Source: Cellulophaga algicola DSM 14237 (GTDB lineage: Bacteria; Bacteroidota; Bacteroidia; Flavobacteriales; Flavobacteriaceae). From it: a DNA stretch of 64,000 nt. The DNA lies in contig NC_014934.1 in assembly GCF_000186265.1 (NCBI RefSeq), positions 310,001 to 374,000 of the forward strand. The letters run 5' to 3'. Under the pieces are notes generated by a model that did not search any database, was not told the DNA's origin, and was given only the letters and a program-made list of their open reading frames with translations. Below are positions 1 to 64,000 of the stretch, piece after piece (the stretch's first letter is position 1; each line of letters begins with the position of its first letter). Made by a program: the position numbers and the translations under genes.

Positions 1-213
1 GGCCCAATTAGCCTATATCTAAATACAACAAATAAAATAGAGGTTTTCAAATCTCATCAAAATCAAGAAATATAGGTGTTGTAGTCTATAAATATTTTGA
101 GCTAACTATTAAAAAATTACAGCCGATTCTTATGAATTAGTTCCTAAAATTGTAAAAAAAGATGCAAGAACACCCAGAACAAATACTAGAGGCTGTTAAA
201 ACGAATACCGTAC

Positions 214-1428
214 ATGAAAAATAAAACAATATCATTCAAGAACTCAAAAGGAGTTCTACTTTCTGGTAAACTTGAAGTACCTGCAAACCAGCATCCTATT
301 GCTTATGCCCTATTTGCACATTGCTTTACGTGTAATAAGAACTTAACTCCTGTCAGAAATATATCAAGAGCACTAACACTTCAAGGGTTTGGTGTTATTC
401 GTTTTGATTTTACCGGACTTGGACAAAGTGAAGGTGAATTTGTAGACACAAATTTCTCTTCTAATATTCAAGATCTAGAAGATGTCGCTAATTATATGGC
501 GCTTGAATTAGAAGCTCCTAAATTAATCATTGGTCATTCTTTAGGTGGCGCCGCAGCAATATACGCTGCTACAAAAATACATTCTGTTGATGCTGTAGCA
601 ACAATTGGTGCCCCATCATCTCCTCAACATGTGCAACATCTTTTTAAAAGTGGCTTGGAAGAGATTGAAGCAAATGGAAAAGCAATGGTAGACATAGGAG
701 GAAGACCATTCGCTATTGCAAAACAATTTATTGAAGATCTTTCGAGTAAAAATATGAGTGCTATTGTAAAATCATTACGAAAACCACTTTTGATTCTACA
801 TTCCCCACAAGATACTACTGTTGGCATAAAAAATGCTGCCGAGATATATGCTGAAGCCATGCATCCAAAAAGCTTTGTTTCTTTAGATGGTGCAGATCAC
901 TTATTATCGGATAAAGAAGATTCTGCCTACGTGGGTAATCTAATTGCACAATGGGCATCAAGATATATTAAAAAAGAGGACAAAAAGAAGCTTTCAACCT
1001 CAAAACAAGTTGTCGTGCAAATTGGCAATGAAAGTCTTACGACCTCTATTTTAGCTGCAGGCCACCCCTTAATTGCCGATGAACCAGAAAGCGTTGGTGG
1101 CAATAATTTTGGACCAGCCCCTTATGACCTTTTGCTCTCTTCTTTAGGCGCCTGTACGGCAATGACCTTACGATTATATGCCGATCTAAAAAAATGGGAT
1201 TTAAAAGAAGTAATCGTGCATCTTACTCATGGCAAAGATTATAGAAAAGATTGTATGGAATGTGATGAAAAAAAATCAAAAATTGACCACATCACAAAAA
1301 ATATAGAACTTATAGGTGATTTGGATGAGGCTCAAAAAAAGCGTCTTTTGGAGATTGCAGATAAATGCCCTGTACACAAAACACTTCATCAATCTGTTGT
1401 AGTAACTTCTAATTTAGTTGTTTCCTAA
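214..1428 (+). CDS. Bifunctional alpha/beta hydrolase-OsmC family protein
   Basis: A 404-residue fusion. Residues 1-250 form an alpha/beta hydrolase: the nucleophile elbow GHSLGG puts the serine at about S109, and DGADH near residue 229 supplies the likely catalytic histidine. Residues 265-404 form an OsmC/Ohr-type domain with the two expected cysteines at C314 (GACTAM) and C385 (DKCPVH). OsmC proteins reduce organic hydroperoxides through such a cysteine pair. This hydrolase-OsmC fusion is a known family, so the protein is not chimeric by accident. An extra CMEC motif lies between the two OsmC cysteines. No signal peptide is seen, so it should be cytoplasmic. Substrate is unknown; a detoxifying esterase/peroxidase role is inferred. 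It stands alone, with 102 bp before the next gene. Confidence 0.9.
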   Translation: MKNKTISFKNSKGVLLSGKLEVPANQHPIAYALFAHCFTCNKNLTPVRNISRALTLQGFGVIRFDFTGLGQSEGEFVDTNFSSNIQDLEDVANYMALELEAPKLIIGHSLGGAAAIYAATKIHSVDAVATIGAPSSPQHVQHLFKSGLEEIEANGKAMVDIGGRPFAIAKQFIEDLSSKNMSAIVKSLRKPLLILHSPQDTTVGIKNAAEIYAEAMHPKSFVSLDGADHLLSDKEDSAYVGNLIAQWASRYIKKEDKKKLSTSKQVVVQIGNESLTTSILAAGHPLIADEPESVGGNNFGPAPYDLLLSSLGACTAMTLRLYADLKKWDLKEVIVHLTHGKDYRKDCMECDEKKSKIDHITKNIELIGDLDEAQKKRLLEIADKCPVHKTLHQSVVVTSNLVVS

Positions 1429-1530
1429 AAACACATGCTTATGGTAGCTATCTTTTTCTAATAGATTAGGATCACCATATAAGCTAAAGACTATAAATGC
1501 GTTTATGAATCATACCATTAACAACAACCA

Positions 1531-3081
1531 ATGATAAGTGCAATTAAATTGATTCTGAACTATAAATACTCTTTTATTGTTTTTTTGCTAGTATTAGCTT
1601 CTTGTAATGAGGAACAGAAAATAACCCCACAAACAGATTTCTGCGCTACCATTCACAAAAATGATAGTGTAACACTAACCAAAGAGTTAGCTGGTGTAAA
1701 AGAATTAATGGCTACGAAAACCGGTGTATATGTTTTAGAAGACGGTAGTGGTTCTATGGTGGCCAGAGCATGGCTAAGCGAATATGCTGAAAAGACGATA
1801 GACATTCAATATTTTATTTTTTCTACTGATAATGTAGGTCTAATTGCTTGTGATTATTTGATTAGAGCAGCAGATCGTGGTGTTAAAGTAAGAATTATTG
1901 TAGATGATATTATGGTTGACGCAGATATCCAAGATATTTTAACCTTTGCTTCTCACAAAAACATTGAAGTCAAAATTTACAATCCAGGAGTAAATCTAGG
2001 AAAAAATATTTTTGGGAAAATACAAAAATTTACAACAGATTTTAGAACTGCCAATCAACGTATGCATAACAAAACCTTCATAGTAGATGGTAAAGTGGTC
2101 ATTACTGGAGGTAGGAATATTGCTGATGAGTACTTTGATTATGACCATGAGTATAATTTCAGGGATAGAGATATTCTTTTATTAGGAAAAGTAGCTAAGA
2201 CGGTAAATACTTCTTTTGACCAATTTTGGAATAGCGCCTTAACAAAAGAAGTATCCAAAGTTGTTGAAGAGCTACCTGAAAATATAACATCAGAAGATAG
2301 ATTTGACAAGCTCCATGAATATGCCTGTAATCCTTATAATTTTTGGCCACAGGTACGAAAGCGTATAGCCGACTTACCTACAACATTTCAGAAAATTAAT
2401 GCATCAGGAGATTTAGTTTGGCTAGATGATGTACATTTTATTTCTGATGATCCAGGCAAAAATGATGGCAAAAGTGGTTTAGGAGGTGGTGGAATTTCTA
2501 CAAGTGCCTTGATCAACCTAGTTAAAAATGCAGAAGCAACTATAGACATTCAAACGCCCTATTTAATTACATCAGCATTAGCGCAAAATTTGTTTAAAGA
2601 TGCCGTAGACCGCGGTGTAAAAATTAGAATATTAACAAATAGTCTAGCATCAACAGATAATGTGGAAGCTTTTAGTAGTTACCAAACAGATAGAAAAAAA
2701 TTGCTACAAACAGGGGTAAGAATCTTTGAATTTAGGCCTGATGCTGCAGAACGCAAAAAAATTATGACAGGAGAGTTACAAGAAAAATTAGACTACACTC
2801 CCATTTTTGGATTGCATGCTAAATCTATGGTTGTAGACCATAAAACCACAGTTATTGGCACCTTTAATCTAGACCCTAGAAGCGCTAATTTAAATACAGA
2901 GTGTGTGGTTATTGTTTCTTCTGAAAAAATTTCGAAAGGTGTTTTAAGCGGAATGGAAGAAGAGTTTAAACCCGAAAATTCATGGGAAACTACAGTAGAC
3001 TTCAATCCAGATGCTGAAGTAAATAACTATAAGCGATTAAAAACCTGGACCAGAAAATTGATTCCAAAAGAAATCCTGTAG
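1531..3081 (+). CDS. Phospholipase D-like lipoprotein (cardiolipin synthase-like)
   Basis: A 516-residue protein with a lipoprotein signal (VLASCNEE, acylated cysteine near residue 25). Two HKD (HxKxxxxD) motifs are complete: MHNKTFIVDG in the first half, followed by the GGRN segment, and LHAKSMVVDH in the second half, followed by GTFNLDPRS. This two-motif arrangement is that of the PLD superfamily and resembles ClsC/YmdC-type cardiolipin synthases, which join or hydrolyse phosphatidyl groups. The lipobox suggests it is anchored to a membrane and works in the periplasm. Phospholipid synthase versus phosphodiesterase activity cannot be decided from sequence alone. Confidence 0.88.
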   Translation: MISAIKLILNYKYSFIVFLLVLASCNEEQKITPQTDFCATIHKNDSVTLTKELAGVKELMATKTGVYVLEDGSGSMVARAWLSEYAEKTIDIQYFIFSTDNVGLIACDYLIRAADRGVKVRIIVDDIMVDADIQDILTFASHKNIEVKIYNPGVNLGKNIFGKIQKFTTDFRTANQRMHNKTFIVDGKVVITGGRNIADEYFDYDHEYNFRDRDILLLGKVAKTVNTSFDQFWNSALTKEVSKVVEELPENITSEDRFDKLHEYACNPYNFWPQVRKRIADLPTTFQKINASGDLVWLDDVHFISDDPGKNDGKSGLGGGGISTSALINLVKNAEATIDIQTPYLITSALAQNLFKDAVDRGVKIRILTNSLASTDNVEAFSSYQTDRKKLLQTGVRIFEFRPDAAERKKIMTGELQEKLDYTPIFGLHAKSMVVDHKTTVIGTFNLDPRSANLNTECVVIVSSEKISKGVLSGMEEEFKPENSWETTVDFNPDAEVNNYKRLKTWTRKLIPKEIL

Positions 3082-3754
3082 TTATTACAATAGATAAGAG
3101 TACTCCACAACTGTTCTAGAACGGAATATAAGTAATTACTCATCTGGTTTAAAAAGGTAGCGGTAATACAGAAAAGAATGTTTTAAGAAGTCCCCTACCT
3201 TTGATTCAAAATATAATACGCTTTAAAATACGATACACTAAAAAATCCATTACTAGATACTTTTAAAAAGCAGTGAGAAACGAAGCTACAAACGTTAAGG
3301 AAACAACCTCATTTTAAAACTTTAAACTGACTTTCTTAAAGGCGGTTTACCCTCTTGACTAAAGAATAGAAAAAAAAATCACTAACTATTTTTTCCATTC
3401 CTAGAACACCAAATTATAGCCACGGAATTTTTTTTACTAGCTCCAAAAACCGGAAGTATAAACTGAATTAACCACCAGGGTAGAATTTCCTCTACCGGGG
3501 AGATTTTACCCACCTCACTGGAGCAACATTTTTTTATTACCAAAGTTAATTATCTTACAATCAATTACTTACAACTAATTCATCGCCTTTATAGCATTTA
3601 AGGCATGCCCTTTGCATTTTCTGCAACAAACGCAACAGGCTTTAATGTTTTTTTCTATAATCGATTTAAATTATGAGGAAAGTATTGAAAAAATACCAAG
3701 TACATATACCTCTTAAAACAAGATAATTTTTTTTTTAACCTTAATTATATAAAA
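3082..3754. other. 673-bp intergenic region, no gene seen
   Basis: No open frame of useful length or recognisable protein remnant was found on either strand. The segment is AT-rich apart from a GC-richer patch at 3470-3530, which holds a short inverted repeat (listed separately). It may hold the promoter and 5' leader of the small secreted protein starting at 3755. Confidence 0.5.
3479..3496. promoter_or_regulatory. Inverted repeat in long leader (possible operator)
   Basis: GGTAGA and TCTACC form a perfect 6-bp inverted repeat with a 6-nt spacer, followed directly by a similar GGGGAGATTTTACCC block. The patch is clearly richer in G and C than its surroundings. A protein-binding dyad or a small RNA hairpin upstream of the 3755 gene is possible; no known operator was recognised. 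Confidence 0.25.
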
Positions 3755-4117
3755 ATGATAAAATACATATTAGTCCTACTCTTTTCAACAAGCATACTGC
3801 ATGCGCAAAATAATTCTGAGAGAATAGTTACCGATGTAGAAGTAGGTGATGTTTTTGAAATAGGCAAACCCGAAACCAATAGGTACAAACACATTGATTT
3901 TCCACGTGCCAATTTCATTATAAAAAGAGGTGGCATCGCAAATTATAAACATCCAGAAGGTAAAATTGTCGTAGTGACTGCTGTAAAAGAGAAAAAAGAT
4001 GGTAGTATACACGTTAAAATAAAACGTAAGGACAGTGGCCGTTTTTTTGGTAGTCATACCGTGGTGTCTGCAGATATTAAGAAAGCAGTAGCCGCTGGTG
4101 AGCTCCAGACTAGATAA
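3755..4117 (+). CDS. Small secreted protein of unknown function
   Basis: A 120-residue protein with a clear Sec signal peptide (hydrophobic core at residues 4-14, cleavage after LHAQ near residue 18). The mature part is about 100 residues, basic and beta-rich in appearance (VEVGDVFEIG, then KIVVVTAV and GSIHVKIKRKD). I do not recognise the family. The pattern of alternating hydrophobic residues and glycines fits a small beta-sandwich exported to the periplasm or surface. It is preceded by a long empty region and followed by a complex inverted repeat. Confidence 0.7.
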   Translation: MIKYILVLLFSTSILHAQNNSERIVTDVEVGDVFEIGKPETNRYKHIDFPRANFIIKRGGIANYKHPEGKIVVVTAVKEKKDGSIHVKIKRKDSGRFFGSHTVVSADIKKAVAAGELQTR

Positions 4118-4148
4118 AAATTTTAGTTAGATAGTTAGTTAGTAGCGT

Positions 4149-4207
4149 AATCCACCTGGTTCTCTCTGATTTTATATGACATAAAATAGCCTGTAATCTG
4201 GTGGATT
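4149..4207. promoter_or_regulatory. Nested inverted repeats (possible terminator or leader structure)
   Basis: AATCCACC at 4149-4156 pairs with GGTGGATT at 4200-4207, and inside it ATTTTAT at 4169-4175 pairs with ATAAAAT at 4181-4187 around a 5-nt loop. There is no long T-run after it, so it is not a classic terminator. It may be a two-stem structure in the 3' end of the upstream transcript or the 5' leader of the 4257 gene. Confidence 0.4.
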
Positions 4208-4256
4208 TATATTACATGAAATAGTTTCCTATAAGAATAAAAACAAAAAAAATATA

Positions 4257-4898
4257 ATGTTTAAAAAACTTAAAACATCGCAACGCATACAAATATGTTT
4301 GGTTCTTGCCATGGCATTTTTATTGGTACTTGGTTCCAATAGGCTAAACCAAAGATATTTTTCTACCGTAAAGACCTCTGTTAATTCTGTATATAAAGAC
4401 CGAGTAGTTGTACAGAATTTTATTTATCAGTTGACCCGTATTATTCATGATAAGGAATTACATATTCTTATCAAAGACAACGTAAAACCCAATGTGTCTA
4501 ACAACGAGCAAATAACAGCCTTATTATCAGATTTTGGTACCACAAAACTAACCCCTAAAGAATCCAATTTATTGAACGAGCTGAACCATCAATTTTCAAG
4601 CTTACAGGAACTCGAACATAAATTTACAGCTTCAAATAAGACCCTATCGGAAAATTACAATATAGCCGCGATTAAAAAACTTGATGAAATAACCATAAGC
4701 TTAGATGGATTGGCCAACATCCAATTAGAGCAAAGTGAATTATTGACCCAACTTTCAAACAAATCATTAGGCATGAACAATTTACTTTCAAAACTTGAAA
4801 TGGCCTTTTTAGTCATTATCGGAATTGCCATGCTAGCTTTAATATTTAACCCAATGAAATTAATGCAGGCCTATCCTGGCAAACCCTCTCATAACTAG
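4257..4898 (+). CDS. Two-helix membrane protein with four-helix-bundle sensor-like domain
   Basis: A 213-residue protein with an N-terminal transmembrane helix at residues 12-26 (ICLVLAMAFLLVLG), a helical extracytoplasmic region of about 150 residues rich in L, N, E and K, and a second transmembrane helix at about 183-200 (AFLVIIGIAMLALIF). This is the topology of the 4HB_MCP sensing domain of chemoreceptors. The protein ends about 15 residues after the second helix, so no HAMP, kinase or methyl-accepting output domain is present. It lies directly before a SulP transporter and may act as its partner or sensor; that is inference. Its frame continues without other stops for 38 codons past the TAG (see next entry). 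Confidence 0.7.
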   Translation: MFKKLKTSQRIQICLVLAMAFLLVLGSNRLNQRYFSTVKTSVNSVYKDRVVVQNFIYQLTRIIHDKELHILIKDNVKPNVSNNEQITALLSDFGTTKLTPKESNLLNELNHQFSSLQELEHKFTASNKTLSENYNIAAIKKLDEITISLDGLANIQLEQSELLTQLSNKSLGMNNLLSKLEMAFLVIIGIAMLALIFNPMKLMQAYPGKPSHN

Positions 4899-5141
4899 TT
4901 CACAAGAGAACTGATCAGTTATACCCCGAGTAAATCATTAATTCAACAAGGGATTGGTTTTGATCCGTACAAATTGAACATGATGAACATGTCTTCTTTA
5001 GGATTAAAACCCTAGTAGCGCTATATCCACAATGCTACAGAAAACAATAGAGACTTAACTCACAACTTAAAAGTTAAATACAGTCCTCAAGTTAAAGGTA
5101 AACAATTAAAAGTATGGCTGTTTGACCGTACATTTTTTTAA
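4899..5141 (+). pseudogene. Protein-like in-frame extension broken only by TAG codons
   Basis: After the TAG at 4896-4898 the same frame runs 38 sense codons (beginning FTRELISYTPSK), meets TAG TAG at 5013-5018, then runs 40 more codons (ending KGKQLKVWLFDRTFF) to TAA at 5139-5141. The composition looks protein-like. It could be a decayed gene fragment or chance; no family was recognised. The segment ends 22 bp before the ATG of the SulP gene. Confidence 0.25.
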
Positions 5142-5163
5142 TAAAACAAATAACCAATTTATA

Positions 5164-7065
5164 ATGAAGCATATTTTTTCAAATCTAAAAGGCGATCTCT
5201 TTGGCGGTATAACAGCAGGCATTGTTGCCCTTCCCCTAGCCTTGGCTTTTGGAGTAAGTTCTGGTATGGGGCCAAGTGCTGGTCTTTATGGAGCAATATT
5301 TATAAGTTTTTTCGCTGCCCTGTTTGGGGGTACTAATACCCAAATATCAGGGCCAACAGCACCAATGACTGCTGTAAGTATGGTGGTCATTTCAGGAATT
5401 GTTGCGCTCAACGACGGCAGCCTTGAAAAAGCGCTACCAGCGATATTATTAGTATTTCTTTTGGCTGGTTGCATGCAGATTGTCCTTGGTCTTATCGGTG
5501 TAGGTAAATATATAAGATACATACCTTACCCCGTAGTTTCGGGCTTTATGACCGCTATTGGGGTTATTATATTGGTTACACAACTTTTACCGTCTGTAGG
5601 ATACTATCCAAAAGAAGATGTCGCTTTTGTAGAAAACTTTAAGCCCCAAGCTGAAGAGCTAATTCTGAGCAGTATATTGAGTGAGGAAAGAGGGGAAGGT
5701 ATATTAGTTCTCGACAATATTCAAGAAACTGTACGTAGAGCCCATGAAGTTACAGATGAAAGTATTCTTAAAGAAGCCAAAACATTGGCTAATTCAGATG
5801 CTTCAGGAGTTTTTGGAACGATTAAAGTTTTACCAAGAGCCCTTCAAAATATTAATTGGTTAGAATTGATGTTGGCACTATCCACGATATTAATCATCTA
5901 CGGCTTTAAAAAAATCACAAAGACCATACCCAGTGCATTGGTCGCATTAATAGTCGTATCAAGCGTAGCTTATGGTTTCAATCTAGATTACCGTCCTATT
6001 GAACAGATTCCTGGTGGATTTCCTATCCCTAATCTAAAAATGTTTACCCAATTTGAACTAAACTCAATCACACCCTATGTATTTACTGCATTAACTTTAG
6101 CGCTTTTAGGAGCTATAGATTCACTATTAACCTCTGTAGTTGCGGATAATATGACCAAAACAAAACACCAACCAAATAAAGAGTTAATTGGGCAAGGAGT
6201 AGGTAATAGCATAGCAGCAATTTTCGGAGGTCTTCCAGGAGCTGGTGCCACCATACGGACGGTAGTTAATATCAATGCTGGAGGTAAAACAAAATTATCT
6301 GGTATGTTTGCAGGCGTTCTTCTATTGCTAATTCTTTTGGCTTTAGGTCCTATAGCCTCTCAAATTCCCGCAGCAGTACTTGCGGGTATATTAGTTACCG
6401 TTGGTATTGGTGTGATGGATTATAAAGGCCTAAAAGCAATTCCTTTTATGCCTAAAGATGCAAAAATAGGTCCTTTTAAATTTAGTTCAGAAGTAACTAT
6501 TATGCTTGTTGTAATGGTATTATCGTCGGTATGGAATCTTGTATACGCCGTTGGTGTAGGATTAATAATAGCTTCGCTGATGTTTATGAAAAAAATGGGG
6601 GATCTTACCGCAGAGCGTTCAGACGTTAAATCTCTCGAAAAAGAGAAAGGTTGGGCAGATGAAGCTAATTTTCCGCAAAACCTTAAAGAAGAAGTATTCA
6701 TTAAACACCTTAAAGGTCCTTTGTTTTTTGGATCTACAAGTGAATTCCTGAATCTATCCAAACAAATTCCAAAAAATGCCTCCACAGTAATCATACGAAT
6801 GGGGCGTATGCAATATATGGATCAATCAGGACTCTATACCCTAGAAGATGTACTTATAGACCTCAAAAAAGAAAATATAAATATCCTTTTTGTCAATGTT
6901 TTGAAACAACCTCGTTATATGATGGAAAGGGTTAATATTATCCCCCATTTAATACCAGAGAAACACATCTTTACTAATTTTACAGCTTGTATACTATGGG
7001 TAAAGAATAATGTAAAAAACCAATCAGAAATAAGTAGTAGTTCTAAAAATTCTAAAATTATTTAA
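5164..7065 (+). CDS. SulP family inorganic anion transporter with STAS domain
   Basis: A 633-residue membrane protein when started at the ATG at 5164 (MKHIFSNLKGDLFGG); a TTG 42 bp upstream is in frame but less likely. SulP landmarks are present: GITAGIVALPLALAFG at the N-terminus, the TQISGPTAPMTAV segment of helix 3, and GGLPGAGATIRTVVN in the later core. Many hydrophobic helices span residues 15-480, with an insert of about 100 hydrophilic residues near 145-235. A cytoplasmic STAS domain follows (about 500-610, with RMGRMQYMDQSG). SulP proteins carry sulfate, bicarbonate or other anions across the inner membrane, usually with Na+ or H+. The substrate is not evident; no carbonic anhydrase gene is adjacent. 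Confidence 0.93.
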   Translation: MKHIFSNLKGDLFGGITAGIVALPLALAFGVSSGMGPSAGLYGAIFISFFAALFGGTNTQISGPTAPMTAVSMVVISGIVALNDGSLEKALPAILLVFLLAGCMQIVLGLIGVGKYIRYIPYPVVSGFMTAIGVIILVTQLLPSVGYYPKEDVAFVENFKPQAEELILSSILSEERGEGILVLDNIQETVRRAHEVTDESILKEAKTLANSDASGVFGTIKVLPRALQNINWLELMLALSTILIIYGFKKITKTIPSALVALIVVSSVAYGFNLDYRPIEQIPGGFPIPNLKMFTQFELNSITPYVFTALTLALLGAIDSLLTSVVADNMTKTKHQPNKELIGQGVGNSIAAIFGGLPGAGATIRTVVNINAGGKTKLSGMFAGVLLLLILLALGPIASQIPAAVLAGILVTVGIGVMDYKGLKAIPFMPKDAKIGPFKFSSEVTIMLVVMVLSSVWNLVYAVGVGLIIASLMFMKKMGDLTAERSDVKSLEKEKGWADEANFPQNLKEEVFIKHLKGPLFFGSTSEFLNLSKQIPKNASTVIIRMGRMQYMDQSGLYTLEDVLIDLKKENINILFVNVLKQPRYMMERVNIIPHLIPEKHIFTNFTACILWVKNNVKNQSEISSSSKNSKII

Positions 7066-7107
7066 ATTTTCTTTTAAAAAAAAATTATGCCTTTCAGTAG
7101 TTAAGAA

Positions 7108-7145
7108 TTAGTACAACCCCATCAACATGTGTAAGGTTGTACTAA
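7108..7145. terminator. Bidirectional terminator-like hairpin between convergent genes
   Basis: An 11-bp perfect inverted repeat, TTAGTACAACC and GGTTGTACTAA, with a 16-nt loop lies between the convergent SulP and GH10 genes. The flanking T/A tracts are short, so termination may be modest. Confidence 0.6.
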
Positions 7146-7181
7146 TTTCATAAATAGTAGCATTAGAATTACAATAAAATA

Positions 7182-8378
7182 TTATTTCACTATTTCTAAA
7201 ATACTCTTTTTAGCTAATTTTGGTTGGAAATCTCTATTGTACAAAAGTGGATAATTAGTTCTGTTTGGTACTGGATAATCATTCTTCCACGACATACCAT
7301 CGTGAATTCCCCAAAATGTTACTCTATCAATTTTATCTTTATTTTTAACAAAAATCTCAAACAACTCTTTATATCTATTAGCCAATTCAATTTCTATAGA
7401 TTTGGGTAATCCTTTTTTATAGGGGTCTAAAAAGGTTTCAAATTCTTCTAATTGAAATTGAGGTTCCATCATACTGCGACCAATAATCTGTCCTTCTTTA
7501 GTAAGAGGTAACACATCAATATCCAACTCGGTAATCATAACTTTTACCCCTAAAGCAGCATAAGCATCAATAGCTTCTTGGATGTATTCATTTTTAGGAA
7601 AATTGAGACCCCAATGTGCTTGAATACCAATACCATCTATACGAATACCTTCCGCTTGAAGCATTTTCACCATACGTACAATACCATCTCTTTTTTCTGG
7701 TCGCCAAGCATTGAAATCATTATAATACAATTCTGTATTTGGCGCATATTCACTAGCATATTTGAAGGCCAACTTTACCATCTCATCGCCATCACCAATA
7801 CTGTTTACCCATGTTGTAGGTCTATAAGAACCGTCATTATCAAAAACTTCATTTACTACGTCCCATGCTTGTACCTTTCCTGCATACCTTCCTGCAACCG
7901 CTTTTATATGAGTGCGCAATTGTTCTTTTTGCTCTTCTGGAGAGTTTGGTTCTCCTTTATCGTTCGTAAAAAACCATGCAGGCGTTTGATTGTGCCATAT
8001 TAGCGTGTGCCCCATAATAAACATCTTGTTTTCTTCAGCAAAAGCAACATATGCATCAGCCAATTTAAAATCATAAACTCCTGGTGACGGACATACTACT
8101 TCTGCTTTCATACAGTTTTCAGGAGTAACGGTATTAAATTCCTTTTTTACAATTGCATTAGAAGCAACATCCTTGCCTGAAACGATATCATCATTTATGG
8201 CACTACCCAATAAAAAATAGTTTTTAAACGCATCTTTTAATGCTATATTTTCAGTGGTTGTTACTGTTTTAGAAACAGTATTAGTTTTCACTTTTTGAGC
8301 ATTACAAACTGAAAATGATAATGACAAAACGCCCATAATTGAGGCCATTTTGTGTACTGTAAACTTTGTTTTTTTCAT
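7182..8378 (-). CDS. GH10 endo-beta-1,4-xylanase
   Basis: A 398-residue secreted glycoside hydrolase family 10 enzyme. The signal peptide ends near residue 28 (SVCNAQ). GH10 signatures are clear: GHTLIWHNQTP, the acid/base glutamate E177 in WDVVNEVFD, and the nucleophile E284 in MITELDIDV. The C-terminal WGIHDGMSW block is also typical. These enzymes cut internal beta-1,4 links in xylan with retention of configuration. It is the last gene of the minus-strand xylan region. A second, distinct GH10 gene at 18787-19878 lies at the other end; this copy looks non-lipidated, so it is probably periplasmic or released, while the other is a lipoprotein. Confidence 0.95.
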   Translation of the reverse strand: MKKTKFTVHKMASIMGVLSLSFSVCNAQKVKTNTVSKTVTTTENIALKDAFKNYFLLGSAINDDIVSGKDVASNAIVKKEFNTVTPENCMKAEVVCPSPGVYDFKLADAYVAFAEENKMFIMGHTLIWHNQTPAWFFTNDKGEPNSPEEQKEQLRTHIKAVAGRYAGKVQAWDVVNEVFDNDGSYRPTTWVNSIGDGDEMVKLAFKYASEYAPNTELYYNDFNAWRPEKRDGIVRMVKMLQAEGIRIDGIGIQAHWGLNFPKNEYIQEAIDAYAALGVKVMITELDIDVLPLTKEGQIIGRSMMEPQFQLEEFETFLDPYKKGLPKSIEIELANRYKELFEIFVKNKDKIDRVTFWGIHDGMSWKNDYPVPNRTNYPLLYNRDFQPKLAKKSILEIVK

Positions 8379-8464
8379 GGTATTTTATTTATTAATAGAA
8401 AATGTACTTTAAACTGTTATGCTATAAATGCATTAAATTTTAGACTTGTTAACTTTAATTCTAA

Positions 8465-9397
8465 TTATCGGACTCCATGTACCGCCATCTCTAAGGTGTA
8501 TACAGAATCCATGGCTGTAATAAAAAGTGTTGTTTGATTTAATCCGCCAAAGGTGACATTGGCAGTCCAATCTCCAGGCACAGCAATATGCTGTATTTGT
8601 TCCCCTTTTTTATTGAAAACAGTAATACCTTTTCCTGTGAGGTAAACATTCCCTAAGTTGTCTATAGTCATCCCATCCGAACCCATATCTGTAAATAACT
8701 TTCTATTCGTTAAATTTCCATTTTCTTCAATAGTAAAGACATATGTTTTTTCTCCAGCTTGGTCTGCAACATAAAGTGTTTTACCATCAGGAGTTCCTAT
8801 GATACCATTAGGCTGTACGTAGTTATCATTTGATACAACTCGTGGTGTACTTGTATTTGGTGCTAAATAATAAACTCTTTTTTCATGTTGCTGAGGCTCT
8901 TTATGTTCCCACCAAGAGCGTTGATAATAGGGGTCTGTAAAATAGATACCGCCTTTAGCATCTACCCACAAATCATTAGGTCCGTTAAGTTTTTTACCAT
9001 CATAGTTATCTACAAGTACGGTTACCTCTTTATTTGGGTTAATACGCCATAATTCATTTTTTTCATCTGCAGCAGATAATAGGTTACCATTATTATCAAA
9101 ATAAAGCCCATTAGAACGACCAGAAGGTTTCATATACTCAGATACCAAATTGGTTTTTGCCTCCCATTTTAAAATCCTGTCGTTTGGCTGATCGGTAAAA
9201 AAAACATTCCCGTCTTTATCTGTTGCTGGCCCTTCAGTAAATTCATAATTATTTGAAATTAAGACCAACTCTGCACTATTGCCTATAATTTGATTACTCT
9301 TTTTATTTTGAGCATTACATGAGGTACATAATATTATAAACAAAATGATATTTTTAAAACTTGAAAAGGTTTTAAAAAATTTTCCTTTTATGTTCAT
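8465..9397 (-). CDS. SMP-30/gluconolactonase family lipoprotein
   Basis: A six-bladed beta-propeller of the SMP-30/gluconolaconase/LRE family, about 310 residues. The lipobox is LCTSC. Propeller motifs include EGPATDKDGNVFFTDQPNDR, NGPNDLWVDAKGGIYFTDPY, QPNGIIGTPDGKTLYVAD and GSDGMTIDNLGNVYLTG; the conserved Glu, Asn and Asp of these strands bind the divalent metal in the family. Such enzymes hydrolyse sugar lactones, here perhaps aldonolactones from xylan sugars. I take the ATG at 9397 because it gives a compact signal peptide; an ATG at 9421 would overlap the upstream gene by 14 bp. It is probably co-transcribed with the gene before it. Confidence 0.87.
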   Translation of the reverse strand: MNIKGKFFKTFSSFKNIILFIILCTSCNAQNKKSNQIIGNSAELVLISNNYEFTEGPATDKDGNVFFTDQPNDRILKWEAKTNLVSEYMKPSGRSNGLYFDNNGNLLSAADEKNELWRINPNKEVTVLVDNYDGKKLNGPNDLWVDAKGGIYFTDPYYQRSWWEHKEPQQHEKRVYYLAPNTSTPRVVSNDNYVQPNGIIGTPDGKTLYVADQAGEKTYVFTIEENGNLTNRKLFTDMGSDGMTIDNLGNVYLTGKGITVFNKKGEQIQHIAVPGDWTANVTFGGLNQTTLFITAMDSVYTLEMAVHGVR

Positions 9398-9407
9398 TTT
9401 AATGAAT

Positions 9408-10577
9408 TTACTTTCTTTCATAGTCTAAGAATTTATTAATTTCAAACTCACCATCTAAAATTCTTGCTTTAAAAACATATTTACCCGCTTGGGGCATAAA
9501 AATACGTGGTGTTGTAGTATTGGGATTATTATTTTCGAACACAGAATTGGCAGGGCCTTCCACTTGCTCCCACATTATTTCCGGACTAATGGCATCTTTA
9601 TCCTCGTCAGTAATCACTGCCGTAATTGCAAGACTGTTATCCGTTTTTGAGTACGTATAATCAATAGTAATAGTTGGAGGTGTATTTATTGCAGAAACTA
9701 GAGCATTGGTGTCATTTGCAAAGCGTTGTTCATCCTCAATACCTGCTGCCCAAAGTACAATACGTTGTGCAAATACGCTATTATCGGAATGACTTAAACG
9801 GGTACCAGCCCCCGCATTCCAAAACAAATTACGATCAAAAACACCTATTACTCTACCTTTACCTATTTCTGCTATTGCTAAAGCTACATCTGTATTCTCA
9901 TTAAATTCACCATCATTTGAATTTACAACTAACCTACCGCCTAATCCGCCTTCTTGCGCTTTAGCTAAAATTACTGCCGGTTTAGAAACACGAACAAAAC
10001 TTACGCCTTCTCCCCTAAAAGCAACGCCTTTATGTTTATTGTTTTTATTAATAAAATGATCTTGTGTATACTCATTCACCAAATAGTTTCCAGCACCATT
10101 GTCAGTCAAAAAATACATACCGAATTGCTCCATTAAAACATTGTCAGAAATTCGCCCCACCTCATTATCCACACCTACAATGCTATACTCTCCACCAAAT
10201 CCACTATCAGACCAGGTAATTACTCCGCCTCCATTTTTCACCCAACGTTTTAAGGCTTTAGCTTCTGCTTCGACAAAAACTCGCTGATTAGAGCCTAAAA
10301 TTAAAACATCAATCGATTTTAAAAATTCGACATTAATTACGATTTCTTGATCGTAAACTTCGCTTACAGTACACTCAACAGCTTCCAATGCTTTTTTAAA
10401 ACCGCTCATCCCTAAATCTCCTTCATCATTCAAACGCATTTGGTGAAATGGTTCTTTATTTCCGGAGGGTAACGTACCATCTGCAGCAACATCTCCATAT
10501 ACATAAACTATATTTTGTGCATCTACAGCAAGAGAACAAATTAAACTTATAGCTAATAAAATTATTTTTCTTTTCAT
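9408..10577 (-). CDS. Secreted ThuA/GATase-like protein with C-terminal PKD-like domain
   Basis: A 389-residue exported protein (signal peptide MKRKIILLAISLICSLAVDA). Residues 22-270 look like a class I glutamine-amidotransferase-like flavodoxin fold: NIVYVYGDVA, IDVLILGSNQRV, a helix, then WVKNGGGVITWSD, and GKGRVIGVFDRNLFWN near the end. The usual nucleophile cysteine of active amidotransferases is not seen, so a binding role is plausible. Residues 295-385 form an Ig/PKD-like strand-rich domain (PPTITIDYTYS, MPQAGKYVFKARILDGE). The exact family is not certain. It precedes the SMP-30 gene by about 10 bp and sits among xylan genes, which suggests carbohydrate binding or processing. Confidence 0.65.
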   Translation of the reverse strand: MKRKIILLAISLICSLAVDAQNIVYVYGDVAADGTLPSGNKEPFHQMRLNDEGDLGMSGFKKALEAVECTVSEVYDQEIVINVEFLKSIDVLILGSNQRVFVEAEAKALKRWVKNGGGVITWSDSGFGGEYSIVGVDNEVGRISDNVLMEQFGMYFLTDNGAGNYLVNEYTQDHFINKNNKHKGVAFRGEGVSFVRVSKPAVILAKAQEGGLGGRLVVNSNDGEFNENTDVALAIAEIGKGRVIGVFDRNLFWNAGAGTRLSHSDNSVFAQRIVLWAAGIEDEQRFANDTNALVSAINTPPTITIDYTYSKTDNSLAITAVITDEDKDAISPEIMWEQVEGPANSVFENNNPNTTTPRIFMPQAGKYVFKARILDGEFEINKFLDYERK

Positions 10578-10995
10578 ATATTTATTTTTAGTGATCCATT
10601 ATTAATCGTTTATTTTATTTTTTTCATTAAAAGAGAGTATTCAGATTACGCAACTCAACAACTAAAATGCGAGTAAGTACCCTTCGACTTATTCTTAAAT
10701 TTTTTTCCATAATAGGGTATAGATCATAGGTTGGTAATATCTCTGATTTAAAAGCTTTCCTCGCTGTTCTTTCAATCGCCAGATTTACAGCTGATAATTT
10801 CGAAGCTGTGAGTGATAATTTGACCATAGAATATTATTACTTTTTTCATTCTATTAATTGAATGAATTTTTATTAGAATTTCATCTAAAATGATTCATTT
10901 ACAGATGATTAAGCACTATTAAAATACTTAAAGCATTGTTATAGAAATATCGGACGTATAAACTTTTAATACTTTGCAAACATTCAAAGCACCAA
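10578..10995. other. 418-bp intergenic region
   Basis: It separates two minus-strand genes. A 66-codon open frame (10627-10827, minus) has no signal peptide, no recognised motif and no close neighbour spacing, so I do not call it a gene; a decayed fragment is possible. The rest is AT-rich without a convincing hairpin. Confidence 0.4.
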
Positions 10996-13296
10996 TTAGA
11001 ACCTATACGTATAAATTGCTTTTACCACTCCAACTTCTTGTAAGGTTGTAAGCCTTCTAGCTAAAGTTTCACTATTTAACCAATTATGGTTGTAAACAAA
11101 AAAGATATCTGTACCAGGTGTAATAATCCATCTAAATCTCGTATTTGTTCCAAGAACCTCGCTTACATCATCAAACTGAATGTTTGAGGAAATTGAAATA
11201 TCAGGTGTAAAATCAAGACCAAGATCTAACTGGAATAAATTGGTATTAAACCCACTATTCATTGCAGATACTTTGGTATGCGTATACCCACTGCTTAGAT
11301 TAATACCAGGTGCTGGACGAATGGTTAAACCCAATACTAAACTGGAAATATCACCAGTCCAAAAACCCCCAGCTTCATAAGCAATTGAGCCCGATATCTT
11401 ACGAAAGGATGCAGAAGATGCCTCAATTTCGTAACCCCAATTTACATATTCCCCTAAAGGCACGACAACAGAACTATCATTGAGTATGTCAAAATCTTCG
11501 TTAAGGTATTCAAAGCTCCTAGATACTTGAACACCTAATTTATCACCAGATTCAAACCGGATAGTTCCCAAATTAAACCCTAAATATTCGGTAAGAGGTT
11601 TGTTTCCCAATGAAGTCAGATATTCATATTCAATACCCCATTCTATTTCTCTAATTAATTTGCTCTTATCAAACAGCGGAGCGTATTTTATTCCTGGTTG
11701 TAACCTTTTAAAACCATTACGTTGGTTGAACCCAACGGCTGGATCATACTCATCGCCAAATTCCCTATACGAAACATTTCCAGACCACGGTTTGTTGGGA
11801 AAATTAAGACGAAACCCCCTAACTGATCTATCTGATATAGAAGTGAAATTATCTGAGGGGGAAGCGGGATTGTGGGCAACAAAAAAGGCGGAAAGTTGCA
11901 GCCTCTTATTGCCCAAGAATTCTGAAGTACTTAAGTTTAGATCAGCACCCCATGTCTTCCTATCTTGAACCGGGTTACTTAATACGATATCGTCTTCGGT
12001 ACTTCTATGAGTATATATTACGCCGATAGAGCTTTCCTTCCAGAAATTTCGCCTATACCTACCTATCGTAAAATTTTCTGGATTTAGTTCTCCCATCTTA
12101 CCAGTACGTACGTGTAATAGTGCTATGTTATTCTTACCAACATTTCCTATAATACGACCTCCGTACTTAATAGGTACACGCATCCCATTCACCAGTCCGA
12201 TCCTACGACTAAAATAGGGATCAACACCACTTGATGGTGCGAATTGTAAAATTGAAGATCCCTCTAGAAAAAAATCTCTTTGTTCAGGAAAACGCAACGA
12301 AAAACGAGTAAGATTTATTTGTCGATTGTCTACCTCGGCCTGTGCGAAATCTGTATTATATGTAAAAGAGGCTTTCAATTGAGAAGTAATATTGTAATTA
12401 ATATCAAATCCAAGGTCGGCGGAAGTACTACTGGTAGCCGCATCGTTATCCTTATCATATTCTTTGCTAGACTGGGTAATGGCATAGGGGATTATTTCTA
12501 AACCTAATCCCTGCGATGGATCTGCAAGACCAGTAAGAATACCAGCATTCTGTGGCCTAAACAATCCTTGATTACGACGGTGGCCTGCCCATAATAGCTC
12601 TTCATTTTTGCGACGTATAGTTCTTCGAAAATTAATTCCCCAGGCATCATTTTTAGAATCGAAGTTTATACTGCGAAAGGGAATTCTGATTTCTGCCGAC
12701 CACCCAAAATCACCAATATGGGTCCATGCTTTCCAAATGCCATCCCAGTCTTTGTTAAAGGTTCCACTCTGACCAGGAGAAATGAGGGCATCACCCCGTA
12801 ATCCAAATGGATTAATTTCAAAAAAATAGGCACTTCGCTTGTCCATAAATGTATCAAAAATAAATCCGAAATTATCGTCTGTCTCGAGGGATGCGTCCCT
12901 CTTCTTTTGAAAAGCCTTTATATCTGACGGATTACTATCATAACAAACTACTGCGATATAAATATTTTGGTCATCGAAGGCGATTCTTACTTTTGTTTGC
13001 TCTGTTGGTTGACCTCCTTCTTTAGGTTCTTGCATTAGAAAATCGTCATTGCCTGGAATAGATAACCAAAACTCTTCATCTACAATACCATCCAAATGGA
13101 GCTCGATATCATTGAGTGGATGTGCTATTAGTTCCTTTGAATCATTTTCATTAGTACCGTCCTGACCAAATCCTAGAATAGGAAGCATACATATAGGTAT
13201 TAAATTAATAGTACCTATCAGAATTTTTGTAAAGCGGTTTTCAAATTTTTGTGCATTTCTATTTATTTTAAAGGCCAAATTATTGTGCTGGTGCAT
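10996..13296 (-). CDS. DUF5916 outer-membrane protein with CBM9-like N-terminal domain
   Basis: About 766 residues from the ATG at 13296. Earlier in-frame starts would overlap the upstream ThuA gene; this start gives a long n-region and a hydrophobic stretch ILIGTINLIPICMLPILGFG. An N-terminal CBM9/DOMON-like beta-sandwich follows (LDGIVDEEFW, VRIAFDDQNIYIAVVCYDS, FGFIFDTFMDKRSAYFFEIN). The remainder is long amphipathic strands ending in aromatic residues (VKAIYTYRF at the C-terminus), as expected for an outer-membrane beta-barrel. The DUF5916 family is common in Bacteroidota and often lies beside carbohydrate-active genes, but its function is unproven. It may bind oligosaccharides at the cell surface. 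Confidence 0.82.
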   Translation of the reverse strand: MHQHNNLAFKINRNAQKFENRFTKILIGTINLIPICMLPILGFGQDGTNENDSKELIAHPLNDIELHLDGIVDEEFWLSIPGNDDFLMQEPKEGGQPTEQTKVRIAFDDQNIYIAVVCYDSNPSDIKAFQKKRDASLETDDNFGFIFDTFMDKRSAYFFEINPFGLRGDALISPGQSGTFNKDWDGIWKAWTHIGDFGWSAEIRIPFRSINFDSKNDAWGINFRRTIRRKNEELLWAGHRRNQGLFRPQNAGILTGLADPSQGLGLEIIPYAITQSSKEYDKDNDAATSSTSADLGFDINYNITSQLKASFTYNTDFAQAEVDNRQINLTRFSLRFPEQRDFFLEGSSILQFAPSSGVDPYFSRRIGLVNGMRVPIKYGGRIIGNVGKNNIALLHVRTGKMGELNPENFTIGRYRRNFWKESSIGVIYTHRSTEDDIVLSNPVQDRKTWGADLNLSTSEFLGNKRLQLSAFFVAHNPASPSDNFTSISDRSVRGFRLNFPNKPWSGNVSYREFGDEYDPAVGFNQRNGFKRLQPGIKYAPLFDKSKLIREIEWGIEYEYLTSLGNKPLTEYLGFNLGTIRFESGDKLGVQVSRSFEYLNEDFDILNDSSVVVPLGEYVNWGYEIEASSASFRKISGSIAYEAGGFWTGDISSLVLGLTIRPAPGINLSSGYTHTKVSAMNSGFNTNLFQLDLGLDFTPDISISSNIQFDDVSEVLGTNTRFRWIITPGTDIFFVYNHNWLNSETLARRLTTLQEVGVVKAIYTYRF

Positions 13297-13378
13297 AATT
13301 AATTTAAGAGTTTGATTGAATACTACAGGACTAACAATAGATGAAAAATATTTTTTATTTCCTTTATTCTCAATTGAA

Positions 13379-14131
13379 TTAATCTCCTTTAAGCCAATAA
13401 ATAGCTCCAAAAATGTGGTCTAAAAAGTTTTTGTCTTTAAATGATTCTGGTTTATGCCCCAAAGCGGTATAAAACGATCTTCCTCCTTCATACTCTTGAT
13501 ACCATGAAATGGGATGTTTCTCTCCCATTCCTTTTAAAGGAATGTCATCATAACCAGCAGTAAAATCATAAGAAGCTTCATCAACTGTCATTAGAATAGT
13601 AAGTTTATCTAAATTCATGTTTTCGAAGTTATACCACTCATCACTACGAAGCCATTTCTTTGGTAGATGCCATGTTGCCGAAAAATCTTTATCCTCTACG
13701 TTTACAATTGCGGCTTGTAATTTTGGGTGATTCACAAATTTCGCTCCAACAAGACCGTCAAACCAAGTATTATCGTTTTCGCCATCTGCTGTTCCGTGTA
13801 TACCTAAAAAACCTCCCCCACGCTTCATAAATGCTTTTAAAGCGATCATGTGTTTTGGCATTAAATAATTTGCATTGGCGTTCATAAAAATTACCACATC
13901 ATATGCTGGTAATTTCTCAATAAGATCATTGGGTCTTTGTGTCCAATCAAAAATAAACTGATTTTCTGTTGCCATTTCTTCAAAAGCTTGAACAGCAACA
14001 GGAATGCTATTGTAATGCCAATCATCATGTTGGGTGAACAATAAAACACTAAACTGATCTTGAGCACTCGTTTTAATCATTGTAAAAAATATTATAGTTA
14101 ATAACAGATACTTTATTGTTAAGAATTTCAT
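13379..14131 (-). CDS. ThuA-like domain secreted protein
   Basis: About 250 residues from the ATG at 14131, which opens a clean signal peptide (MKFLTIKYLLLTIIFFTMIK, cleavage after TSAQ). ThuA hallmarks are VLLFTQHDDWHYNSIP, YDVVIFMNAN, FMKRGGGFLGIHGTADG and the C-terminal ISWYQEYEGGRSFYTALGH. ThuA folds like a class I glutamine amidotransferase without the triad. Its first-named member belongs to a trehalose-use operon; secreted copies are frequent in Bacteroidota sugar loci. The role is probably handling of sugars or oligosaccharides in the periplasm. It lies 82 bp upstream of the DUF5916 gene and is likely in the same transcript. Confidence 0.85.
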   Translation of the reverse strand: MKFLTIKYLLLTIIFFTMIKTSAQDQFSVLLFTQHDDWHYNSIPVAVQAFEEMATENQFIFDWTQRPNDLIEKLPAYDVVIFMNANANYLMPKHMIALKAFMKRGGGFLGIHGTADGENDNTWFDGLVGAKFVNHPKLQAAIVNVEDKDFSATWHLPKKWLRSDEWYNFENMNLDKLTILMTVDEASYDFTAGYDDIPLKGMGEKHPISWYQEYEGGRSFYTALGHKPESFKDKNFLDHIFGAIYWLKGD

Positions 14132-14243
14132 CGTAAAACATTTATTTTCATAATTCATATTTTCCCAGACTAAGCCAATGCTTGTCATTGTTACCTAGCT
14201 GTAATCTTAATAGTTCTTCAATCACCTATTATAAAGCTGCCTT

Positions 14244-14480
14244 TTAATGATCTGAAATTGTTTTATGCCACCAATCTTCAATTTCTTTTTCACTTTTATC
14301 AATTGAATAGTAAAAGTCATAGCATTAAAAAAACGCATGCCATTTTTTTCTACTAAACCTTTAACTAAAACCAACTTAATATCAATGTATTTTGATAATT
14401 CTTTTAACTGGTTCTCTTATCTATATGGTGCATTTACCAACAGGCTTTGAGAAATAAAAATGCTTAAAAGTGGACTTGAT
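14244..14480 (-). pseudogene. Decayed C-terminal gene fragment of unknown family
   Basis: On the minus strand a protein-like string reads NAPYR, stop, ENQLKELSKYIDIKLVLVKG, then EKNGMRFFNA. After a one-base frame change it continues YDFYYSIDKSEKEIEDWWHK and TISDH to a TAA at 14244-14246. The internal stop and frameshift, with good composition on both sides, indicate an old gene remnant rather than a working gene. I could not assign a family. It lies between the ThuA and alkaline phosphatase genes. Confidence 0.45.
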
Positions 14481-14563
14481 ACTATTTTAGAGTGCAACAT
14501 TATTTTGAAATTAAAAGCTATAACCATAGGTATAAACTACGATACATGAATAAAAAAAATGTA

Positions 14564-15694
14564 TTACTTGGTATTCTTCCAATTTGTTAGTTCAAATATT
14601 TTATGAAAAATACCGGTGTTTTCATATATCCCATTAAATGCCTCAGAACCTGGACCAAAAGCAAACACCGGAATTAAAGTGGCAGAATGTCCTTTGGTTG
14701 AAAACGTACCTGTAATCTCCTTATAATCGTCATAAGTGGTACCATCTTCTTTTTCCTTTGGGGTAGAGGCTAATGTAAAACCTCCTGTTTCATGATCTGC
14801 AGTTACAATAACCAAAGTATTGCCATCTTTCTCTGCAAAATCTAGCGCTTTACCTACAGCGTCATCAAAATCAATTAATTCAGATATCAAATAATCAGCA
14901 TCATTAGAATGACCTCCCCAATCTACTTGCGAACCTTCTATCATCATAAAAAAACCAGATTTAGCAGCATCTTTATTCAAAAATTCTATACCTAATTCTG
15001 TTGCTTTAGGTAAAAAATCTCCTCGTCCTTTTGCCACCGCATTCATATGCTCTTCGGCTAATAAATAAGCCATTTTAGAATGTTTTTTAATTTCTGAAAA
15101 ACTTCCCAAAGCAGTTGTATCTACCTCAAATCCATTTACTTTTAATTCTGCTAATAAATTTTTCCCATCTTTTCTTTTAGTAAGAAATTGTCTTCCACCA
15201 CCGGCTAAAAAGTCTACATCAGAAGTAACTAAATCTAAAGCAATATCTTCATATTGGCTTCTATGTAAAACATGCGCATAAAAACTAGCTGGAGTGGCAT
15301 GTTGTATTGACGAGGTTGCAATTAATCCGGTTTTAACATGTTGTGGAGCTAAAATCTCTACCAAAGTTTTTAAATGCGAGGAGTCTACAGCAACACCAAC
15401 AGCACCATTGTACGTCTTTTCTCCTGTTGAAAAAGCTGTTGCTCCAGCAGCAGAATCTGTAACATCTTCTGTTGCAGAAGAGGTCTTAATAAGTCCGATT
15501 GACTTAAACCTTGCGTAATTTGGTTTGGTCTTTTTAAAATAAAATGCAGAGGATACTTGAGACAAACCGGTACCATCTGCTATTAAAAGAATAACATTCT
15601 TAGCTTTTGGTCTTAACTCTTCTTTAATAACTGCAGATTTGCAGGAAATTAATGTTACTAAAAGGGCTATAAAAATACTATTTCTATAAATCAT
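14564..15694 (-). CDS. Alkaline phosphatase (PhoA family) lipoprotein
   Basis: A 376-residue PhoA-superfamily enzyme. The lipobox VTLISC places it on a membrane. Key residues: metal-binding D40 in LIADGTG, the nucleophile serine S81 in VTDSAAGATAFSTG, metal ligands in EGSQVDWGGHSND and TADHETGG, and the late histidine in TKGHSATL. It would remove phosphate from monoesters in the periplasm or at the surface, releasing phosphate for uptake. It is somewhat shorter than E. coli PhoA and lacks an obvious crown insertion. Its position in the xylan region may be incidental. Confidence 0.92.
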   Translation of the reverse strand: MIYRNSIFIALLVTLISCKSAVIKEELRPKAKNVILLIADGTGLSQVSSAFYFKKTKPNYARFKSIGLIKTSSATEDVTDSAAGATAFSTGEKTYNGAVGVAVDSSHLKTLVEILAPQHVKTGLIATSSIQHATPASFYAHVLHRSQYEDIALDLVTSDVDFLAGGGRQFLTKRKDGKNLLAELKVNGFEVDTTALGSFSEIKKHSKMAYLLAEEHMNAVAKGRGDFLPKATELGIEFLNKDAAKSGFFMMIEGSQVDWGGHSNDADYLISELIDFDDAVGKALDFAEKDGNTLVIVTADHETGGFTLASTPKEKEDGTTYDDYKEITGTFSTKGHSATLIPVFAFGPGSEAFNGIYENTGIFHKIFELTNWKNTK

Positions 15695-15720
15695 AAATTC
15701 TGTTTTCAGAGTTATTAATA

Positions 15721-15890
15721 TTAAATTATGTTCTTGTTTTTAAACCAATAATAAACGGCTTTGTTTGTCCTTTTTTTTAACTGATAAAGTTGTGTACATC
15801 CCATAAATTACACCTACAAAACCGTGAACTTTTAAGTACTTAAAAAAGTAGCGTCTACTTTTTTATTTATCAATTGTCAATCTTCATTAT
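15721..15890 (-). pseudogene. Decayed remnant of a second GH43 C-terminus
   Basis: Minus-strand sequence matches the end of the intact GH43 gene at 17105-18784 across two frame changes. The remnant reads VDATFLST, then GFVGVIYGMYTTL, then NKAVYYWFKNKNII and stop. The intact gene has VDARFLST, GFVGTIYGMYSTSL and NTAEYDWFETENLNKL. Similarity at the DNA level is also visible. It shows that the cluster once held another GH43-type gene or a duplicated copy. Confidence 0.65.
15842..15864. terminator. Intrinsic terminator-like hairpin
   Basis: A perfect 10-bp stem, AAAAAAGTAG and CTACTTTTTT, closes a 3-nt loop and works in both directions. It lies downstream of the minus-strand GH26-like gene and would end the GH10-GH43-GH26 transcript before the phosphatase gene. 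It arose inside the decayed GH43 fragment. Confidence 0.65.
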
Positions 15891-16007
15891 TTATCCGCGC
15901 ACCGGACTACTATCTTAATCTATCTTCTTAAGAAAAAAACCTATTTTTTCTTTAAGTAGCAGCAACAAATCACTAAAAATCTAGACCTAGATATAGTTTA
16001 TCTCTAC

Positions 16008-16997
16008 TTATTTATTTTCCAGGTGAATAAATATTGGGTTCTCCATTTTCATTTTATAAGCCTTCAATACAAACGTATTTTTTTCTATACGGGCATCTTT
16101 CCAATCATGCCATTGAAAACCAATTTTATTAGACCAATAGATCCAATCCCAATTGATGTAGCAAAATGCTTTTATTCCTGGGTTATCATATAACATTTCA
16201 AAAAAAGGATTGAACCATTTATCCCAAGAAATTTCACCATCTAAGACTCCAACATAGCGTGGGGTGGATTCGCCAATCATCACTGGTTTTTCATGAATAT
16301 GGGCACTATCAAAAAAGTTTTGTAAACCAATATGATCAAATTCTTCAGGGCTAAAAATATCAATACCCCACCAATCTACATATTGGTCACCAGGATAATA
16401 TGCCATTAGCTTTTCAAGACTCATAAAATTTGCAGAGCCACCTCCAGAACACCAAACTGTAGCCGATTTTATATTCTTTTCTTTAAATGCCTTTGAAATA
16501 ATTAGGAATACTTTTTTAAAACTTTCAGGAGAATATCCATTCCAATCGCCCTCAAACTCGTACCCTATTCTGGTAAAGGAAGGTCTGTCTAAATCCAAAA
16601 GTACTTTATAGAATGCTTGTAATTGTTTGTCATATTTTCCATCAGCTACGTCTGTATCTAAACCTGCCCCAGTATCCTTACCTCCTGTAAATCCTAAACC
16701 AATTTGAGGCATTATCCCTTTGGGCAAACTATCTAAAACATGTTTTAAATCTTTTCCCCAAGATTCAATCTTTTTTACTGGTGCGGTTATATTAACATAA
16801 GTCATATATATAGCAGGCATCTTGCTTTGACCAACGGCATTTACATAATCCTGAAACCCATTTTTATCCTGACCAGCACCGTGATAAATTCCTATTTCTG
16901 GTTCGTATTTAGCATTATAATTAAAACGGGGGATAACCTCTTGGCTAAATCCATTTTGCAAAAACAACAACAGAACAATTAAACTTATTTTATGCAT
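16008..16997 (-). CDS. Secreted TIM-barrel glycoside hydrolase, GH26-like
   Basis: A 329-residue exported protein (signal peptide MHKISLIVLLLFLQNGFSQ). The mature part looks like a (beta/alpha)8 barrel with two candidate catalytic glutamates: one in RIGYEFEGDWNGYSPESFKK, in the place where GH26 enzymes carry their acid/base, and one in PVMIGESTPRYVG at the end of a later strand, the place of the nucleophile. WWGIDIFSPEE and CYINWDWIYWS add the aromatic residues of a sugar cleft. Known GH26 activities include beta-mannanase and beta-1,3-xylanase. Since it sits beside GH43 and GH10 genes, a role on xylan is favoured, but the family assignment is tentative. Confidence 0.6.
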   Translation of the reverse strand: MHKISLIVLLLFLQNGFSQEVIPRFNYNAKYEPEIGIYHGAGQDKNGFQDYVNAVGQSKMPAIYMTYVNITAPVKKIESWGKDLKHVLDSLPKGIMPQIGLGFTGGKDTGAGLDTDVADGKYDKQLQAFYKVLLDLDRPSFTRIGYEFEGDWNGYSPESFKKVFLIISKAFKEKNIKSATVWCSGGGSANFMSLEKLMAYYPGDQYVDWWGIDIFSPEEFDHIGLQNFFDSAHIHEKPVMIGESTPRYVGVLDGEISWDKWFNPFFEMLYDNPGIKAFCYINWDWIYWSNKIGFQWHDWKDARIEKNTFVLKAYKMKMENPIFIHLENK

Positions 16998-17104
16998 AAC
17001 TGATAAACCTCTTAATTATATAATTTTTTAAATTTGTTTTCAATACGATTTGAAAAACAACATAACACACCAATTTGTAAGCATTTTAAACACTAGCTTA
17101 CAGC

Positions 17105-18784
17105 TTACAATTTGTTTAAATTCTCTGTTTCAAACCAATCATACTCAGCCGTATTTTCACATGTAACCCCTAATGAAGTTGAATACATTCCGTAAATGGT
17201 TCCTACAAATCCGCCAGCTACCTTAGTGCTTAAAAAGCGTGCATCAACAGTATCCTTTAATAGTTGCCAATTGTTCTCTCCTTCAGCAAACAAAAAACTG
17301 TATGTAGCTCCTTTTGCCTCTATTTTTAATTTAATTGAAGTATTTAATTGAAGCGGTTTTTCAATTAGTAACTCCAAAGTATCTTCCTTAGATTTTAATA
17401 ATTGAATTACAGGTTTATTATCTTTTAAACTCTTACATAAATAGTAATAATGTTGTTCATTTTGAAAAGCAATTAAGCCCGCTTTTTCATTTTCAGAAAC
17501 TGGTTTAAAAGTTAGGTTTGTAGTTACATTCCCAAATAAATGTTTTTGTCTATACCCTATAAAACTTGGGTTTGAAGCACCCGAAGTAGTTTCTGGACGT
17601 GTATGTATCTTTAATTTTCCATTTAAAATTGAATACCATTTTTCTTTTGGAGTTCTTAAAAAAATCCAGTCAAAAGCTAATGAATTCGAATTAAATTCAT
17701 CTTTAAAATCAACATTTCTAGATGTCGTTTTAGTTGCTAATTTAGCTAAGGATATTTTATAATTATCTTTTACAATATCTCCTTCTAAATCAAAAATAGG
17801 CCAATCATTTTTCCATTTTACAGGAACCATAAATGTTTCTCTTCCTGTATTAAAATGCCCCTCATTATCGTAAGGTCTACAACCTAGAAAAACGCCCCAC
17901 CAATTTCCATTATTGTCTTCAATAATATCTGCATGACCTGTTGATGTAACTGGATTTTCTCTATTCGCATCCAAATGTCTTTGGGTTAAAATAGGATTAT
18001 CTTTATAACTTACATAAGGCCCTTTTACATTTTTACTTCTAAAAACAACTTCGGAATGCTCATCAGAGGTTCCGCCTTCTGCTGCCATTAAATAGTAATA
18101 TCCGTTTTCTTGATAAATATGAGGTCCTTCAATCCATATGGGCTTATCTTCTGGTTTCGCTCCTTTATTAATAACTATTTGGGCACTGCCGACCACTTTT
18201 AAAGTTTCTAAATCGAATTCGTAAATTTTTATAGTACGATGACCATCATATTCTGGTTTATTATCTGGTGATTCGCTGTTGTAAACGATATATGATTTTC
18301 CATCTTTATCAAAAAAAAGTGATGGGTCTATACCCGAAAGTTCTGGAATCCAATTAGGATTAGACCATGGACCCTCAGGATTTTTAGCGGTAACCACAAA
18401 ATTATTTTCACCTCCAACTAAGGTACAAACCAAGTAATATAAACCTTTGTGATAGTTAATTGCAGGAGCAAAAATACCACTTGAAACATCTAAACCATCT
18501 AAATTTAATTGCTCTGGTCTGTCTAATACGTTTCCTATTTGTTTCCAATTCACTAAATCTGAACTTTTAAATATAGGAATACCAGGAAAATAAGCAAACG
18601 TAGAATTAACCATGTAAAAATCTCCATTAACCTTACAGATACTCGGGTCTGGATAAAAACCTTGTAGAATAGGATTGGAGTATGTACTTGTCTGAGATTT
18701 TATTTGTTGTTTTTCATGACTTTCATTTTTACAATAGGTCATTAAAAATACAGAAACAAATAATAGAAAAACAACCCTTTTCAT
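17105..18784 (-). CDS. GH43 family beta-xylosidase/arabinofuranosidase, probable lipoprotein
   Basis: A 559-residue protein. Its signal peptide ends near C18 (FLMTYCKNE), a relaxed lipobox. Residues 33-330 form a five-bladed GH43 propeller with the three acidic residues in place: base D46 in FYPDPS, pKa-tuning D153 in SGIDPSLF and acid E219 in IWIEGPHIY. Residues 365-555 form a C-terminal concanavalin A-like sandwich usual in xylosidases of this family. It would release xylose or arabinose from xylo-oligosaccharides. It starts 2 bp after the stop of the GH10 gene, so the two are translated from one transcript. A decayed copy of its 3' end lies at 15721-15890. Confidence 0.92.
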   Translation of the reverse strand: MKRVVFLLFVSVFLMTYCKNESHEKQQIKSQTSTYSNPILQGFYPDPSICKVNGDFYMVNSTFAYFPGIPIFKSSDLVNWKQIGNVLDRPEQLNLDGLDVSSGIFAPAINYHKGLYYLVCTLVGGENNFVVTAKNPEGPWSNPNWIPELSGIDPSLFFDKDGKSYIVYNSESPDNKPEYDGHRTIKIYEFDLETLKVVGSAQIVINKGAKPEDKPIWIEGPHIYQENGYYYLMAAEGGTSDEHSEVVFRSKNVKGPYVSYKDNPILTQRHLDANRENPVTSTGHADIIEDNNGNWWGVFLGCRPYDNEGHFNTGRETFMVPVKWKNDWPIFDLEGDIVKDNYKISLAKLATKTTSRNVDFKDEFNSNSLAFDWIFLRTPKEKWYSILNGKLKIHTRPETTSGASNPSFIGYRQKHLFGNVTTNLTFKPVSENEKAGLIAFQNEQHYYYLCKSLKDNKPVIQLLKSKEDTLELLIEKPLQLNTSIKLKIEAKGATYSFLFAEGENNWQLLKDTVDARFLSTKVAGGFVGTIYGMYSTSLGVTCENTAEYDWFETENLNKL

Positions 18785-18786
18785 AT

Positions 18787-19878
18787 TTATAATTTTTCAT
18801 TTAAACCTTCTAAAACACTAAAATATGCAGGTTTTGGTTCTAAGTTTTCATCATAAATTGTTGGCCAATCTTTCATTTTAAAAAAACCACTAATCCAGCT
18901 ATCTCTATCTGTAAAATCCCAAAAAGTAATACCATATTGTTGCTTTTCAGGAACTATAGAACGGTACATTTTAATAAGGTTTTTATACTTTTCTGCTTGT
19001 TTATTTTTCATCTCATCGGTAAGCTCATCATACAATTGAATACCTCCACCTCTAGTATCATTATGTGTATTAAAAATAATATCAACTTCTGATAGATGAA
19101 TTTGCAAGCCTGTTTTTACTGCTTCTTTTAGCGCATGGGCAATAATATCGTCTGGAATATCCATTCGAGTATGCATTTGAAAACCTATTCCCGAAATCGG
19201 AACGTTTTGGCTTCTTAATTCCTTAATTAGTTTAAGTGTCGCATTAAGTTTTACCGTATCTCTTTCAATATTAAAATCGTTATAAAACAAAACGGCGTTA
19301 GGATCTGCCTCATGCGCATATGTAAATGCCTTGGCAATGTAATCTTTACCAATAGCATTATACCACATGGTTTTCCGAATGGCTCCTCCTGCAGATTCAA
19401 GCCCCTCATTTACTACATCCCATGCTGCTACTTTACCTTTGTAACGCCCCACATAGGTTTTAATATAATCTTCCATAAATTTAGACATCCATAAACTATC
19501 TTTAGATGCTTTTTCTTCTACCCATTTTGGTGTTGAACTATGCCAAATTAAATTGTGTCCAAATAGCCGTTGATTATTGGCTTTAGCATACTTAACAATA
19601 CTATCTACTCCACCCCAATAATATACACCTTCACTAGGCATAACCTTGTTCATCTTCATATCACTTGCTGATGTAATACTATTGAAATTGTTGATTTGTA
19701 AGGCTTGTAATTCTGAATCGCTTAATAATGTTTTAATTTTTATTGCGGTTCCTATAGGAAAGGCTGCATTATTTTTAAGGCTTGTTTTAATTGGTAATAC
19801 CTTCTTCCCGCAAGAAAAAAACAGTGAAAGCATTAGGCATGTGCACAAAGAGTAAAACAAGTGTTTTTTAGAAATCAT
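18787..19878 (-). CDS. GH10 endo-beta-1,4-xylanase lipoprotein
   Basis: A 363-residue GH10 enzyme with a lipobox (LSLFFSC, C23), so it is probably anchored on the cell surface or in the periplasm. Diagnostic motifs: GHNLIWHSSTP, acid/base E158 in WDVVNEGLES, nucleophile E264 in IHLSEVDI and WDFTDRDSW near the end. It is the first gene of the GH10-GH43-GH26-like operon and would make the oligosaccharides that GH43 trims. It differs clearly from the GH10 at 7182-8378, so the two are not recent duplicates. Confidence 0.94.
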   Translation of the reverse strand: MISKKHLFYSLCTCLMLSLFFSCGKKVLPIKTSLKNNAAFPIGTAIKIKTLLSDSELQALQINNFNSITSASDMKMNKVMPSEGVYYWGGVDSIVKYAKANNQRLFGHNLIWHSSTPKWVEEKASKDSLWMSKFMEDYIKTYVGRYKGKVAAWDVVNEGLESAGGAIRKTMWYNAIGKDYIAKAFTYAHEADPNAVLFYNDFNIERDTVKLNATLKLIKELRSQNVPISGIGFQMHTRMDIPDDIIAHALKEAVKTGLQIHLSEVDIIFNTHNDTRGGGIQLYDELTDEMKNKQAEKYKNLIKMYRSIVPEKQQYGITFWDFTDRDSWISGFFKMKDWPTIYDENLEPKPAYFSVLEGLNEKL

Positions 19879-20107
19879 TTTATTAGTTTCGGAAATTAAT
19901 TAAAGCACTAAAACTATTCAACTTTAGGAATTTCAACTAGCACTATTAGGTCAATACTTATAACTAATGTTGCTTATTTCTAATAAAACTTTGGTATTAA
20001 TTAAATTTTAAGAAAGATCTTTAAAATAAAGGTTTTTTCTTATCTATAGTATTATTGTATCCATCACTTTTTACGGTAAGATTCATTATATATTCTCAAG
20101 CATTACT

Positions 20108-20399
20108 CTATTTTACCTCCTCTACTCCTGCACCAGTACCCAATTCATAATCACAAACACTCGACATCATTAGAAGGTAGAGCTAAAGCCATATCGCTTT
20201 CTACAACTTCAATCGCATCAATTACAAATTCTCCTTATACTTTACTCATATCCAAAGCCAAATATGTAGAAGAAGAACTTGTAGCAGATATCCAAGAGTA
20301 CAGGACCTATTTAGGAGCAGTCGTATAACGAACAGCATATTGACCAACGTAAACACTTGGATTTGTAAGTTTTATTTGAAACCCTTTTTGTCGGGGTGA
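20108..20399 (-). pseudogene. Decayed C-terminus of a possible carbohydrate-binding protein
   Basis: Minus-strand translation gives KGFQIKLTNPSVYVGQYAVR, YTTAPK, stop, VLYSWISATSSSSTYLALDM, SKV, stop, GEFVIDAIEVVESDMA, then after a frame change CDYELGTGAGVEEVK and a TAG at 20108-20110. The beta-strand-like text with two internal stops and a frameshift marks a pseudogene. The style recalls C-terminal binding modules of secreted glycan-active proteins; the family is not certain. Its upstream end runs into the tandem array, which may have replaced the rest of the gene. Confidence 0.5.
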
Positions 20400-20402
20400 T
20401 AG

Positions 20403-21680
20403 TACTTTTAGAAGTCCTAACAAACACTCAGTGCAAATGAAAAAGTGAAAGCTTAGGCCTTCTCCTTTTTTGTTTCCAAATGCTTACACAAACAATAGCT
20501 GGATTTGCAGAATCCTAATAAACCCTCATTGCAAATACTAAAATGAAGGCTAATGCCTTCTCTTTTTTTGTGTCCAAACGCTTACACAAACAATAGCCGG
20601 ATTTGCAAAATCCTAATAAACCCTCAGTGCAAATATCAAAATGAAGGCTTAGGCCTTTTCTTTTTTTGTTTCCAAACGCTTACACAAACAATAGCTGGAT
20701 TTGCAGAATCCTAATAAACCCTCATTGCAAATACTAAAATGAAGGCTAATGCCTTCTCATTTTTTGTGTCCAAACGCTTACACAAACAATAGCTGGATTT
20801 GCAGAATCCTAATAAACCCTCATTGCAAATACTAAAATGAAGGCTAATGCCTTCTCATTTTTTGTGTCCAAACGCTTACACAAACAATAGCTGGATTTGC
20901 AGAATCCTAATAAACCCTTATTGAAAATAACAAAATGAAGGCTTAGGCCTTCTCTTTTTTTGTTTCCAAACGCTTACACAAACAATAGCTGGATTTGCAG
21001 AATCCTAAGAAACACTCATTGCAAATATCAAAATGAAGGCTTAGGCCTTCTCTTTTTTTGTTTCCAAACGCTTACACAAACAATAGCTGGATTTGCAGAA
21101 TCCTAAGAAACACTCATTGCAAATATCAAAATGAAGGCTTAGGCCTTCTCTTTTTTTTGATTCCAATCGTTTACAAAAACAATAGCTGGATTTGCAGAAT
21201 CCTAATAAACCCTCAGTGCAAATATCAAAATGAAGGCTTAGGCCTTTTCTTTTTTGTTTCCAAACGCTTACACAAACAATAGCTGGATTTGCAGAATCCT
21301 AATAAACCCTCAGTGCAAATGACAAAGTGAAGGCTATCGCCTTCTCACTTTTTTGATTCCAATCGTTTACAAAAACTACATCTGGATTTGCAGAATCCTA
21401 ATAAACCCTCAGTGCAAATATCAAAATGAAGGCTTAGGCCTTCTCTTTTTTTGTTTCCAAACGCTTACACAAACAATAGCTGGATTTGCAGAATCCTAAT
21501 AAACCCTCAGTGCAAATATCAAAATGAAGGCTATCGCCTTCTCACTTTTTTGATTCCAATCGTTTACAAAAACAATAGCTGGATTTGCAGAATCCTAATA
21601 AACCCTCAGTGCAAATGACAAAGTGAAGGCTATCGCCTTCTCACTTTTTTGATTCCAATCGTTTACAAAAACTATGTTTT
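20403..21680. repeat. Tandem array: 12 full 98-bp units plus a degraded unit
   Basis: The anchor GGATTTGC recurs at 20501, 20599, 20697, 20795, 20893, 20991, 21089, 21188, 21285, 21384, 21482 and 21581, so the period is 97-99 bp. A diverged unit precedes the first. Units 3 and 4 (20697, 20795) are identical. Each unit holds GGATT-TGCAG-AATCC, an ATTTGCA/TGCAAAT pair 20 nt apart, and a terminator-like hairpin GAAGGC-loop-GCCTTC followed by a T-run on the plus strand. The outer stem changes in step: ATG pairs with CAT in units 3 and 4, GTG with CAC in units 9 and 12. A linker dyad is GTTTCCAAAC in some units and GATTCCAATC in others. No protein is encoded and there are no unique spacers. Function unknown. 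Confidence 0.92.
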
Positions 21681-21694
21681 TGACACTTTTGTAA

Positions 21695-21730
21695 TCAAAA
21701 AAGTGAACCATTCACATGGTTCACTTTATC
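21695..21730 (-). terminator. Intrinsic terminator of tRNA-Pro
   Basis: Read on the minus strand, AAAGTGAACCAT and ATGGTTCACTTT form a 12-bp perfect stem around GTGA, followed by more T residues. It begins a few bases after the tRNA 3' end. Its outer sequence closely resembles the plus-strand hairpins of the neighbouring array. Confidence 0.85.
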
Positions 21731-21733
21731 GCT

Positions 21734-21810
21734 TGGTCGGGATGACAGGATTTGAACCTGCGACCACACGGCCCCCAGCCGTGTACGCTACCGGACTGCG
21801 CTACATCCCG
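21734..21810 (-). tRNA. tRNA-Pro (anticodon GGG)
   Basis: The minus strand gives a complete cloverleaf. The acceptor CGGGATG pairs with CATCCCG, followed by A73 and an encoded CCA at 21734-21736. The anticodon stem CACGG/CCGTG holds the loop CTGGGGG (anticodon GGG). The T arm is CAGG-TTCAAAT-CCTG. It decodes proline codons CCC and CCU. Confidence 0.95.
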
Positions 21811-21824
21811 AATTTAATACATAC

Positions 21825-21857
21825 CAAATATACAATTAAGGCGGTTAAATAGGCAAA
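21825..21857 (-). promoter_or_regulatory. Bacteroidota-type promoter of tRNA-Pro
   Basis: On the minus strand a -33 TTTG is followed after 21 nt by a perfect -7 box TATATTTG (TAnnTTTG), and the tRNA starts 14 nt further on. Both boxes and the spacing match the promoter described for Flavobacterium and Bacteroides. Confidence 0.75.
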
Positions 21858-21967
21858 TTTTATCGCGGCATTAATAAAAGTAAACCACTAACAATCAGTT
21901 TTTAAATACTATTTTAAAGGGGTGAATTAGCATATAAAAACTATCTTAGAAGCTTAAAGCATTTAAA

Positions 21968-22606
21968 GTGAAATTTTTACTGTTATTTATAGTGCCCTTT
22001 TATTGTTTAGCACAACCTAATGAATTTTTTAAGGATGAAGTAGCTGCAATTACTGAAAAATATGATTCTATATGGGATTCCTCCAAGGAAACCATCATAT
22101 TTACAGGTAGTTCAAGTGTACGCATGTGGAAATCATTAGAACGCAATTTTCCAGAACATCAAATACTAAATACAGGTTTTGGAGGATCACAAACTATTGA
22201 TTTATTAGGCTATACGGAAGAGCTTATTTTAATGTATCAACCTAAAAAAGTATTCATTTACGAGGGAGACAACGATATATCGTCTAAAAAAAAACATAAA
22301 GAAATACTCCGTAATTTTTCAAAAATCATTAAACAAATAAAAAAGAATGACAGTACTACAAAGGTGGTTATCATCTCTCCGAAACCAAGTATTTCTCGTT
22401 GGAAATTAAAAGGTAAATACAGAAAATTAAATAGAAAATTAAGGCGATTTTGCGATGAAAATGAGAATTTAGAGTTCGCAAACGTATGGGATATCATGCT
22501 CCACAGAAAAAAAATAAAGTCAGATCTTTTTATAAGTGATGGCTTACACATGAATGAAAAAGGATACCAACTCTGGCATTCTATTATTAAAAAATATATA
22601 GATTAA
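21968..22606 (+). CDS. Secreted SGNH/GDSL-family hydrolase
   Basis: A 212-residue protein starting with GTG at 21968; this start gives a good signal peptide (KFLLLFIVPFYCLAQ), and no ATG precedes the SGNH core. SGNH blocks are ordered correctly: block I FTGSSSVRMW with the nucleophile serine, the glycine in NTGFGGSQT, block III in YEGDNDIS, and block V DGLHMNEKGY with the Asp and His. Such enzymes are esterases, often removing acetyl groups from glycans. It opens a three-gene operon with GH20 hexosaminidase (19 bp) and a lactonase, which suggests deacetylation of amino-sugar glycans. Confidence 0.85.
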   Translation: MKFLLLFIVPFYCLAQPNEFFKDEVAAITEKYDSIWDSSKETIIFTGSSSVRMWKSLERNFPEHQILNTGFGGSQTIDLLGYTEELILMYQPKKVFIYEGDNDISSKKKHKEILRNFSKIIKQIKKNDSTTKVVIISPKPSISRWKLKGKYRKLNRKLRRFCDENENLEFANVWDIMLHRKKIKSDLFISDGLHMNEKGYQLWHSIIKKYID

Positions 22607-22625
22607 CAACGTAAATTAACCACTT

Positions 22626-24242
22626 ATGAAAAAAAAGATACTCGCAATAAAAATAGCCTTGTTTGCACTGGCAATTATCTCACTTTCTTGTGCTGAAAAA
22701 AAGAAAAAAATCAACCTTGTATTTCCTGAAACAAATTTAGCTTCCGAAAATATAATTCCGAAACCCTCTAAAATTATAGCTACAAATTCGGCTTTTGGCT
22801 TGGATAAAAACACGGTAATCTATACCTCACAAGCTTCTAATGAATTTGAAGCAGTAGGGCAATTCTTATCTGACAAGATTGAAGAACTTACGGCATTAAA
22901 GATTCCTGTAAATTCTACGGAGCTAGAAACTGTAGATCGGGTTATTTACATCAACCAATCAGACAGTCTTGATTTACAGGTAAAAGAATCTTATCAGTTA
23001 TATATCTCTAAAGATTCTATCATCATTAATTCTATGACTGCAGAAGGCGCTTTTAGAGGTGTCCAAACACTTAGACAGATAATCCCAGAAAAGAGTAATG
23101 ATACCATCACGGATCACGCTATGTGGTTAGTTCCTTCAGGCAAAATCATAGATAGTCCTAATTTTGAATATAGAGGAGCTATGTTAGATGTTGCTAGACA
23201 CTTTTTTAGTGTTTCTGAAATAAAAAAATATATTGATCTACTGGCTTACTACAAAATTAATCAATTACACCTGCACCTTACAGATGATCAAGGTTGGCGC
23301 ATTGAAATAAAATCATGGCCAAAACTTACCTCGGTTTCGGGTAATACAGAAGTTGGTGGTGGTAAAGGCGGTTTTTACACGCAAGAAGAGTATAGTGAAA
23401 TTGTTGCGTATGCTACTGAACATCATATGACCATTATTCCTGAAGTAGATATGCCAGGGCATACCAATGCTGCTTCTGTTGCATATCCAATTCTTAACGG
23501 AAATGGTAAAACCCTAAAACCTTATACGGGTACTCATGTGGGCTTTAGTACATTTGATGCCCACAAGGATACCGTTTATGCTTTTATTGATGATGTAGTT
23601 AGAGAAATAGCAGCACTTACTCCTGGACCTTATTTTCATATAGGAGGAGATGAAAGTCATGTAACAAAAAAGAAAGATTATATCCTTTTTGTAAATCGTG
23701 TAGAAAAAATTGTTCAAAAACATGGCAAGCAAATGATTGGCTGGGATGAAATTATGCAAGCGGATGTAGATAGCAGCAGTATTGCACAACATTGGAACAC
23801 GAAAAAAAATGCAACGGATGCAGCAGCAAGAGGATCAAAAATAATTATGTCTCCCGCTACGAGAGCTTATCTGGATATGAAATATGATGACGCCTCTATT
23901 CATGGCTTAGATTGGGCAGCACTTATTCCTGTAGATACCGCTTACAATTGGTCTCCTACCACCTACATTAAAGAGCTAAAAAAAGAAGATATCTTAGGAA
24001 TAGAAGCACCACTTTGGTCTGAAACAATAGCAAACATGGCTGAACTTGAATACTTGGCATTCCCAAGAATGATAGGATACGCAGAACTTGGTTGGTCTAC
24101 CGATGAAAATAGAAATTGGGAAGATTTTAAAATAAGATTAGCGAACCAAACACCCTACTTAAACAGAATGAATGTAAACTACTACCCTTCTGAATTAATA
24201 GATTGGAAAAAGGATACTACAAACGATACACTTAAAAATTAG
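22626..24242 (+). CDS. GH20 beta-N-acetylhexosaminidase lipoprotein
   Basis: A 538-residue lipoprotein (lipobox IISLSC, C22). After an N-terminal GH20b-type alpha/beta domain (about 45-165), a TIM barrel holds the GH20 signatures HLHLTDDQGWRIEIKSWP, IIPEVDMPGHTNAA and IGGDESH. The catalytic pair is D342-E343: Asp orients the substrate acetamido group and Glu is the acid/base. It removes terminal GlcNAc or GalNAc from glycans or chitin oligomers in the periplasm or at the surface. It lies between the SGNH hydrolase and a lactonase in one operon. Confidence 0.94.
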   Translation: MKKKILAIKIALFALAIISLSCAEKKKKINLVFPETNLASENIIPKPSKIIATNSAFGLDKNTVIYTSQASNEFEAVGQFLSDKIEELTALKIPVNSTELETVDRVIYINQSDSLDLQVKESYQLYISKDSIIINSMTAEGAFRGVQTLRQIIPEKSNDTITDHAMWLVPSGKIIDSPNFEYRGAMLDVARHFFSVSEIKKYIDLLAYYKINQLHLHLTDDQGWRIEIKSWPKLTSVSGNTEVGGGKGGFYTQEEYSEIVAYATEHHMTIIPEVDMPGHTNAASVAYPILNGNGKTLKPYTGTHVGFSTFDAHKDTVYAFIDDVVREIAALTPGPYFHIGGDESHVTKKKDYILFVNRVEKIVQKHGKQMIGWDEIMQADVDSSSIAQHWNTKKNATDAAARGSKIIMSPATRAYLDMKYDDASIHGLDWAALIPVDTAYNWSPTTYIKELKKEDILGIEAPLWSETIANMAELEYLAFPRMIGYAELGWSTDENRNWEDFKIRLANQTPYLNRMNVNYYPSELIDWKKDTTNDTLKN

Positions 24243-24269
24243 ACGAGCTCTAAAAAAGACCCCTACGCA

Positions 24270-25400
24270 ATGAAATATTACACAATTTTTTTAGTCCTTA
24301 TTATGCTTGCAAGCTGTAAACCTGAGCCAAAGAATGTTGAAGAAGCTTCTGATAACAATAATGAAGTACCCGTTACTTCTTTTTATGTAGGTACCTATAC
24401 AAATAAAGAAAGTAAAGGAATTTATAGCTACAGCCTTACGACTGAAGGAAAAATGAACAAAATTGGATTAGCTGCAGAAGCAACAAACCCATCCTATTTA
24501 GCACTAAGCCCTAATAAAAAATACCTATTAGCGGTGAACGAAGAAAATCAAGACAATAATGGTTTTGTAAGTGCTTATGAGATTAAAAATGATAGCTTAC
24601 TATTTAAAAATAAGGTATTGTCTGGTGGTGCACATCCTTGCCACATCAGTATAAATAAAGACAACTACTTGGTAGTTTCTAATTATACAGGAGGTTCTGT
24701 TGGCTTATTACAACTAAACTTAGAAGGATACGTATCAGATGTACTAGATCTACAGCAACATACAGGAAAAGGTACTACAAAAAGACAAGAAGCCCCACAT
24801 GCACATTCTTCTTGGTTTGATAATGATACTTTTATATCGGCAGATCTAGGAACAAATGAGCTTTGGTTTTCTAAAATTGACACTTTAAATAATAAACTAG
24901 AAGCAATTAAACCTTACAAATTGGCTATGGAAGAAGGTGCTGGTCCAAGACACTTGACTGTACACCCAAGTAAAAATTACAGCTATGTTTTTAATGAGCT
25001 AGACAATACAATTACTAGTCTTTTAAAGTCTGGGAATGGCACTTATGAAAAAGTGCAAACTATTTCTACTATTCCTGAAGGTTTTACAGGCGCAACAAAA
25101 GGCGCTGATATACATATTTCTGATGATGGAAAATTTGTATACGCCTCTAACCGAGGTCACGACAGTATTGCCATTTTTAGTGTAAATGAAAGTGATGGTC
25201 GTTTAAATTTAGTAGGATACGAATCTTGCCATGGAGAGAATCCAAGAAATTTTTCGTTATCACCAGATAACAATTTTCTAATCGTTGCTAATCAGGATAC
25301 TAATAATTTGGTATCGTTTAAAAGAAATTCTCAAACAGGCCTATTAACTTTCGTAGCAGAAATAGAAGCTCCTACTCCTGTTTGTATTCTTTTTAACTAA
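24270..25400 (+). CDS. Lactonase family (YbhE-type) seven-bladed propeller lipoprotein
   Basis: A 376-residue lipoprotein (lipobox IMLASC). The mature part has repeated propeller motifs: YVGTYTNKESKGIYSYSL at the start, NPSYLALSPNKKYLLAVNE, GGAHPCHISINKDNYLVVSN, GAGPRHLTVHPSKNYSYVFN and FVYASNRGHDSIAIF. These match the lactonase/6-phosphogluconolactonase YbhE family. Being exported, it probably acts on a free sugar lactone rather than 6-phosphogluconolactone. It is last in the SGNH-GH20 operon and ends 19 bp before the convergent response regulator. Confidence 0.9.
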   Translation: MKYYTIFLVLIMLASCKPEPKNVEEASDNNNEVPVTSFYVGTYTNKESKGIYSYSLTTEGKMNKIGLAAEATNPSYLALSPNKKYLLAVNEENQDNNGFVSAYEIKNDSLLFKNKVLSGGAHPCHISINKDNYLVVSNYTGGSVGLLQLNLEGYVSDVLDLQQHTGKGTTKRQEAPHAHSSWFDNDTFISADLGTNELWFSKIDTLNNKLEAIKPYKLAMEEGAGPRHLTVHPSKNYSYVFNELDNTITSLLKSGNGTYEKVQTISTIPEGFTGATKGADIHISDDGKFVYASNRGHDSIAIFSVNESDGRLNLVGYESCHGENPRNFSLSPDNNFLIVANQDTNNLVSFKRNSQTGLLTFVAEIEAPTPVCILFN

Positions 25401-25419
25401 GTCCCTAAACAGTCGTGAT

Positions 25420-25812
25420 TTATAACTTATTTATTGTTGAAAATATGTTTTGAATTTTTTCATAATTTAATGGTTTTTCTAAATATCCGATGACATTTTC
25501 ATAATTTGATGCAACTTCTTTATCCTTAGGCCTACCTGAAGATGTTAGCATTACTATAGGAATATCTGAATATAAAGATTTAACAGCTTTAGAATCTAAA
25601 AACTCAAACCCATCCATTACAGGCATATTAACATCTAGAAAAATTAAATTTGGTTGGTTAGCAGAAAGGTATTCTATTGCTAGTTCACCATTTAACACAG
25701 CATCCACATTTTCAAAACCTAAATTTTTCAGTTTTGTAGTTGTAATGTAATTGGTAATCTCATCATCCTCCACTAGTAATATTCTGAAAACGCTGTTTGA
25801 TTGATTGTTCAT
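25420..25812 (-). CDS. Single-domain response regulator
   Basis: A 130-residue receiver domain with nothing attached. Acidic residues are E15/D16/D17 (VEDDE), the phosphorylated D60 is in LIFLDVNMPVMDG, and the conserved Thr/Ser and Lys are in VMLTSSG and YLEKPLN. Without an output domain it must act by protein contact or phosphotransfer. Its ATG shares a base with the TAA of the histidine kinase (TAATG), so the pair is translationally coupled and is likely a cognate couple. Confidence 0.93.
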   Translation of the reverse strand: MNNQSNSVFRILLVEDDEITNYITTTKLKNLGFENVDAVLNGELAIEYLSANQPNLIFLDVNMPVMDGFEFLDSKAVKSLYSDIPIVMLTSSGRPKDKEVASNYENVIGYLEKPLNYEKIQNIFSTINKL

Positions 25813-26903
25813 TAAAATATAATTTTAAATTCGGTTCCTTTATTTAATTCACTTTTCACACTAATTTCTCCTCCATTATTGGTAATCATAGAATGCGTCA
25901 CATAAAGCCCTACTCCTAAACCTTCTACGTGAGTATGCATTCTTTTAAACAGTCCGAATATTTTTTCTGGAGGGGTAGTTTTATCAAACCCAAGTCCATT
26001 GTCTTTAACGGTTAAAACTAGTTTACCTTGAACTAAACTTGTCTTAATAAAAATAACAGATTTTCTATTTGGATTTCTATATTTAATAGCATTAGAGATC
26101 AAATTTTGCAAGATACTTTCCATTTGTTTCAAATTATAATCAATGGTAGGAGCATGTACAAAATCTTCTTTTATGATAGTTCTAGTCTGCACTATTTCTT
26201 CAATATGAATACTCTTTACTTTACTTACAATAGCAGAGAAATTAATAATTTCAATTTTATCATCTAAAGTTGTCTTTAAAGCAATTACGGAGTTTAAAGC
26301 TCTTAACTTATCGCACATTTGCTTTGCTACTTGTTGCACTTTCTCAAAGACAGGCATCCCTTTCTCAGAAATTGAATTATCACTTTGTAACATGTCTAAT
26401 AAACTATGAATATTAGTCAGCGGTGATCTTAAATCGTGTGCCGCTACATATGAAAACTCTTCTAATTCTTGATTTTTGCGCTTCAGATTATCGTTTACGG
26501 TTTGTAAATTTATTTTTGCAGCCTTTAGCTGATCAATAGTATTGGTTAAACTCGTGACATCCAGAGTACTCATACCTAAATAATCACCGATTTTAAATGC
26601 TTTGATCATGAATTTAAGTACGCCGTTATCGGTATGAAAAGAAACTTCATCAAAACCAATAGACTTACCTGTTACCAAGACATTTTTATATAATTGATAC
26701 CTCTCATTCTCTTTTAAATAAGGAAAAAAATCTAATAAATTTCTTCCAATAAAATCTTCTCTTTTAATTTTAATGGTATTTAGAGCAGCTTGATTAATAT
26801 CGACAAAATTTAAATCTTTATTCAGAATAACGAAGGGTGAGTATGCCATATTGAAAAAGGCTCCTCTTAGCTCCTTATCGTATTCCCCATCTATTTTTGC
26901 CAT
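25812..26903 (-). CDS. PAS-domain sensor histidine kinase
   Basis: A 363-residue protein: a PAS domain at about 15-120, a short coiled coil at about 125-150, a HisKA domain with H156 in YVAAHDLRSPLTN, and a HATPase with N box LISNAIKYRN, G1 KDNGLGFD and G2 GLGVGLYVTHSM. No transmembrane segment is present, so it senses an internal signal through PAS. It should phosphorylate the coupled receiver protein at 25420-25812. The signal is unknown. Confidence 0.93.
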   Translation of the reverse strand: MAKIDGEYDKELRGAFFNMAYSPFVILNKDLNFVDINQAALNTIKIKREDFIGRNLLDFFPYLKENERYQLYKNVLVTGKSIGFDEVSFHTDNGVLKFMIKAFKIGDYLGMSTLDVTSLTNTIDQLKAAKINLQTVNDNLKRKNQELEEFSYVAAHDLRSPLTNIHSLLDMLQSDNSISEKGMPVFEKVQQVAKQMCDKLRALNSVIALKTTLDDKIEIINFSAIVSKVKSIHIEEIVQTRTIIKEDFVHAPTIDYNLKQMESILQNLISNAIKYRNPNRKSVIFIKTSLVQGKLVLTVKDNGLGFDKTTPPEKIFGLFKRMHTHVEGLGVGLYVTHSMITNNGGEISVKSELNKGTEFKIIF

Positions 26904-27061
26904 AATATTGTTTTTTTGGTTTAGAGTAAATCATTTCTATGCCACAAAATTGATGTTTTAAATGGAAAACTAAGAGGAAGAATCTTTAGCTGTAATTAAG
27001 CTATAGACGAATACCCACAAACTGTAGGTGAAAGACAGGTAGCCCTATGTTTTTAAAAGAA

Positions 27062-27105
27062 AAAGAGGCAAAAAAATATGAATTTTCATATTTTTTTGCC
27101 TCTTT
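27062..27105. terminator. Strong bidirectional intrinsic terminator
   Basis: A perfect 20-bp stem begins AAAGAGGC and ends GCCTCTTT around a 4-nt loop, with A and T tracts inside and T residues after it on the minus strand. It ends the ruvX-def-DUF5606 transcript and insulates the kinase gene. Confidence 0.85.
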
Positions 27106-27133
27106 CAAGCAATTGATACTAAGGATATTAAAT

Positions 27134-27580
27134 CTAGTTTTTCTCCTCTTCTTTTATTTCTTCCTTTGCTTCTTCTTTTACTTCTTCTTTTGCTTCAAAG
27201 TCTGATATTCCTTGTTCTTGAAGCATGTTATACCATTGAATAACTTTCTTTATATCACTGGCATATACTCTATCTTCATCATAGTTAGGAAGTATCTCAA
27301 AGAAATACTCTTCTAACTTTAACTTATCATCTTTATGAGAAACTGGTGTTTTCTCCCCATTTTCTTTTTCTTGAATTTTTAAGAACACTTCTCGAAGCGG
27401 AATTTCTGCATCTAGTGTGTAAATAGCGATTTCAGAAAGAACACTTACATTGTTCTTGAAACCAACTGTTATTTTTTTACCATCTAATAATGATTCTGCT
27501 ACAAAACCAGCTCTAGTTTGTGTTAATAATTTAAACAAACCTGGTTTTCCTCCTATGGATAAAATTTTATCTAAACTCAT
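27134..27580 (-). CDS. DUF5606 domain-containing protein
   Basis: A 148-residue cytoplasmic protein that begins MSLDKILSIGGKPGLFKLL, the usual start of the DUF5606 family in Bacteroidota. A C-terminal low-complexity tail of repeated KEE/EAK units follows residue 128. The function is unknown. Its position after peptide deformylase is often seen in flavobacteria and suggests a translation-linked role, which is inference. It lies 56 bp downstream of def, before a strong terminator. Confidence 0.85.
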   Translation of the reverse strand: MSLDKILSIGGKPGLFKLLTQTRAGFVAESLLDGKKITVGFKNNVSVLSEIAIYTLDAEIPLREVFLKIQEKENGEKTPVSHKDDKLKLEEYFFEILPNYDEDRVYASDIKKVIQWYNMLQEQGISDFEAKEEVKEEAKEEIKEEEKN

Positions 27581-27636
27581 GTATTATTTTAATTTCTGGA
27601 CAAATATTAAACTTTTACGCGTATAAAAAAACTAGT

Positions 27637-28227
27637 TTACCTACCTTTTTTTATATCTGGAAAACGCATGCGATAATCTGCACTAATTTTTCCTTTTGAA
27701 ATATTACTCAACTTTCCTTTTAATAAACGTTTTTTTAAGCTGGATAGTTTATCGGTAAACAATATTCCTTCAATATGATCATATTCATGTTGAATCACTC
27801 GGGCTAATAAACCACCGTAGCTCTCACTTTTTTCATTAAAATTCTCATCTAAATAAGTAATTTTAATGGTTTCTTTTCTATTCACATCTTCACGAACATC
27901 AGGAATACTTAAACATCCTTCGTTAAAATTCCACTCCTCTCCAGTTTCTTCTTCTATCTTAGCATTTACGAAAACTTTTTTAAAGCCATCTAATGCTTTT
28001 TGATCTTCTGGAGATAAGTCTTCATCTTCTGAAAATGGAGTCGTATCAATAACAAATAAGCGAATAGGCAAACCAATTTGTGGTGCTGCCAAACCAACGC
28101 CACTTGCATTATACATAGTTTCCCACATATTTTCGACTAAGGTTTCTAGTTTAGGGTAGTCCTTTGCTATATCAGTTCCTACTTTTCGTAAAACTGGATC
28201 TCCGTAAGCGATAATTGGTAATATCAT
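27637..28227 (-). CDS. def: Peptide deformylase
   Basis: A 196-residue metalloenzyme that removes the N-formyl group from new proteins. All three family motifs are intact: GVGLAAPQIG (motif I, 43-52), EGCLS with metal ligand C105 (motif II) and QHEYDH with H147, E148 and H151 (motif III). An insert of about 20 acidic residues (FSEDEDLSPEDQ) between motifs I and II is typical of Bacteroidota copies. It starts 4 bp after ruvX. Confidence 0.97.
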   Translation of the reverse strand: MILPIIAYGDPVLRKVGTDIAKDYPKLETLVENMWETMYNASGVGLAAPQIGLPIRLFVIDTTPFSEDEDLSPEDQKALDGFKKVFVNAKIEEETGEEWNFNEGCLSIPDVREDVNRKETIKITYLDENFNEKSESYGGLLARVIQHEYDHIEGILFTDKLSSLKKRLLKGKLSNISKGKISADYRMRFPDIKKGR

Positions 28228-28231
28228 TTTA

Positions 28232-28642
28232 TTAAATTCTGTTTAAATATGCTTGTAAAATAATTGTAGCACTAATTTCATCAACCAATGCTTTGTCTCT
28301 TCGTTGTTTCTTTTTTAAACCACTATCAATCATGGTTTGGAATGCCATCTTAGAAGTAAACCTCTCGTCTTGGCGTTCTATTTTAATCGTTGGAAAACTA
28401 GCTTTCAACTTTTCTATAAAAGGGAGAATCAAAGCTTCAGATTCTGAAACCTGATTATTCATTTGTTTTGGTTCTCCAACAACTAGCAACTCTACCTTCT
28501 CCGTTGCCACGTAGTTCTTTAAAAAATCTATTAATTCTTTCGTAGCTACAGTTGTTAATCCTGATGCAATAAGCTGTAACTCATCCGTAACAGCAATTCC
28601 TGTTCGAACTTTACCATAATCAAGTGCAACAATCCGTGCCAT
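28232..28642 (-). CDS. ruvX: RuvX/YqgF family Holliday junction resolvase-like protein
   Basis: A 136-residue RNase H-fold protein. The N-terminal ARIVALDYGKVRTGIAVTD carries the first catalytic Asp; later motifs are LLVVGEPKQMN and ERQDERFTS, and a C-terminal DEISATIILQAYL holds another acidic residue. YqgF-family proteins take part in 16S rRNA 5' end maturation and possibly in resolving DNA junctions. It is the first gene of the ruvX-def-DUF5606 operon and is divergent from dapD. Confidence 0.93.
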   Translation of the reverse strand: MARIVALDYGKVRTGIAVTDELQLIASGLTTVATKELIDFLKNYVATEKVELLVVGEPKQMNNQVSESEALILPFIEKLKASFPTIKIERQDERFTSKMAFQTMIDSGLKKKQRRDKALVDEISATIILQAYLNRI

Positions 28643-28658
28643 TCATTTTATTTTTTTG

Positions 28659-28666
28659 CAAAAATA
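28659..28666 (-). promoter_or_regulatory. -7 box of the ruvX operon
   Basis: The minus strand reads TATTTTTG (TAnnTTTG), 16 bp before the ruvX ATG. No good -33 TTG was seen at the normal spacing, so this is a half-supported promoter. Confidence 0.4.
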
Positions 28667-28719
28667 AAGGATAAATTGTTATAACTATAAATTAGCACGA
28701 ATAATTACCGTTTAGGACT

Positions 28720-28727
28720 TATATTTG
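28720..28727 (+). promoter_or_regulatory. -7 box of dapD
   Basis: TATATTTG is a perfect TAnnTTTG box ending 18 bp before the dapD ATG. A -33 TTG is not visible at 17-23 nt. Confidence 0.4.
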
Positions 28728-28745
28728 GGAAAATTTTAGCGTAAA

Positions 28746-29561
28746 ATGACTGAATTAAGAGAACAAATAGAAAAAGCTTGGGATAACCGAGATTTATTGA
28801 AAGAAGAAAATACACAAACTGCAATACGCTCAGTAATAGATTTATTAGATGAAGGTAAATTGCGTTGTGCTGAACCAACTACAGACGGTTGGCAAATAAA
28901 TGAATGGGTTAAAAAAGCAGTAGTATTATATTTCCCTATTCAGAAAATGGAAACTCTTGAAGCTGGTATTTTTGAATACCACGATAAAATGCCTTTAAAA
29001 AGAGGTTATAAAGAAAAAGGAATTCGTGTAGTACCAGGGGCTACGGCAAGACACGGAGCTTATATTTCTGCTGGCACTATTTTAATGCCGAGTTACGTAA
29101 ATATAGGTGCTTATGTAGACGAAGGTACTATGGTAGATACTTGGGCAACAGTAGGTAGCTGTGCTCAAATTGGTAAAAATGTACACCTTAGTGGTGGTGT
29201 TGGTATTGGCGGCGTTTTAGAGCCATTACAAGCGGCTCCTGTAATTATTGAAGATAATGTATTCGTAGGCTCTAGATGTATCGTTGTAGAAGGCGTACGT
29301 GTAGAAAGAGAAGCTGTTTTAGGTGCAAATGTTGTTCTTACTGCATCTACTAAAATTATTGACGTTACCGGAGATACTCCTGTTGAACGTAAAGGATTAG
29401 TACCTGCTAGATCGGTAGTAATTCCTGGTAGCTATACTAAAAAATTCCCTGCAGGAGAATACAACGTTCCATGTGCATTAATTATTGGTACACGTAAGGA
29501 AAGTACCAATAAAAAGACCTCTCTAAATGACGCACTTAGAGAATATGATGTAGCGGTATAA
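28746..29561 (+). CDS. dapD: 2,3,4,5-tetrahydropyridine-2,6-dicarboxylate N-succinyltransferase
   Basis: A 271-residue enzyme of lysine and meso-diaminopimelate synthesis that transfers a succinyl group from succinyl-CoA to tetrahydrodipicolinate. The N-terminal helical domain (1-95) is followed by a left-handed beta-helix of hexapeptide repeats (GAYISAGTILMPSYVNIGAY and on). Length and order fit DapD. The family's substrate loop (VPGATARHGAY) is present. It is a single-gene unit, divergent from ruvX and closed by a strong terminator. Confidence 0.96.
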   Translation: MTELREQIEKAWDNRDLLKEENTQTAIRSVIDLLDEGKLRCAEPTTDGWQINEWVKKAVVLYFPIQKMETLEAGIFEYHDKMPLKRGYKEKGIRVVPGATARHGAYISAGTILMPSYVNIGAYVDEGTMVDTWATVGSCAQIGKNVHLSGGVGIGGVLEPLQAAPVIIEDNVFVGSRCIVVEGVRVEREAVLGANVVLTASTKIIDVTGDTPVERKGLVPARSVVIPGSYTKKFPAGEYNVPCALIIGTRKESTNKKTSLNDALREYDVAV

Positions 29562-29585
29562 AACAGACCCTAAATAATATAACGT

Positions 29586-29626
29586 AGTCTTCCATGGTTT
29601 TATAAATCATGGAAGACTTTTTTTTT
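29586..29626 (+). terminator. Intrinsic terminator after dapD
   Basis: AGTCTTCCATG pairs with CATGGAAGACT across a 12-nt loop and is followed by a run of T residues. Confidence 0.9.
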
Positions 29627-29749
29627 GAAATGGTTTTCATATAAATACCTTAAAATATTATTTATACAGGCCATTTTTTTTTAGGTTTGCCGCCGCATAA
29701 AAACAAATGTTCTTGTTTAAATTTTACAAGTTTTAATAGATACTTTGAT

Positions 29750-30457
29750 ATGAAGATAGTGATACTGGCCGCAGGAATAGGTTCAAGATTGGGAAACCCG
29801 TTTCCTAAACCTTTAACGCCATTGGTAAACGGAAAAAGTATCATGCAAATGCAGCTTGATAACATCAATACTTATTACTCCGTAGAAGATATCAATGTGG
29901 TCGTTGGCTTTAAAAAAGACTTAATCATGGAACGTTTTCCTAATTTAAGCTATACTTACAACCCTTCTTTCAATAAAACAAACACGTCAAAAAGCTTATT
30001 AAAAGTTTTAACAAAGTTTAGAGATACATCTGTACTTTGGATGAATGGCGATGTTGTATTTGATGAAAAACTATTCGATGTTTTAAATCCATTTATTCAG
30101 AAAAAACAATCCTTTATAGCGGTTAACACTAGTAAAGTAGCAGATGAAGAAGTAAAATACACCCTAGAAAACGGATTTGTCAAGGAACTATCAAAAACAG
30201 TTAAAGGCGGACTTGGAGAAGCTGTTGGGATTAATTATATAGCCTCAAAAGACATCAATAGTTTTATTACTAGACTAGAAGAATGTGATCAAAATGATTA
30301 TTTTGAACGTGGACTTGAAATTTCCATCGAAAAAGATGATTTAAAAATGTGTGCAGTAGACATTTCTGAATACAATTGCATAGAAATAGATTTTCAAGAA
30401 GATTTAGATACCGCCAATAAACTACATAAAGAAGTTGCTTTTACTGTAGGATTATGA
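29750..30457 (+). CDS. Sugar/alcohol-phosphate nucleotidyltransferase (LicC-like)
   Basis: About 235 residues from the ATG at 29750; the in-frame ATG 63 bp upstream would add a stretch not seen in the family. The start MKIVILAAGIGSRLGNPFPK is the NTP-binding signature (GxGxRxxxxxPK) of nucleotidyltransferases, and VLWMNGDVVFDE carries the metal-binding Asp. ENGFVKELSK and a late YNCIEIDFQEDL fit LicC/GlmU-N-type enzymes that activate choline, glycerol or sugar phosphates with CTP or UTP. A CDP-glycerol glycerophosphotransferase-like gene follows, so it may make the CDP-linked donor. Confidence 0.82.
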   Translation: MKIVILAAGIGSRLGNPFPKPLTPLVNGKSIMQMQLDNINTYYSVEDINVVVGFKKDLIMERFPNLSYTYNPSFNKTNTSKSLLKVLTKFRDTSVLWMNGDVVFDEKLFDVLNPFIQKKQSFIAVNTSKVADEEVKYTLENGFVKELSKTVKGGLGEAVGINYIASKDINSFITRLEECDQNDYFERGLEISIEKDDLKMCAVDISEYNCIEIDFQEDLDTANKLHKEVAFTVGL

Positions 30458-30638
30458 TCTATTGGAGTGGGTCTTATTATTAAACACAAACCAGATCCTT
30501 ACTGCATCAACAAAAATTATCATTAGTACAGGAGATAATTCCTTGGACTATAAACATTGGCGTAGGAAAAGAAAATACCTGCAAAAAGTAGTCTTTAAAT
30601 GTCGTAACATAAAGTAGGTTTCCATTACAAATAAGTTT

Positions 30639-30675
30639 AAATCTCCGAGCTAATTTTCTTGGAGATTTTTATTTT
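30639..30675 (+). terminator. Intrinsic terminator
   Basis: AAATCTCC pairs with GGAGATTT over a 14-nt loop, followed by TTATTTT. It separates the nucleotidyltransferase from the next gene's promoter. The 180 bp before it hold one open frame without ATG, not called. Confidence 0.7.
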
Positions 30676-30690
30676 ATGGCATTACAATTT

Positions 30691-30722
30691 TTGGTAATAG
30701 TTCCTTTTAAAGTCTATTTTTG
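30691..30722 (+). promoter_or_regulatory. Promoter of the surface-polymer transferase genes
   Basis: A -33 TTG at 30691-30693 and a -7 TATTTTTG at 30715-30722 are separated by 21 nt, as in flavobacterial promoters. The start codon is 20 bp downstream of the -7 box. Confidence 0.65.
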
Positions 30723-30742
30723 TAAAATCTAATACCATTAGA

Positions 30743-31828
30743 ATGAAACAAAAATTTTTGTTATACATAACTTACGCATACAGTATTCCTATTTGCAAAC
30801 CCCTTGAAAAAGAAATAAAAGCTAGAGGAATGGAGGTAAAATGGTTTGTAGAAGATGAAAAAACTAAAGCATACTTTAAAAATCAAGAAGATATTCTAAC
30901 TATTGAAGAAGCAATTCATTACGAACCTCATATTGTACTTACCGCAACAGATTATGTTGCAGATTTTATTCCCGGTATAAAAGTTCAAGTCTTCCATGGT
31001 TTTCCTGCAAATAAAAGAAAAGGAACAGATCAATTTATTATCCGGAATTTCTTTGACCTCTATTGTACACAAGGAGCAACTTCTACCCCGAATTTTAAAC
31101 ATAAAAGCGAAAAATTAAAACATTTTGAAGTCATTGAAACTGGATGGCCTAAGATGGATGCTTTATTCCCTTTAAAAAACAAGCCTCATAATGAGAAGCC
31201 TATTATATTGGTTTCTTCTACATTTACTAAAAAATATAGTTTAGCCTTAAATGTTTCCTTGCAAGAAGAATTAAAAAGGTTATCAAAAATAGGAAAATGG
31301 CATTTTGATATTGTTTTACATCCATTAATAGCAGAAGAAACCGTAGCTAAGTTTAAGTCTTTTCAGAATGAAAACCTTACCTACCACGATACAACCAATT
31401 TGATCCCGCTATTTGAAAAATCGGATATAATGCTATGCGACACATCATCTGCATTAATAGAGTACTTATTACAACTAAAACCCGTGGTTACCTTTAGAAA
31501 TAATATGCCTTTAGCCAGCTATATAAATGTTGATGAAGTGAGTGAAATTGAAGAAGCCATCCAGTATGCCTTATCACAACCTAAAGATATTATTTCAGAA
31601 ATTAAAAAATATGCAGATGAATCGCACACCTTTAAGGACGGAAAATCTTCAAAAAGGGTAATTGATGCTACCTTAGATTTTCTATATAAAGATAAATCCT
31701 ATTTAAAACCCAAACCTTTAAGTTTAGTAAGAAAATATAAAATAAGAAAAAAATTAAACTATTTTACTTGGAAATCATACCAAAAGCCATTGACCATAGC
31801 GGCAGACCAATTCGATAGAAAATTCTAG
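30743..31828 (+). CDS. CDP-glycerol glycerophosphotransferase family protein
   Basis: A 361-residue cytoplasmic, GT-B-like protein. Family motifs are VFHGFPANKRKG, VIETGWPKMDALFP and LCDTSSALIEYLLQLKPVV. The family (TagB/TagF-related) transfers glycerol or ribitol phosphate from CDP-linked donors to teichoic acids in Gram-positives and to capsule or LPS parts in Gram-negatives. It follows a LicC-like nucleotidyltransferase and precedes a GT2 gene by 4 bp, which supports a surface-polymer decorating role. The product chemistry is not known. Confidence 0.82.
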   Translation: MKQKFLLYITYAYSIPICKPLEKEIKARGMEVKWFVEDEKTKAYFKNQEDILTIEEAIHYEPHIVLTATDYVADFIPGIKVQVFHGFPANKRKGTDQFIIRNFFDLYCTQGATSTPNFKHKSEKLKHFEVIETGWPKMDALFPLKNKPHNEKPIILVSSTFTKKYSLALNVSLQEELKRLSKIGKWHFDIVLHPLIAEETVAKFKSFQNENLTYHDTTNLIPLFEKSDIMLCDTSSALIEYLLQLKPVVTFRNNMPLASYINVDEVSEIEEAIQYALSQPKDIISEIKKYADESHTFKDGKSSKRVIDATLDFLYKDKSYLKPKPLSLVRKYKIRKKLNYFTWKSYQKPLTIAADQFDRKF

Positions 31829-31832
31829 CATA

Positions 31833-32597
31833 TTGAAAAACAAGATAAAAATTACGAGTCTTCTTATTACTTACAACGAAGAAAAATTTATAAAAAAATT
31901 CATAGAATCTATGAGTTTTGCTGATGAGTTAATTATTATCGATTCATTTAGTTCTGATCAAACTGTTGCTATAATTAAAGAATATCCTAATGTGAAGCTC
32001 TACCAAAGAGTATTTGACGATTTTTCGAGTCAGAAAAATTATGCCATTGAAAAAGCAAGCAATGATTGGATCATTTTTTTTGATGCCGACGAAGAAATTA
32101 CTCCCCTCCTAAAGGAAGAAATAATGAACACCATTGAACTAGCTCCTAATGAGGTTGCTTTTTGGGTGTATAGGACTACCTATTACATGGGGAAACTAAT
32201 AAAGCATAGTGGTTTACAAAATGATAAAGTAATTAGATTATTTAAGAAAGAAGAGTGTAGGTACAACGGTAATCTAGTACACGAAGAAATTAAAGCTAAC
32301 GGTACCGTTGGCAAACTAAAAAATAAAATAAATCATTACTCCTATAAAGGAATAGATGATATTTTTAGAAAGCGGAATAAATACGCTAATCTACAAGCTA
32401 TTAAATTATTTGAAAAAGGAAAAAAACCCAATTTATTCCACTTTATAATAAAACCTGCATTCCGTTTTTTTAGTCATTATATCCTAAAAAAAGGTTTCTT
32501 AGATGGTTTTCAAGGCTTTATGATTGCTTACGTCTATGGCTATACTGTATTTATGCGCTATGTAAAGTTGTGGCTATTACGTAATAATTTAAACTAA
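31833..32597 (+). CDS. Family 2 glycosyltransferase (WaaE-like)
   Basis: A 254-residue GT-A enzyme that starts with TTG at 31833, 4 bp after the previous stop; no usable ATG precedes the LLITYNEE motif. Motifs: SLLITYNEEKFI, ELIIIDSFSSDQT and the metal-binding DADEE, followed by KVIRLFKKEECRYNGNLVHE, typical of the WaaE/KdtX branch that acts on LPS core sugars. The C-terminal helix-rich tail (FFSHYILKKGFLDGFQG) probably contacts the membrane. The sugar donor and acceptor are unknown. Confidence 0.9.
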   Translation: MKNKIKITSLLITYNEEKFIKKFIESMSFADELIIIDSFSSDQTVAIIKEYPNVKLYQRVFDDFSSQKNYAIEKASNDWIIFFDADEEITPLLKEEIMNTIELAPNEVAFWVYRTTYYMGKLIKHSGLQNDKVIRLFKKEECRYNGNLVHEEIKANGTVGKLKNKINHYSYKGIDDIFRKRNKYANLQAIKLFEKGKKPNLFHFIIKPAFRFFSHYILKKGFLDGFQGFMIAYVYGYTVFMRYVKLWLLRNNLN

Positions 32598-32604
32598 AAC
32601 CGCC

Positions 32605-33375
32605 TTAAAACATTAACTGTTTCTTTACCTGCTTATATTGTTCGTTGGTTTTCATGCATTTAATCCCCATATAATACGCTGCTAAATAAGACCAATAAAA
32701 TCCTTCTTTACCATTTAAGAAATTAAGTTCCAAGAAATATTTTTTAAAAAATTCTAATTTTACTTTTATAAAAATATATCCAATTCCATATTTTTTATTT
32801 TTAAGGTATTCTCCTTCTGAAAAGATAGAAGCATAGTTCGATAGCTTTTCTATATAATGGTCTAATGAACGCGTTGTAAAATGGAGGAAATTATTTTTCA
32901 GCTTACCGGACGGACCTTCCAAAATTACATTTTCATGTACTTTTTTTCCGTCAAACTTACCCCTATTCTTTTTAAAGAAACGCAAAATATACTCCTTACT
33001 CTCAGGACCGTACTCAAAAACTTTACCTAAAAAAACATGCTTTCTTTTTAAATAATACCCATTGTTAGAGGTACCAGAATCAAGCACTCCTTGTAGTTCG
33101 GCTATTAATTCTTCGGTTAAAATTTCATCCGCATCGATGCTAAGTACCCAATTATGGGTCGTTTGCTCCAAAGCAAATTGCTTTTGAACACCAAAACCTT
33201 CAAAATCTTTGTGAACTAATTTTACATGGTACTTTTTACAAATTTCTAAAGTAGCATCTGTACTGCCAGAGTCTACAACAACAATTTCATCTACCCAAGA
33301 AAGCTTATTCAAACATTTATCTAAAATTCGTTCTTCATTATAGGTAATAATAAAAACTGACAATTTCTCCTTCAT
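32605..33375 (-). CDS. Family 2 glycosyltransferase (WaaE-like), second copy
   Basis: A 256-residue GT2 protein with the same layout as its convergent neighbour: VFIITYNEERIL, EIVVVDSGSTDATLE, SIDADEILT, and FFKKNRGKFDGKKVHE. The tail KYFLELNFLNGKEGFYW is the WaaE-like membrane-facing region. It ends 7 bp from the other GT2 gene. The two copies differ enough to be old paralogues with different acceptors, probably in LPS or capsule core synthesis. Confidence 0.9.
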   Translation of the reverse strand: MKEKLSVFIITYNEERILDKCLNKLSWVDEIVVVDSGSTDATLEICKKYHVKLVHKDFEGFGVQKQFALEQTTHNWVLSIDADEILTEELIAELQGVLDSGTSNNGYYLKRKHVFLGKVFEYGPESKEYILRFFKKNRGKFDGKKVHENVILEGPSGKLKNNFLHFTTRSLDHYIEKLSNYASIFSEGEYLKNKKYGIGYIFIKVKLEFFKKYFLELNFLNGKEGFYWSYLAAYYMGIKCMKTNEQYKQVKKQLMF

Positions 33376-33547
33376 AGTACTCTTTTAAAATAGTCGTATT
33401 TGCATTTAAAATACAAATTACAGGAATATAACATTCCTATAACAGCTTTTCTACCCTCATTATTACTCCATTTGCATAAAAACATCTGTAAAAAGATTTA
33501 TTTTAATCGTTATTAAAAGGTTATTTTTGATGCCTAAAAAATTTATC

Positions 33548-34108
33548 ATGCAGGAAGAAATAAATAAATGCATCGAAATTCTTTCTAAAGGCGGTTTAAT
33601 TCTATACCCAACAGACACTGTTTGGGGTATTGGTTGTGATGCTACTAATGAGGAAGCTGTTGCTAAAATATACGCATTAAAAAAGCGTGAGAATACCAAG
33701 ACAATGATTTGTTTGGTTGCTAATGATTTCATGTTAGAAAAGCATGTAAGCGCAGTACCAGAGGTAGCTTATGACATCATAGATTTAGCCACAAAACCCA
33801 CTACAATTGTTTATGACAACCCAAAAGGTGTAGCAAAAAATTTAGTCGCAGAAGATAATACCTTAGCTATTCGAGTAGCGTCAGATAAATTTTGCCAATA
33901 CTTAATTAGTAATTTTAAAAAACCTATAGTTTCTACTTCTGCAAATATTGCTGGAGAAACTACACCTCAAACTTTTCAAGAAATTTCCATTGCAATTTTA
34001 AAAGGTGTAGACTATGTGGTAAATTTGCACCAAGATCAAAATTCAGGAACACCTTCATCTATAATTAAACTCGGGAATGATGGAGTTGTAAAAATAATCC
34101 GAGAATAG
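33548..34108 (+). CDS. L-threonylcarbamoyladenylate synthase (TsaC/Sua5/YrdC family)
   Basis: About 186 residues from the ATG at 33548; earlier in-frame starts (TTG 33527, ATG 33530) add a few residues. The YrdC fold begins KGGLILYPTDTVWGIGCDA and continues with KKRENTKTM, TIVYDNP, LAIRVASD and IVSTSANIAGETTP. It makes threonylcarbamoyl-AMP for the t6A37 modification of ANN-decoding tRNAs. The short form lacks the Sua5 C-terminal domain. It is 1 bp from the cca gene, an apparent tRNA-maturation pair. Confidence 0.93.
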   Translation: MQEEINKCIEILSKGGLILYPTDTVWGIGCDATNEEAVAKIYALKKRENTKTMICLVANDFMLEKHVSAVPEVAYDIIDLATKPTTIVYDNPKGVAKNLVAEDNTLAIRVASDKFCQYLISNFKKPIVSTSANIAGETTPQTFQEISIAILKGVDYVVNLHQDQNSGTPSSIIKLGNDGVVKIIRE

Positions 34109-34109
34109 C

Positions 34110-35531
34110 ATGACGCATACAAATCACGAGCAAGCTCTACTAAATCCGATTTTCAAGATAATTTCTACTGCAGCTAAAGAATTAAACCTAGACTGCTACG
34201 TTATTGGTGGTTTTGTACGTGACTATCTATTAGCAAGAGGTACCGCAAAAGATATTGATATTGTAGCCATTGGTAGCGGTATAGAATTAGCTAAAAAAGT
34301 AGCTAGTAAACTTAAAGGCAAACCAGAAGTTTCTGTTTTTAAGAATTTTGGTACTGCCATGATTAAATATGAAGATATTGAATTAGAATTTGTGGGTGCC
34401 AGAAAAGAGAGCTATCATGAAGATAGTAGAAAACCGGTCGTAGAAGACGGTTCTCTTGAAGACGATCAAAAAAGAAGAGATTTCACCATCAATGCATTGG
34501 CAATTTCTTTAAATGAGCCTACTTACGGCACACTATTAGATCCTTTTAATGGTATTCAAGATCTAGAAGATAAAATAATAAAAACACCATTAGCACCTGG
34601 GATTACCTACTCTGATGATCCTTTGCGAATGATGCGTGCCATCCGATTCGCTACGCAACTAGATTTTAAAATTGAAGACATATCTTTAAACGCTATAACA
34701 GAACATAAAGACCGAATAAAAATAATTTCTAAGGAACGTATAGTAGACGAACTACATAAAATATTAGCGAGTAAAATACCTTCGTTAGGGTTTTCTTTAC
34801 TTCATAAAACAGAATTATTAGGCTATATTCTTCCTGAACTTACCGCCTTACAGGGTATTGAAGAAATAGAAGGGCAACGCCACAAAGATAATTTTTGGCA
34901 TACCTTAGAGGTTGTAGATAATATTGCCCTAAATACAGATAATGTATGGCTACGTTGGGCTGCCCTACTCCATGATATTGGAAAAGCTCCTACGAAACGT
35001 TTTGATAAAAAAATTGGGTGGACCTTCCATAGCCATGAATTTATAGGCTCTAAGATGGTCTATAAGTTATTTAAAAGATTACGCATGCCTTTGAATGATA
35101 AAATGAAATTCGTTCAAAAAATGGTTTTATTGAGTTCTAGACCTATTATCTTATCGGAAGATTTTGCAACAGACTCTGCCGTACGTCGGTTAATTTTTGA
35201 TGCAGGTGAGAATATAGAAGATTTAATGACTTTATGTGAAGCAGACATCACCACCAAAAATCCTAAAAAACAAAAACGCTATCAAAATAATTTCAAATTG
35301 GTCCGCCAAAAAATAGTTGAAGTAGAAGAACGTGATCATGTGCGTAATTTTCAACCTCCTATTAGTGGCGAACAAATAATGGAAACCTTCAACCTAAAAC
35401 CTTCTAAAGAAATAGGCATTATTAAGGAAGCAATCAAAGAAGCAATCCTTGAAGGTGAAATCCCTAACGAGTATGATGCGGCTTACCAATTTATGCTTAA
35501 AAAGGGTGAAAAAATTGGTCTTACAAAGTAA
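34110..35531 (+). CDS. cca: tRNA nucleotidyltransferase with HD domain (CCA-adding type)
   Basis: A 473-residue class II nucleotidyltransferase. The head holds GGFVRDYLLAR and the metal-binding DIDIVAIG, then RRDFTINALA and DDPLRMMRAIRFA. An HD domain follows (DNFWHTLEVVDNIA, AALLHDIGKAPTK). It adds or repairs the 3' CCA of tRNAs; the HD part may remove 2',3'-cyclic phosphates. The C-terminal end (after about residue 385) is duplicated in decayed form 76 bp downstream (see the next entry). It is co-transcribed with the tsaC-like gene. Confidence 0.93.
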   Translation: MTHTNHEQALLNPIFKIISTAAKELNLDCYVIGGFVRDYLLARGTAKDIDIVAIGSGIELAKKVASKLKGKPEVSVFKNFGTAMIKYEDIELEFVGARKESYHEDSRKPVVEDGSLEDDQKRRDFTINALAISLNEPTYGTLLDPFNGIQDLEDKIIKTPLAPGITYSDDPLRMMRAIRFATQLDFKIEDISLNAITEHKDRIKIISKERIVDELHKILASKIPSLGFSLLHKTELLGYILPELTALQGIEEIEGQRHKDNFWHTLEVVDNIALNTDNVWLRWAALLHDIGKAPTKRFDKKIGWTFHSHEFIGSKMVYKLFKRLRMPLNDKMKFVQKMVLLSSRPIILSEDFATDSAVRRLIFDAGENIEDLMTLCEADITTKNPKKQKRYQNNFKLVRQKIVEVEERDHVRNFQPPISGEQIMETFNLKPSKEIGIIKEAIKEAILEGEIPNEYDAAYQFMLKKGEKIGLTK

Positions 35532-35606
35532 CACGCTTTACTTCCTTTTTTTTTAAGAGACTAAACAGAAATCTTAGCTCCATTTATTTTATACATTTTT
35601 TTTTAT

Positions 35607-35922
35607 TGCGGTGATAACATAGAGTCTTCAATAAACGCATATGAAGCTAATAGCAACACCACAAATTCTATAAAGCAAAAACGCTGCCAAAATAGCTACA
35701 AAGTTGTAAGACAAAAAAATGTTGCAGTAGAAAAACGTAATCATGTAAGAAATTTTCAGCCACTTATTAGTGGTAAAGAAATAACGGAGCCGTTTTATAT
35801 AAACCCGTCTAAAGAAATCAGAATTATAAAATAAATATTTCTTGAAGGCGAAATAAAACGATATAGCTTATCAATGTGTACTTCAAAAAGACAGTGAAAT
35901 AGGGACAGCATCGACCAAATAA
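35607..35922 (+). pseudogene. Decayed tandem copy of the cca 3' end
   Basis: Plus-strand text matches the last ~100 codons of the intact cca gene. The remnant has KQKRCQNSYKVVRQKNVAVE, RNHVRNFQPLISGKEI and NPSKEIRIIK; the intact copy has KQKRYQNNFKLVRQKIVEVE, RDHVRNFQPPISGEQI and KPSKEIGIIK. A TAA replaces the next GAA, the frame then slips, and the end reads CVLQKDSEIGTASTK and TAA at 35920-35922. It is a partial tandem duplication undergoing decay. Nothing else was seen in the 646 bp between cca and the giant gene, apart from the promoter box. Confidence 0.85.
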
Positions 35923-36063
35923 CAAGTTCACAACTACCTGGGAATTTTTCATTTATTGTAATATGGCACTAATTTAATAACCGTTCACCTACACTTATTT
36001 GTATTTCACATACACTTCACTACAATCAGCCAACATAAATTCATTTAACAGTTTCTTCATAAT

Positions 36064-36071
36064 TATATTTG
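36064..36071 (+). promoter_or_regulatory. Candidate -7 box of the giant T9SS gene
   Basis: TATATTTG fits TAnnTTTG and would give a leader of about 100 nt before the ATG at 36178. No convincing -33 TTG is seen. Confidence 0.35.
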
Positions 36072-36177
36072 GTACTTACCTTTTTATTTTAGTAAATTTC
36101 CTACAATTTATAAAGTAAATAACTATAAACCAAAACATTTTTCCTTCCCAAGTCAGGAAAACATTAAACAGTATTCC

Positions 36178-39100
36178 ATGAAAAAAGCATTAAAAACCTT
36201 TTTATTGCCTATTGCTGCTTTGTTATTTTTTTCAATAAATAGTAACGCACAAATCAATAGTAACCGATACACGGTTAACTTGACACCTGAAAATTTGGCT
36301 ACCTGTGGAGGCGTCAACAATTCTCTTGAAGAAGTTTTCATAAGAGGTAATAACCCTACGTGTCATGACTTTAGTATTACTTTTGATCTTCCGCCTGGTG
36401 TAGAATATGTGGCAGGGACAGCAAGTATAACTTCGCAAACAGATTCATTTGGAAATCCAATTACTTCGGCAACGAAAATATATACTATTGGAGAAGGAGG
36501 CACACCCTCTGACCCAATTTTCACTATTTTACGAGATAGTGATGCTACATGGGATAATGGGGACGAAGTGACTTTTACTTTTGAACGTAGTGCAAATTGT
36601 GATGCGGTAGCGCATTCTAATTCAGGTGGACTGTTCAAAGATGCTCATACCATTAACTTTCAAGACATTAATGGAGCCAATTCAGATTCTGATACGGAAG
36701 TAACTTTATCTTCATATCCATTATTGGCCGCTTCACTAAATATTTCTGCCATACCTACCGTCAATGCTAACGTAGGGGATACGTATACAAGAGATATTAC
36801 TTTAGCGCAAGGGGGTAATGGGTGTACAGAAAAATTCACCTATTATGTAGATATCGGTGAAGATGTAGATGACGTTTATGAACTATATTATTTAGAAAGT
36901 CCGTCAAACCCAATTCTTTTAACTCCTGAATCTAAAGTAGGTCAAATTTGGACATATATAATTGACTTAAATGCCGCTTTCTTAAATACTACTTTAAATC
37001 CTGTATTTAATGGTAATGTGGGTAACGGTGATAATTGTTTTGATAATGGCGAAGTAATTATTTTCCAGGAATCTTTTAGGGTAGATGACTGTTTAGATAC
37101 CGCTATTGTTCATAATACGTATTGGGGCTGTAGCCCTGGCGAAACTTGCCAAGCAGCTGAAAGCCAAACAGGTTCTGTAAACTTTGGAGCTAATGTTCCG
37201 GAAATAGCTATAACAAAAATAGGTACAACTACGCCAGATTTATGTCAGGCAGTAACCTATACCGTACAAATAGAAAACACAAAATTAACAGCAGGGTCTA
37301 TGGCCCTAGACGTTGGAATAAATTTAGGTTTAGGAGCTAACACCACACCAATTTCAACAGCTGCAAGTAATACTCTATGGGACTTTGACTACCATGGAAC
37401 AAGAAGTGTTTCTAATTTTAGATTTGGTACTAATCCAACTTTTAACCCGGATAATAGAGCAAGTACAAGCTTTCCGACTAGAGGTTCTGGTAATACGATA
37501 TCTATTCCTCCAAATTTTTTCAGCTCTGATCCCGACGGACCTGGTGGCTTTGATGATTTGGATAACGACGGCTTTTATGATGATTTGCCTCCTGGTGCTT
37601 CTACGCAGCTCTCTTTTGACTTTGCTATTGCTCCTAAAGACAATTGTGGAACAGGAACTTACAATTACATGGAATGGGAACATACCTACTTTGATGCTTA
37701 TTTCAAAGATCAATGTAAAAGTGATAGATTACCAGAACGTATAGATCTTAATTACTTTAATATTATTAGAGATTACAGAAGTGTAACTGAAGTTGAAGCT
37801 CCTACCGATATTGTTAACAATGAAGATTTCGTAATAAGAATTGCACCTTCAATCCAAGCAAATGGAAATGGAACCCCACTTATTGGTGGTCAACCTTTAT
37901 TTTCTACTGGCAATAACTCTACATGGAGCGTAACGATTACAGTACCTACGGGAATGGCTTTGCAAGGTTCAGTACCAACTGGTTTTACACAATCTGGAAA
38001 CCAAATTACATATACAACTACAGATATTAGTGGTCCTGAATATAAAGAATGGGTAGAATTCCCTTTAACCTTTACCTGCGGTCCAAATGGGGTGCAAGCT
38101 ATTCCTTATACTACAAACTATACGGCAACAAGTGGTGGTAATGTTTGTTGGTCTCAAGATATTCATTGTGGTACAGTAAACATATACACGCATTGCCCAG
38201 GTGGTTGTGTTGGTCCTGCAATTGAAGGCTTTACGGCCAGAAGACTTACCGCTGGTTGGACAGATGATACCATGACCACTAAAGTTATTTTAGATGACAA
38301 TACAGATGGTATCAAGAAATATTTAGCAGGTGATCAAATGAAGATTACGACTACAGCTTCTATCAACAGTATTTCTTTAGATAATCTATATTTCGATTTG
38401 ACCTATGATACTTTTAGCGCAGCAGCAGGTGGATCAGGAATCATAACATTAGTAGATTCGAAAATTACCATCATTGATAATAGTGCTGGCACATCAGATT
38501 CGCGTGCAATTACTACGGCTCCAGTTTTAACAACCAACGGTACTACGGAGCATATGCTCAGTTTTGATTTAAGCGATGAAAGAGATGTAATAAGTGCTGC
38601 TTATTTATATGAAGGGGATGCTACAAATAGAGATATTGTAGAAGTTGAATTGACTTTTGAGTTTAGTAAAGATTTTAAAGACATTGATTATTTTGAACTA
38701 ACCAATTTAAGAGGCGAATTTTTCGCTTTCACAGATTACCCGTCAAATACTGCGCTCAATAGAGTTGGCTGTGACACTTGGGGAGATAGGGCTTATTATT
38801 CACGCCCTAGAATTTATGGTAGTAACCAAACAAGAGCTACCAGCGGTTGTACTCCTTCTAATGGATGGCTATACTTCCAACATAATATGGCACCTAGTGA
38901 TATGCATACAGATGAATACAGACCTCTTACCAATTGGACATCTACAGTAGTAGACATTCCTGAAGGGGCTAGATTTACTGGTAATGTTACATCCGCACAA
39001 TTTCAAGGAGCTTATTCAACGACTAGTACAGATTTTATAGCTACAGAAAGTAATGGCCAGGTAATTATTACGCCAGGACCTAATTTTAAAAATAAGGATC

Positions 39101-42100
39101 AAACAGCATTAACGCAACCAAGATTCTATGTAGAATTTATAGGCACTTGTGAATCTCCTGCATCAGCTCGATATGACTATACCATAAATTATGACGATTT
39201 TGCGTATGCAACTCCAGTAAGTTCTAGCTTTACAAATACAAATACTTTTAATTATACCCAACCTACTTTTATTATACAATCTCCTTTACCAACAGTTAAT
39301 GGTGATGCGTATACAGTATATTTTGATACCAACATAAGCAATACTAGTCCAGATGCTGTAGATTATAACTGGTTACAGGTTACTTCACCAGTGGGTATAA
39401 ATATTACTAGTGCATTTTCTGTCAATGCGGGTGCTGAAACACCAGTTAACTTCTATCAATCTGGAGATAAAACTTGGATCGAAGCTGGTTCCGTTGCTTC
39501 GGGTGCAACAAAATCTATACGTTTCAAGGCAGACTTTGATGATTGTCAAGATCTAACTGTTCTTGTTGAGCATGGCTGGGATTGTTCAGGCTACCCTGGC
39601 TATCCAAATACAAGTATAGATACTTCTGACTTTCAAGGAGTGGGAGCAACATGTTATCAAAATTCTACTTCTATAACATTAGAGCCTAAAGGTTCACAAG
39701 TACAGGTAGCTATTACGAATCAACCTAGTATGTCACAAGATTTATGTACTCCGTTTGATATAGGAGTTGATGTTATTAGTGCACAACTGGCAGATTTAAT
39801 AAATCCTTCACTACAGTTTGCCATTCCTGGAGGAGCTGGTGGTATTACTATAGTAACTACAAATGTTACTTATCCTAAAGGGTCTACTATTGCAACTGAC
39901 ACTCAGGCGGTAACAGTTACTATAGAAAACGGTATAGCCAAAGTAAATCTATTGGAACATACAGGTATACTTGCTTTAAATGGCATAAAGGGTAATCCTG
40001 CAGTCAACTCTATAAATGAAAGAACGGCACATGTTGATTTTGAAATTCAATTGGAGTGTGAATTTATTTCCAATTCTAAATTCACCTTTAAGGTATTCGG
40101 TGAAGAGCCGTGCGGTGATATTGCGGCTGGTAATGGTTCTAGAATAGTTTCTAATGCTATTCAGGCAAATGGCGCCGTAACTCCTTATAATGCAATAAGC
40201 AATATTTACTTACCTGGTTCGCCTATCCAAGGCTGCGGGGTAACAGATAATATCAATGTAGTTACTACAATTACGGACGGTACCACAGGTAGCTCAGATT
40301 TTGGAAAAATAATACTAAGATCTGGTCTAGAATATGTTGATGCCACCTTTGCAAGTGCAGATGGAGCTACATTCAATAGCATAGCAACTGTCGGAGACCA
40401 TCAAGAATTAATATTGAACTATCCACCAGGTATTTCTGGAGGGTCTACGATAACTTTTAACTTTGATTTTATCACTACCAACGATGGTATTTGTGATGAT
40501 GAAGCAGAAGTACAGATTGTAAACTATGTAAGCGTTACTGGCGTTACTTGTGCTACACCCAGTTCTACAAATAATTGCCCTGATTTTCAAGTTGCTACAG
40601 GTTCTTCTTATGAAATAATGCCTTTAGAAAAGCCAATTTTAGTTGGAACGGCAAATGAAAGTTTCTTTTCTGTAGATACTGGTAATAATTATGAATATCA
40701 TTTAGCTCTAGATATTGAAAATACAGCTCTTGTAGATGCAGATGCTGGTTATGCGTATAGCGTATACTGTGCAGATGTTAATGGTGATATCGATGGCGCT
40801 GCTATCGCAACAGGTACCATAGCCGATGTAATTCCTAATTCGTCTACAATTACAGATGAAATAATATTCACTACTGCCGGTGCCGCTTGTACAGGTACTA
40901 ATTTTATAGTAGAGTTTTTACCTTCAAGTACCAACTGTCAGTGCGAGGCTATCTTAATTCCTGTTTCTGTAGCTTCGGGTGCGCCATTAGATTTAGATGA
41001 TGATAATGATGGTATACCAGATGTTATTGAAGTTTATAATGGCGATGCAGATGGTGACGGAACTTTAGATTATGAAGATCCAGATTTCTGTGCTGCAACC
41101 TTTGATGGTATTAATGGATGGGATTGTGCAACAATGGGCTTACCTGATCCAGATGATGATTTAGATGGCGACGGTACTCCAAACTACTATGACACAGATT
41201 TCCTAACTTGTGGCGGATTAAATGCGAACGGTATATGTATCAATTTTGATACAGATGGCGATGGTGTTCCAAATCAATTAGACCTAGATTCTGACAATGA
41301 CGGTATTACTGACCTTGTTGAGGCAGGCTCAGGTAATATAGATGCAGATGGCAATGGTGTTATAGATATTATTACAGATATAGATAAAGATGGTCTTGCA
41401 GATGTAGTTGATAATGATACTACAGACGGACCAGAAGGTAGTGCACCTTGTACTCCACAAAATGGTTGTGTACAGGTAAACTCAACTTCAAATGTTTTTG
41501 ATACAGATGGAGATGGTACTACTGATGATAGTGGAGATTTTGATGGCGACGGTATACTTAATGCTTACGATTTAGATAGTGATAATGATGGTATTTTAGA
41601 TACGGTTGAAGCACAGACTACAAGTGGCTTTAATACCCCGGGTACTATTGATCCATTAACAGGTATTCCTGCAGTAGGGTCAGATACAGATGGTATTGAT
41701 CCAATTGATACTGATGGTGACGGTAATCCAGATTACTTAGATTTAGATGCAGACAACGATGGTATCACAGATACTTTAGAAGCTGGTGGCGAAGATATTG
41801 ATGGCGATGGTGCCGTAGATGGTTTTGTTGATGCTGATGGTAACGGTGTTGCCGATAGCGTAGATACTACTCCTTTACCAGATGAAGATTCTGATAACGA
41901 CGGTATTCTAGACCGATTAGATTTAGATTCTGATAATGACGGAATTACAGATACTACCGAAGCTGGTGGTATGGACGGTGACGGTGATGGTATCATTGAT
42001 ACGTTCATGACCGATACCGATAATGACGGACTAGCAGATAGTGTAGATCCAGTGGGTCCTGCTACTCCAGGTACGCCAATTCCAAATCCAGATACGGATA

Positions 42101-45100
42101 ATGATGGTTTAGATGATAGAATAGATTTAGATTCTGAAAATGATGGTATTCCAGATGTTATTGAAGCTGGTGGTTCTGATCCAGATAACGATGGTAGAAT
42201 CGGTGCTGGTCCAATAGATGATACAGACGGAGACGGACTTTCAGATCTAGTAGATCCAGATGATAATACGACAACTGACTTTGCAGATGGTACAGGTACT
42301 CCATTACCAATTGATAATTTTGATAGTGATAGTGTTCCAAATCATTTAGATATAGATTCAGATAATGATGGTATTACAGATACTACAGAAGCTGGTGGTC
42401 TTGATGTTAATGGTGATGGTCTAGTAGATGGTTTTGATGATACCGCTACAACAGATGGTTGGGATGATGCTACGGCTTTATCTCCACTTCCAATACCAAA
42501 TACAGATGGTACAGGTGGTGTAAACTATTTAGATATCGATGCTGATGATGATGGTATTCCAGATAACGTAGAAGCACAACCAACTGCTGGGTATATTGCT
42601 CCTGCAGATGCTGAAGCTGCTAACGGATTAGATACTAACTATCCTGTTGGTTTAACTCCTGTAAGTACAGATGGTGATTTAATTCCAGATTATTTAGATT
42701 CAGATTCTGATAATGATGGTATTGATGATGTTGTAGAAGCTGGTCAAGATACCATCACAGATCCTTTAGCCGATGCTGATAATGATGGCTTGAATGATGC
42801 TTTTGATGATACTCCTGGTAACGATGTAAATAATGATTTAGATACTGGTGCAATTGCAACAGATAATGTAGATGATTTAGATACTGCTGAGGTTGATTTT
42901 AGATCGATATTAGATTCAGATAATGATGGTATTATGGATACTGTTGATATTGATGATGATAATGATGGAATCTTAGATAGTGTTGAATGCGCTTCTGTGA
43001 ACCCTTCTGGAAAAACAGTAACACCTTATGCTAATTTACTACAAATATTTTCTTTTACACCTACAGTAACTTTAAATGGAAACTCTACTACCTCAAGTTT
43101 AACTACTCCTTTTGGTACAGTAATAGCTACTATAACTCATTCCGGTAATCCTATAGAATCTATAAATACTTCTGCAGTAAGACCTGCTGGGACTTTTTTA
43201 GATATTAAAAGTAATCCTAATGATGATGGGTTTAGAGGAGTAAATTCTGGAGGTAGTTATACCTTAACATACGATTTTGATAAACCTATTGATGTTTTCT
43301 TTTTTGATGCCGAAGCAAGTGTTAGCGGAGAAAATTACTCCACAAGTACAAACGGAAATGCTTTTGAAATTATAGATAGTAAAAATATTAATTTTGCAAC
43401 AATAACTGGATTAGGTACTAAAAACATTAATGTAGCAGCCAATAATACTACAATAGCTGATGCACCTGTTATCCTTTTTGTTTCTAAAAACACTACCCAA
43501 ATTACCTTTAACATTTCTCAGTTACCTGGTGGAAAAACAGGAATGGGAGTAGGTTTATTTTCTTCTTTATGTATTGATACAGACGGTGATGGTATTCCAG
43601 ATAGTATTGACTTGGATTCTGATAATGATGGTATTCCAGATTCTATAGAAGCTGGTGGTACAGATACAGATGGTGATGGTCATATAGACTACCCAATTGC
43701 GGGTGACCCAACTTCTATGACAGATATCAATAATGATGGTCTTGCAGATGAAATTGCAGATACTCCTTTACCAGATGAAGATTCTGATGGTGACGGTATT
43801 GAAGATAGAATAGATTTAGATTCAGACAATGATGGTATTCCAGATGTAACAGAAGCTGGTGGTCCAGATGCAGACAACGATGGTGTTATAGATACTTTCG
43901 CTACAGATACAGACCGTGATGGTTTGGCTGATAGTGTTGACCCTGCAGATGCAACTACTCCTGGTACGCCTTTAGAAAGTCCTGATACAGATGATGACGG
44001 ATTTGATGATAGAATAGATACAGATTCTGATAATGATGGTATTCCAGATGTAACTGAAGCTGGTGGTTCAGACCCAGATAACGATGGTGTTATTGGAACA
44101 GGAACTATTGATGATGCAGATGGTGACGGACTTTCAGATATCGTAGATACAGATGATAATACAAGTCCTACGGCTACAGATGGTCCTGGTACCGCTTTAC
44201 CAATCGATAATTTTGATGGTGATGCTAATCCTAACCACTTAGATATAGATGCTGATAATGATGGTGTTCTTGATCTAGTTGAAAATGGAACAGGTCCTTT
44301 AGATACCAATAACGATGGTGCTATTGACAGTACTGATGATGTATTCTTAGATGCAAATGATAATGGTCAAGCTGATGCTACAGAAGGTACAGCCCCATTA
44401 AATACAGATACAACAGGTGGTGCAAACTATGTTGATATTGATGCAGATGATGATGGTATTCCAGATAATGTAGAAGCACAAACTACGGCAGCTTATGATG
44501 CTCCAGATGATGCTTTTGACGCTGAAGGTTTAGATACTCAATATCCAGGTGGAATTACACCTGCAGATACGGATAATGATTTAATTCCTGATTACTTGGA
44601 TCCAGATTCTGATGATGACGGTACGCCAGATGTTATTGAAGCTGGTCAAGGAACATTAACTGATCCTTTAGCTGATGCAGACGGTGACGGATTAAATGAT
44701 GCTTTTGATGATACACCGGGTACAGATGTAAACAATGATTTAGATACTGGTGCAATTGCAACAGACAACGAAGATGATTTAGATACCGCTGAGGTTGATT
44801 TCAGATCTATATTAGATCGCGACCAAGATGGTATTATGGATATCGTTGATTTGGATGATGACAATGATGGTATTTCAGATTTAGATGAAGCCAACGGAGT
44901 TGACCCAAGTGCTGATGATGATGGCGATGGAATCGTAAATTATTTCGATGATGCTCCTGCTGATCCATTAGTTGGTGATGTAAACGGAATTGTTGAGCCA
45001 GCATTCGACTTTGATGGTGATGGTATTCCAAATCACTTTGATATTGATGCTGATAATGACGGAATCTTTGATGTATATGAAGCTGGCAATGATGCTTTAG

Positions 45101-48100
45101 ATACTAATAATGATGGTGTTATCGATGGTGTTGATGACAATTTTGAAGATAATGATAACGATGGTCAGGCTGATAGCTCTGAAACTACTTCACCTATCAA
45201 TACTGATACGACAGGTAATGCAGATTTCTTGGATATTGATGCAGATGACGATGGTATTCCAGATAACGTAGAAGCACAACCTACTACAGGTTATGTTGTT
45301 CCTGCAGATGCTTTTGATTTCAATGGTGTAGATACTAACTACCCTAACGGATTAAGACCTGAGTATACAGATACAGATCTTACTCCTGATTATTTGGATA
45401 CTGATTCTGACGATGATGGTACGCCAGATGCAGTGGAAGCGGGTCAAGGTGCAATTACAGATCCATTGGCTGATGCTGACGGTGACGGATTAAATGATGC
45501 TTTTGATGATACACCAGGTAACGATGTCAATAATGATTTAGATACAGGTGCAATAGCAACCGATAATGTGGATGATGTTGATACTGCTGAGGTTGATTTT
45601 AGATCTATATTAGATTTTGACCAAGATGGTATTATGGATATTGTTGATTTAGATGACGATAACGATGGTATCTCAGATGTAGATGAAGCCAATGGAGTTG
45701 ACCCAAGTGCTGATGATGATGGCGATGGAATCGTAAATTATTTAGATGATGATCCTGCTGATCCACTTGTTGGTGATGTAAACGGAACAACAGAACCAGC
45801 ATTTGATTTTGACGGTGACGGTATTCCTAATCACTTTGATATCGATGCTGATAATGACGGAATCTATGATGTATACGAAGCTGGTAACGATGCTTTAGAT
45901 ACGAATAATGATGGTGTTATTGATGGTCTTGATACTGGTTTTGAAGATAATGATAATGATGGTCAGGCAGATAGTTCAGAAACTACTTCGCCTATCAATA
46001 CAGATATGACAGGTAATGCAGATTTCTTAGATATTGATGCCGATGATGATGGTATTCCAGATAACGTAGAGGCACAACCAACAACTGGTTATGTGGTTCC
46101 TGCAAATACTTTTGATGTTAACGGTGTAGATACAAACTACCCTAACGGATTAAGACCTGAGGATACAGATACAGATTTAACTCCAGATTATTTGGACGAT
46201 GATTCTGATAACGATGGTATTTCAGATATGCTGGAAGCTGGACAAGGTACTCTTGTAGATCCTTTAGCCGATGCTGATGCAGATGGATTGAACGATGCTT
46301 TCGATGATACCCTAGGTACAGATGTAAACAATGATTTGGATACTGGTGCAATTGCAACAGATAACGAAGATGATACAGATGTGGCTGAGGTAGATTTTAG
46401 ATCAGTACTTGATTTCGATCAAGATGGTATTCCTGATACGGTAGATCTTGATGATGATAACGATGGTATTTCAGATTTAGATGAGGCTAACGGAATCGAT
46501 CCAAGTGCAGATGATGATAACGATGGTGTTCCAAACCATTCCGATGATGATCCTGCTGATCCACTTGTTGGTGATGTAAACGGAACAACGGAACCAGCTT
46601 TTGATTTTGACGGTGACGGTATTCCAAATCATTTTGATATTGATGCTGATAATGACGGAATCTTTGATGTGTACGAAGCTGGTAATGATGTTTTAGATAC
46701 TAATAATGATGGTGTTATTGATGGTCTTGATACTGGTTTTGAAGATAATGATAACGATGGTCAGGCAGATAGTTCAGAAACTACTTCGCCTATCAATACA
46801 GATACGACAGGTAATGCAGATTTCTTAGATATTGATGCAGACGACGATGGTATTCCAGATAACGTAGAAGCGCAGCCAACAACTGGTTATGTGGTTCCTG
46901 CAAATACTTTTGATGTGAACGGTGTAGATACAAACTACCCTAACGGATTAAGACCTGAGGATACAGATACAGATTTAACTCCAGATTATTTGGACGATGA
47001 TTCTGATAACGATGGTATAAGTGATGTCTTAGAAGCTGGACAAGGAACTCTAGTAGATCCTTTAGCCGATGCTGATGCAGACGGATTAAACGATGCTTTC
47101 GATGATACCTTAGGTAACGATGTTAATAATGATTTGGATACTGGAGCAATTGCAACAGATAACGAAGATGATACAGATGTGGCTGAGGTAGATTTTAGAT
47201 CAGTACTTGATTTTGATGGTGACGGTATCCCTGATACAGTAGATCTTGATGACGATAACGATGGCATCTCTGATTTAGATGAGGCTAACGGAATCGACCC
47301 AAGTGCAGATGATGATAACGATGGTGTTCCAAACCATTCTGATGATGATCCTGCTGATCCACTTGTTGGTGATGTAAACGGAACAACTGAACCAGCGTTC
47401 GATTTTGACGGTGATGGTATTCCAAATCACTTTGATATTGATGCTGATAATGATGGTATCGTAGATGTTGTGGAAGCTGGTAACGGTGACCTTGATACAA
47501 ATAATGATGGTGTTATTGATGGTCTTGATACCGGTTTTGCTGATACTGATGATAACGGTCAGGCTGATGATTCAGAAGGAACGACTCCACCAAATACCGA
47601 TGGTACAGGTGAAGCTAACTTCTTAGATATTGATGCAGATGATGATGGTATTCCAGATAATGTAGAGGCACAACCTACTGATACGTATACCGTACCAGCA
47701 GATGCTTTTGATGCAACCGGATTAGATACCAATTACCCAGGCGGAATTGAGCCAGAAGATACCGATATGGATGGTATTCCAGATTATATCGATACTGACT
47801 CAGATGCAGATGGTGTAAGTGATGCTTTAGAAGCAGGTCAAGGTACTATGACAGATCCATTAGCAGATGCTGACGGAGATGGTCTAAACGATGCTTATGA
47901 CGATACACCGGGTAACGATGTAAACAATGATTTGAATACTGGTGCAATTGCTACGGATAACGAAGATGATGCTGATTTAACTCAGGTAGATTTTAGAGAT
48001 ATCCTAGACTTTGATAAAGATGGTATTCCTGATTATATAGACCTTGATGACGATAACGATGGCATCTCAGATGTAGATGAAGCTAACGGAATCGACCCAA

Positions 48101-50340
48101 GTGCAGATGATGATAACGATGGCGTTCCAAACCATTCTGATGATGATCCTAACGATCCATTAATTGGTAATGTAAACGGAACAACTGAACCAGCATTTGA
48201 TTTTGACGGTGATGGTATTCCTAACCACTTTGATATTGATGCCGATAATGATGGAATCTATGATGTGTACGAAGCTGGTAATGATGCTTTAGATACGAAT
48301 AATGACGGTGTTATTGATGGTCTTGATACTGGTTTTGAAGATAATGATAACGATGGTCAGGCTGATAGTTCAGAAACTACTTCACCTATCAATACAGATA
48401 CTACAGGTAATGCAGATTTCTTAGATATCGATGCCGATGATGATGGTATTCCTGATAATGTAGAAGCACAAACAACTGCTGGGTATATTGTTCCTGCAAA
48501 TACTTTTGATGTTAACGGTGTAGATACAAACTACCCTAACGGATTAAGACCTGAGGATACGGATACAGATTTAATTCCTGATTACTTAGACTTAGATTCA
48601 GAAGATGATGGTATTTCAGATATGCTAGAAGCTGGTCAAGGAATTATGACTAATCCTTTAGCAGATGCTGACGCAGATGGTCTTAACGATGCTTTTGATG
48701 ATACCCCAGGTATTATTGTAAACAATGATTTAAATACAGGAGCAATTGCTACTGATAACGAAGATGATACAGATGTAGCTGAGGTTGACTTTAGATCAAT
48801 GTTAGATAGCGACGAAGATGGTATTCCTGATACTATTGATCTTGATGACGATAATGATGGTATTTCTGATTTAGATGAAGCTAACGGAATCGACCCAAGT
48901 GCAGATGATGACAATGATGGTGTTCCAAACCATTCCGATGATGATCCTAACGATCCATTAATTGGTAATGTAAACGGAACATCTGAACCAGCATTTGATT
49001 TTGACGGTGATGGTATTCCTAACCACTTTGATATTGATGCCGATAATGATGGTATCGTAGATGTAGTGGAAGCAGGTAACGGTGCACTTGATACAAATGG
49101 AGATGGTGTTATTGATGCTAATGATACTGGTTTTGCAGATGCAAACAATGATGGTCAAGCAGATAGTTCAGAAGGAACAGTACCACCAAATACAGATGGT
49201 ACAGGTGAAGCTAACTTCTTAGATATTGATGCTGATGATGACGGTATTCCAGATAACGTAGAAGCGCAGCCTACCTTAGCGTATGTTGTTCCTGCCGATG
49301 CTTTTGATGCAAGCGGATTGGATACGAACTACCCAGGCGGATTGGTGCCGGAAGATACGGACGGTGACGGAACTCCAGATTACTTAGACCTTGATTCTGA
49401 AGATGACGGTGTGCTAGATATTGATGAAACAGATGAAGGTACTTTTACAGGTGTTGATTCTGATAATGATGGTCTAGATAACGGCTTTGACAGAACTCCT
49501 GGTAACGATGTAAACAACGATTTGGATACAGGTGCCGATGGTACTGACAATGACGACGATGCAACGACACCAGAAGTAAACTTTAGAGAAATAGGTGACA
49601 GTGATGGTGACGGTGTTCTTGATACGCAAGAAGAAGCAGACGGTACAGATAAAAATGACCCATGTGACTACGTAATAGAGAATATTACGCTTGATTTCTC
49701 AGGTGATTATCTAGTTGCAGATTGTGACGGTGATGGTGTTCTTAATGGGCAAGAGCTTGACGATGATACCAACCCAGAAGATCCTTGCGATTATGATGAA
49801 GGCAGTATTACCGTTGAACAAGGTGGCGATTATTTGATCTCTGATTGTGATGAAGATGGTCTAACCACTTCTCAAGAATTAGCGATAGGTACTGATCCAG
49901 ATGTAGCAGATACTGATGGGGATACCATTCTAGATGGTCAAGAAATAACAGACGGTACTGATCCATTGGATCCTTGTGATTCTATTGGTGGGGTCCCTAC
50001 CCTAGCAGCTGGTTGTACACCGGAAGTGGTAGACTCTGGTATTGCTGTTACCAATGAAATTCTAACTCCTGATAATGATGGTATAAATGATTTCTTTAGG
50101 ATTGAAAACATTGAGTCTTTCCCGAACAATACGGTTCAAATTTATAACCGTTGGGGAGTGGTAGTCTATGAAATGGCCGGGTATGATAATCAATCTAACG
50201 TATTTAGAGGTATCTCTAATGGTAGAGTAACTATCAGTACAGATTCTGAATTACCAGTAGGGGTTTATTTTTACGTAATCAAATACGTTAAAGACAATGA
50301 AAACCTAAGTAAAGCTGGATATTTATACATTAACCGATAA
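36178..50340 (+). CDS. Giant T9SS-secreted TSP3-repeat protein with CHU_C C-terminus
   Basis: A 4,720-residue exported protein. Signal peptide at 1-24 ([17 protein letters not shown]). Residues 25-1600 are strand-rich adhesin-like domains with scattered cysteines (for example [23 protein letters not shown]11-like). From about 1605 to 4600 the chain is dominated by thrombospondin type-3-like calcium repeats (DxDxDG, such as DLDSDNDGI and DADDDGIPD), broken near 2275-2465 by a separate folded insert. The last ~90 residues ([26 protein letters not shown]) are the gliding-motility-associated C-terminal domain (CHU_C) that directs export by the type IX system. PorP/SprF and PorE-like genes follow at once. 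A rigid, calcium-loaded surface stalk or adhesin is inferred. Six super-repeats are listed separately. Confidence 0.93.
44812..49593 (+). repeat. Six in-frame super-repeats of 798 bp inside the giant gene
   Basis: Unit starts fall at 44812, 45610, 46408, 47206, 48004 and 48802, exactly 798 bp (266 codons) apart; the last unit is 792 bp. Each unit runs [56 protein letters not shown] and EVDFRS. Two subtypes alternate. Units 1, 2, 3 and 5 share VYEAGND and [11 protein letters not shown]. Units 4 and 6 share VVEAGNG and [14 protein letters not shown]. Half-length relatives lie before unit 1 (around 42500-42909 and 44210-44811). The exact spacing shows recent copying under selection for length. 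Confidence 0.93.
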
Positions 50341-50366
50341 TAAGCATTAATCATTAAGAATAAAAC

Positions 50367-51299
50367 ATGAAAAAATATTTGATCATAGCACTCTTTGTCT
50401 TTGCAGGGACCACCACTCTCTCTGCACAGCAAGATGCACAATACACACAGTACATGTACAATACCATCTCGGTGAATCCTGCTTATGCAGGATCACGAGG
50501 GGTACTGAGCATTGCTGCTTTACACCGCTCACAATGGGTGGGCCTTGATGGCGCGCCAACTACGCAAACCCTAAATATACATGCTCCTGTTTCTAGAAGA
50601 ATAGGTTTAGGACTTTCTATCGTAAATGATGAAATAGGAAATGGCACCAATCAAGATACGTATTTTGATGCCGCATTTTCCTATACCATCCCTACTTCTG
50701 AAGAAGGTAAACTTTCATTTGGACTGAAAGCAGGAGGACATTTCTTAAACATCGATTTCTCTAAACTTAGAAATTATGGTGCAGAAAGTAATTTGCCTAA
50801 TGTAGATAATAAATTCTCTCCTAATTTTGGAGCAGGGGTATATTACCATACCGATAAGTTTTACTCTGGACTATCTCTTCCTAACTTTTTACAAACAGAA
50901 CATTTTGATAGTGCAGGAACCAATAGCTCCTCTTTCTTAGCAGAAGAGCGTTTGAATATTTACTTTATAACAGGTTATGTATTTGATTTAAATCCCAACC
51001 TAAAATTCAAACCTGCAGGTCTTGTAAAAGCTGTAAAAGGAGCGCCTTTACAAATAGATGTCTCGGCTAACTTCCTCATTAATGATAAATTTTCTGTAGG
51101 AGCTGCATACCGTTGGGATGCTGCAGTGAGTTTATTGGCAGGATTCCAAATCTCTGAACAGTTAATGCTAGGATTAGCGTACGATAAAGAAACAACAGAT
51201 CTTGGGGCTACCCGCTTTAACGATGGGTCTTTTGAAATCTTCTTACGCTATGAATTCTTAACGCGATACAAAAAAGTAATTACACCTAGATTCTTTTAA
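50367..51299 (+). CDS. PorP/SprF family type IX secretion membrane protein
   Basis: A 310-residue outer-membrane beta-barrel with a signal peptide (cleaved near TLSAQ). The N-terminal signature QQDAQYTQYMYNTISVNPAY and AALHRSQWVGLDGAP is diagnostic of PorP/SprF. SprF helps deliver the giant adhesin SprB to the surface in Flavobacterium johnsoniae, and genes of the family often sit right after a CHU_C-bearing cargo gene. This one starts 26 bp after the giant gene, so it is probably its dedicated partner. Confidence 0.95.
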   Translation: MKKYLIIALFVFAGTTTLSAQQDAQYTQYMYNTISVNPAYAGSRGVLSIAALHRSQWVGLDGAPTTQTLNIHAPVSRRIGLGLSIVNDEIGNGTNQDTYFDAAFSYTIPTSEEGKLSFGLKAGGHFLNIDFSKLRNYGAESNLPNVDNKFSPNFGAGVYYHTDKFYSGLSLPNFLQTEHFDSAGTNSSSFLAEERLNIYFITGYVFDLNPNLKFKPAGLVKAVKGAPLQIDVSANFLINDKFSVGAAYRWDAAVSLLAGFQISEQLMLGLAYDKETTDLGATRFNDGSFEIFLRYEFLTRYKKVITPRFF

Positions 51300-51309
51300 G
51301 ACTATTAAC

Positions 51310-53253
51310 ATGAAAATTAACTTATCACATATTGTTCTCTATACTGCCTTTGCGTGCTTTGGCTTGCAAGCACAGGAAAAACAAGTGGAAAAAGCGCAAT
51401 CTAAATTTAATAGTTTTGATTATGCAGATGCTATTAGTACGTATGAAGATTTAATCAAAGAAGGATATTCTTCTGAAGAAGTCTATAAAAATCTTGGAGA
51501 TGCAAACTATATGAATGCTCAATACAAAGAGGCATCAACTTGGTATCAAAAATTGTTTGAACTGGAAAATACTACGATTGATTCTGAGTATCTGTACCGG
51601 TATGCTCAAACCTTAAAATCTTTGAAAGAATATGATGCCTCGGATGCCTGGATGGAAAAATTTGACCAAGCAAAAGCTACTGATGGCCGTGCTCAAAAAT
51701 TTAATAGCGAAAAAGACTATCTAACCGCTATCAAAGAAAATTCTGGTCGCTACACCATTAAAAATTTACCAATCAATTCTAAAGAATCTGACTTCTCTCC
51801 TGCTTTCTATGAAAATGAATTAATATTTTCTTCTGCAAGAGATTCAGGAACCGTAACCAAAACAATTCACCTTTGGAACAGAAAATCATTCTTAAACTTA
51901 TACAAAACAACGGTAACAGAGAATGATGATTTTACAACCCCTACAAAGCTTTCTAAAACAGTGAATAAAAAAGCACATGAATCTTCTCCTGTTTTCACTA
52001 AAGATGGTCAGACTATGTACTTTACCCGAAATAATTTTAAAAATGGAAGCTTTTCTAGAGATGAAGAAGGTGTGAGCCATTTAAAATTGTACAAAGCAAC
52101 TTTAAAGGACGGGGCATGGACAGATATTACTGCATTGCCTTTTAATGGAGAAGACTATTCTACGGCACACCCTGCATTAAGTACGGATGAAACTAAATTG
52201 TATTTTGCTTCGGACAGACCCGGAACTATAGGGGCTTCTGATATTTTTTATGTGACTATTAATACTGATGGCTCTTATGGAACTCCAGTCAACTTAGGAA
52301 GCTCTGTAAATACAGAATCTAGAGAAACGTTTCCTAATATTTCTGATGCAGCTATTTTATATTTCGCCTCAGACGGACATCCTGGATTAGGAGGCTTAGA
52401 TGTTTTCGGAATTGATTTAGCCGAATTAGAACGAACGAAAGCAAAGAACTTAGGGCAACCTTTAAATAGTGAGCAGGATGATTTTTCATACATTATCAAT
52501 GACACAACTAAAAAAGGCTATTTTGCTTCTAACCGTGAACATGGTGTAGGTAGTGATGATATTTACAGTTTTTCAGAATCAAAAGCCCTAGACTTTAACT
52601 GTTACTCAAATTTAAAAGGCATCGTAAAAGATGAAAAAACAAAAGAAATAATAGCTGATGCTATATTAAATATCACCAATGCAAACGGTGAAATTATAGG
52701 AAAAGGTATTTCTGATTCTGAAGGAAACTTTGATCTAGACAGCTCTTGTGAAAAAGGAACATATACCATCATCACCTTAAAAGAAAATTACGCAGAAGCA
52801 ACTACCGCAGTTGAAATAGGAACAAACTTAGAAATCAATAATATTGAAATTTTTCTTATTTCTAATTTTGCTCCCGCAGATTTAGGAGCAGATCTTGCTA
52901 AAAAATTAAATTTAGAGAAAATCTATTTTGATTTTGATCAATCTTATATTAGAAAAGATGCACAAATAATAATGGAAAAGGTCATAGCTTATTTAAACCA
53001 ATACCCAAATACTAAAATAAGAATTGGTTCTCATACAGATGCTATAGCAAATGATGCCTATAACAGTAGGCTTTCTGAACGAAGAGCCAAAGCTACCTAT
53101 GAGTACTTAGTGAAGAAAGGTATTGCTGCTTCCCGATTAACATTCAAAGGATTTGGCGAGACGCAATTAAACAACGAATGTAAAAACACCGTTAACTGTA
53201 GCGCTGAAAAACACCAACTCAATAGAAGATCTGAGTTTATTGTTATAGAATAA
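51310..53253 (+). CDS. PorE-like OmpA-family protein (TPR, propeller, CRD, OmpA)
   Basis: A 647-residue exported protein with the PorE domain order: TPR-like helices (about 20-130, EEVYKNLGDANYMNAQYKEA), a WD40/PD40 propeller (about 155-425, with FSSARDSG, MYFTRNNF, LYFASDRPG and FASDGHPG), a carboxypeptidase regulatory-like domain (about 430-510, GIVKDEKTKEI), and an OmpA peptidoglycan-binding domain (about 535-647, IYFDFDQSYIRKDA and SERRAKATYEYL). PorE links the type IX machinery to peptidoglycan; flavobacteria hold several paralogues beside PorP/SprF genes, and this is probably one of those. It starts 10 bp after the sprF-like gene. Confidence 0.9.
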   Translation: MKINLSHIVLYTAFACFGLQAQEKQVEKAQSKFNSFDYADAISTYEDLIKEGYSSEEVYKNLGDANYMNAQYKEASTWYQKLFELENTTIDSEYLYRYAQTLKSLKEYDASDAWMEKFDQAKATDGRAQKFNSEKDYLTAIKENSGRYTIKNLPINSKESDFSPAFYENELIFSSARDSGTVTKTIHLWNRKSFLNLYKTTVTENDDFTTPTKLSKTVNKKAHESSPVFTKDGQTMYFTRNNFKNGSFSRDEEGVSHLKLYKATLKDGAWTDITALPFNGEDYSTAHPALSTDETKLYFASDRPGTIGASDIFYVTINTDGSYGTPVNLGSSVNTESRETFPNISDAAILYFASDGHPGLGGLDVFGIDLAELERTKAKNLGQPLNSEQDDFSYIINDTTKKGYFASNREHGVGSDDIYSFSESKALDFNCYSNLKGIVKDEKTKEIIADAILNITNANGEIIGKGISDSEGNFDLDSSCEKGTYTIITLKENYAEATTAVEIGTNLEINNIEIFLISNFAPADLGADLAKKLNLEKIYFDFDQSYIRKDAQIIMEKVIAYLNQYPNTKIRIGSHTDAIANDAYNSRLSERRAKATYEYLVKKGIAASRLTFKGFGETQLNNECKNTVNCSAEKHQLNRRSEFIVIE

Positions 53254-53267
53254 CAAACTCCTACTCT

Positions 53268-53310
53268 AAAAAAGCGGAAAATCTCTGTGTGAGAATTTCC
53301 GCTTTTTTAT
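53268..53310 (+). terminator. Intrinsic terminator of the giant-adhesin operon
   Basis: AAAAAGCGGAAA pairs with TTTCCGCTTTTT, extended by a TCTC/GAGA helix, and is followed by T residues. Confidence 0.88.
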
Positions 53311-53389
53311 TTTAACACCCCTTGAAACATCCCCAAACTTTCTTCATAAATTGAGCAAAGAGTAGTAATTTTGTAAAATAAAAAAGTGA

Positions 53390-54424
53390 ATGCAAAAGTA
53401 CTTTAGAAAAATAGCCCAAATAACCTTAGTATTGGTGTATTTGGTGATCGTAGCAGGAGCTGTCGTGCGCATGACGGGGAGTGGAATGGGATGTCCTGAT
53501 TGGCCTAAATGTTTTGGATATTACATACCTCCTACAGATGAATCTGTTTTGAAATGGGAAGAAAATAAAGATTTTGAAAAGGGTCAAGTAATTATTCACC
53601 GTGAAGCTTTAAAAGTTGCTAAATCAGACTTTACGACCTCAGCAACCTACAATACATCTAATTGGGAGAATTACACCAAACACGATTATGCTATTTTTAA
53701 TGTTTGGCATACCTGGATTGAATATATTAATAGACTTTTTGGAGCACTAGCTGGTTTTGGCACCCTTATACTTGCAATTTGTTCTTTTGGATATTGGAAA
53801 AAAAGTAAGCTTATAACAATACTCTCTTGGCTGGTAGTTTTCGGGATGGGGTTTCAAGCATGGTTAGGAGCTACAGTTGTCTATTCTGTATTAGAACCTG
53901 TTAAAATTACCGTACATATGGTCATGGCTCTTGTAATTGTAGCTATGTTAATCTATATTATTTATAAAACTGCTGTAGCAGGTAAAGAGCAGAACGCAAA
54001 TCCTAACTTATTAAAACTACTTTGGGCTTCTTTAATAGCTACCCTTATCCAAATTATAATAGGAACTCAAGTACGGCAATTTGTAGACTTGCAAATAGAT
54101 ATTTTTGGAGAAAACGCTAAAAATCAATGGCTACTGAATCCCAATATTCAATTCTACATCCATAGAACTTTTTCCATTTTTGTAGCTTTATTAAATCTAT
54201 ATATCGCATATCTAATTTACAAGTTTGGAGTAGGCTTTGAAAAAATAAGATGGGTATTATTATTATTATTGTTAGAAATTGTATCAGGAATAACCATGTA
54301 TTATATAGATTTTCCTTTTGGCAGTCAGACCTTTCACATGGTTGTAGCGTCTATTCTTTTTGGCGTGCAATTCTATTTGGTTTTAGAGGCCTCAAAAACT
54401 AAATCAAACCCTAATTCTTTGTAA
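53390..54424 (+). CDS. Heme A synthase (COX15/CtaA family)
   Basis: A 344-residue inner-membrane protein with about eight helices. The family signature VVRMTGSGMGCPDWPKCFG lies at residues 26-44, with histidines that would bind heme in WHTWIEYINR, ITVHMVMAL, FYIHRTFSI and QTFHMVVAS. It oxidises the C8 methyl group of heme O to give heme A for cytochrome aa3/cbb-type oxidase assembly. A hydrophilic loop of about 60 residues after helix 1 is longer than in Bacillus CtaA, as in COX15-type enzymes. It stands apart from any cyoE-like gene in the window. Confidence 0.93.
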   Translation: MQKYFRKIAQITLVLVYLVIVAGAVVRMTGSGMGCPDWPKCFGYYIPPTDESVLKWEENKDFEKGQVIIHREALKVAKSDFTTSATYNTSNWENYTKHDYAIFNVWHTWIEYINRLFGALAGFGTLILAICSFGYWKKSKLITILSWLVVFGMGFQAWLGATVVYSVLEPVKITVHMVMALVIVAMLIYIIYKTAVAGKEQNANPNLLKLLWASLIATLIQIIIGTQVRQFVDLQIDIFGENAKNQWLLNPNIQFYIHRTFSIFVALLNLYIAYLIYKFGVGFEKIRWVLLLLLLEIVSGITMYYIDFPFGSQTFHMVVASILFGVQFYLVLEASKTKSNPNSL

Positions 54425-54451
54425 CTTTGTACCCCTAAAAAAATCAACATA

Positions 54452-54946
54452 ATGATTTATAAGATTCGAATAATTTTAGATACAAAGGAAGATATCTTTA
54501 GAGACATTGAAATTGAGGCAAGTACCACGCTAGAAGATTTTCATAATGCCATAACCCAAGCTTTTGGGTTTTTAGGTAATGAAATGGCATCTTTCTATAC
54601 TTGTGATGAAGAATGGATTCAAGATGAAGAGATTGCTTTACATGACATCAGTGAAAATGGTTCTGATATTCGTTTAATGAACGAAACGTTTCTAGAAGAT
54701 ATTATCACAGAAGACACCCCTAAACTTATCTATGTCTATGATTTTTTAAGTATGTGGACCTTCTTTGTAGAGCTAGCAGATATTGTTCCTAAAGAAGATG
54801 GTAGAACCTATCCTAACATATTATTTAGTTTTGGTGAATTACCAGATTCTCCTCCTGAAAAAAAATTTGAGGCTGACCCCTCTTTTGATTTTGATGATAC
54901 TTTTGACAATTATGACGATTTAGATTTTGATGAAAACTGGAATTAA
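54452..54946 (+). CDS. Plasmid pRiA4b ORF-3 family protein
   Basis: A 164-residue cytoplasmic protein. The N-terminal YKIRIILDTKEDIFRDIEIE and TLEDFHNAITQAFGF match the pRiA4b ORF-3-like domain, and a very acidic tail (FDFDDTFDNYDDLDFDENW) closes it. Despite the name, this domain is common in ordinary chromosomes and is not a sign of mobility here. No biochemical role is known. A -7 box TAACTTTG at 54422-54429 overlaps the stop codon of the upstream gene and may be its own promoter. Confidence 0.88.
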   Translation: MIYKIRIILDTKEDIFRDIEIEASTTLEDFHNAITQAFGFLGNEMASFYTCDEEWIQDEEIALHDISENGSDIRLMNETFLEDIITEDTPKLIYVYDFLSMWTFFVELADIVPKEDGRTYPNILFSFGELPDSPPEKKFEADPSFDFDDTFDNYDDLDFDENWN

Positions 54947-55015
54947 GACTATCCTTTTTTTATTTACCGTAAATACACTAAAAAGCAAAAACACTAATTT
55001 ACTTTTATATAAACT

Positions 55016-56074
55016 ATGATTAATTTATACGCGACTCAAATAGAAAGTATCTCGCTTCATCGTGTGGGTAACAAAAATAAAAACGAAGCTATTTTCTTAT
55101 CAGAAACACCGCATAGTTTAAATGATGAAACTACAGGTCTATTAAAAGAATATTTCTTTAAACCTTTTAGAGAAAAAGAAGAAAACTACTTCAACTTTGC
55201 TAATGATGTTGACGTAGAATTCAATGAGATGTATAAAATTACTTCTGAAATTTTTGCTGATCCAGATAGTATTCATGCAAATTCGAAAAAAATTGCTTCA
55301 TACTTATATGAACAATCTAACCACCCACACATTAAAAGTGGTGAGGTTTATGTTGCCCATCTAAGTGGTGTACTTTTAGATAATGTAAAAGTAGATGCCA
55401 TTGGTATCTTTAAAAGTGAATTAAAGCATGACTTTATTCAATTTGAAGAAAAGGGAAGTAATTTAGATATTGTTATTCAACAAGGTATTAACATTAATAA
55501 ATTAGACAAAGGATGTTTAATTTTCGATACTGGAAAAGAAGAAGGGTATAAAGTCTTATCTGTAGATAGTAATAGGTATGATACTAAATATTGGCTAGAA
55601 GAATTTTTAGGTGTAGAACCACTTTCTGATGATAATTTTAAGACTAAAAACTATCTGAAATTTTGTCAGAACTTTGCAAAAGATGTGGTTTTGCCTGCGG
55701 AAGATAAACAGCAAGAAGTACTTTTCATGAACAGAGCAGTGAATCATTTTGCTAAAAATGATTCTTTTGAGGAAAGCAATTTCTTGAATGAAGTAATGGC
55801 AAATCCAGATTTGATTCCTGAATTTCAAAATTATAAGACAGAAAAAGGTCCTAAATTTAGCGTAGAGGATGTTTCTACATTTGATATTGCCAACAAAGCA
55901 GTGTCTGATGCTAGAAAAAAAATAAAGAATGTTATTAATTTAGATACCAATATTCAAATAAAACTAGACTTCATCAATCCAGAATCAGCAGAAAAATTTG
56001 TTGAAAAAGGATGGGATGAAGAAAAGCAAATGTATTACTATCTAGTGTATTTTAATAAGGAACAAAAAAGCTAA
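55016..56074 (+). CDS. 37-kDa nucleoid-associated protein (YejK/NdpA family)
   Basis: A 352-residue cytoplasmic protein with no signal or membrane segment. It resembles the NdpA/YejK nucleoid-associated family: SISLHRVGNKNKNE at the start, a central SGEVYVAHLSGVLLDN, and an FMNRAVNHFAKND segment with a C-terminal IKLDFINPESAEKFVEKGWD. These proteins bind DNA in the nucleoid; the precise effect is unclear. Its end overlaps the convergent gene at 56071 by 4 bp. Confidence 0.88.
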   Translation: MINLYATQIESISLHRVGNKNKNEAIFLSETPHSLNDETTGLLKEYFFKPFREKEENYFNFANDVDVEFNEMYKITSEIFADPDSIHANSKKIASYLYEQSNHPHIKSGEVYVAHLSGVLLDNVKVDAIGIFKSELKHDFIQFEEKGSNLDIVIQQGININKLDKGCLIFDTGKEEGYKVLSVDSNRYDTKYWLEEFLGVEPLSDDNFKTKNYLKFCQNFAKDVVLPAEDKQQEVLFMNRAVNHFAKNDSFEESNFLNEVMANPDLIPEFQNYKTEKGPKFSVEDVSTFDIANKAVSDARKKIKNVINLDTNIQIKLDFINPESAEKFVEKGWDEEKQMYYYLVYFNKEQKS

Positions 56075-57156
56075 TTAGTGTTAATTCTATGTTCCATGAT
56101 TTGTTTCATGCTTACATCTTCATAATTACGTTTCACAAAATCTAGGGCGAGGTTTAATACTTCGCCCATTTTTTTGCATGTTTTAAAATCCATATCTAAG
56201 GTAAGTTCATAAATTTCTGATTTTAAACGCTCTGTATTTTCTTTTGTAGAAATAGTATCTACTAAACAAGCCTTTAACAATCTTTTTATTCTATTTCCTG
56301 AACTTTTCATTCTTTTAGCTACAATAGAACGTTCTTCTAATTTATATTGATCTACAGACTTAGATTGTAGTTTAGCCCTTACCAATTCTACCATTTGGTA
56401 ATTCTCTTTAAAAAATTGAGGACGATACACCTTCAATTTCCCTTCATAACACTGTTGATCAAAATCTATAGCTCTAATTTTATACACGACATGATCAAAA
56501 TCGTGCGTAGGTACTATTACATAATTATAAGAACGCATATCTCCTAAAAGGCGAATCATACATCGCTCATTAAATTTTACAAATTCTTTAGCCAATTGTG
56601 CTTTTTCAGATTCAGTACAGTTTGGAAGCATCTCTTTTATAAAAACATCTCCAGGAATACCTGCTATATGCTCTTCAATCAATGTATTTTTATAGACCAA
56701 AAAATTTAAATTATAAGGCGATAACATATGCTCTAACTCCAAACCATAAATCCGAGAAGCATCCGTTTTCTTTATATAAAAATAAGTGAAATTATCATTT
56801 AAAATATTCCTCACCTTTATTCTAAAGGGTTTAGAGTTACCAAACGTACAATAATCAACTGCATCAATATTTAAATATTGAAAAATATGATCACCTCCAT
56901 CGGCTAATAAAATAGAATATACTTTTTTTAGACTTTCATCAATTTCTCGTCTTTCAAATTCTGAATAATACACACGCACCCAAAGGCTATCTTCGTCATT
57001 AGAATCATACACTACAATGGACCCCGAAAAACGAAGTAAATCCTCATAAAAAATAGGAATCTCAATATTTCGATTGTACAATTCCAAATAGGCATTTAGT
57101 TTCTTGCTCACAGGATAAGCAGGCTTCTTTTTCGACATTAACTTTTCTTCAGACAT
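56071..57156 (-). CDS. Conserved cytoplasmic protein with kinase-like traits, function unknown
   Basis: A 361-residue protein without signal or membrane segments. I do not recognise a named family. It has traits of a kinase-like fold: residues near 205-215 read LGDMRSYNYVIV, like a catalytic loop with Asp and Asn, and about 20 residues later IRAIDFDQQ recalls the metal-binding DFD/DFG position. A nucleotide-binding Lys may be in VFIKEML. Basic helices fill the C-terminal third (SGNRIKRLLKACL). It overlaps the nucleoid-associated gene tail-to-tail by 4 bp. An atypical kinase or nucleotidyl-binding role is only a hypothesis. Confidence 0.6.
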   Translation of the reverse strand: MSEEKLMSKKKPAYPVSKKLNAYLELYNRNIEIPIFYEDLLRFSGSIVVYDSNDEDSLWVRVYYSEFERREIDESLKKVYSILLADGGDHIFQYLNIDAVDYCTFGNSKPFRIKVRNILNDNFTYFYIKKTDASRIYGLELEHMLSPYNLNFLVYKNTLIEEHIAGIPGDVFIKEMLPNCTESEKAQLAKEFVKFNERCMIRLLGDMRSYNYVIVPTHDFDHVVYKIRAIDFDQQCYEGKLKVYRPQFFKENYQMVELVRAKLQSKSVDQYKLEERSIVAKRMKSSGNRIKRLLKACLVDTISTKENTERLKSEIYELTLDMDFKTCKKMGEVLNLALDFVKRNYEDVSMKQIMEHRINTN

Positions 57157-57403
57157 AAAAGCTGGCTAATTATATTGATTTCTTCTAAAGTTATTATTTA
57201 TATTCAAAAAAACGAATAAAAAGCGCAAATAGCGTCATAAAAATTTTGTCCTACATAAAAAAAACTTTTCTTACACAAAATATTAAGCCAACACCCTTTC
57301 AATACTTCACTACAAGAGGATCGTTGTACACAACAAAGTTTTTTTTAAGTGACCAAAATTCATTTTTTTTAGGGTAAAATCTATTTTGAATTCCTTTTAA
57401 AGC

Positions 57404-60400
57404 ATGAAAAAACAGCTACTCCTCCTACTTATAGTACTATCTTTTAGTTCCGTTAGTTATGCCCAATTAAGTGACCTTCATTACTTGCCACCTTTAAAAC
57501 AGGGGCAAAATAACCAAGGAATACAAAATCAAGCTATATACCTTTCTACACCAGAACCAACAACATTTACCGTAAATGCCTATAGAGGTACGAATACCAG
57601 TCCTATAGCAACATTTTCTATATCAAATGTGAGTCCGGCTGTATATACACTAAGTAATGGAGACAACAACATAACGTTAGTAGACAATAGTAACACAGGA
57701 GTGGTATTAACTAATAGCGGACTCCGATTTGAATCGCCTAGTGGAAATAAATTTTACGTAAATTATAGAGGATACTCAGCTTCTCAAGCAGCCTCCTTAA
57801 CTTCTAAGGGTAGAGTCGCTATGGGGACTAAATTTAAATGGGGCGGAATTCCTAATTTAGGAGAACACTCATCTAAGTCTAATACCTTAGGGATTATGGC
57901 TACAGAAGACAATACCATTATAAACCTTTTTGGTTATGATCCAAACTGTGTATTTAGACTAGGGAACAACGTTTCAGGAATAACGGCAAATACCTATCAA
58001 ATTACCTTAAATAAGAATGAATCTTTTGTTTTTGAAGCTTATGTAGGTAATTCTCCTACACAAGCGCAAAGAGATGGGTGGATTGGAGCTTCTATCACCG
58101 CAACTAAAGATATTGTGATTAGTAACGGCGCTATGAATTTTGGTCGACAAACAGGCTCATCCAACCGTGATGCAGGGATTGACCAGCCTGTTCCTGAAAA
58201 TAAACTAGGAAAAGATTATGTTTTTGTAAGAGGAAATGGGAATACCAATGGTACTACCGAATTTCCTTTAATGATCGCAATCGCTGATAACACACAAATT
58301 TTTGTAAATGGAGGCACTACCCCTATAGCAACTATAAACAATGGAGATTATTTTGAAGTTCCTAGTAGTTATTATTCTTCTAATACAGTGGGTGCAAATA
58401 TGTTTGTACAAACCTCAAAAGATACGTATGCCTATCAATGTATGGCTGGAGCTAGTGAAGTATATACACAAGGATTAAACTTTGTGGCCCCCGTAAACTG
58501 TTTGTTACCAGATGTCATGGATAATATTCCGGACATTAGAAATGTTGCCGGGACTATTATGTCTGGTGGCGTAACTATTATCGCTGCTGTAAATACTCCA
58601 GATGCAAACATTGTAGTTTCAGATGGTAGTGGTACCGTATCCTTACCTTCCTCTGTTCCTGTTGCAGGAACCAATGATTGGAAAACCTTTTTTATACCAA
58701 ATTTAAATGGAGATGTAAGTGTACAATCAACGGGACCTATTGCCGTTGGTTTTTTTGGTTATAATGGTGCGCAAGGTGTTGCCGGATATTTTTCTGGATT
58801 TGATACCGTACCTGAAGTTACTTTAGAGATTAGAGGAGGAAGTGGGTGTTTTATTGGTTCTGAAATATTTGAAGCCTCTGGAAATTTTGATGCCTACCAA
58901 TGGTTTGAGGACGGAGAGCTTATCCCTGGAGCAAATAGTCCAAGTTATGCCCCTTCTGGAGCTGGAGAATTCTATGTAAGAGGTACAAAAGGTCCTTGTA
59001 CGTACGATTCTCAAACCATAAATGCACTATACTGCGATCCAGATGTAGTACTAAATAAAACAGTTGATAAGTCCGAAATTGTGGAGGGCGAAACAGCAAC
59101 GTTCACGATAAAAGTAAAAAATTTAGGTCTTGGTCCATTAACCAACCTTAGAATTACCGATAATATTCCTGCAGGACTAACCCTTGTTTCTAACTTTACC
59201 ATATCTGGTACTTTCAGCGGTACTATTTGGAATATAGGTACTCTTAATGGTGGAGAATCTGCTGAATTAGAATTAGTAGTTCGTGGAGATGAAATAGACA
59301 TACTTCCTTTATTGAGCCTAGTAAATATAGTAACTAATACACAAGACCAAACAGATAACAATATTACGACTGATAATCCTTCTGCAAGAATTATTGTACA
59401 TAATGATTATGATAAGGATGGTGTTATTGATTCTATAGATTTGGATGATGATAATGACGGAATCTATGATTCTGTAGAACAACTTTGTACTATTTCAAGT
59501 GGAGTAACCTTTGGCTCTCCATCCTCTACGGTGCAAGGTGGAACCCCAATAACTGAAATTTTTACCAATTTTAATGATTTGTGGAGAAGTTCTTCTGCAA
59601 GTTTAAATAGCACAAGACCAAATCTTTCTCATGAATTATTGGCTTTTACTTCCGGTGGTACTACATTTTCTACGGGTGTTCTAGATGATGATATTTTTGA
59701 TACCAATAATAATGGTTTGATGGATGGTATTGATACTAATAATGACGGTTCGGCGGATTTAAATATTTCGGAATCTAACTGGTTAGGCTTAACACCTTCT
59801 AATAATATCTATGGCGAAATGACTATAGAAGCTAGTCTTAATGATGGTGATGCAAATAACGCTTTAGGCTTAACGGTAGTAGGCGACCCTAGCTCAGATC
59901 CATTAAATCCGTTACTAACCAATGGTCAAAATAGTTTAGACTTAGGTACTGGAATAGCAAATATTGGAAATAATTGGGTGTATGAAATAGACCCAATTGT
60001 AGCATCTACCGTTGGAGATGGTGTTCCAGATATTTTATTGACACAGATTGCTCAACCTGGAGGATCTGGCCATATTATTAGCTTATACGATGCTAGCGGT
60101 GCGCCCTTGGGTAATGCCGTACAGGTACAAGATTCAGGAAGTGGTGCGCTATCTACCGTAGTGGGTTCTTACAAATTAGATGTCTATAACGCTAATGGGA
60201 GTGTTTTTGCCGCTAATACAACTAGAGATTACCGTTTAGCAACCATTGAATTATCAGAATTTGGTATACCCGCTAGCAGTATAAATGATGTTGCATTTTT
60301 ACGTTTAGAATTATCTAGTAATGCAGATATTGCTTTCTTAGCTTATAATACTGATTCATTCTCTGGGTTTTGTGCAAATTTAGACACAGATATGGATGGT

Positions 60401-63400
60401 ATTCCTGATCATTTAGATTTAGATTCTGATGGTGATGGTTGTAGTGATGCAAATGAATTTTATAAAAGCGATACCGCTGATGGTGGCGATGGCGGAGAGT
60501 ATGGAACTGGAGTACCTGCGGTAGACCCTACAGATGGTACTGTAATTGCAGCTTCGTATATTCCTGTATTTGCGCCTGAAATATTTTTAGGAAATACTGC
60601 TGAAAATTTAGGAGGTACTGATATTAACGGCCAAGCAGTAACCTTAGGACAGAGTTTAGAATACGTACTTCGTTTTCAAAATACTGGAGATGATAATGCT
60701 GTAAATTATACAATCAGAAATATACTACCTAACAATGTAACTTTAGATGGGGTAGATTTTTCTGATGCTCCTGGAGCATCGTATACCGAAGATGTTGCTA
60801 ATAATACCTTAAACTTCACAATTCCAAATAACTTAGTAGAAGTTGGCGATCCCGAATATAGTATCCGTATTGCAGTTTCTATAACTGGAAACTGTTCTGA
60901 TTTCGTAGCGGCTTGTTCTTCTACCCTAGAAAATATAGCGTATTCTACGTATCAAGGGGTATTAAATACTAATACGTTTACCGATGAAGGTGGATCTAAT
61001 TCAATTGGCGCCTGTGAGAGAACTATAGAAGTTGCCAGTAACTCTATCTTAAATGATTTGTCTGGATGTGATGTAGCAAGAACAGTTCAACTCTGTGGAG
61101 ATTTTACAATCTTAACTGCAGGTGAAGGTTTCCTTACATACAATTGGGTATTAGACACCAACAACAATGGCGTGATAGATGCATCAGATACGGTATTAAA
61201 TGACGGTGATCCTGATGGCGACCCTAGAACCTACCGTACTACCGTTGTTGGAGATTTTATTGTAGAAAAAACTACAGATGGTAGCTGTCCAAATTTAATA
61301 GAACGTATTAAAGTAGAGCGTTTTGGAACCACACAAACAAACCCTATTGTAGATTATTTTAATCAAGTAAATAATGATACCAATCCTGACAATGATATGC
61401 AGGGAGAAATTGCAACCTGTTCTATTGATGGTGATTTATTACCTAAAATATACTTATGTGGTGCTGCAGATGAAGTAACACTACAATTGGGAATCACCGA
61501 TGCTCAAAGTATTTCTTGGCAATTGCTCGATGAAGCTAGTTGTGCAGACAGTGGAGAAGATTGTGGGAATAAAAACGGAACTTGTACTTGGTCTGAAATA
61601 TCAACGCTCAACAACTTTACGGCTACAGATAGTGGCGAATATAGAGTTGTATTAAATTATACCAATGGATGTTCTAGCCGTTTCTATTTCACGGTATATA
61701 AAAATGAGTTGGATTTAGAATTTACTTCTAAGAATATTTTATGTGATACCGATGGAAATATCAGAATAACAAATGTAGGTTCTGGTTATGGTTTTCAGTT
61801 ATTAGATGCGATTAGTGATGCTATTGTAGTTCCTTTTTCTGCCAACAACGGACCAAATTTTGATATTGCTACTAATGGAACCTATAAAGTACAGGTTACC
61901 CAATTAAATCCTATAGATAATACTCCAATAGCTGGTGCTTGTATTTTTGAAACAGAAGATATAGGAATTAGAGAAGAGGACTTTACGGTTACTGTAACAA
62001 CTACCCCAGAAGATTGTAATGATGGAGGTACTATACGCGTACAAGTATTAAATGCATTGCCAAATTACGGGTATGAACTTCGTTTAGACGATGGCACCAA
62101 TGGTGGTGATGGTTCTCTAATCAGTACTCATCCTACCATAAATGATAATTCTTATGATTTTACAGGATTAACTGCAAATGATTACATTGTAATTACAACG
62201 ACACAAGATGGTTGTGCAGATACTCAAAATATCACAGTAGCTAGTATTGAAGAACTTGATCTAGTAGCGGTAACTTCAGAAAATATTACCTGTACTGCGG
62301 GTATTGTAAATTTATCTGCCTCTGGCGGACTTCCAAGTCCTATCTATGAAATGGCTATTTACAGTAAAAATGGCGTGCCTTTATATGGTGATGAAGCAGC
62401 TGTACCCGATGCGGCCTTCACTGAAAATTCTAGTTTCTTCTTTGGTTATAGAGGTTCTCCATTAACCTACTACCCAGGAGAAGAAGGTGATTACACCTTT
62501 ATCTTAAGAGACGGTAATGGTTGTTTTGGAATCTCTAATTCGGTTCGTATAGAAGATTTAGGTGCGCCAGAAATAACCCCAACTCATAGTACAATAACCT
62601 GCGCAGATTCTGCAACGGCTACACTAAGTGTTGGAGTAACTGGCGGAACCGCTCCTTATCAATACAGTTTAGATGGCGGTACGACCTACCAATCTCCAAA
62701 TACGTTTAACAATTTAGCAGCAGGCATATATACGATTACTGTAATGGATTCTAGTGGAGAAACAGCAGCAACAGGTTGTATAACTAGTTTTGATTATGAG
62801 ATAGACCAACCTTTTAGATTAAATGCATCTGCAGCTATATTAGAAGATGCCTCTTGTAATCCTGCTGGTGCTCTTGTAAAAATACTAAACCCTTCTGGTG
62901 GTGATGGTACGTACGAATACAGTTTTGATGGCGGGACTACTTTTACAAGTACTGCTTCTAGCTTATTGGCTCCTGGAGATTATGACTTGGTATTAAGAGA
63001 TGGTTTAGACTGTACGTATGAAATGAACCTTACAGTGCCAACAGCACCTGCAGATCCTAGTTTTACAAGTAGTATTGCTTATGATTGTGATGGATTAGGC
63101 ACCGTAACGATTACCCCTTCAAACACAACAGATTTTGAGTATACGTATCAACTAAACGGTACAGATAATGCACCGATTGATAATAATATTTTTACCGGAG
63201 TTAGTAACGGTTCTCAAACAGTTACCGTAGGATTTTCGGGTACCATAACTCCAGATCAAAGCACCTTATTCTTTGAAAACTTTGGAGCTGGCCTCTCTAC
63301 GAAAATAGCAGAAATAGGAACCGACTATTGTTACGAGCCACAAACTGGTGCAGCCACTGCTTGTAATCGTGGACCAGCAGGAATTTTAGTGAATGGTGAA

Positions 63401-64000
63401 TATACAGTTACCAATCTCGTAACCAACCCAATCCCAACCTTAAGAAGTCCAAATGACCATACAGGAATAACAGATGGTCGTTTCTTAGCTATAGATATTA
63501 GCACCTTTTCAGATGTATATCCATCTCCAGTATTAAATGGTATTTTGTGGTCTAAAAACGGAATAGAAGTACAACCTAACCTAGAAATTACCTTCTCTCT
63601 TTGGGCTTATAACTTAATGCAAGTTAGTGGAAGTGGTAACAATCCTGAAATGACCATAGAATTGGTTGATGGATCTGGTACTGTTATTTCTAGTGTTGCT
63701 ACTGCAGCAATTCCTAAAAACACTAATGCAGACGACTGGCATAACCGAACAGTTACTTTTAACCCCGGAGCGAACACCGTTGTGGGAATTGTTATCCGTA
63801 ACAATGTAAATAGTAATGATGGTAATGATTTAATTATAGATGATATACAAGCATCTCAAGCCCCTGAAGTTTGTGAAAAAACACAAGATGTAACTGTTAT
63901 CGTAGAAGATAATAAAGAGTTTTCTGCACGTTTATTAGGAACGTCAGATCCTAGTTGTAACGCTGGAAGCGACGGAAGCATACGTTTTGAAGTAACTAAT
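57404..64000 (+). CDS. Giant SprB-like adhesin, cut by the window edge
   Basis: An open frame of 2,199 codons from ATG 57404 that continues past the window. Signal peptide (LLLLLIVLSFSSVSYAQ) first, then an IgGFc-binding-like domain (about 140-460), an Ig-like domain (about 470-545, YQWFEDGELIPGANSPSYAP), a DUF11-like domain (546-655, ATFTIKVKNLGLGPLTNL), a TSP3 block near 670, another near 1000, a second DUF11-like domain near 1075-1180 and, from about 1725, SprB-type repeats (GGTAPYQYSLDGGTTYQSP; GTYEYSFDGGTTFTST). A jelly-roll-like domain lies around 1950-2150. This is the layout of T9SS-delivered gliding adhesins. The C-terminal sorting domain would lie outside the window. Confidence 0.9.
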   Translation, partial: MKKQLLLLLIVLSFSSVSYAQLSDLHYLPPLKQGQNNQGIQNQAIYLSTPEPTTFTVNAYRGTNTSPIATFSISNVSPAVYTLSNGDNNITLVDNSNTGVVLTNSGLRFESPSGNKFYVNYRGYSASQAASLTSKGRVAMGTKFKWGGIPNLGEHSSKSNTLGIMATEDNTIINLFGYDPNCVFRLGNNVSGITANTYQITLNKNESFVFEAYVGNSPTQAQRDGWIGASITATKDIVISNGAMNFGRQTGSSNRDAGIDQPVPENKLGKDYVFVRGNGNTNGTTEFPLMIAIADNTQIFVNGGTTPIATINNGDYFEVPSSYYSSNTVGANMFVQTSKDTYAYQCMAGASEVYTQGLNFVAPVNCLLPDVMDNIPDIRNVAGTIMSGGVTIIAAVNTPDANIVVSDGSGTVSLPSSVPVAGTNDWKTFFIPNLNGDVSVQSTGPIAVGFFGYNGAQGVAGYFSGFDTVPEVTLEIRGGSGCFIGSEIFEASGNFDAYQWFEDGELIPGANSPSYAPSGAGEFYVRGTKGPCTYDSQTINALYCDPDVVLNKTVDKSEIVEGETATFTIKVKNLGLGPLTNLRITDNIPAGLTLVSNFTISGTFSGTIWNIGTLNGGESAELELVVRGDEIDILPLLSLVNIVTNTQDQTDNNITTDNPSARIIVHNDYDKDGVIDSIDLDDDNDGIYDSVEQLCTISSGVTFGSPSSTVQGGTPITEIFTNFNDLWRSSSASLNSTRPNLSHELLAFTSGGTTFSTGVLDDDIFDTNNNGLMDGIDTNNDGSADLNISESNWLGLTPSNNIYGEMTIEASLNDGDANNALGLTVVGDPSSDPLNPLLTNGQNSLDLGTGIANIGNNWVYEIDPIVASTVGDGVPDILLTQIAQPGGSGHIISLYDASGAPLGNAVQVQDSGSGALSTVVGSYKLDVYNANGSVFAANTTRDYRLATIELSEFGIPASSINDVAFLRLELSSNADIAFLAYNTDSFSGFCANLDTDMDGIPDHLDLDSDGDGCSDANEFYKSDTADGGDGGEYGTGVPAVDPTDGTVIAASYIPVFAPEIFLGNTAENLGGTDINGQAVTLGQSLEYVLRFQNTGDDNAVNYTIRNILPNNVTLDGVDFSDAPGASYTEDVANNTLNFTIPNNLVEVGDPEYSIRIAVSITGNCSDFVAACSSTLENIAYSTYQGVLNTNTFTDEGGSNSIGACERTIEVASNSILNDLSGCDVARTVQLCGDFTILTAGEGFLTYNWVLDTNNNGVIDASDTVLNDGDPDGDPRTYRTTVVGDFIVEKTTDGSCPNLIERIKVERFGTTQTNPIVDYFNQVNNDTNPDNDMQGEIATCSIDGDLLPKIYLCGAADEVTLQLGITDAQSISWQLLDEASCADSGEDCGNKNGTCTWSEISTLNNFTATDSGEYRVVLNYTNGCSSRFYFTVYKNELDLEFTSKNILCDTDGNIRITNVGSGYGFQLLDAISDAIVVPFSANNGPNFDIATNGTYKVQVTQLNPIDNTPIAGACIFETEDIGIREEDFTVTVTTTPEDCNDGGTIRVQVLNALPNYGYELRLDDGTNGGDGSLISTHPTINDNSYDFTGLTANDYIVITTTQDGCADTQNITVASIEELDLVAVTSENITCTAGIVNLSASGGLPSPIYEMAIYSKNGVPLYGDEAAVPDAAFTENSSFFFGYRGSPLTYYPGEEGDYTFILRDGNGCFGISNSVRIEDLGAPEITPTHSTITCADSATATLSVGVTGGTAPYQYSLDGGTTYQSPNTFNNLAAGIYTITVMDSSGETAATGCITSFDYEIDQPFRLNASAAILEDASCNPAGALVKILNPSGGDGTYEYSFDGGTTFTSTASSLLAPGDYDLVLRDGLDCTYEMNLTVPTAPADPSFTSSIAYDCDGLGTVTITPSNTTDFEYTYQLNGTDNAPIDNNIFTGVSNGSQTVTVGFSGTITPDQSTLFFENFGAGLSTKIAEIGTDYCYEPQTGAATACNRGPAGILVNGEYTVTNLVTNPIPTLRSPNDHTGITDGRFLAIDISTFSDVYPSPVLNGILWSKNGIEVQPNLEITFSLWAYNLMQVSGSGNNPEMTIELVDGSGTVISSVATAAIPKNTNADDWHNRTVTFNPGANTVVGIVIRNNVNSNDGNDLIIDDIQASQAPEVCEKTQDVTVIVEDNKEFSARLLGTSDPSCNAGSDGSIRFEVTN

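Follow-up and report, generated by a model that had tools for sequence, protein, structure and literature searches.

A tandem array at the 3′ side of tRNA-Pro(GGG) in Cellulophaga algicola as the probable remnant of a foldback unit bounded by tRNA tails

Beside a proline tRNA gene of Cellulophaga algicola DSM 14237 lies a long run of short repeats without any gene. What are these repeats, and how did they come to lie at the end of a tRNA? We analysed a window of 64,000 nucleotides around this locus (NC_014934.1, positions 310,001 to 374,000). Coordinates below are those of the window, and the array, the tRNA and their parts are all on the minus strand. Other genomes and loci are cited by G and L numbers.

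The array and the complete unit beside the tRNA

The array (20416..21672) consists of 13 units of 97-99 bp, and TRF reported it at 20410-21672 with 12.8 copies and 91% match. The tRNA-Pro gene with anticodon GGG (21734..21810; found with ARAGORN, Rfam tRNA 63.5 bits) is transcribed towards it. The initial annotation had described 13 head-to-tail units without coding potential, two of them identical and each with a possible T-tract hairpin, next to tRNA-Pro. This picture was borne out: the spacing is 97-99, the array contains no ORF of at least 80 aa, the identical units are the neighbours at 20710 and 20808, and a plus-strand hairpin followed by 6-8 T is present in 13/13 units. In addition, the adjacency to tRNA-Pro proved to be the central feature rather than a detail. 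In the window's genome (G000, a single contig of 4,888,353 bases), a two-unit query gave no other strong match outside the array locus (next best E 0.13).

The structural claims fared less evenly. The pair ATTTGCA/TGCAAAT is indeed complete in 11/13 units, but it is not the conserved feature; as a conserved pair it was rejected because its pairing breaks in relatives, for example TTTTCA..TGTAAAT in L029. The compensatory outer stem (ATG with CAT, GTG with CAC) is complete in 4/13 units and absent from the other nine. Furthermore, single units of 98-104 nt folded only slightly better than shuffled sequences (five folds, z −1.0 to −2.1). A conserved structure does exist, but the constrained one is a unit of 163-169 nt on the tRNA strand and not the one that had been described.

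The complete tRNA-proximal unit, the tail copies and a distal tail copy at 20390-20409 were all missing from the initial annotation. The complete unit spans 167 nt (21587..21753) and was aligned with 17 other loci. Its RNA fold has −60.2 kcal/mol (z −7.42; 0/200 shuffles as good), its DNA fold has z −7.06, and the tail is paired with the box in the predicted fold. The unit begins with the 3′ tail of tRNA-Pro, AAATCCTGTCATCCCGAC (21736..21753), which reaches from the T-loop to one base beyond the discriminator. Then comes H1 (21697..21727), an intrinsic-terminator-like hairpin with a T run just 3′ of the tRNA and with a 12-pair stem (21727-21700). It is followed by the long hairpin P2 (21642..21705; arms 21689-21705 and 21642-21658, centre 21661-21684), by the second hairpin H2 (21625..21640), which has its T run on the plus strand, and by the box ATTTGCACTGAGGGTTTATTAGGATTCT with 2 variable bases (21587..21616). 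Exact copies of the box lie at 21488, 21390, 21291 and 21194. Part of the box is able to pair back onto the tail, AGGATT with AATCCT and GGG with CCC. Thus, the order on the tRNA strand is tail, H1 with T run, P2, H2, box ATTTGCAnTGAGGGTTTATTAGGATTCTnn and the next AAATCC. In other genera, what comes after the box is the 3′ tail of tRNA-Pro, AAATCCTGTCATCCCGAC, over as many as 18 nt, and this sequence, in exact or nearly exact copies of 17-18 nt, is what is duplicated at the unit ends of relatives.

Each array unit of 98 bp starts about halfway through P2 and is made of the 3′ half of this long hairpin, the second hairpin, the box and AAATCC. The repeats are therefore a truncated version of the complete unit, of which only the 3′ part has been copied in tandem. 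Of the tRNA-Pro tail, the repeated units of the window keep only AAATCC, whereas relatives have full tails. At the far end, the most distal box is diverged (ATTTGCACTGAGTGTTTGTTAGGACTTCT, 20410..20438), and a decayed copy of the tRNA-Pro 3′ tail (20390..20409, 14/18 match) closes the array 1330 nt downstream of tRNA-Pro. We therefore regard the array as probably an amplified remnant of a foldback unit bounded by tRNA tails; together with the whole explanation given below, we assign this reading a probability of roughly 0.6.

Relatives, unit lengths and covariation

A 197-base query was searched against 60 genomes. Three of the 17 congeners, G010, G005 and G016, matched strongly (each with a best E of at most 3.4e-59), and G029, from a different genus, matched less well (3.8e-9). 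In G005, G016 and G029 an array or unit lies 3′ of tRNA-Pro(GGG). In G010 an integrative element, with a tyrosine integrase beside the tRNA, separates the tRNA (357 kb) from the array (306 kb), and the hydrolase gene on the other side of the tRNA is similar to that of the window.

With up to 3 mismatches, the box was found in 26 of 397 Flavobacteriaceae genomes and in 21 of 237 genera (reversed control, 0), so these counts are lower bounds and absences are soft. A phylum draw of 296 genomes comprised 30 of the same family and 266 from elsewhere in the phylum, and in these 266 the box was not found. Of the 26 carriers, 21 have the box downstream of tRNA-Pro(GGG) and on its strand (20 by the first locus, G376 by the second). 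In G373, tRNA-Pro(GGG) is 73 kb from the box on the same contig and beside a tyrosine integrase, and in G251 it is on another contig; both boxes look displaced by insertions. The box is near a contig end in G243, G270 and G323. G067 has a diverged box behind a 70-kb insertion, which the 3-mismatch scan missed. A pattern for a second kind of box (B) matched 6/397 Flavobacteriaceae genomes, and a strict pattern scan of GTDB gave three hits, in Altibacter lentus, Maribacter sedimenticola and Zeaxanthinibacter sp. PT1.

Tandem arrays are common among these loci. TRF was run on 22 loci (L064 and L149 are the same place), and box-bearing arrays with periods of 84-257 were present at 16 loci in 13 genera, one of them, L064, with a variant box; none was found at L106, L062, L148 and L121. 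The arrays of L093 are upstream of its tRNA, the tRNA is displaced at L028 and L147, and it falls outside the fetched contig stretch at L096 and L112. The 3′ part of the unit is tandemly repeated in many genera. Since the array junctions differ between genera, amplification happened more than once. The initial annotation had held that the array would be an isolated satellite if relatives had no homologous arrays and there were neither a transcript nor significant covariation; the homologous arrays and the conserved structure in relatives contradict an isolated satellite.

Arrays were also seen 5′ of proline tRNAs, at L066 (G082; about 1500-2690), L093 (845-1221), L089 (4174-5605) and L116 (1921-2351). 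By eye, the units of L066 start with the 5′ head of the tRNA, followed by the palindrome CCCTTCGACAAGCTCAGGG, and in L093 an array of period 89 runs into the tRNA start.

From a chosen list of 27 loci, 25 gave a unit and two (L144, L220) gave none. The lengths are narrow: 163-169 nt at 18 loci and 127-129 nt at 5 loci. The type I alignment holds the 18 loci of 14 genera with length 160-170 (four rows from the window's genus), and the type II alignment holds the 5 loci with length under 135, so that both use 23 of the 25 extracts. L093 and L113 were left out because a second unit lies between tail and box, and the variant boxes of L064, L066 and L070 are not in the alignments. At L028, L147 and L148 the copies are displaced, and their first bases come from an inserted element. 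Many box positions are invariant across the 18 loci.

For the 18-row alignment, RNAalifold returned one closed structure of 50 pairs, 27 of them with changes on both sides; H2 was added by hand, which gave 56 pairs. In this structure 89.3% of cells are paired (80.3% in shuffles), 29 of the 56 pairs changed on both sides (17.1 in shuffles), and the covariation score is 0.320 (0.169 in shuffles; 0/500 as high), falling to 0.06-0.12 when the structure is slid by 1-3 columns. Four of five measures were reached by 0/500 shuffles, and the fifth, the number of pair types, is weak (12/500 reach the value). P2 has both-sided changes in 8 of 13 stem pairs and 6 of 7 centre pairs over the 18 loci. The unit covaries beyond shuffles, as a structured RNA does. 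However, such covariation could also stem from correction of palindromes by template switching instead of selection. The Rfam search that the initial annotation had called for gave only the tRNA at gathering score; at E ≤ 1, MIR2630 and SQ1002_RNA were added, far below their thresholds.

Tail copies, exchange and insertions at the tRNA

The unit is a discrete palindromic structure of 163-169 or 127-129 nt that begins with the 3′ tail of its tRNA, and intact units are followed by a second copy of that tail. Since the tRNA fixes the tail, there is hardly any covariation in the helices between tail and box; these are supported by other tRNAs, which have other tails and other boxes. The pairing of box and tail exceeded shuffles for tRNA-Ser(TGA) (p 0.005), for Escherichia coli tRNA-Tyr (p 0.001) and moderately for tRNA-Pro(GGG) (p about 0.01), and it was not significant for tRNA-Pro(TGG) (p 0.16 and 0.31). 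For instance, tRNA-Ser(TGA) in the window's genome has a unit of the same architecture with its own tail at the end (13/18) and a fold z of −9.45.

The short type of unit was traced by its 33-nt core, which occurs at 15 places in 12 of 397 Flavobacteriaceae genomes: 6 after tRNA-Pro(GGG), 8 after tRNA-Pro(TGG) and 1 after a GGG tail whose locus has no tRNA gene. The exact 17-nt TGG tail closes 5 of the 8 tRNA-Pro(TGG) units, and the other units are diverged (L258, L262) or decayed (L254). At these loci, the functional tRNA keeps its TGG-type proximal tail, so the tail was duplicated and not swapped.

Tail recurrence was also surveyed for 34 of the 44 tRNA hits in the window's genome, all but the 10 that belong to rRNA operons, and for 26 of 37 of G118. 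At least 13/18 was reached by 10/60 tRNAs, against 4.4% of mismatched-tail controls. After exclusion of two tandem tRNA genes and of L185, which is another tRNA gene, 7/57 were left, three of which are the known proline loci. The tail copies at tRNA-Met and tRNA-Val of G118 lack the full architecture. The genome-wide signal is thus modest, and it is the proline and serine tRNAs that carry the argument.

Units also differ between close relatives. G083 and G303 belong to one genus (rpoB 90.6% identical, next gene common by eye), and G303 has one more 127-bp unit exactly at the tail. One genome of this pair thus has the whole unit there and the other lacks it entirely, a difference that could be a loss by recombination between tails. 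G029 and G282, also of one genus, have different kinds of unit; G282 carries the short type, which it shares with four other genera at 84-94% identity. Compared without the tail, all ten pairs of short-type units fall within 84-94% identity. For six of these pairs, among G118, G130, G303 and Altibacter (represented by G141), rpoB could be compared as well, whereas G282 had no rpoB match. Here the short unit is 84-93% and rpoB 74-85% identical, and the unit is closer every time. To judge from these identities, exchange between genera would be the simpler reading, with strong constraint as the alternative that could also explain them. The order of unit kinds is B-A in G029 and A-B in G113. Furthermore, G083, G303 and G148 have a further copy of the tRNA's terminator behind the distal tail, and the resulting order is tail-terminator, inverted terminator-box, tail-terminator. 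We infer that this direct-inverted-direct order is the pattern that template switching or hairpin-mediated replication would leave.

Larger insertions occur at the same tRNA. Stretches of 27-73 kb are inserted at tRNA-Pro(GGG) in G010 (C1, 306-357 kb), G373 (C4, 77-150 kb), G067 (C1, 235-305 kb) and G001 (C11, 20-47 kb), and a tyrosine integrase, checked with Pfam, lies beside the tRNA in G010, G373 and G067. The sequence shared by element and tRNA begins at CTGTC in G373, G251 and G067, at CCTGTC in G010 and at AATCC in G001. The box was considered as an arm of these known integrative elements and rejected, as by eye it is absent from five element ends.

Function, origin and known systems

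Between 19850 and 22000, both strands together have 26 terminator-like sites against 1.2 expected, and a GC-containing hairpin followed by a T run, as in an intrinsic terminator, is found in all 13 units. H1 looks like a good terminator for tRNA-Pro. From the sequence, the present use of the hairpins is most likely transcription termination, which we hold with moderate confidence. A two-way barrier would make sense in G005 and G016, where the genes beyond the array point towards it; the corresponding genes of the window point away from it. By eye, the arrays of L114 and L103 have lost the plus-strand T run, so a two-way terminator is not universal.

Termination combined with duplication or recombination based on the tails fits the data best, and the units most likely arose by copying or recombination at tRNA tails. 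Through template switching at hairpins or recombination in trans, a copy made at the 3′ end of the tRNA would consist of the tail and a terminator, then the terminator and the tail (imperfectly, as the box) in inverted orientation, and finally the tail again. Units could then pass between related bacteria, being gained or lost through the tails, and the 98-bp part would multiply through slippage or unequal exchange. The hairpins would terminate transcription that leaves tRNA-Pro and, in the window's genome, also transcription entering from the other side. The extra copies would be tolerated rather than needed. This whole explanation carries the probability of 0.6 given above. We put forward a wider statement only tentatively, as something possible: gene-less elements of about 128 or 165 nt enter tRNA 3′ ends, duplicate the local tail of 17-18 nt, carry or acquire an imperfect inverted tail copy, spread between genera and amplify in tandem, at two proline tRNAs and one serine tRNA, with E. 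coli rtT as a distant example.

The data could also be read as an old functional RNA or terminator element 3′ of tRNA-Pro, inherited vertically, selected, often lost and immobile. The fixed position, the fixed lengths (163-169 or 127-129 nt), the strong covariation and the invariant box positions agree with this, and box-negative genomes of box genera can still hold a diverged unit (G332, G405) or a different one (G083). However, 17 of the box genera are represented by two or more genomes, and for 5 of them several genomes carry the box but for the other 12 just one does (a soft count, given the 3-mismatch limit), the unit types of G029 and G282 differ although that of G282 is shared with four other genera, and unit order is reversed between G029 and G113. 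We find immobile inheritance rather improbable for these reasons. If mobility is accepted, a tyrosine recombinase acting in trans might insert the units at the T-loop of the tRNA, the box and tail being attR-like. The tail copies do begin at the T-loop, this tRNA is a hot spot for insertions of 27-73 kb, three of them with a tyrosine integrase, and one whole unit is present or absent in G083 and G303. Nevertheless, the ends of the known elements at tRNA-Pro(GGG) have no box by eye, the proximal tail of tRNA-Pro(TGG) stays TGG-type and is not replaced by the GGG type, and no integrase is linked to the units, which makes such insertion unlikely. Against the explanation that we prefer, too, no recombinase gene was seen with the units, three box or short-unit patterns found nothing in viral contigs, and one search each for the short unit in phages and plasmids found nothing.

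Neutral growth by replication slippage at a hairpin-rich spot, with neither function nor exchange, would account for periods (84-257) and junctions that vary between genera and for the arrays on the 5′ side of tRNA-Pro. It leaves unexplained the box conserved over 21 genera, the constant unit lengths and the compensatory changes; we hold it to be unlikely as a general account, and slippage may still explain copy number within one array. The plus-strand hairpins with 6-8 T suggest instead a tandem family of small RNAs, each with its own terminator and antisense to the tRNA tail, and the upstream sequence of genera that have the full tail is complementary to it. This idea is very unlikely, in our opinion: we saw no convincing Bacteroidota-type promoter in the unit (by eye; the promoter part of the scan of 19850-22000 was for another promoter type), Rfam above threshold was tRNA alone, and by eye the T run is missing from some arrays of other genera. 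Exchange and amplification of a tail-bounded foldback unit, used for termination, remains the reading we prefer.

To our knowledge, E. coli rtT is the one described case of tandem repeats made of tRNA tails. The rtT RNA is released during tRNA processing. As here, rtT/RttR (tyrT/tyrTV) has tandem repeats directly 3′ of a tRNA, and every rtT repeat closes with a copy of the 3′ tail of its tRNA. We re-measured the tyrT locus (NC_000913, L247): the tail copies lie 160, 338 and 516 nt after tyrV, with a period of 178 and matches of 22/22, 22/22 and 21/22. Each 178-bp repeat also holds an inverted tRNA-Tyr tail that can pair with the direct copy (shuffle p 0.001). However, the tRNA is tRNA-Tyr and not tRNA-Pro or tRNA-Ser, the E. 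coli locus has an annotated ncRNA and the tpr ORF while none is known at the array of the window, and the H1/P2/H2 layout and the box were not seen there by eye. The likeness is one of anatomy. Rfam returned no RtT match for our units, tRNA being the only family above threshold. A Salmonella comparison lists a change of rtT copy number (175 bp VNTR) (PMC2658671).

Other known systems resemble the units in part. tRNA 3′ ends are classic landing sites of phages and integrative elements, and attL/attR sites there share the displaced tail copy and the same target tRNA with our units. Nevertheless, neither an element nor an integrase lies between the unit tails, the tail is duplicated at tRNA-Pro(TGG), and five ends of real elements at tRNA-Pro(GGG) have no corresponding arm by eye; complete units of 127-169 nt are too short for an integrase gene. 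Integron attC arrays are likewise tandem structured imperfect palindromes with variable inner and constant outer parts, but the R-box consensus was not recognised by eye, and our units are tied to tRNA tails. H1 and H2 are like intrinsic terminators in being GC-containing hairpins followed by T runs; unlike them, the hairpins are opposed, joined by a long hairpin and framed by tRNA tails and the conserved box. Among the titles listed from open-licence PMC papers, none dealt with such repeats in Bacteroidota.

Throughout the family, the units vary little in length, their structure covaries, and their tails correspond to the local tRNA. This suggests that copying or exchange of such units takes place at tRNA ends, and the origin of tRNA-tail repeats can now be put to the test. 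Should the units move, they would rank as very small site-specific elements; otherwise, they reveal how palindromes next to tRNA genes are built and maintained by replication.

Synteny with G005 and G016 is lost where the array ends distally. To the left of the array, the window has genes that look by eye like alkaline phosphatase, GH43-like and GH10-like xylanase genes (13379-19878), and G005 and G016 have a phospholipase-D-like gene, also by eye, at that side. In addition, contig C3 of G113 holds two sub-threshold tRNA-like hits of 28.6 bits each (111405-111468 and 111762-111825), 357 bp apart, which are perhaps a tandemly repeated tRNA remnant.
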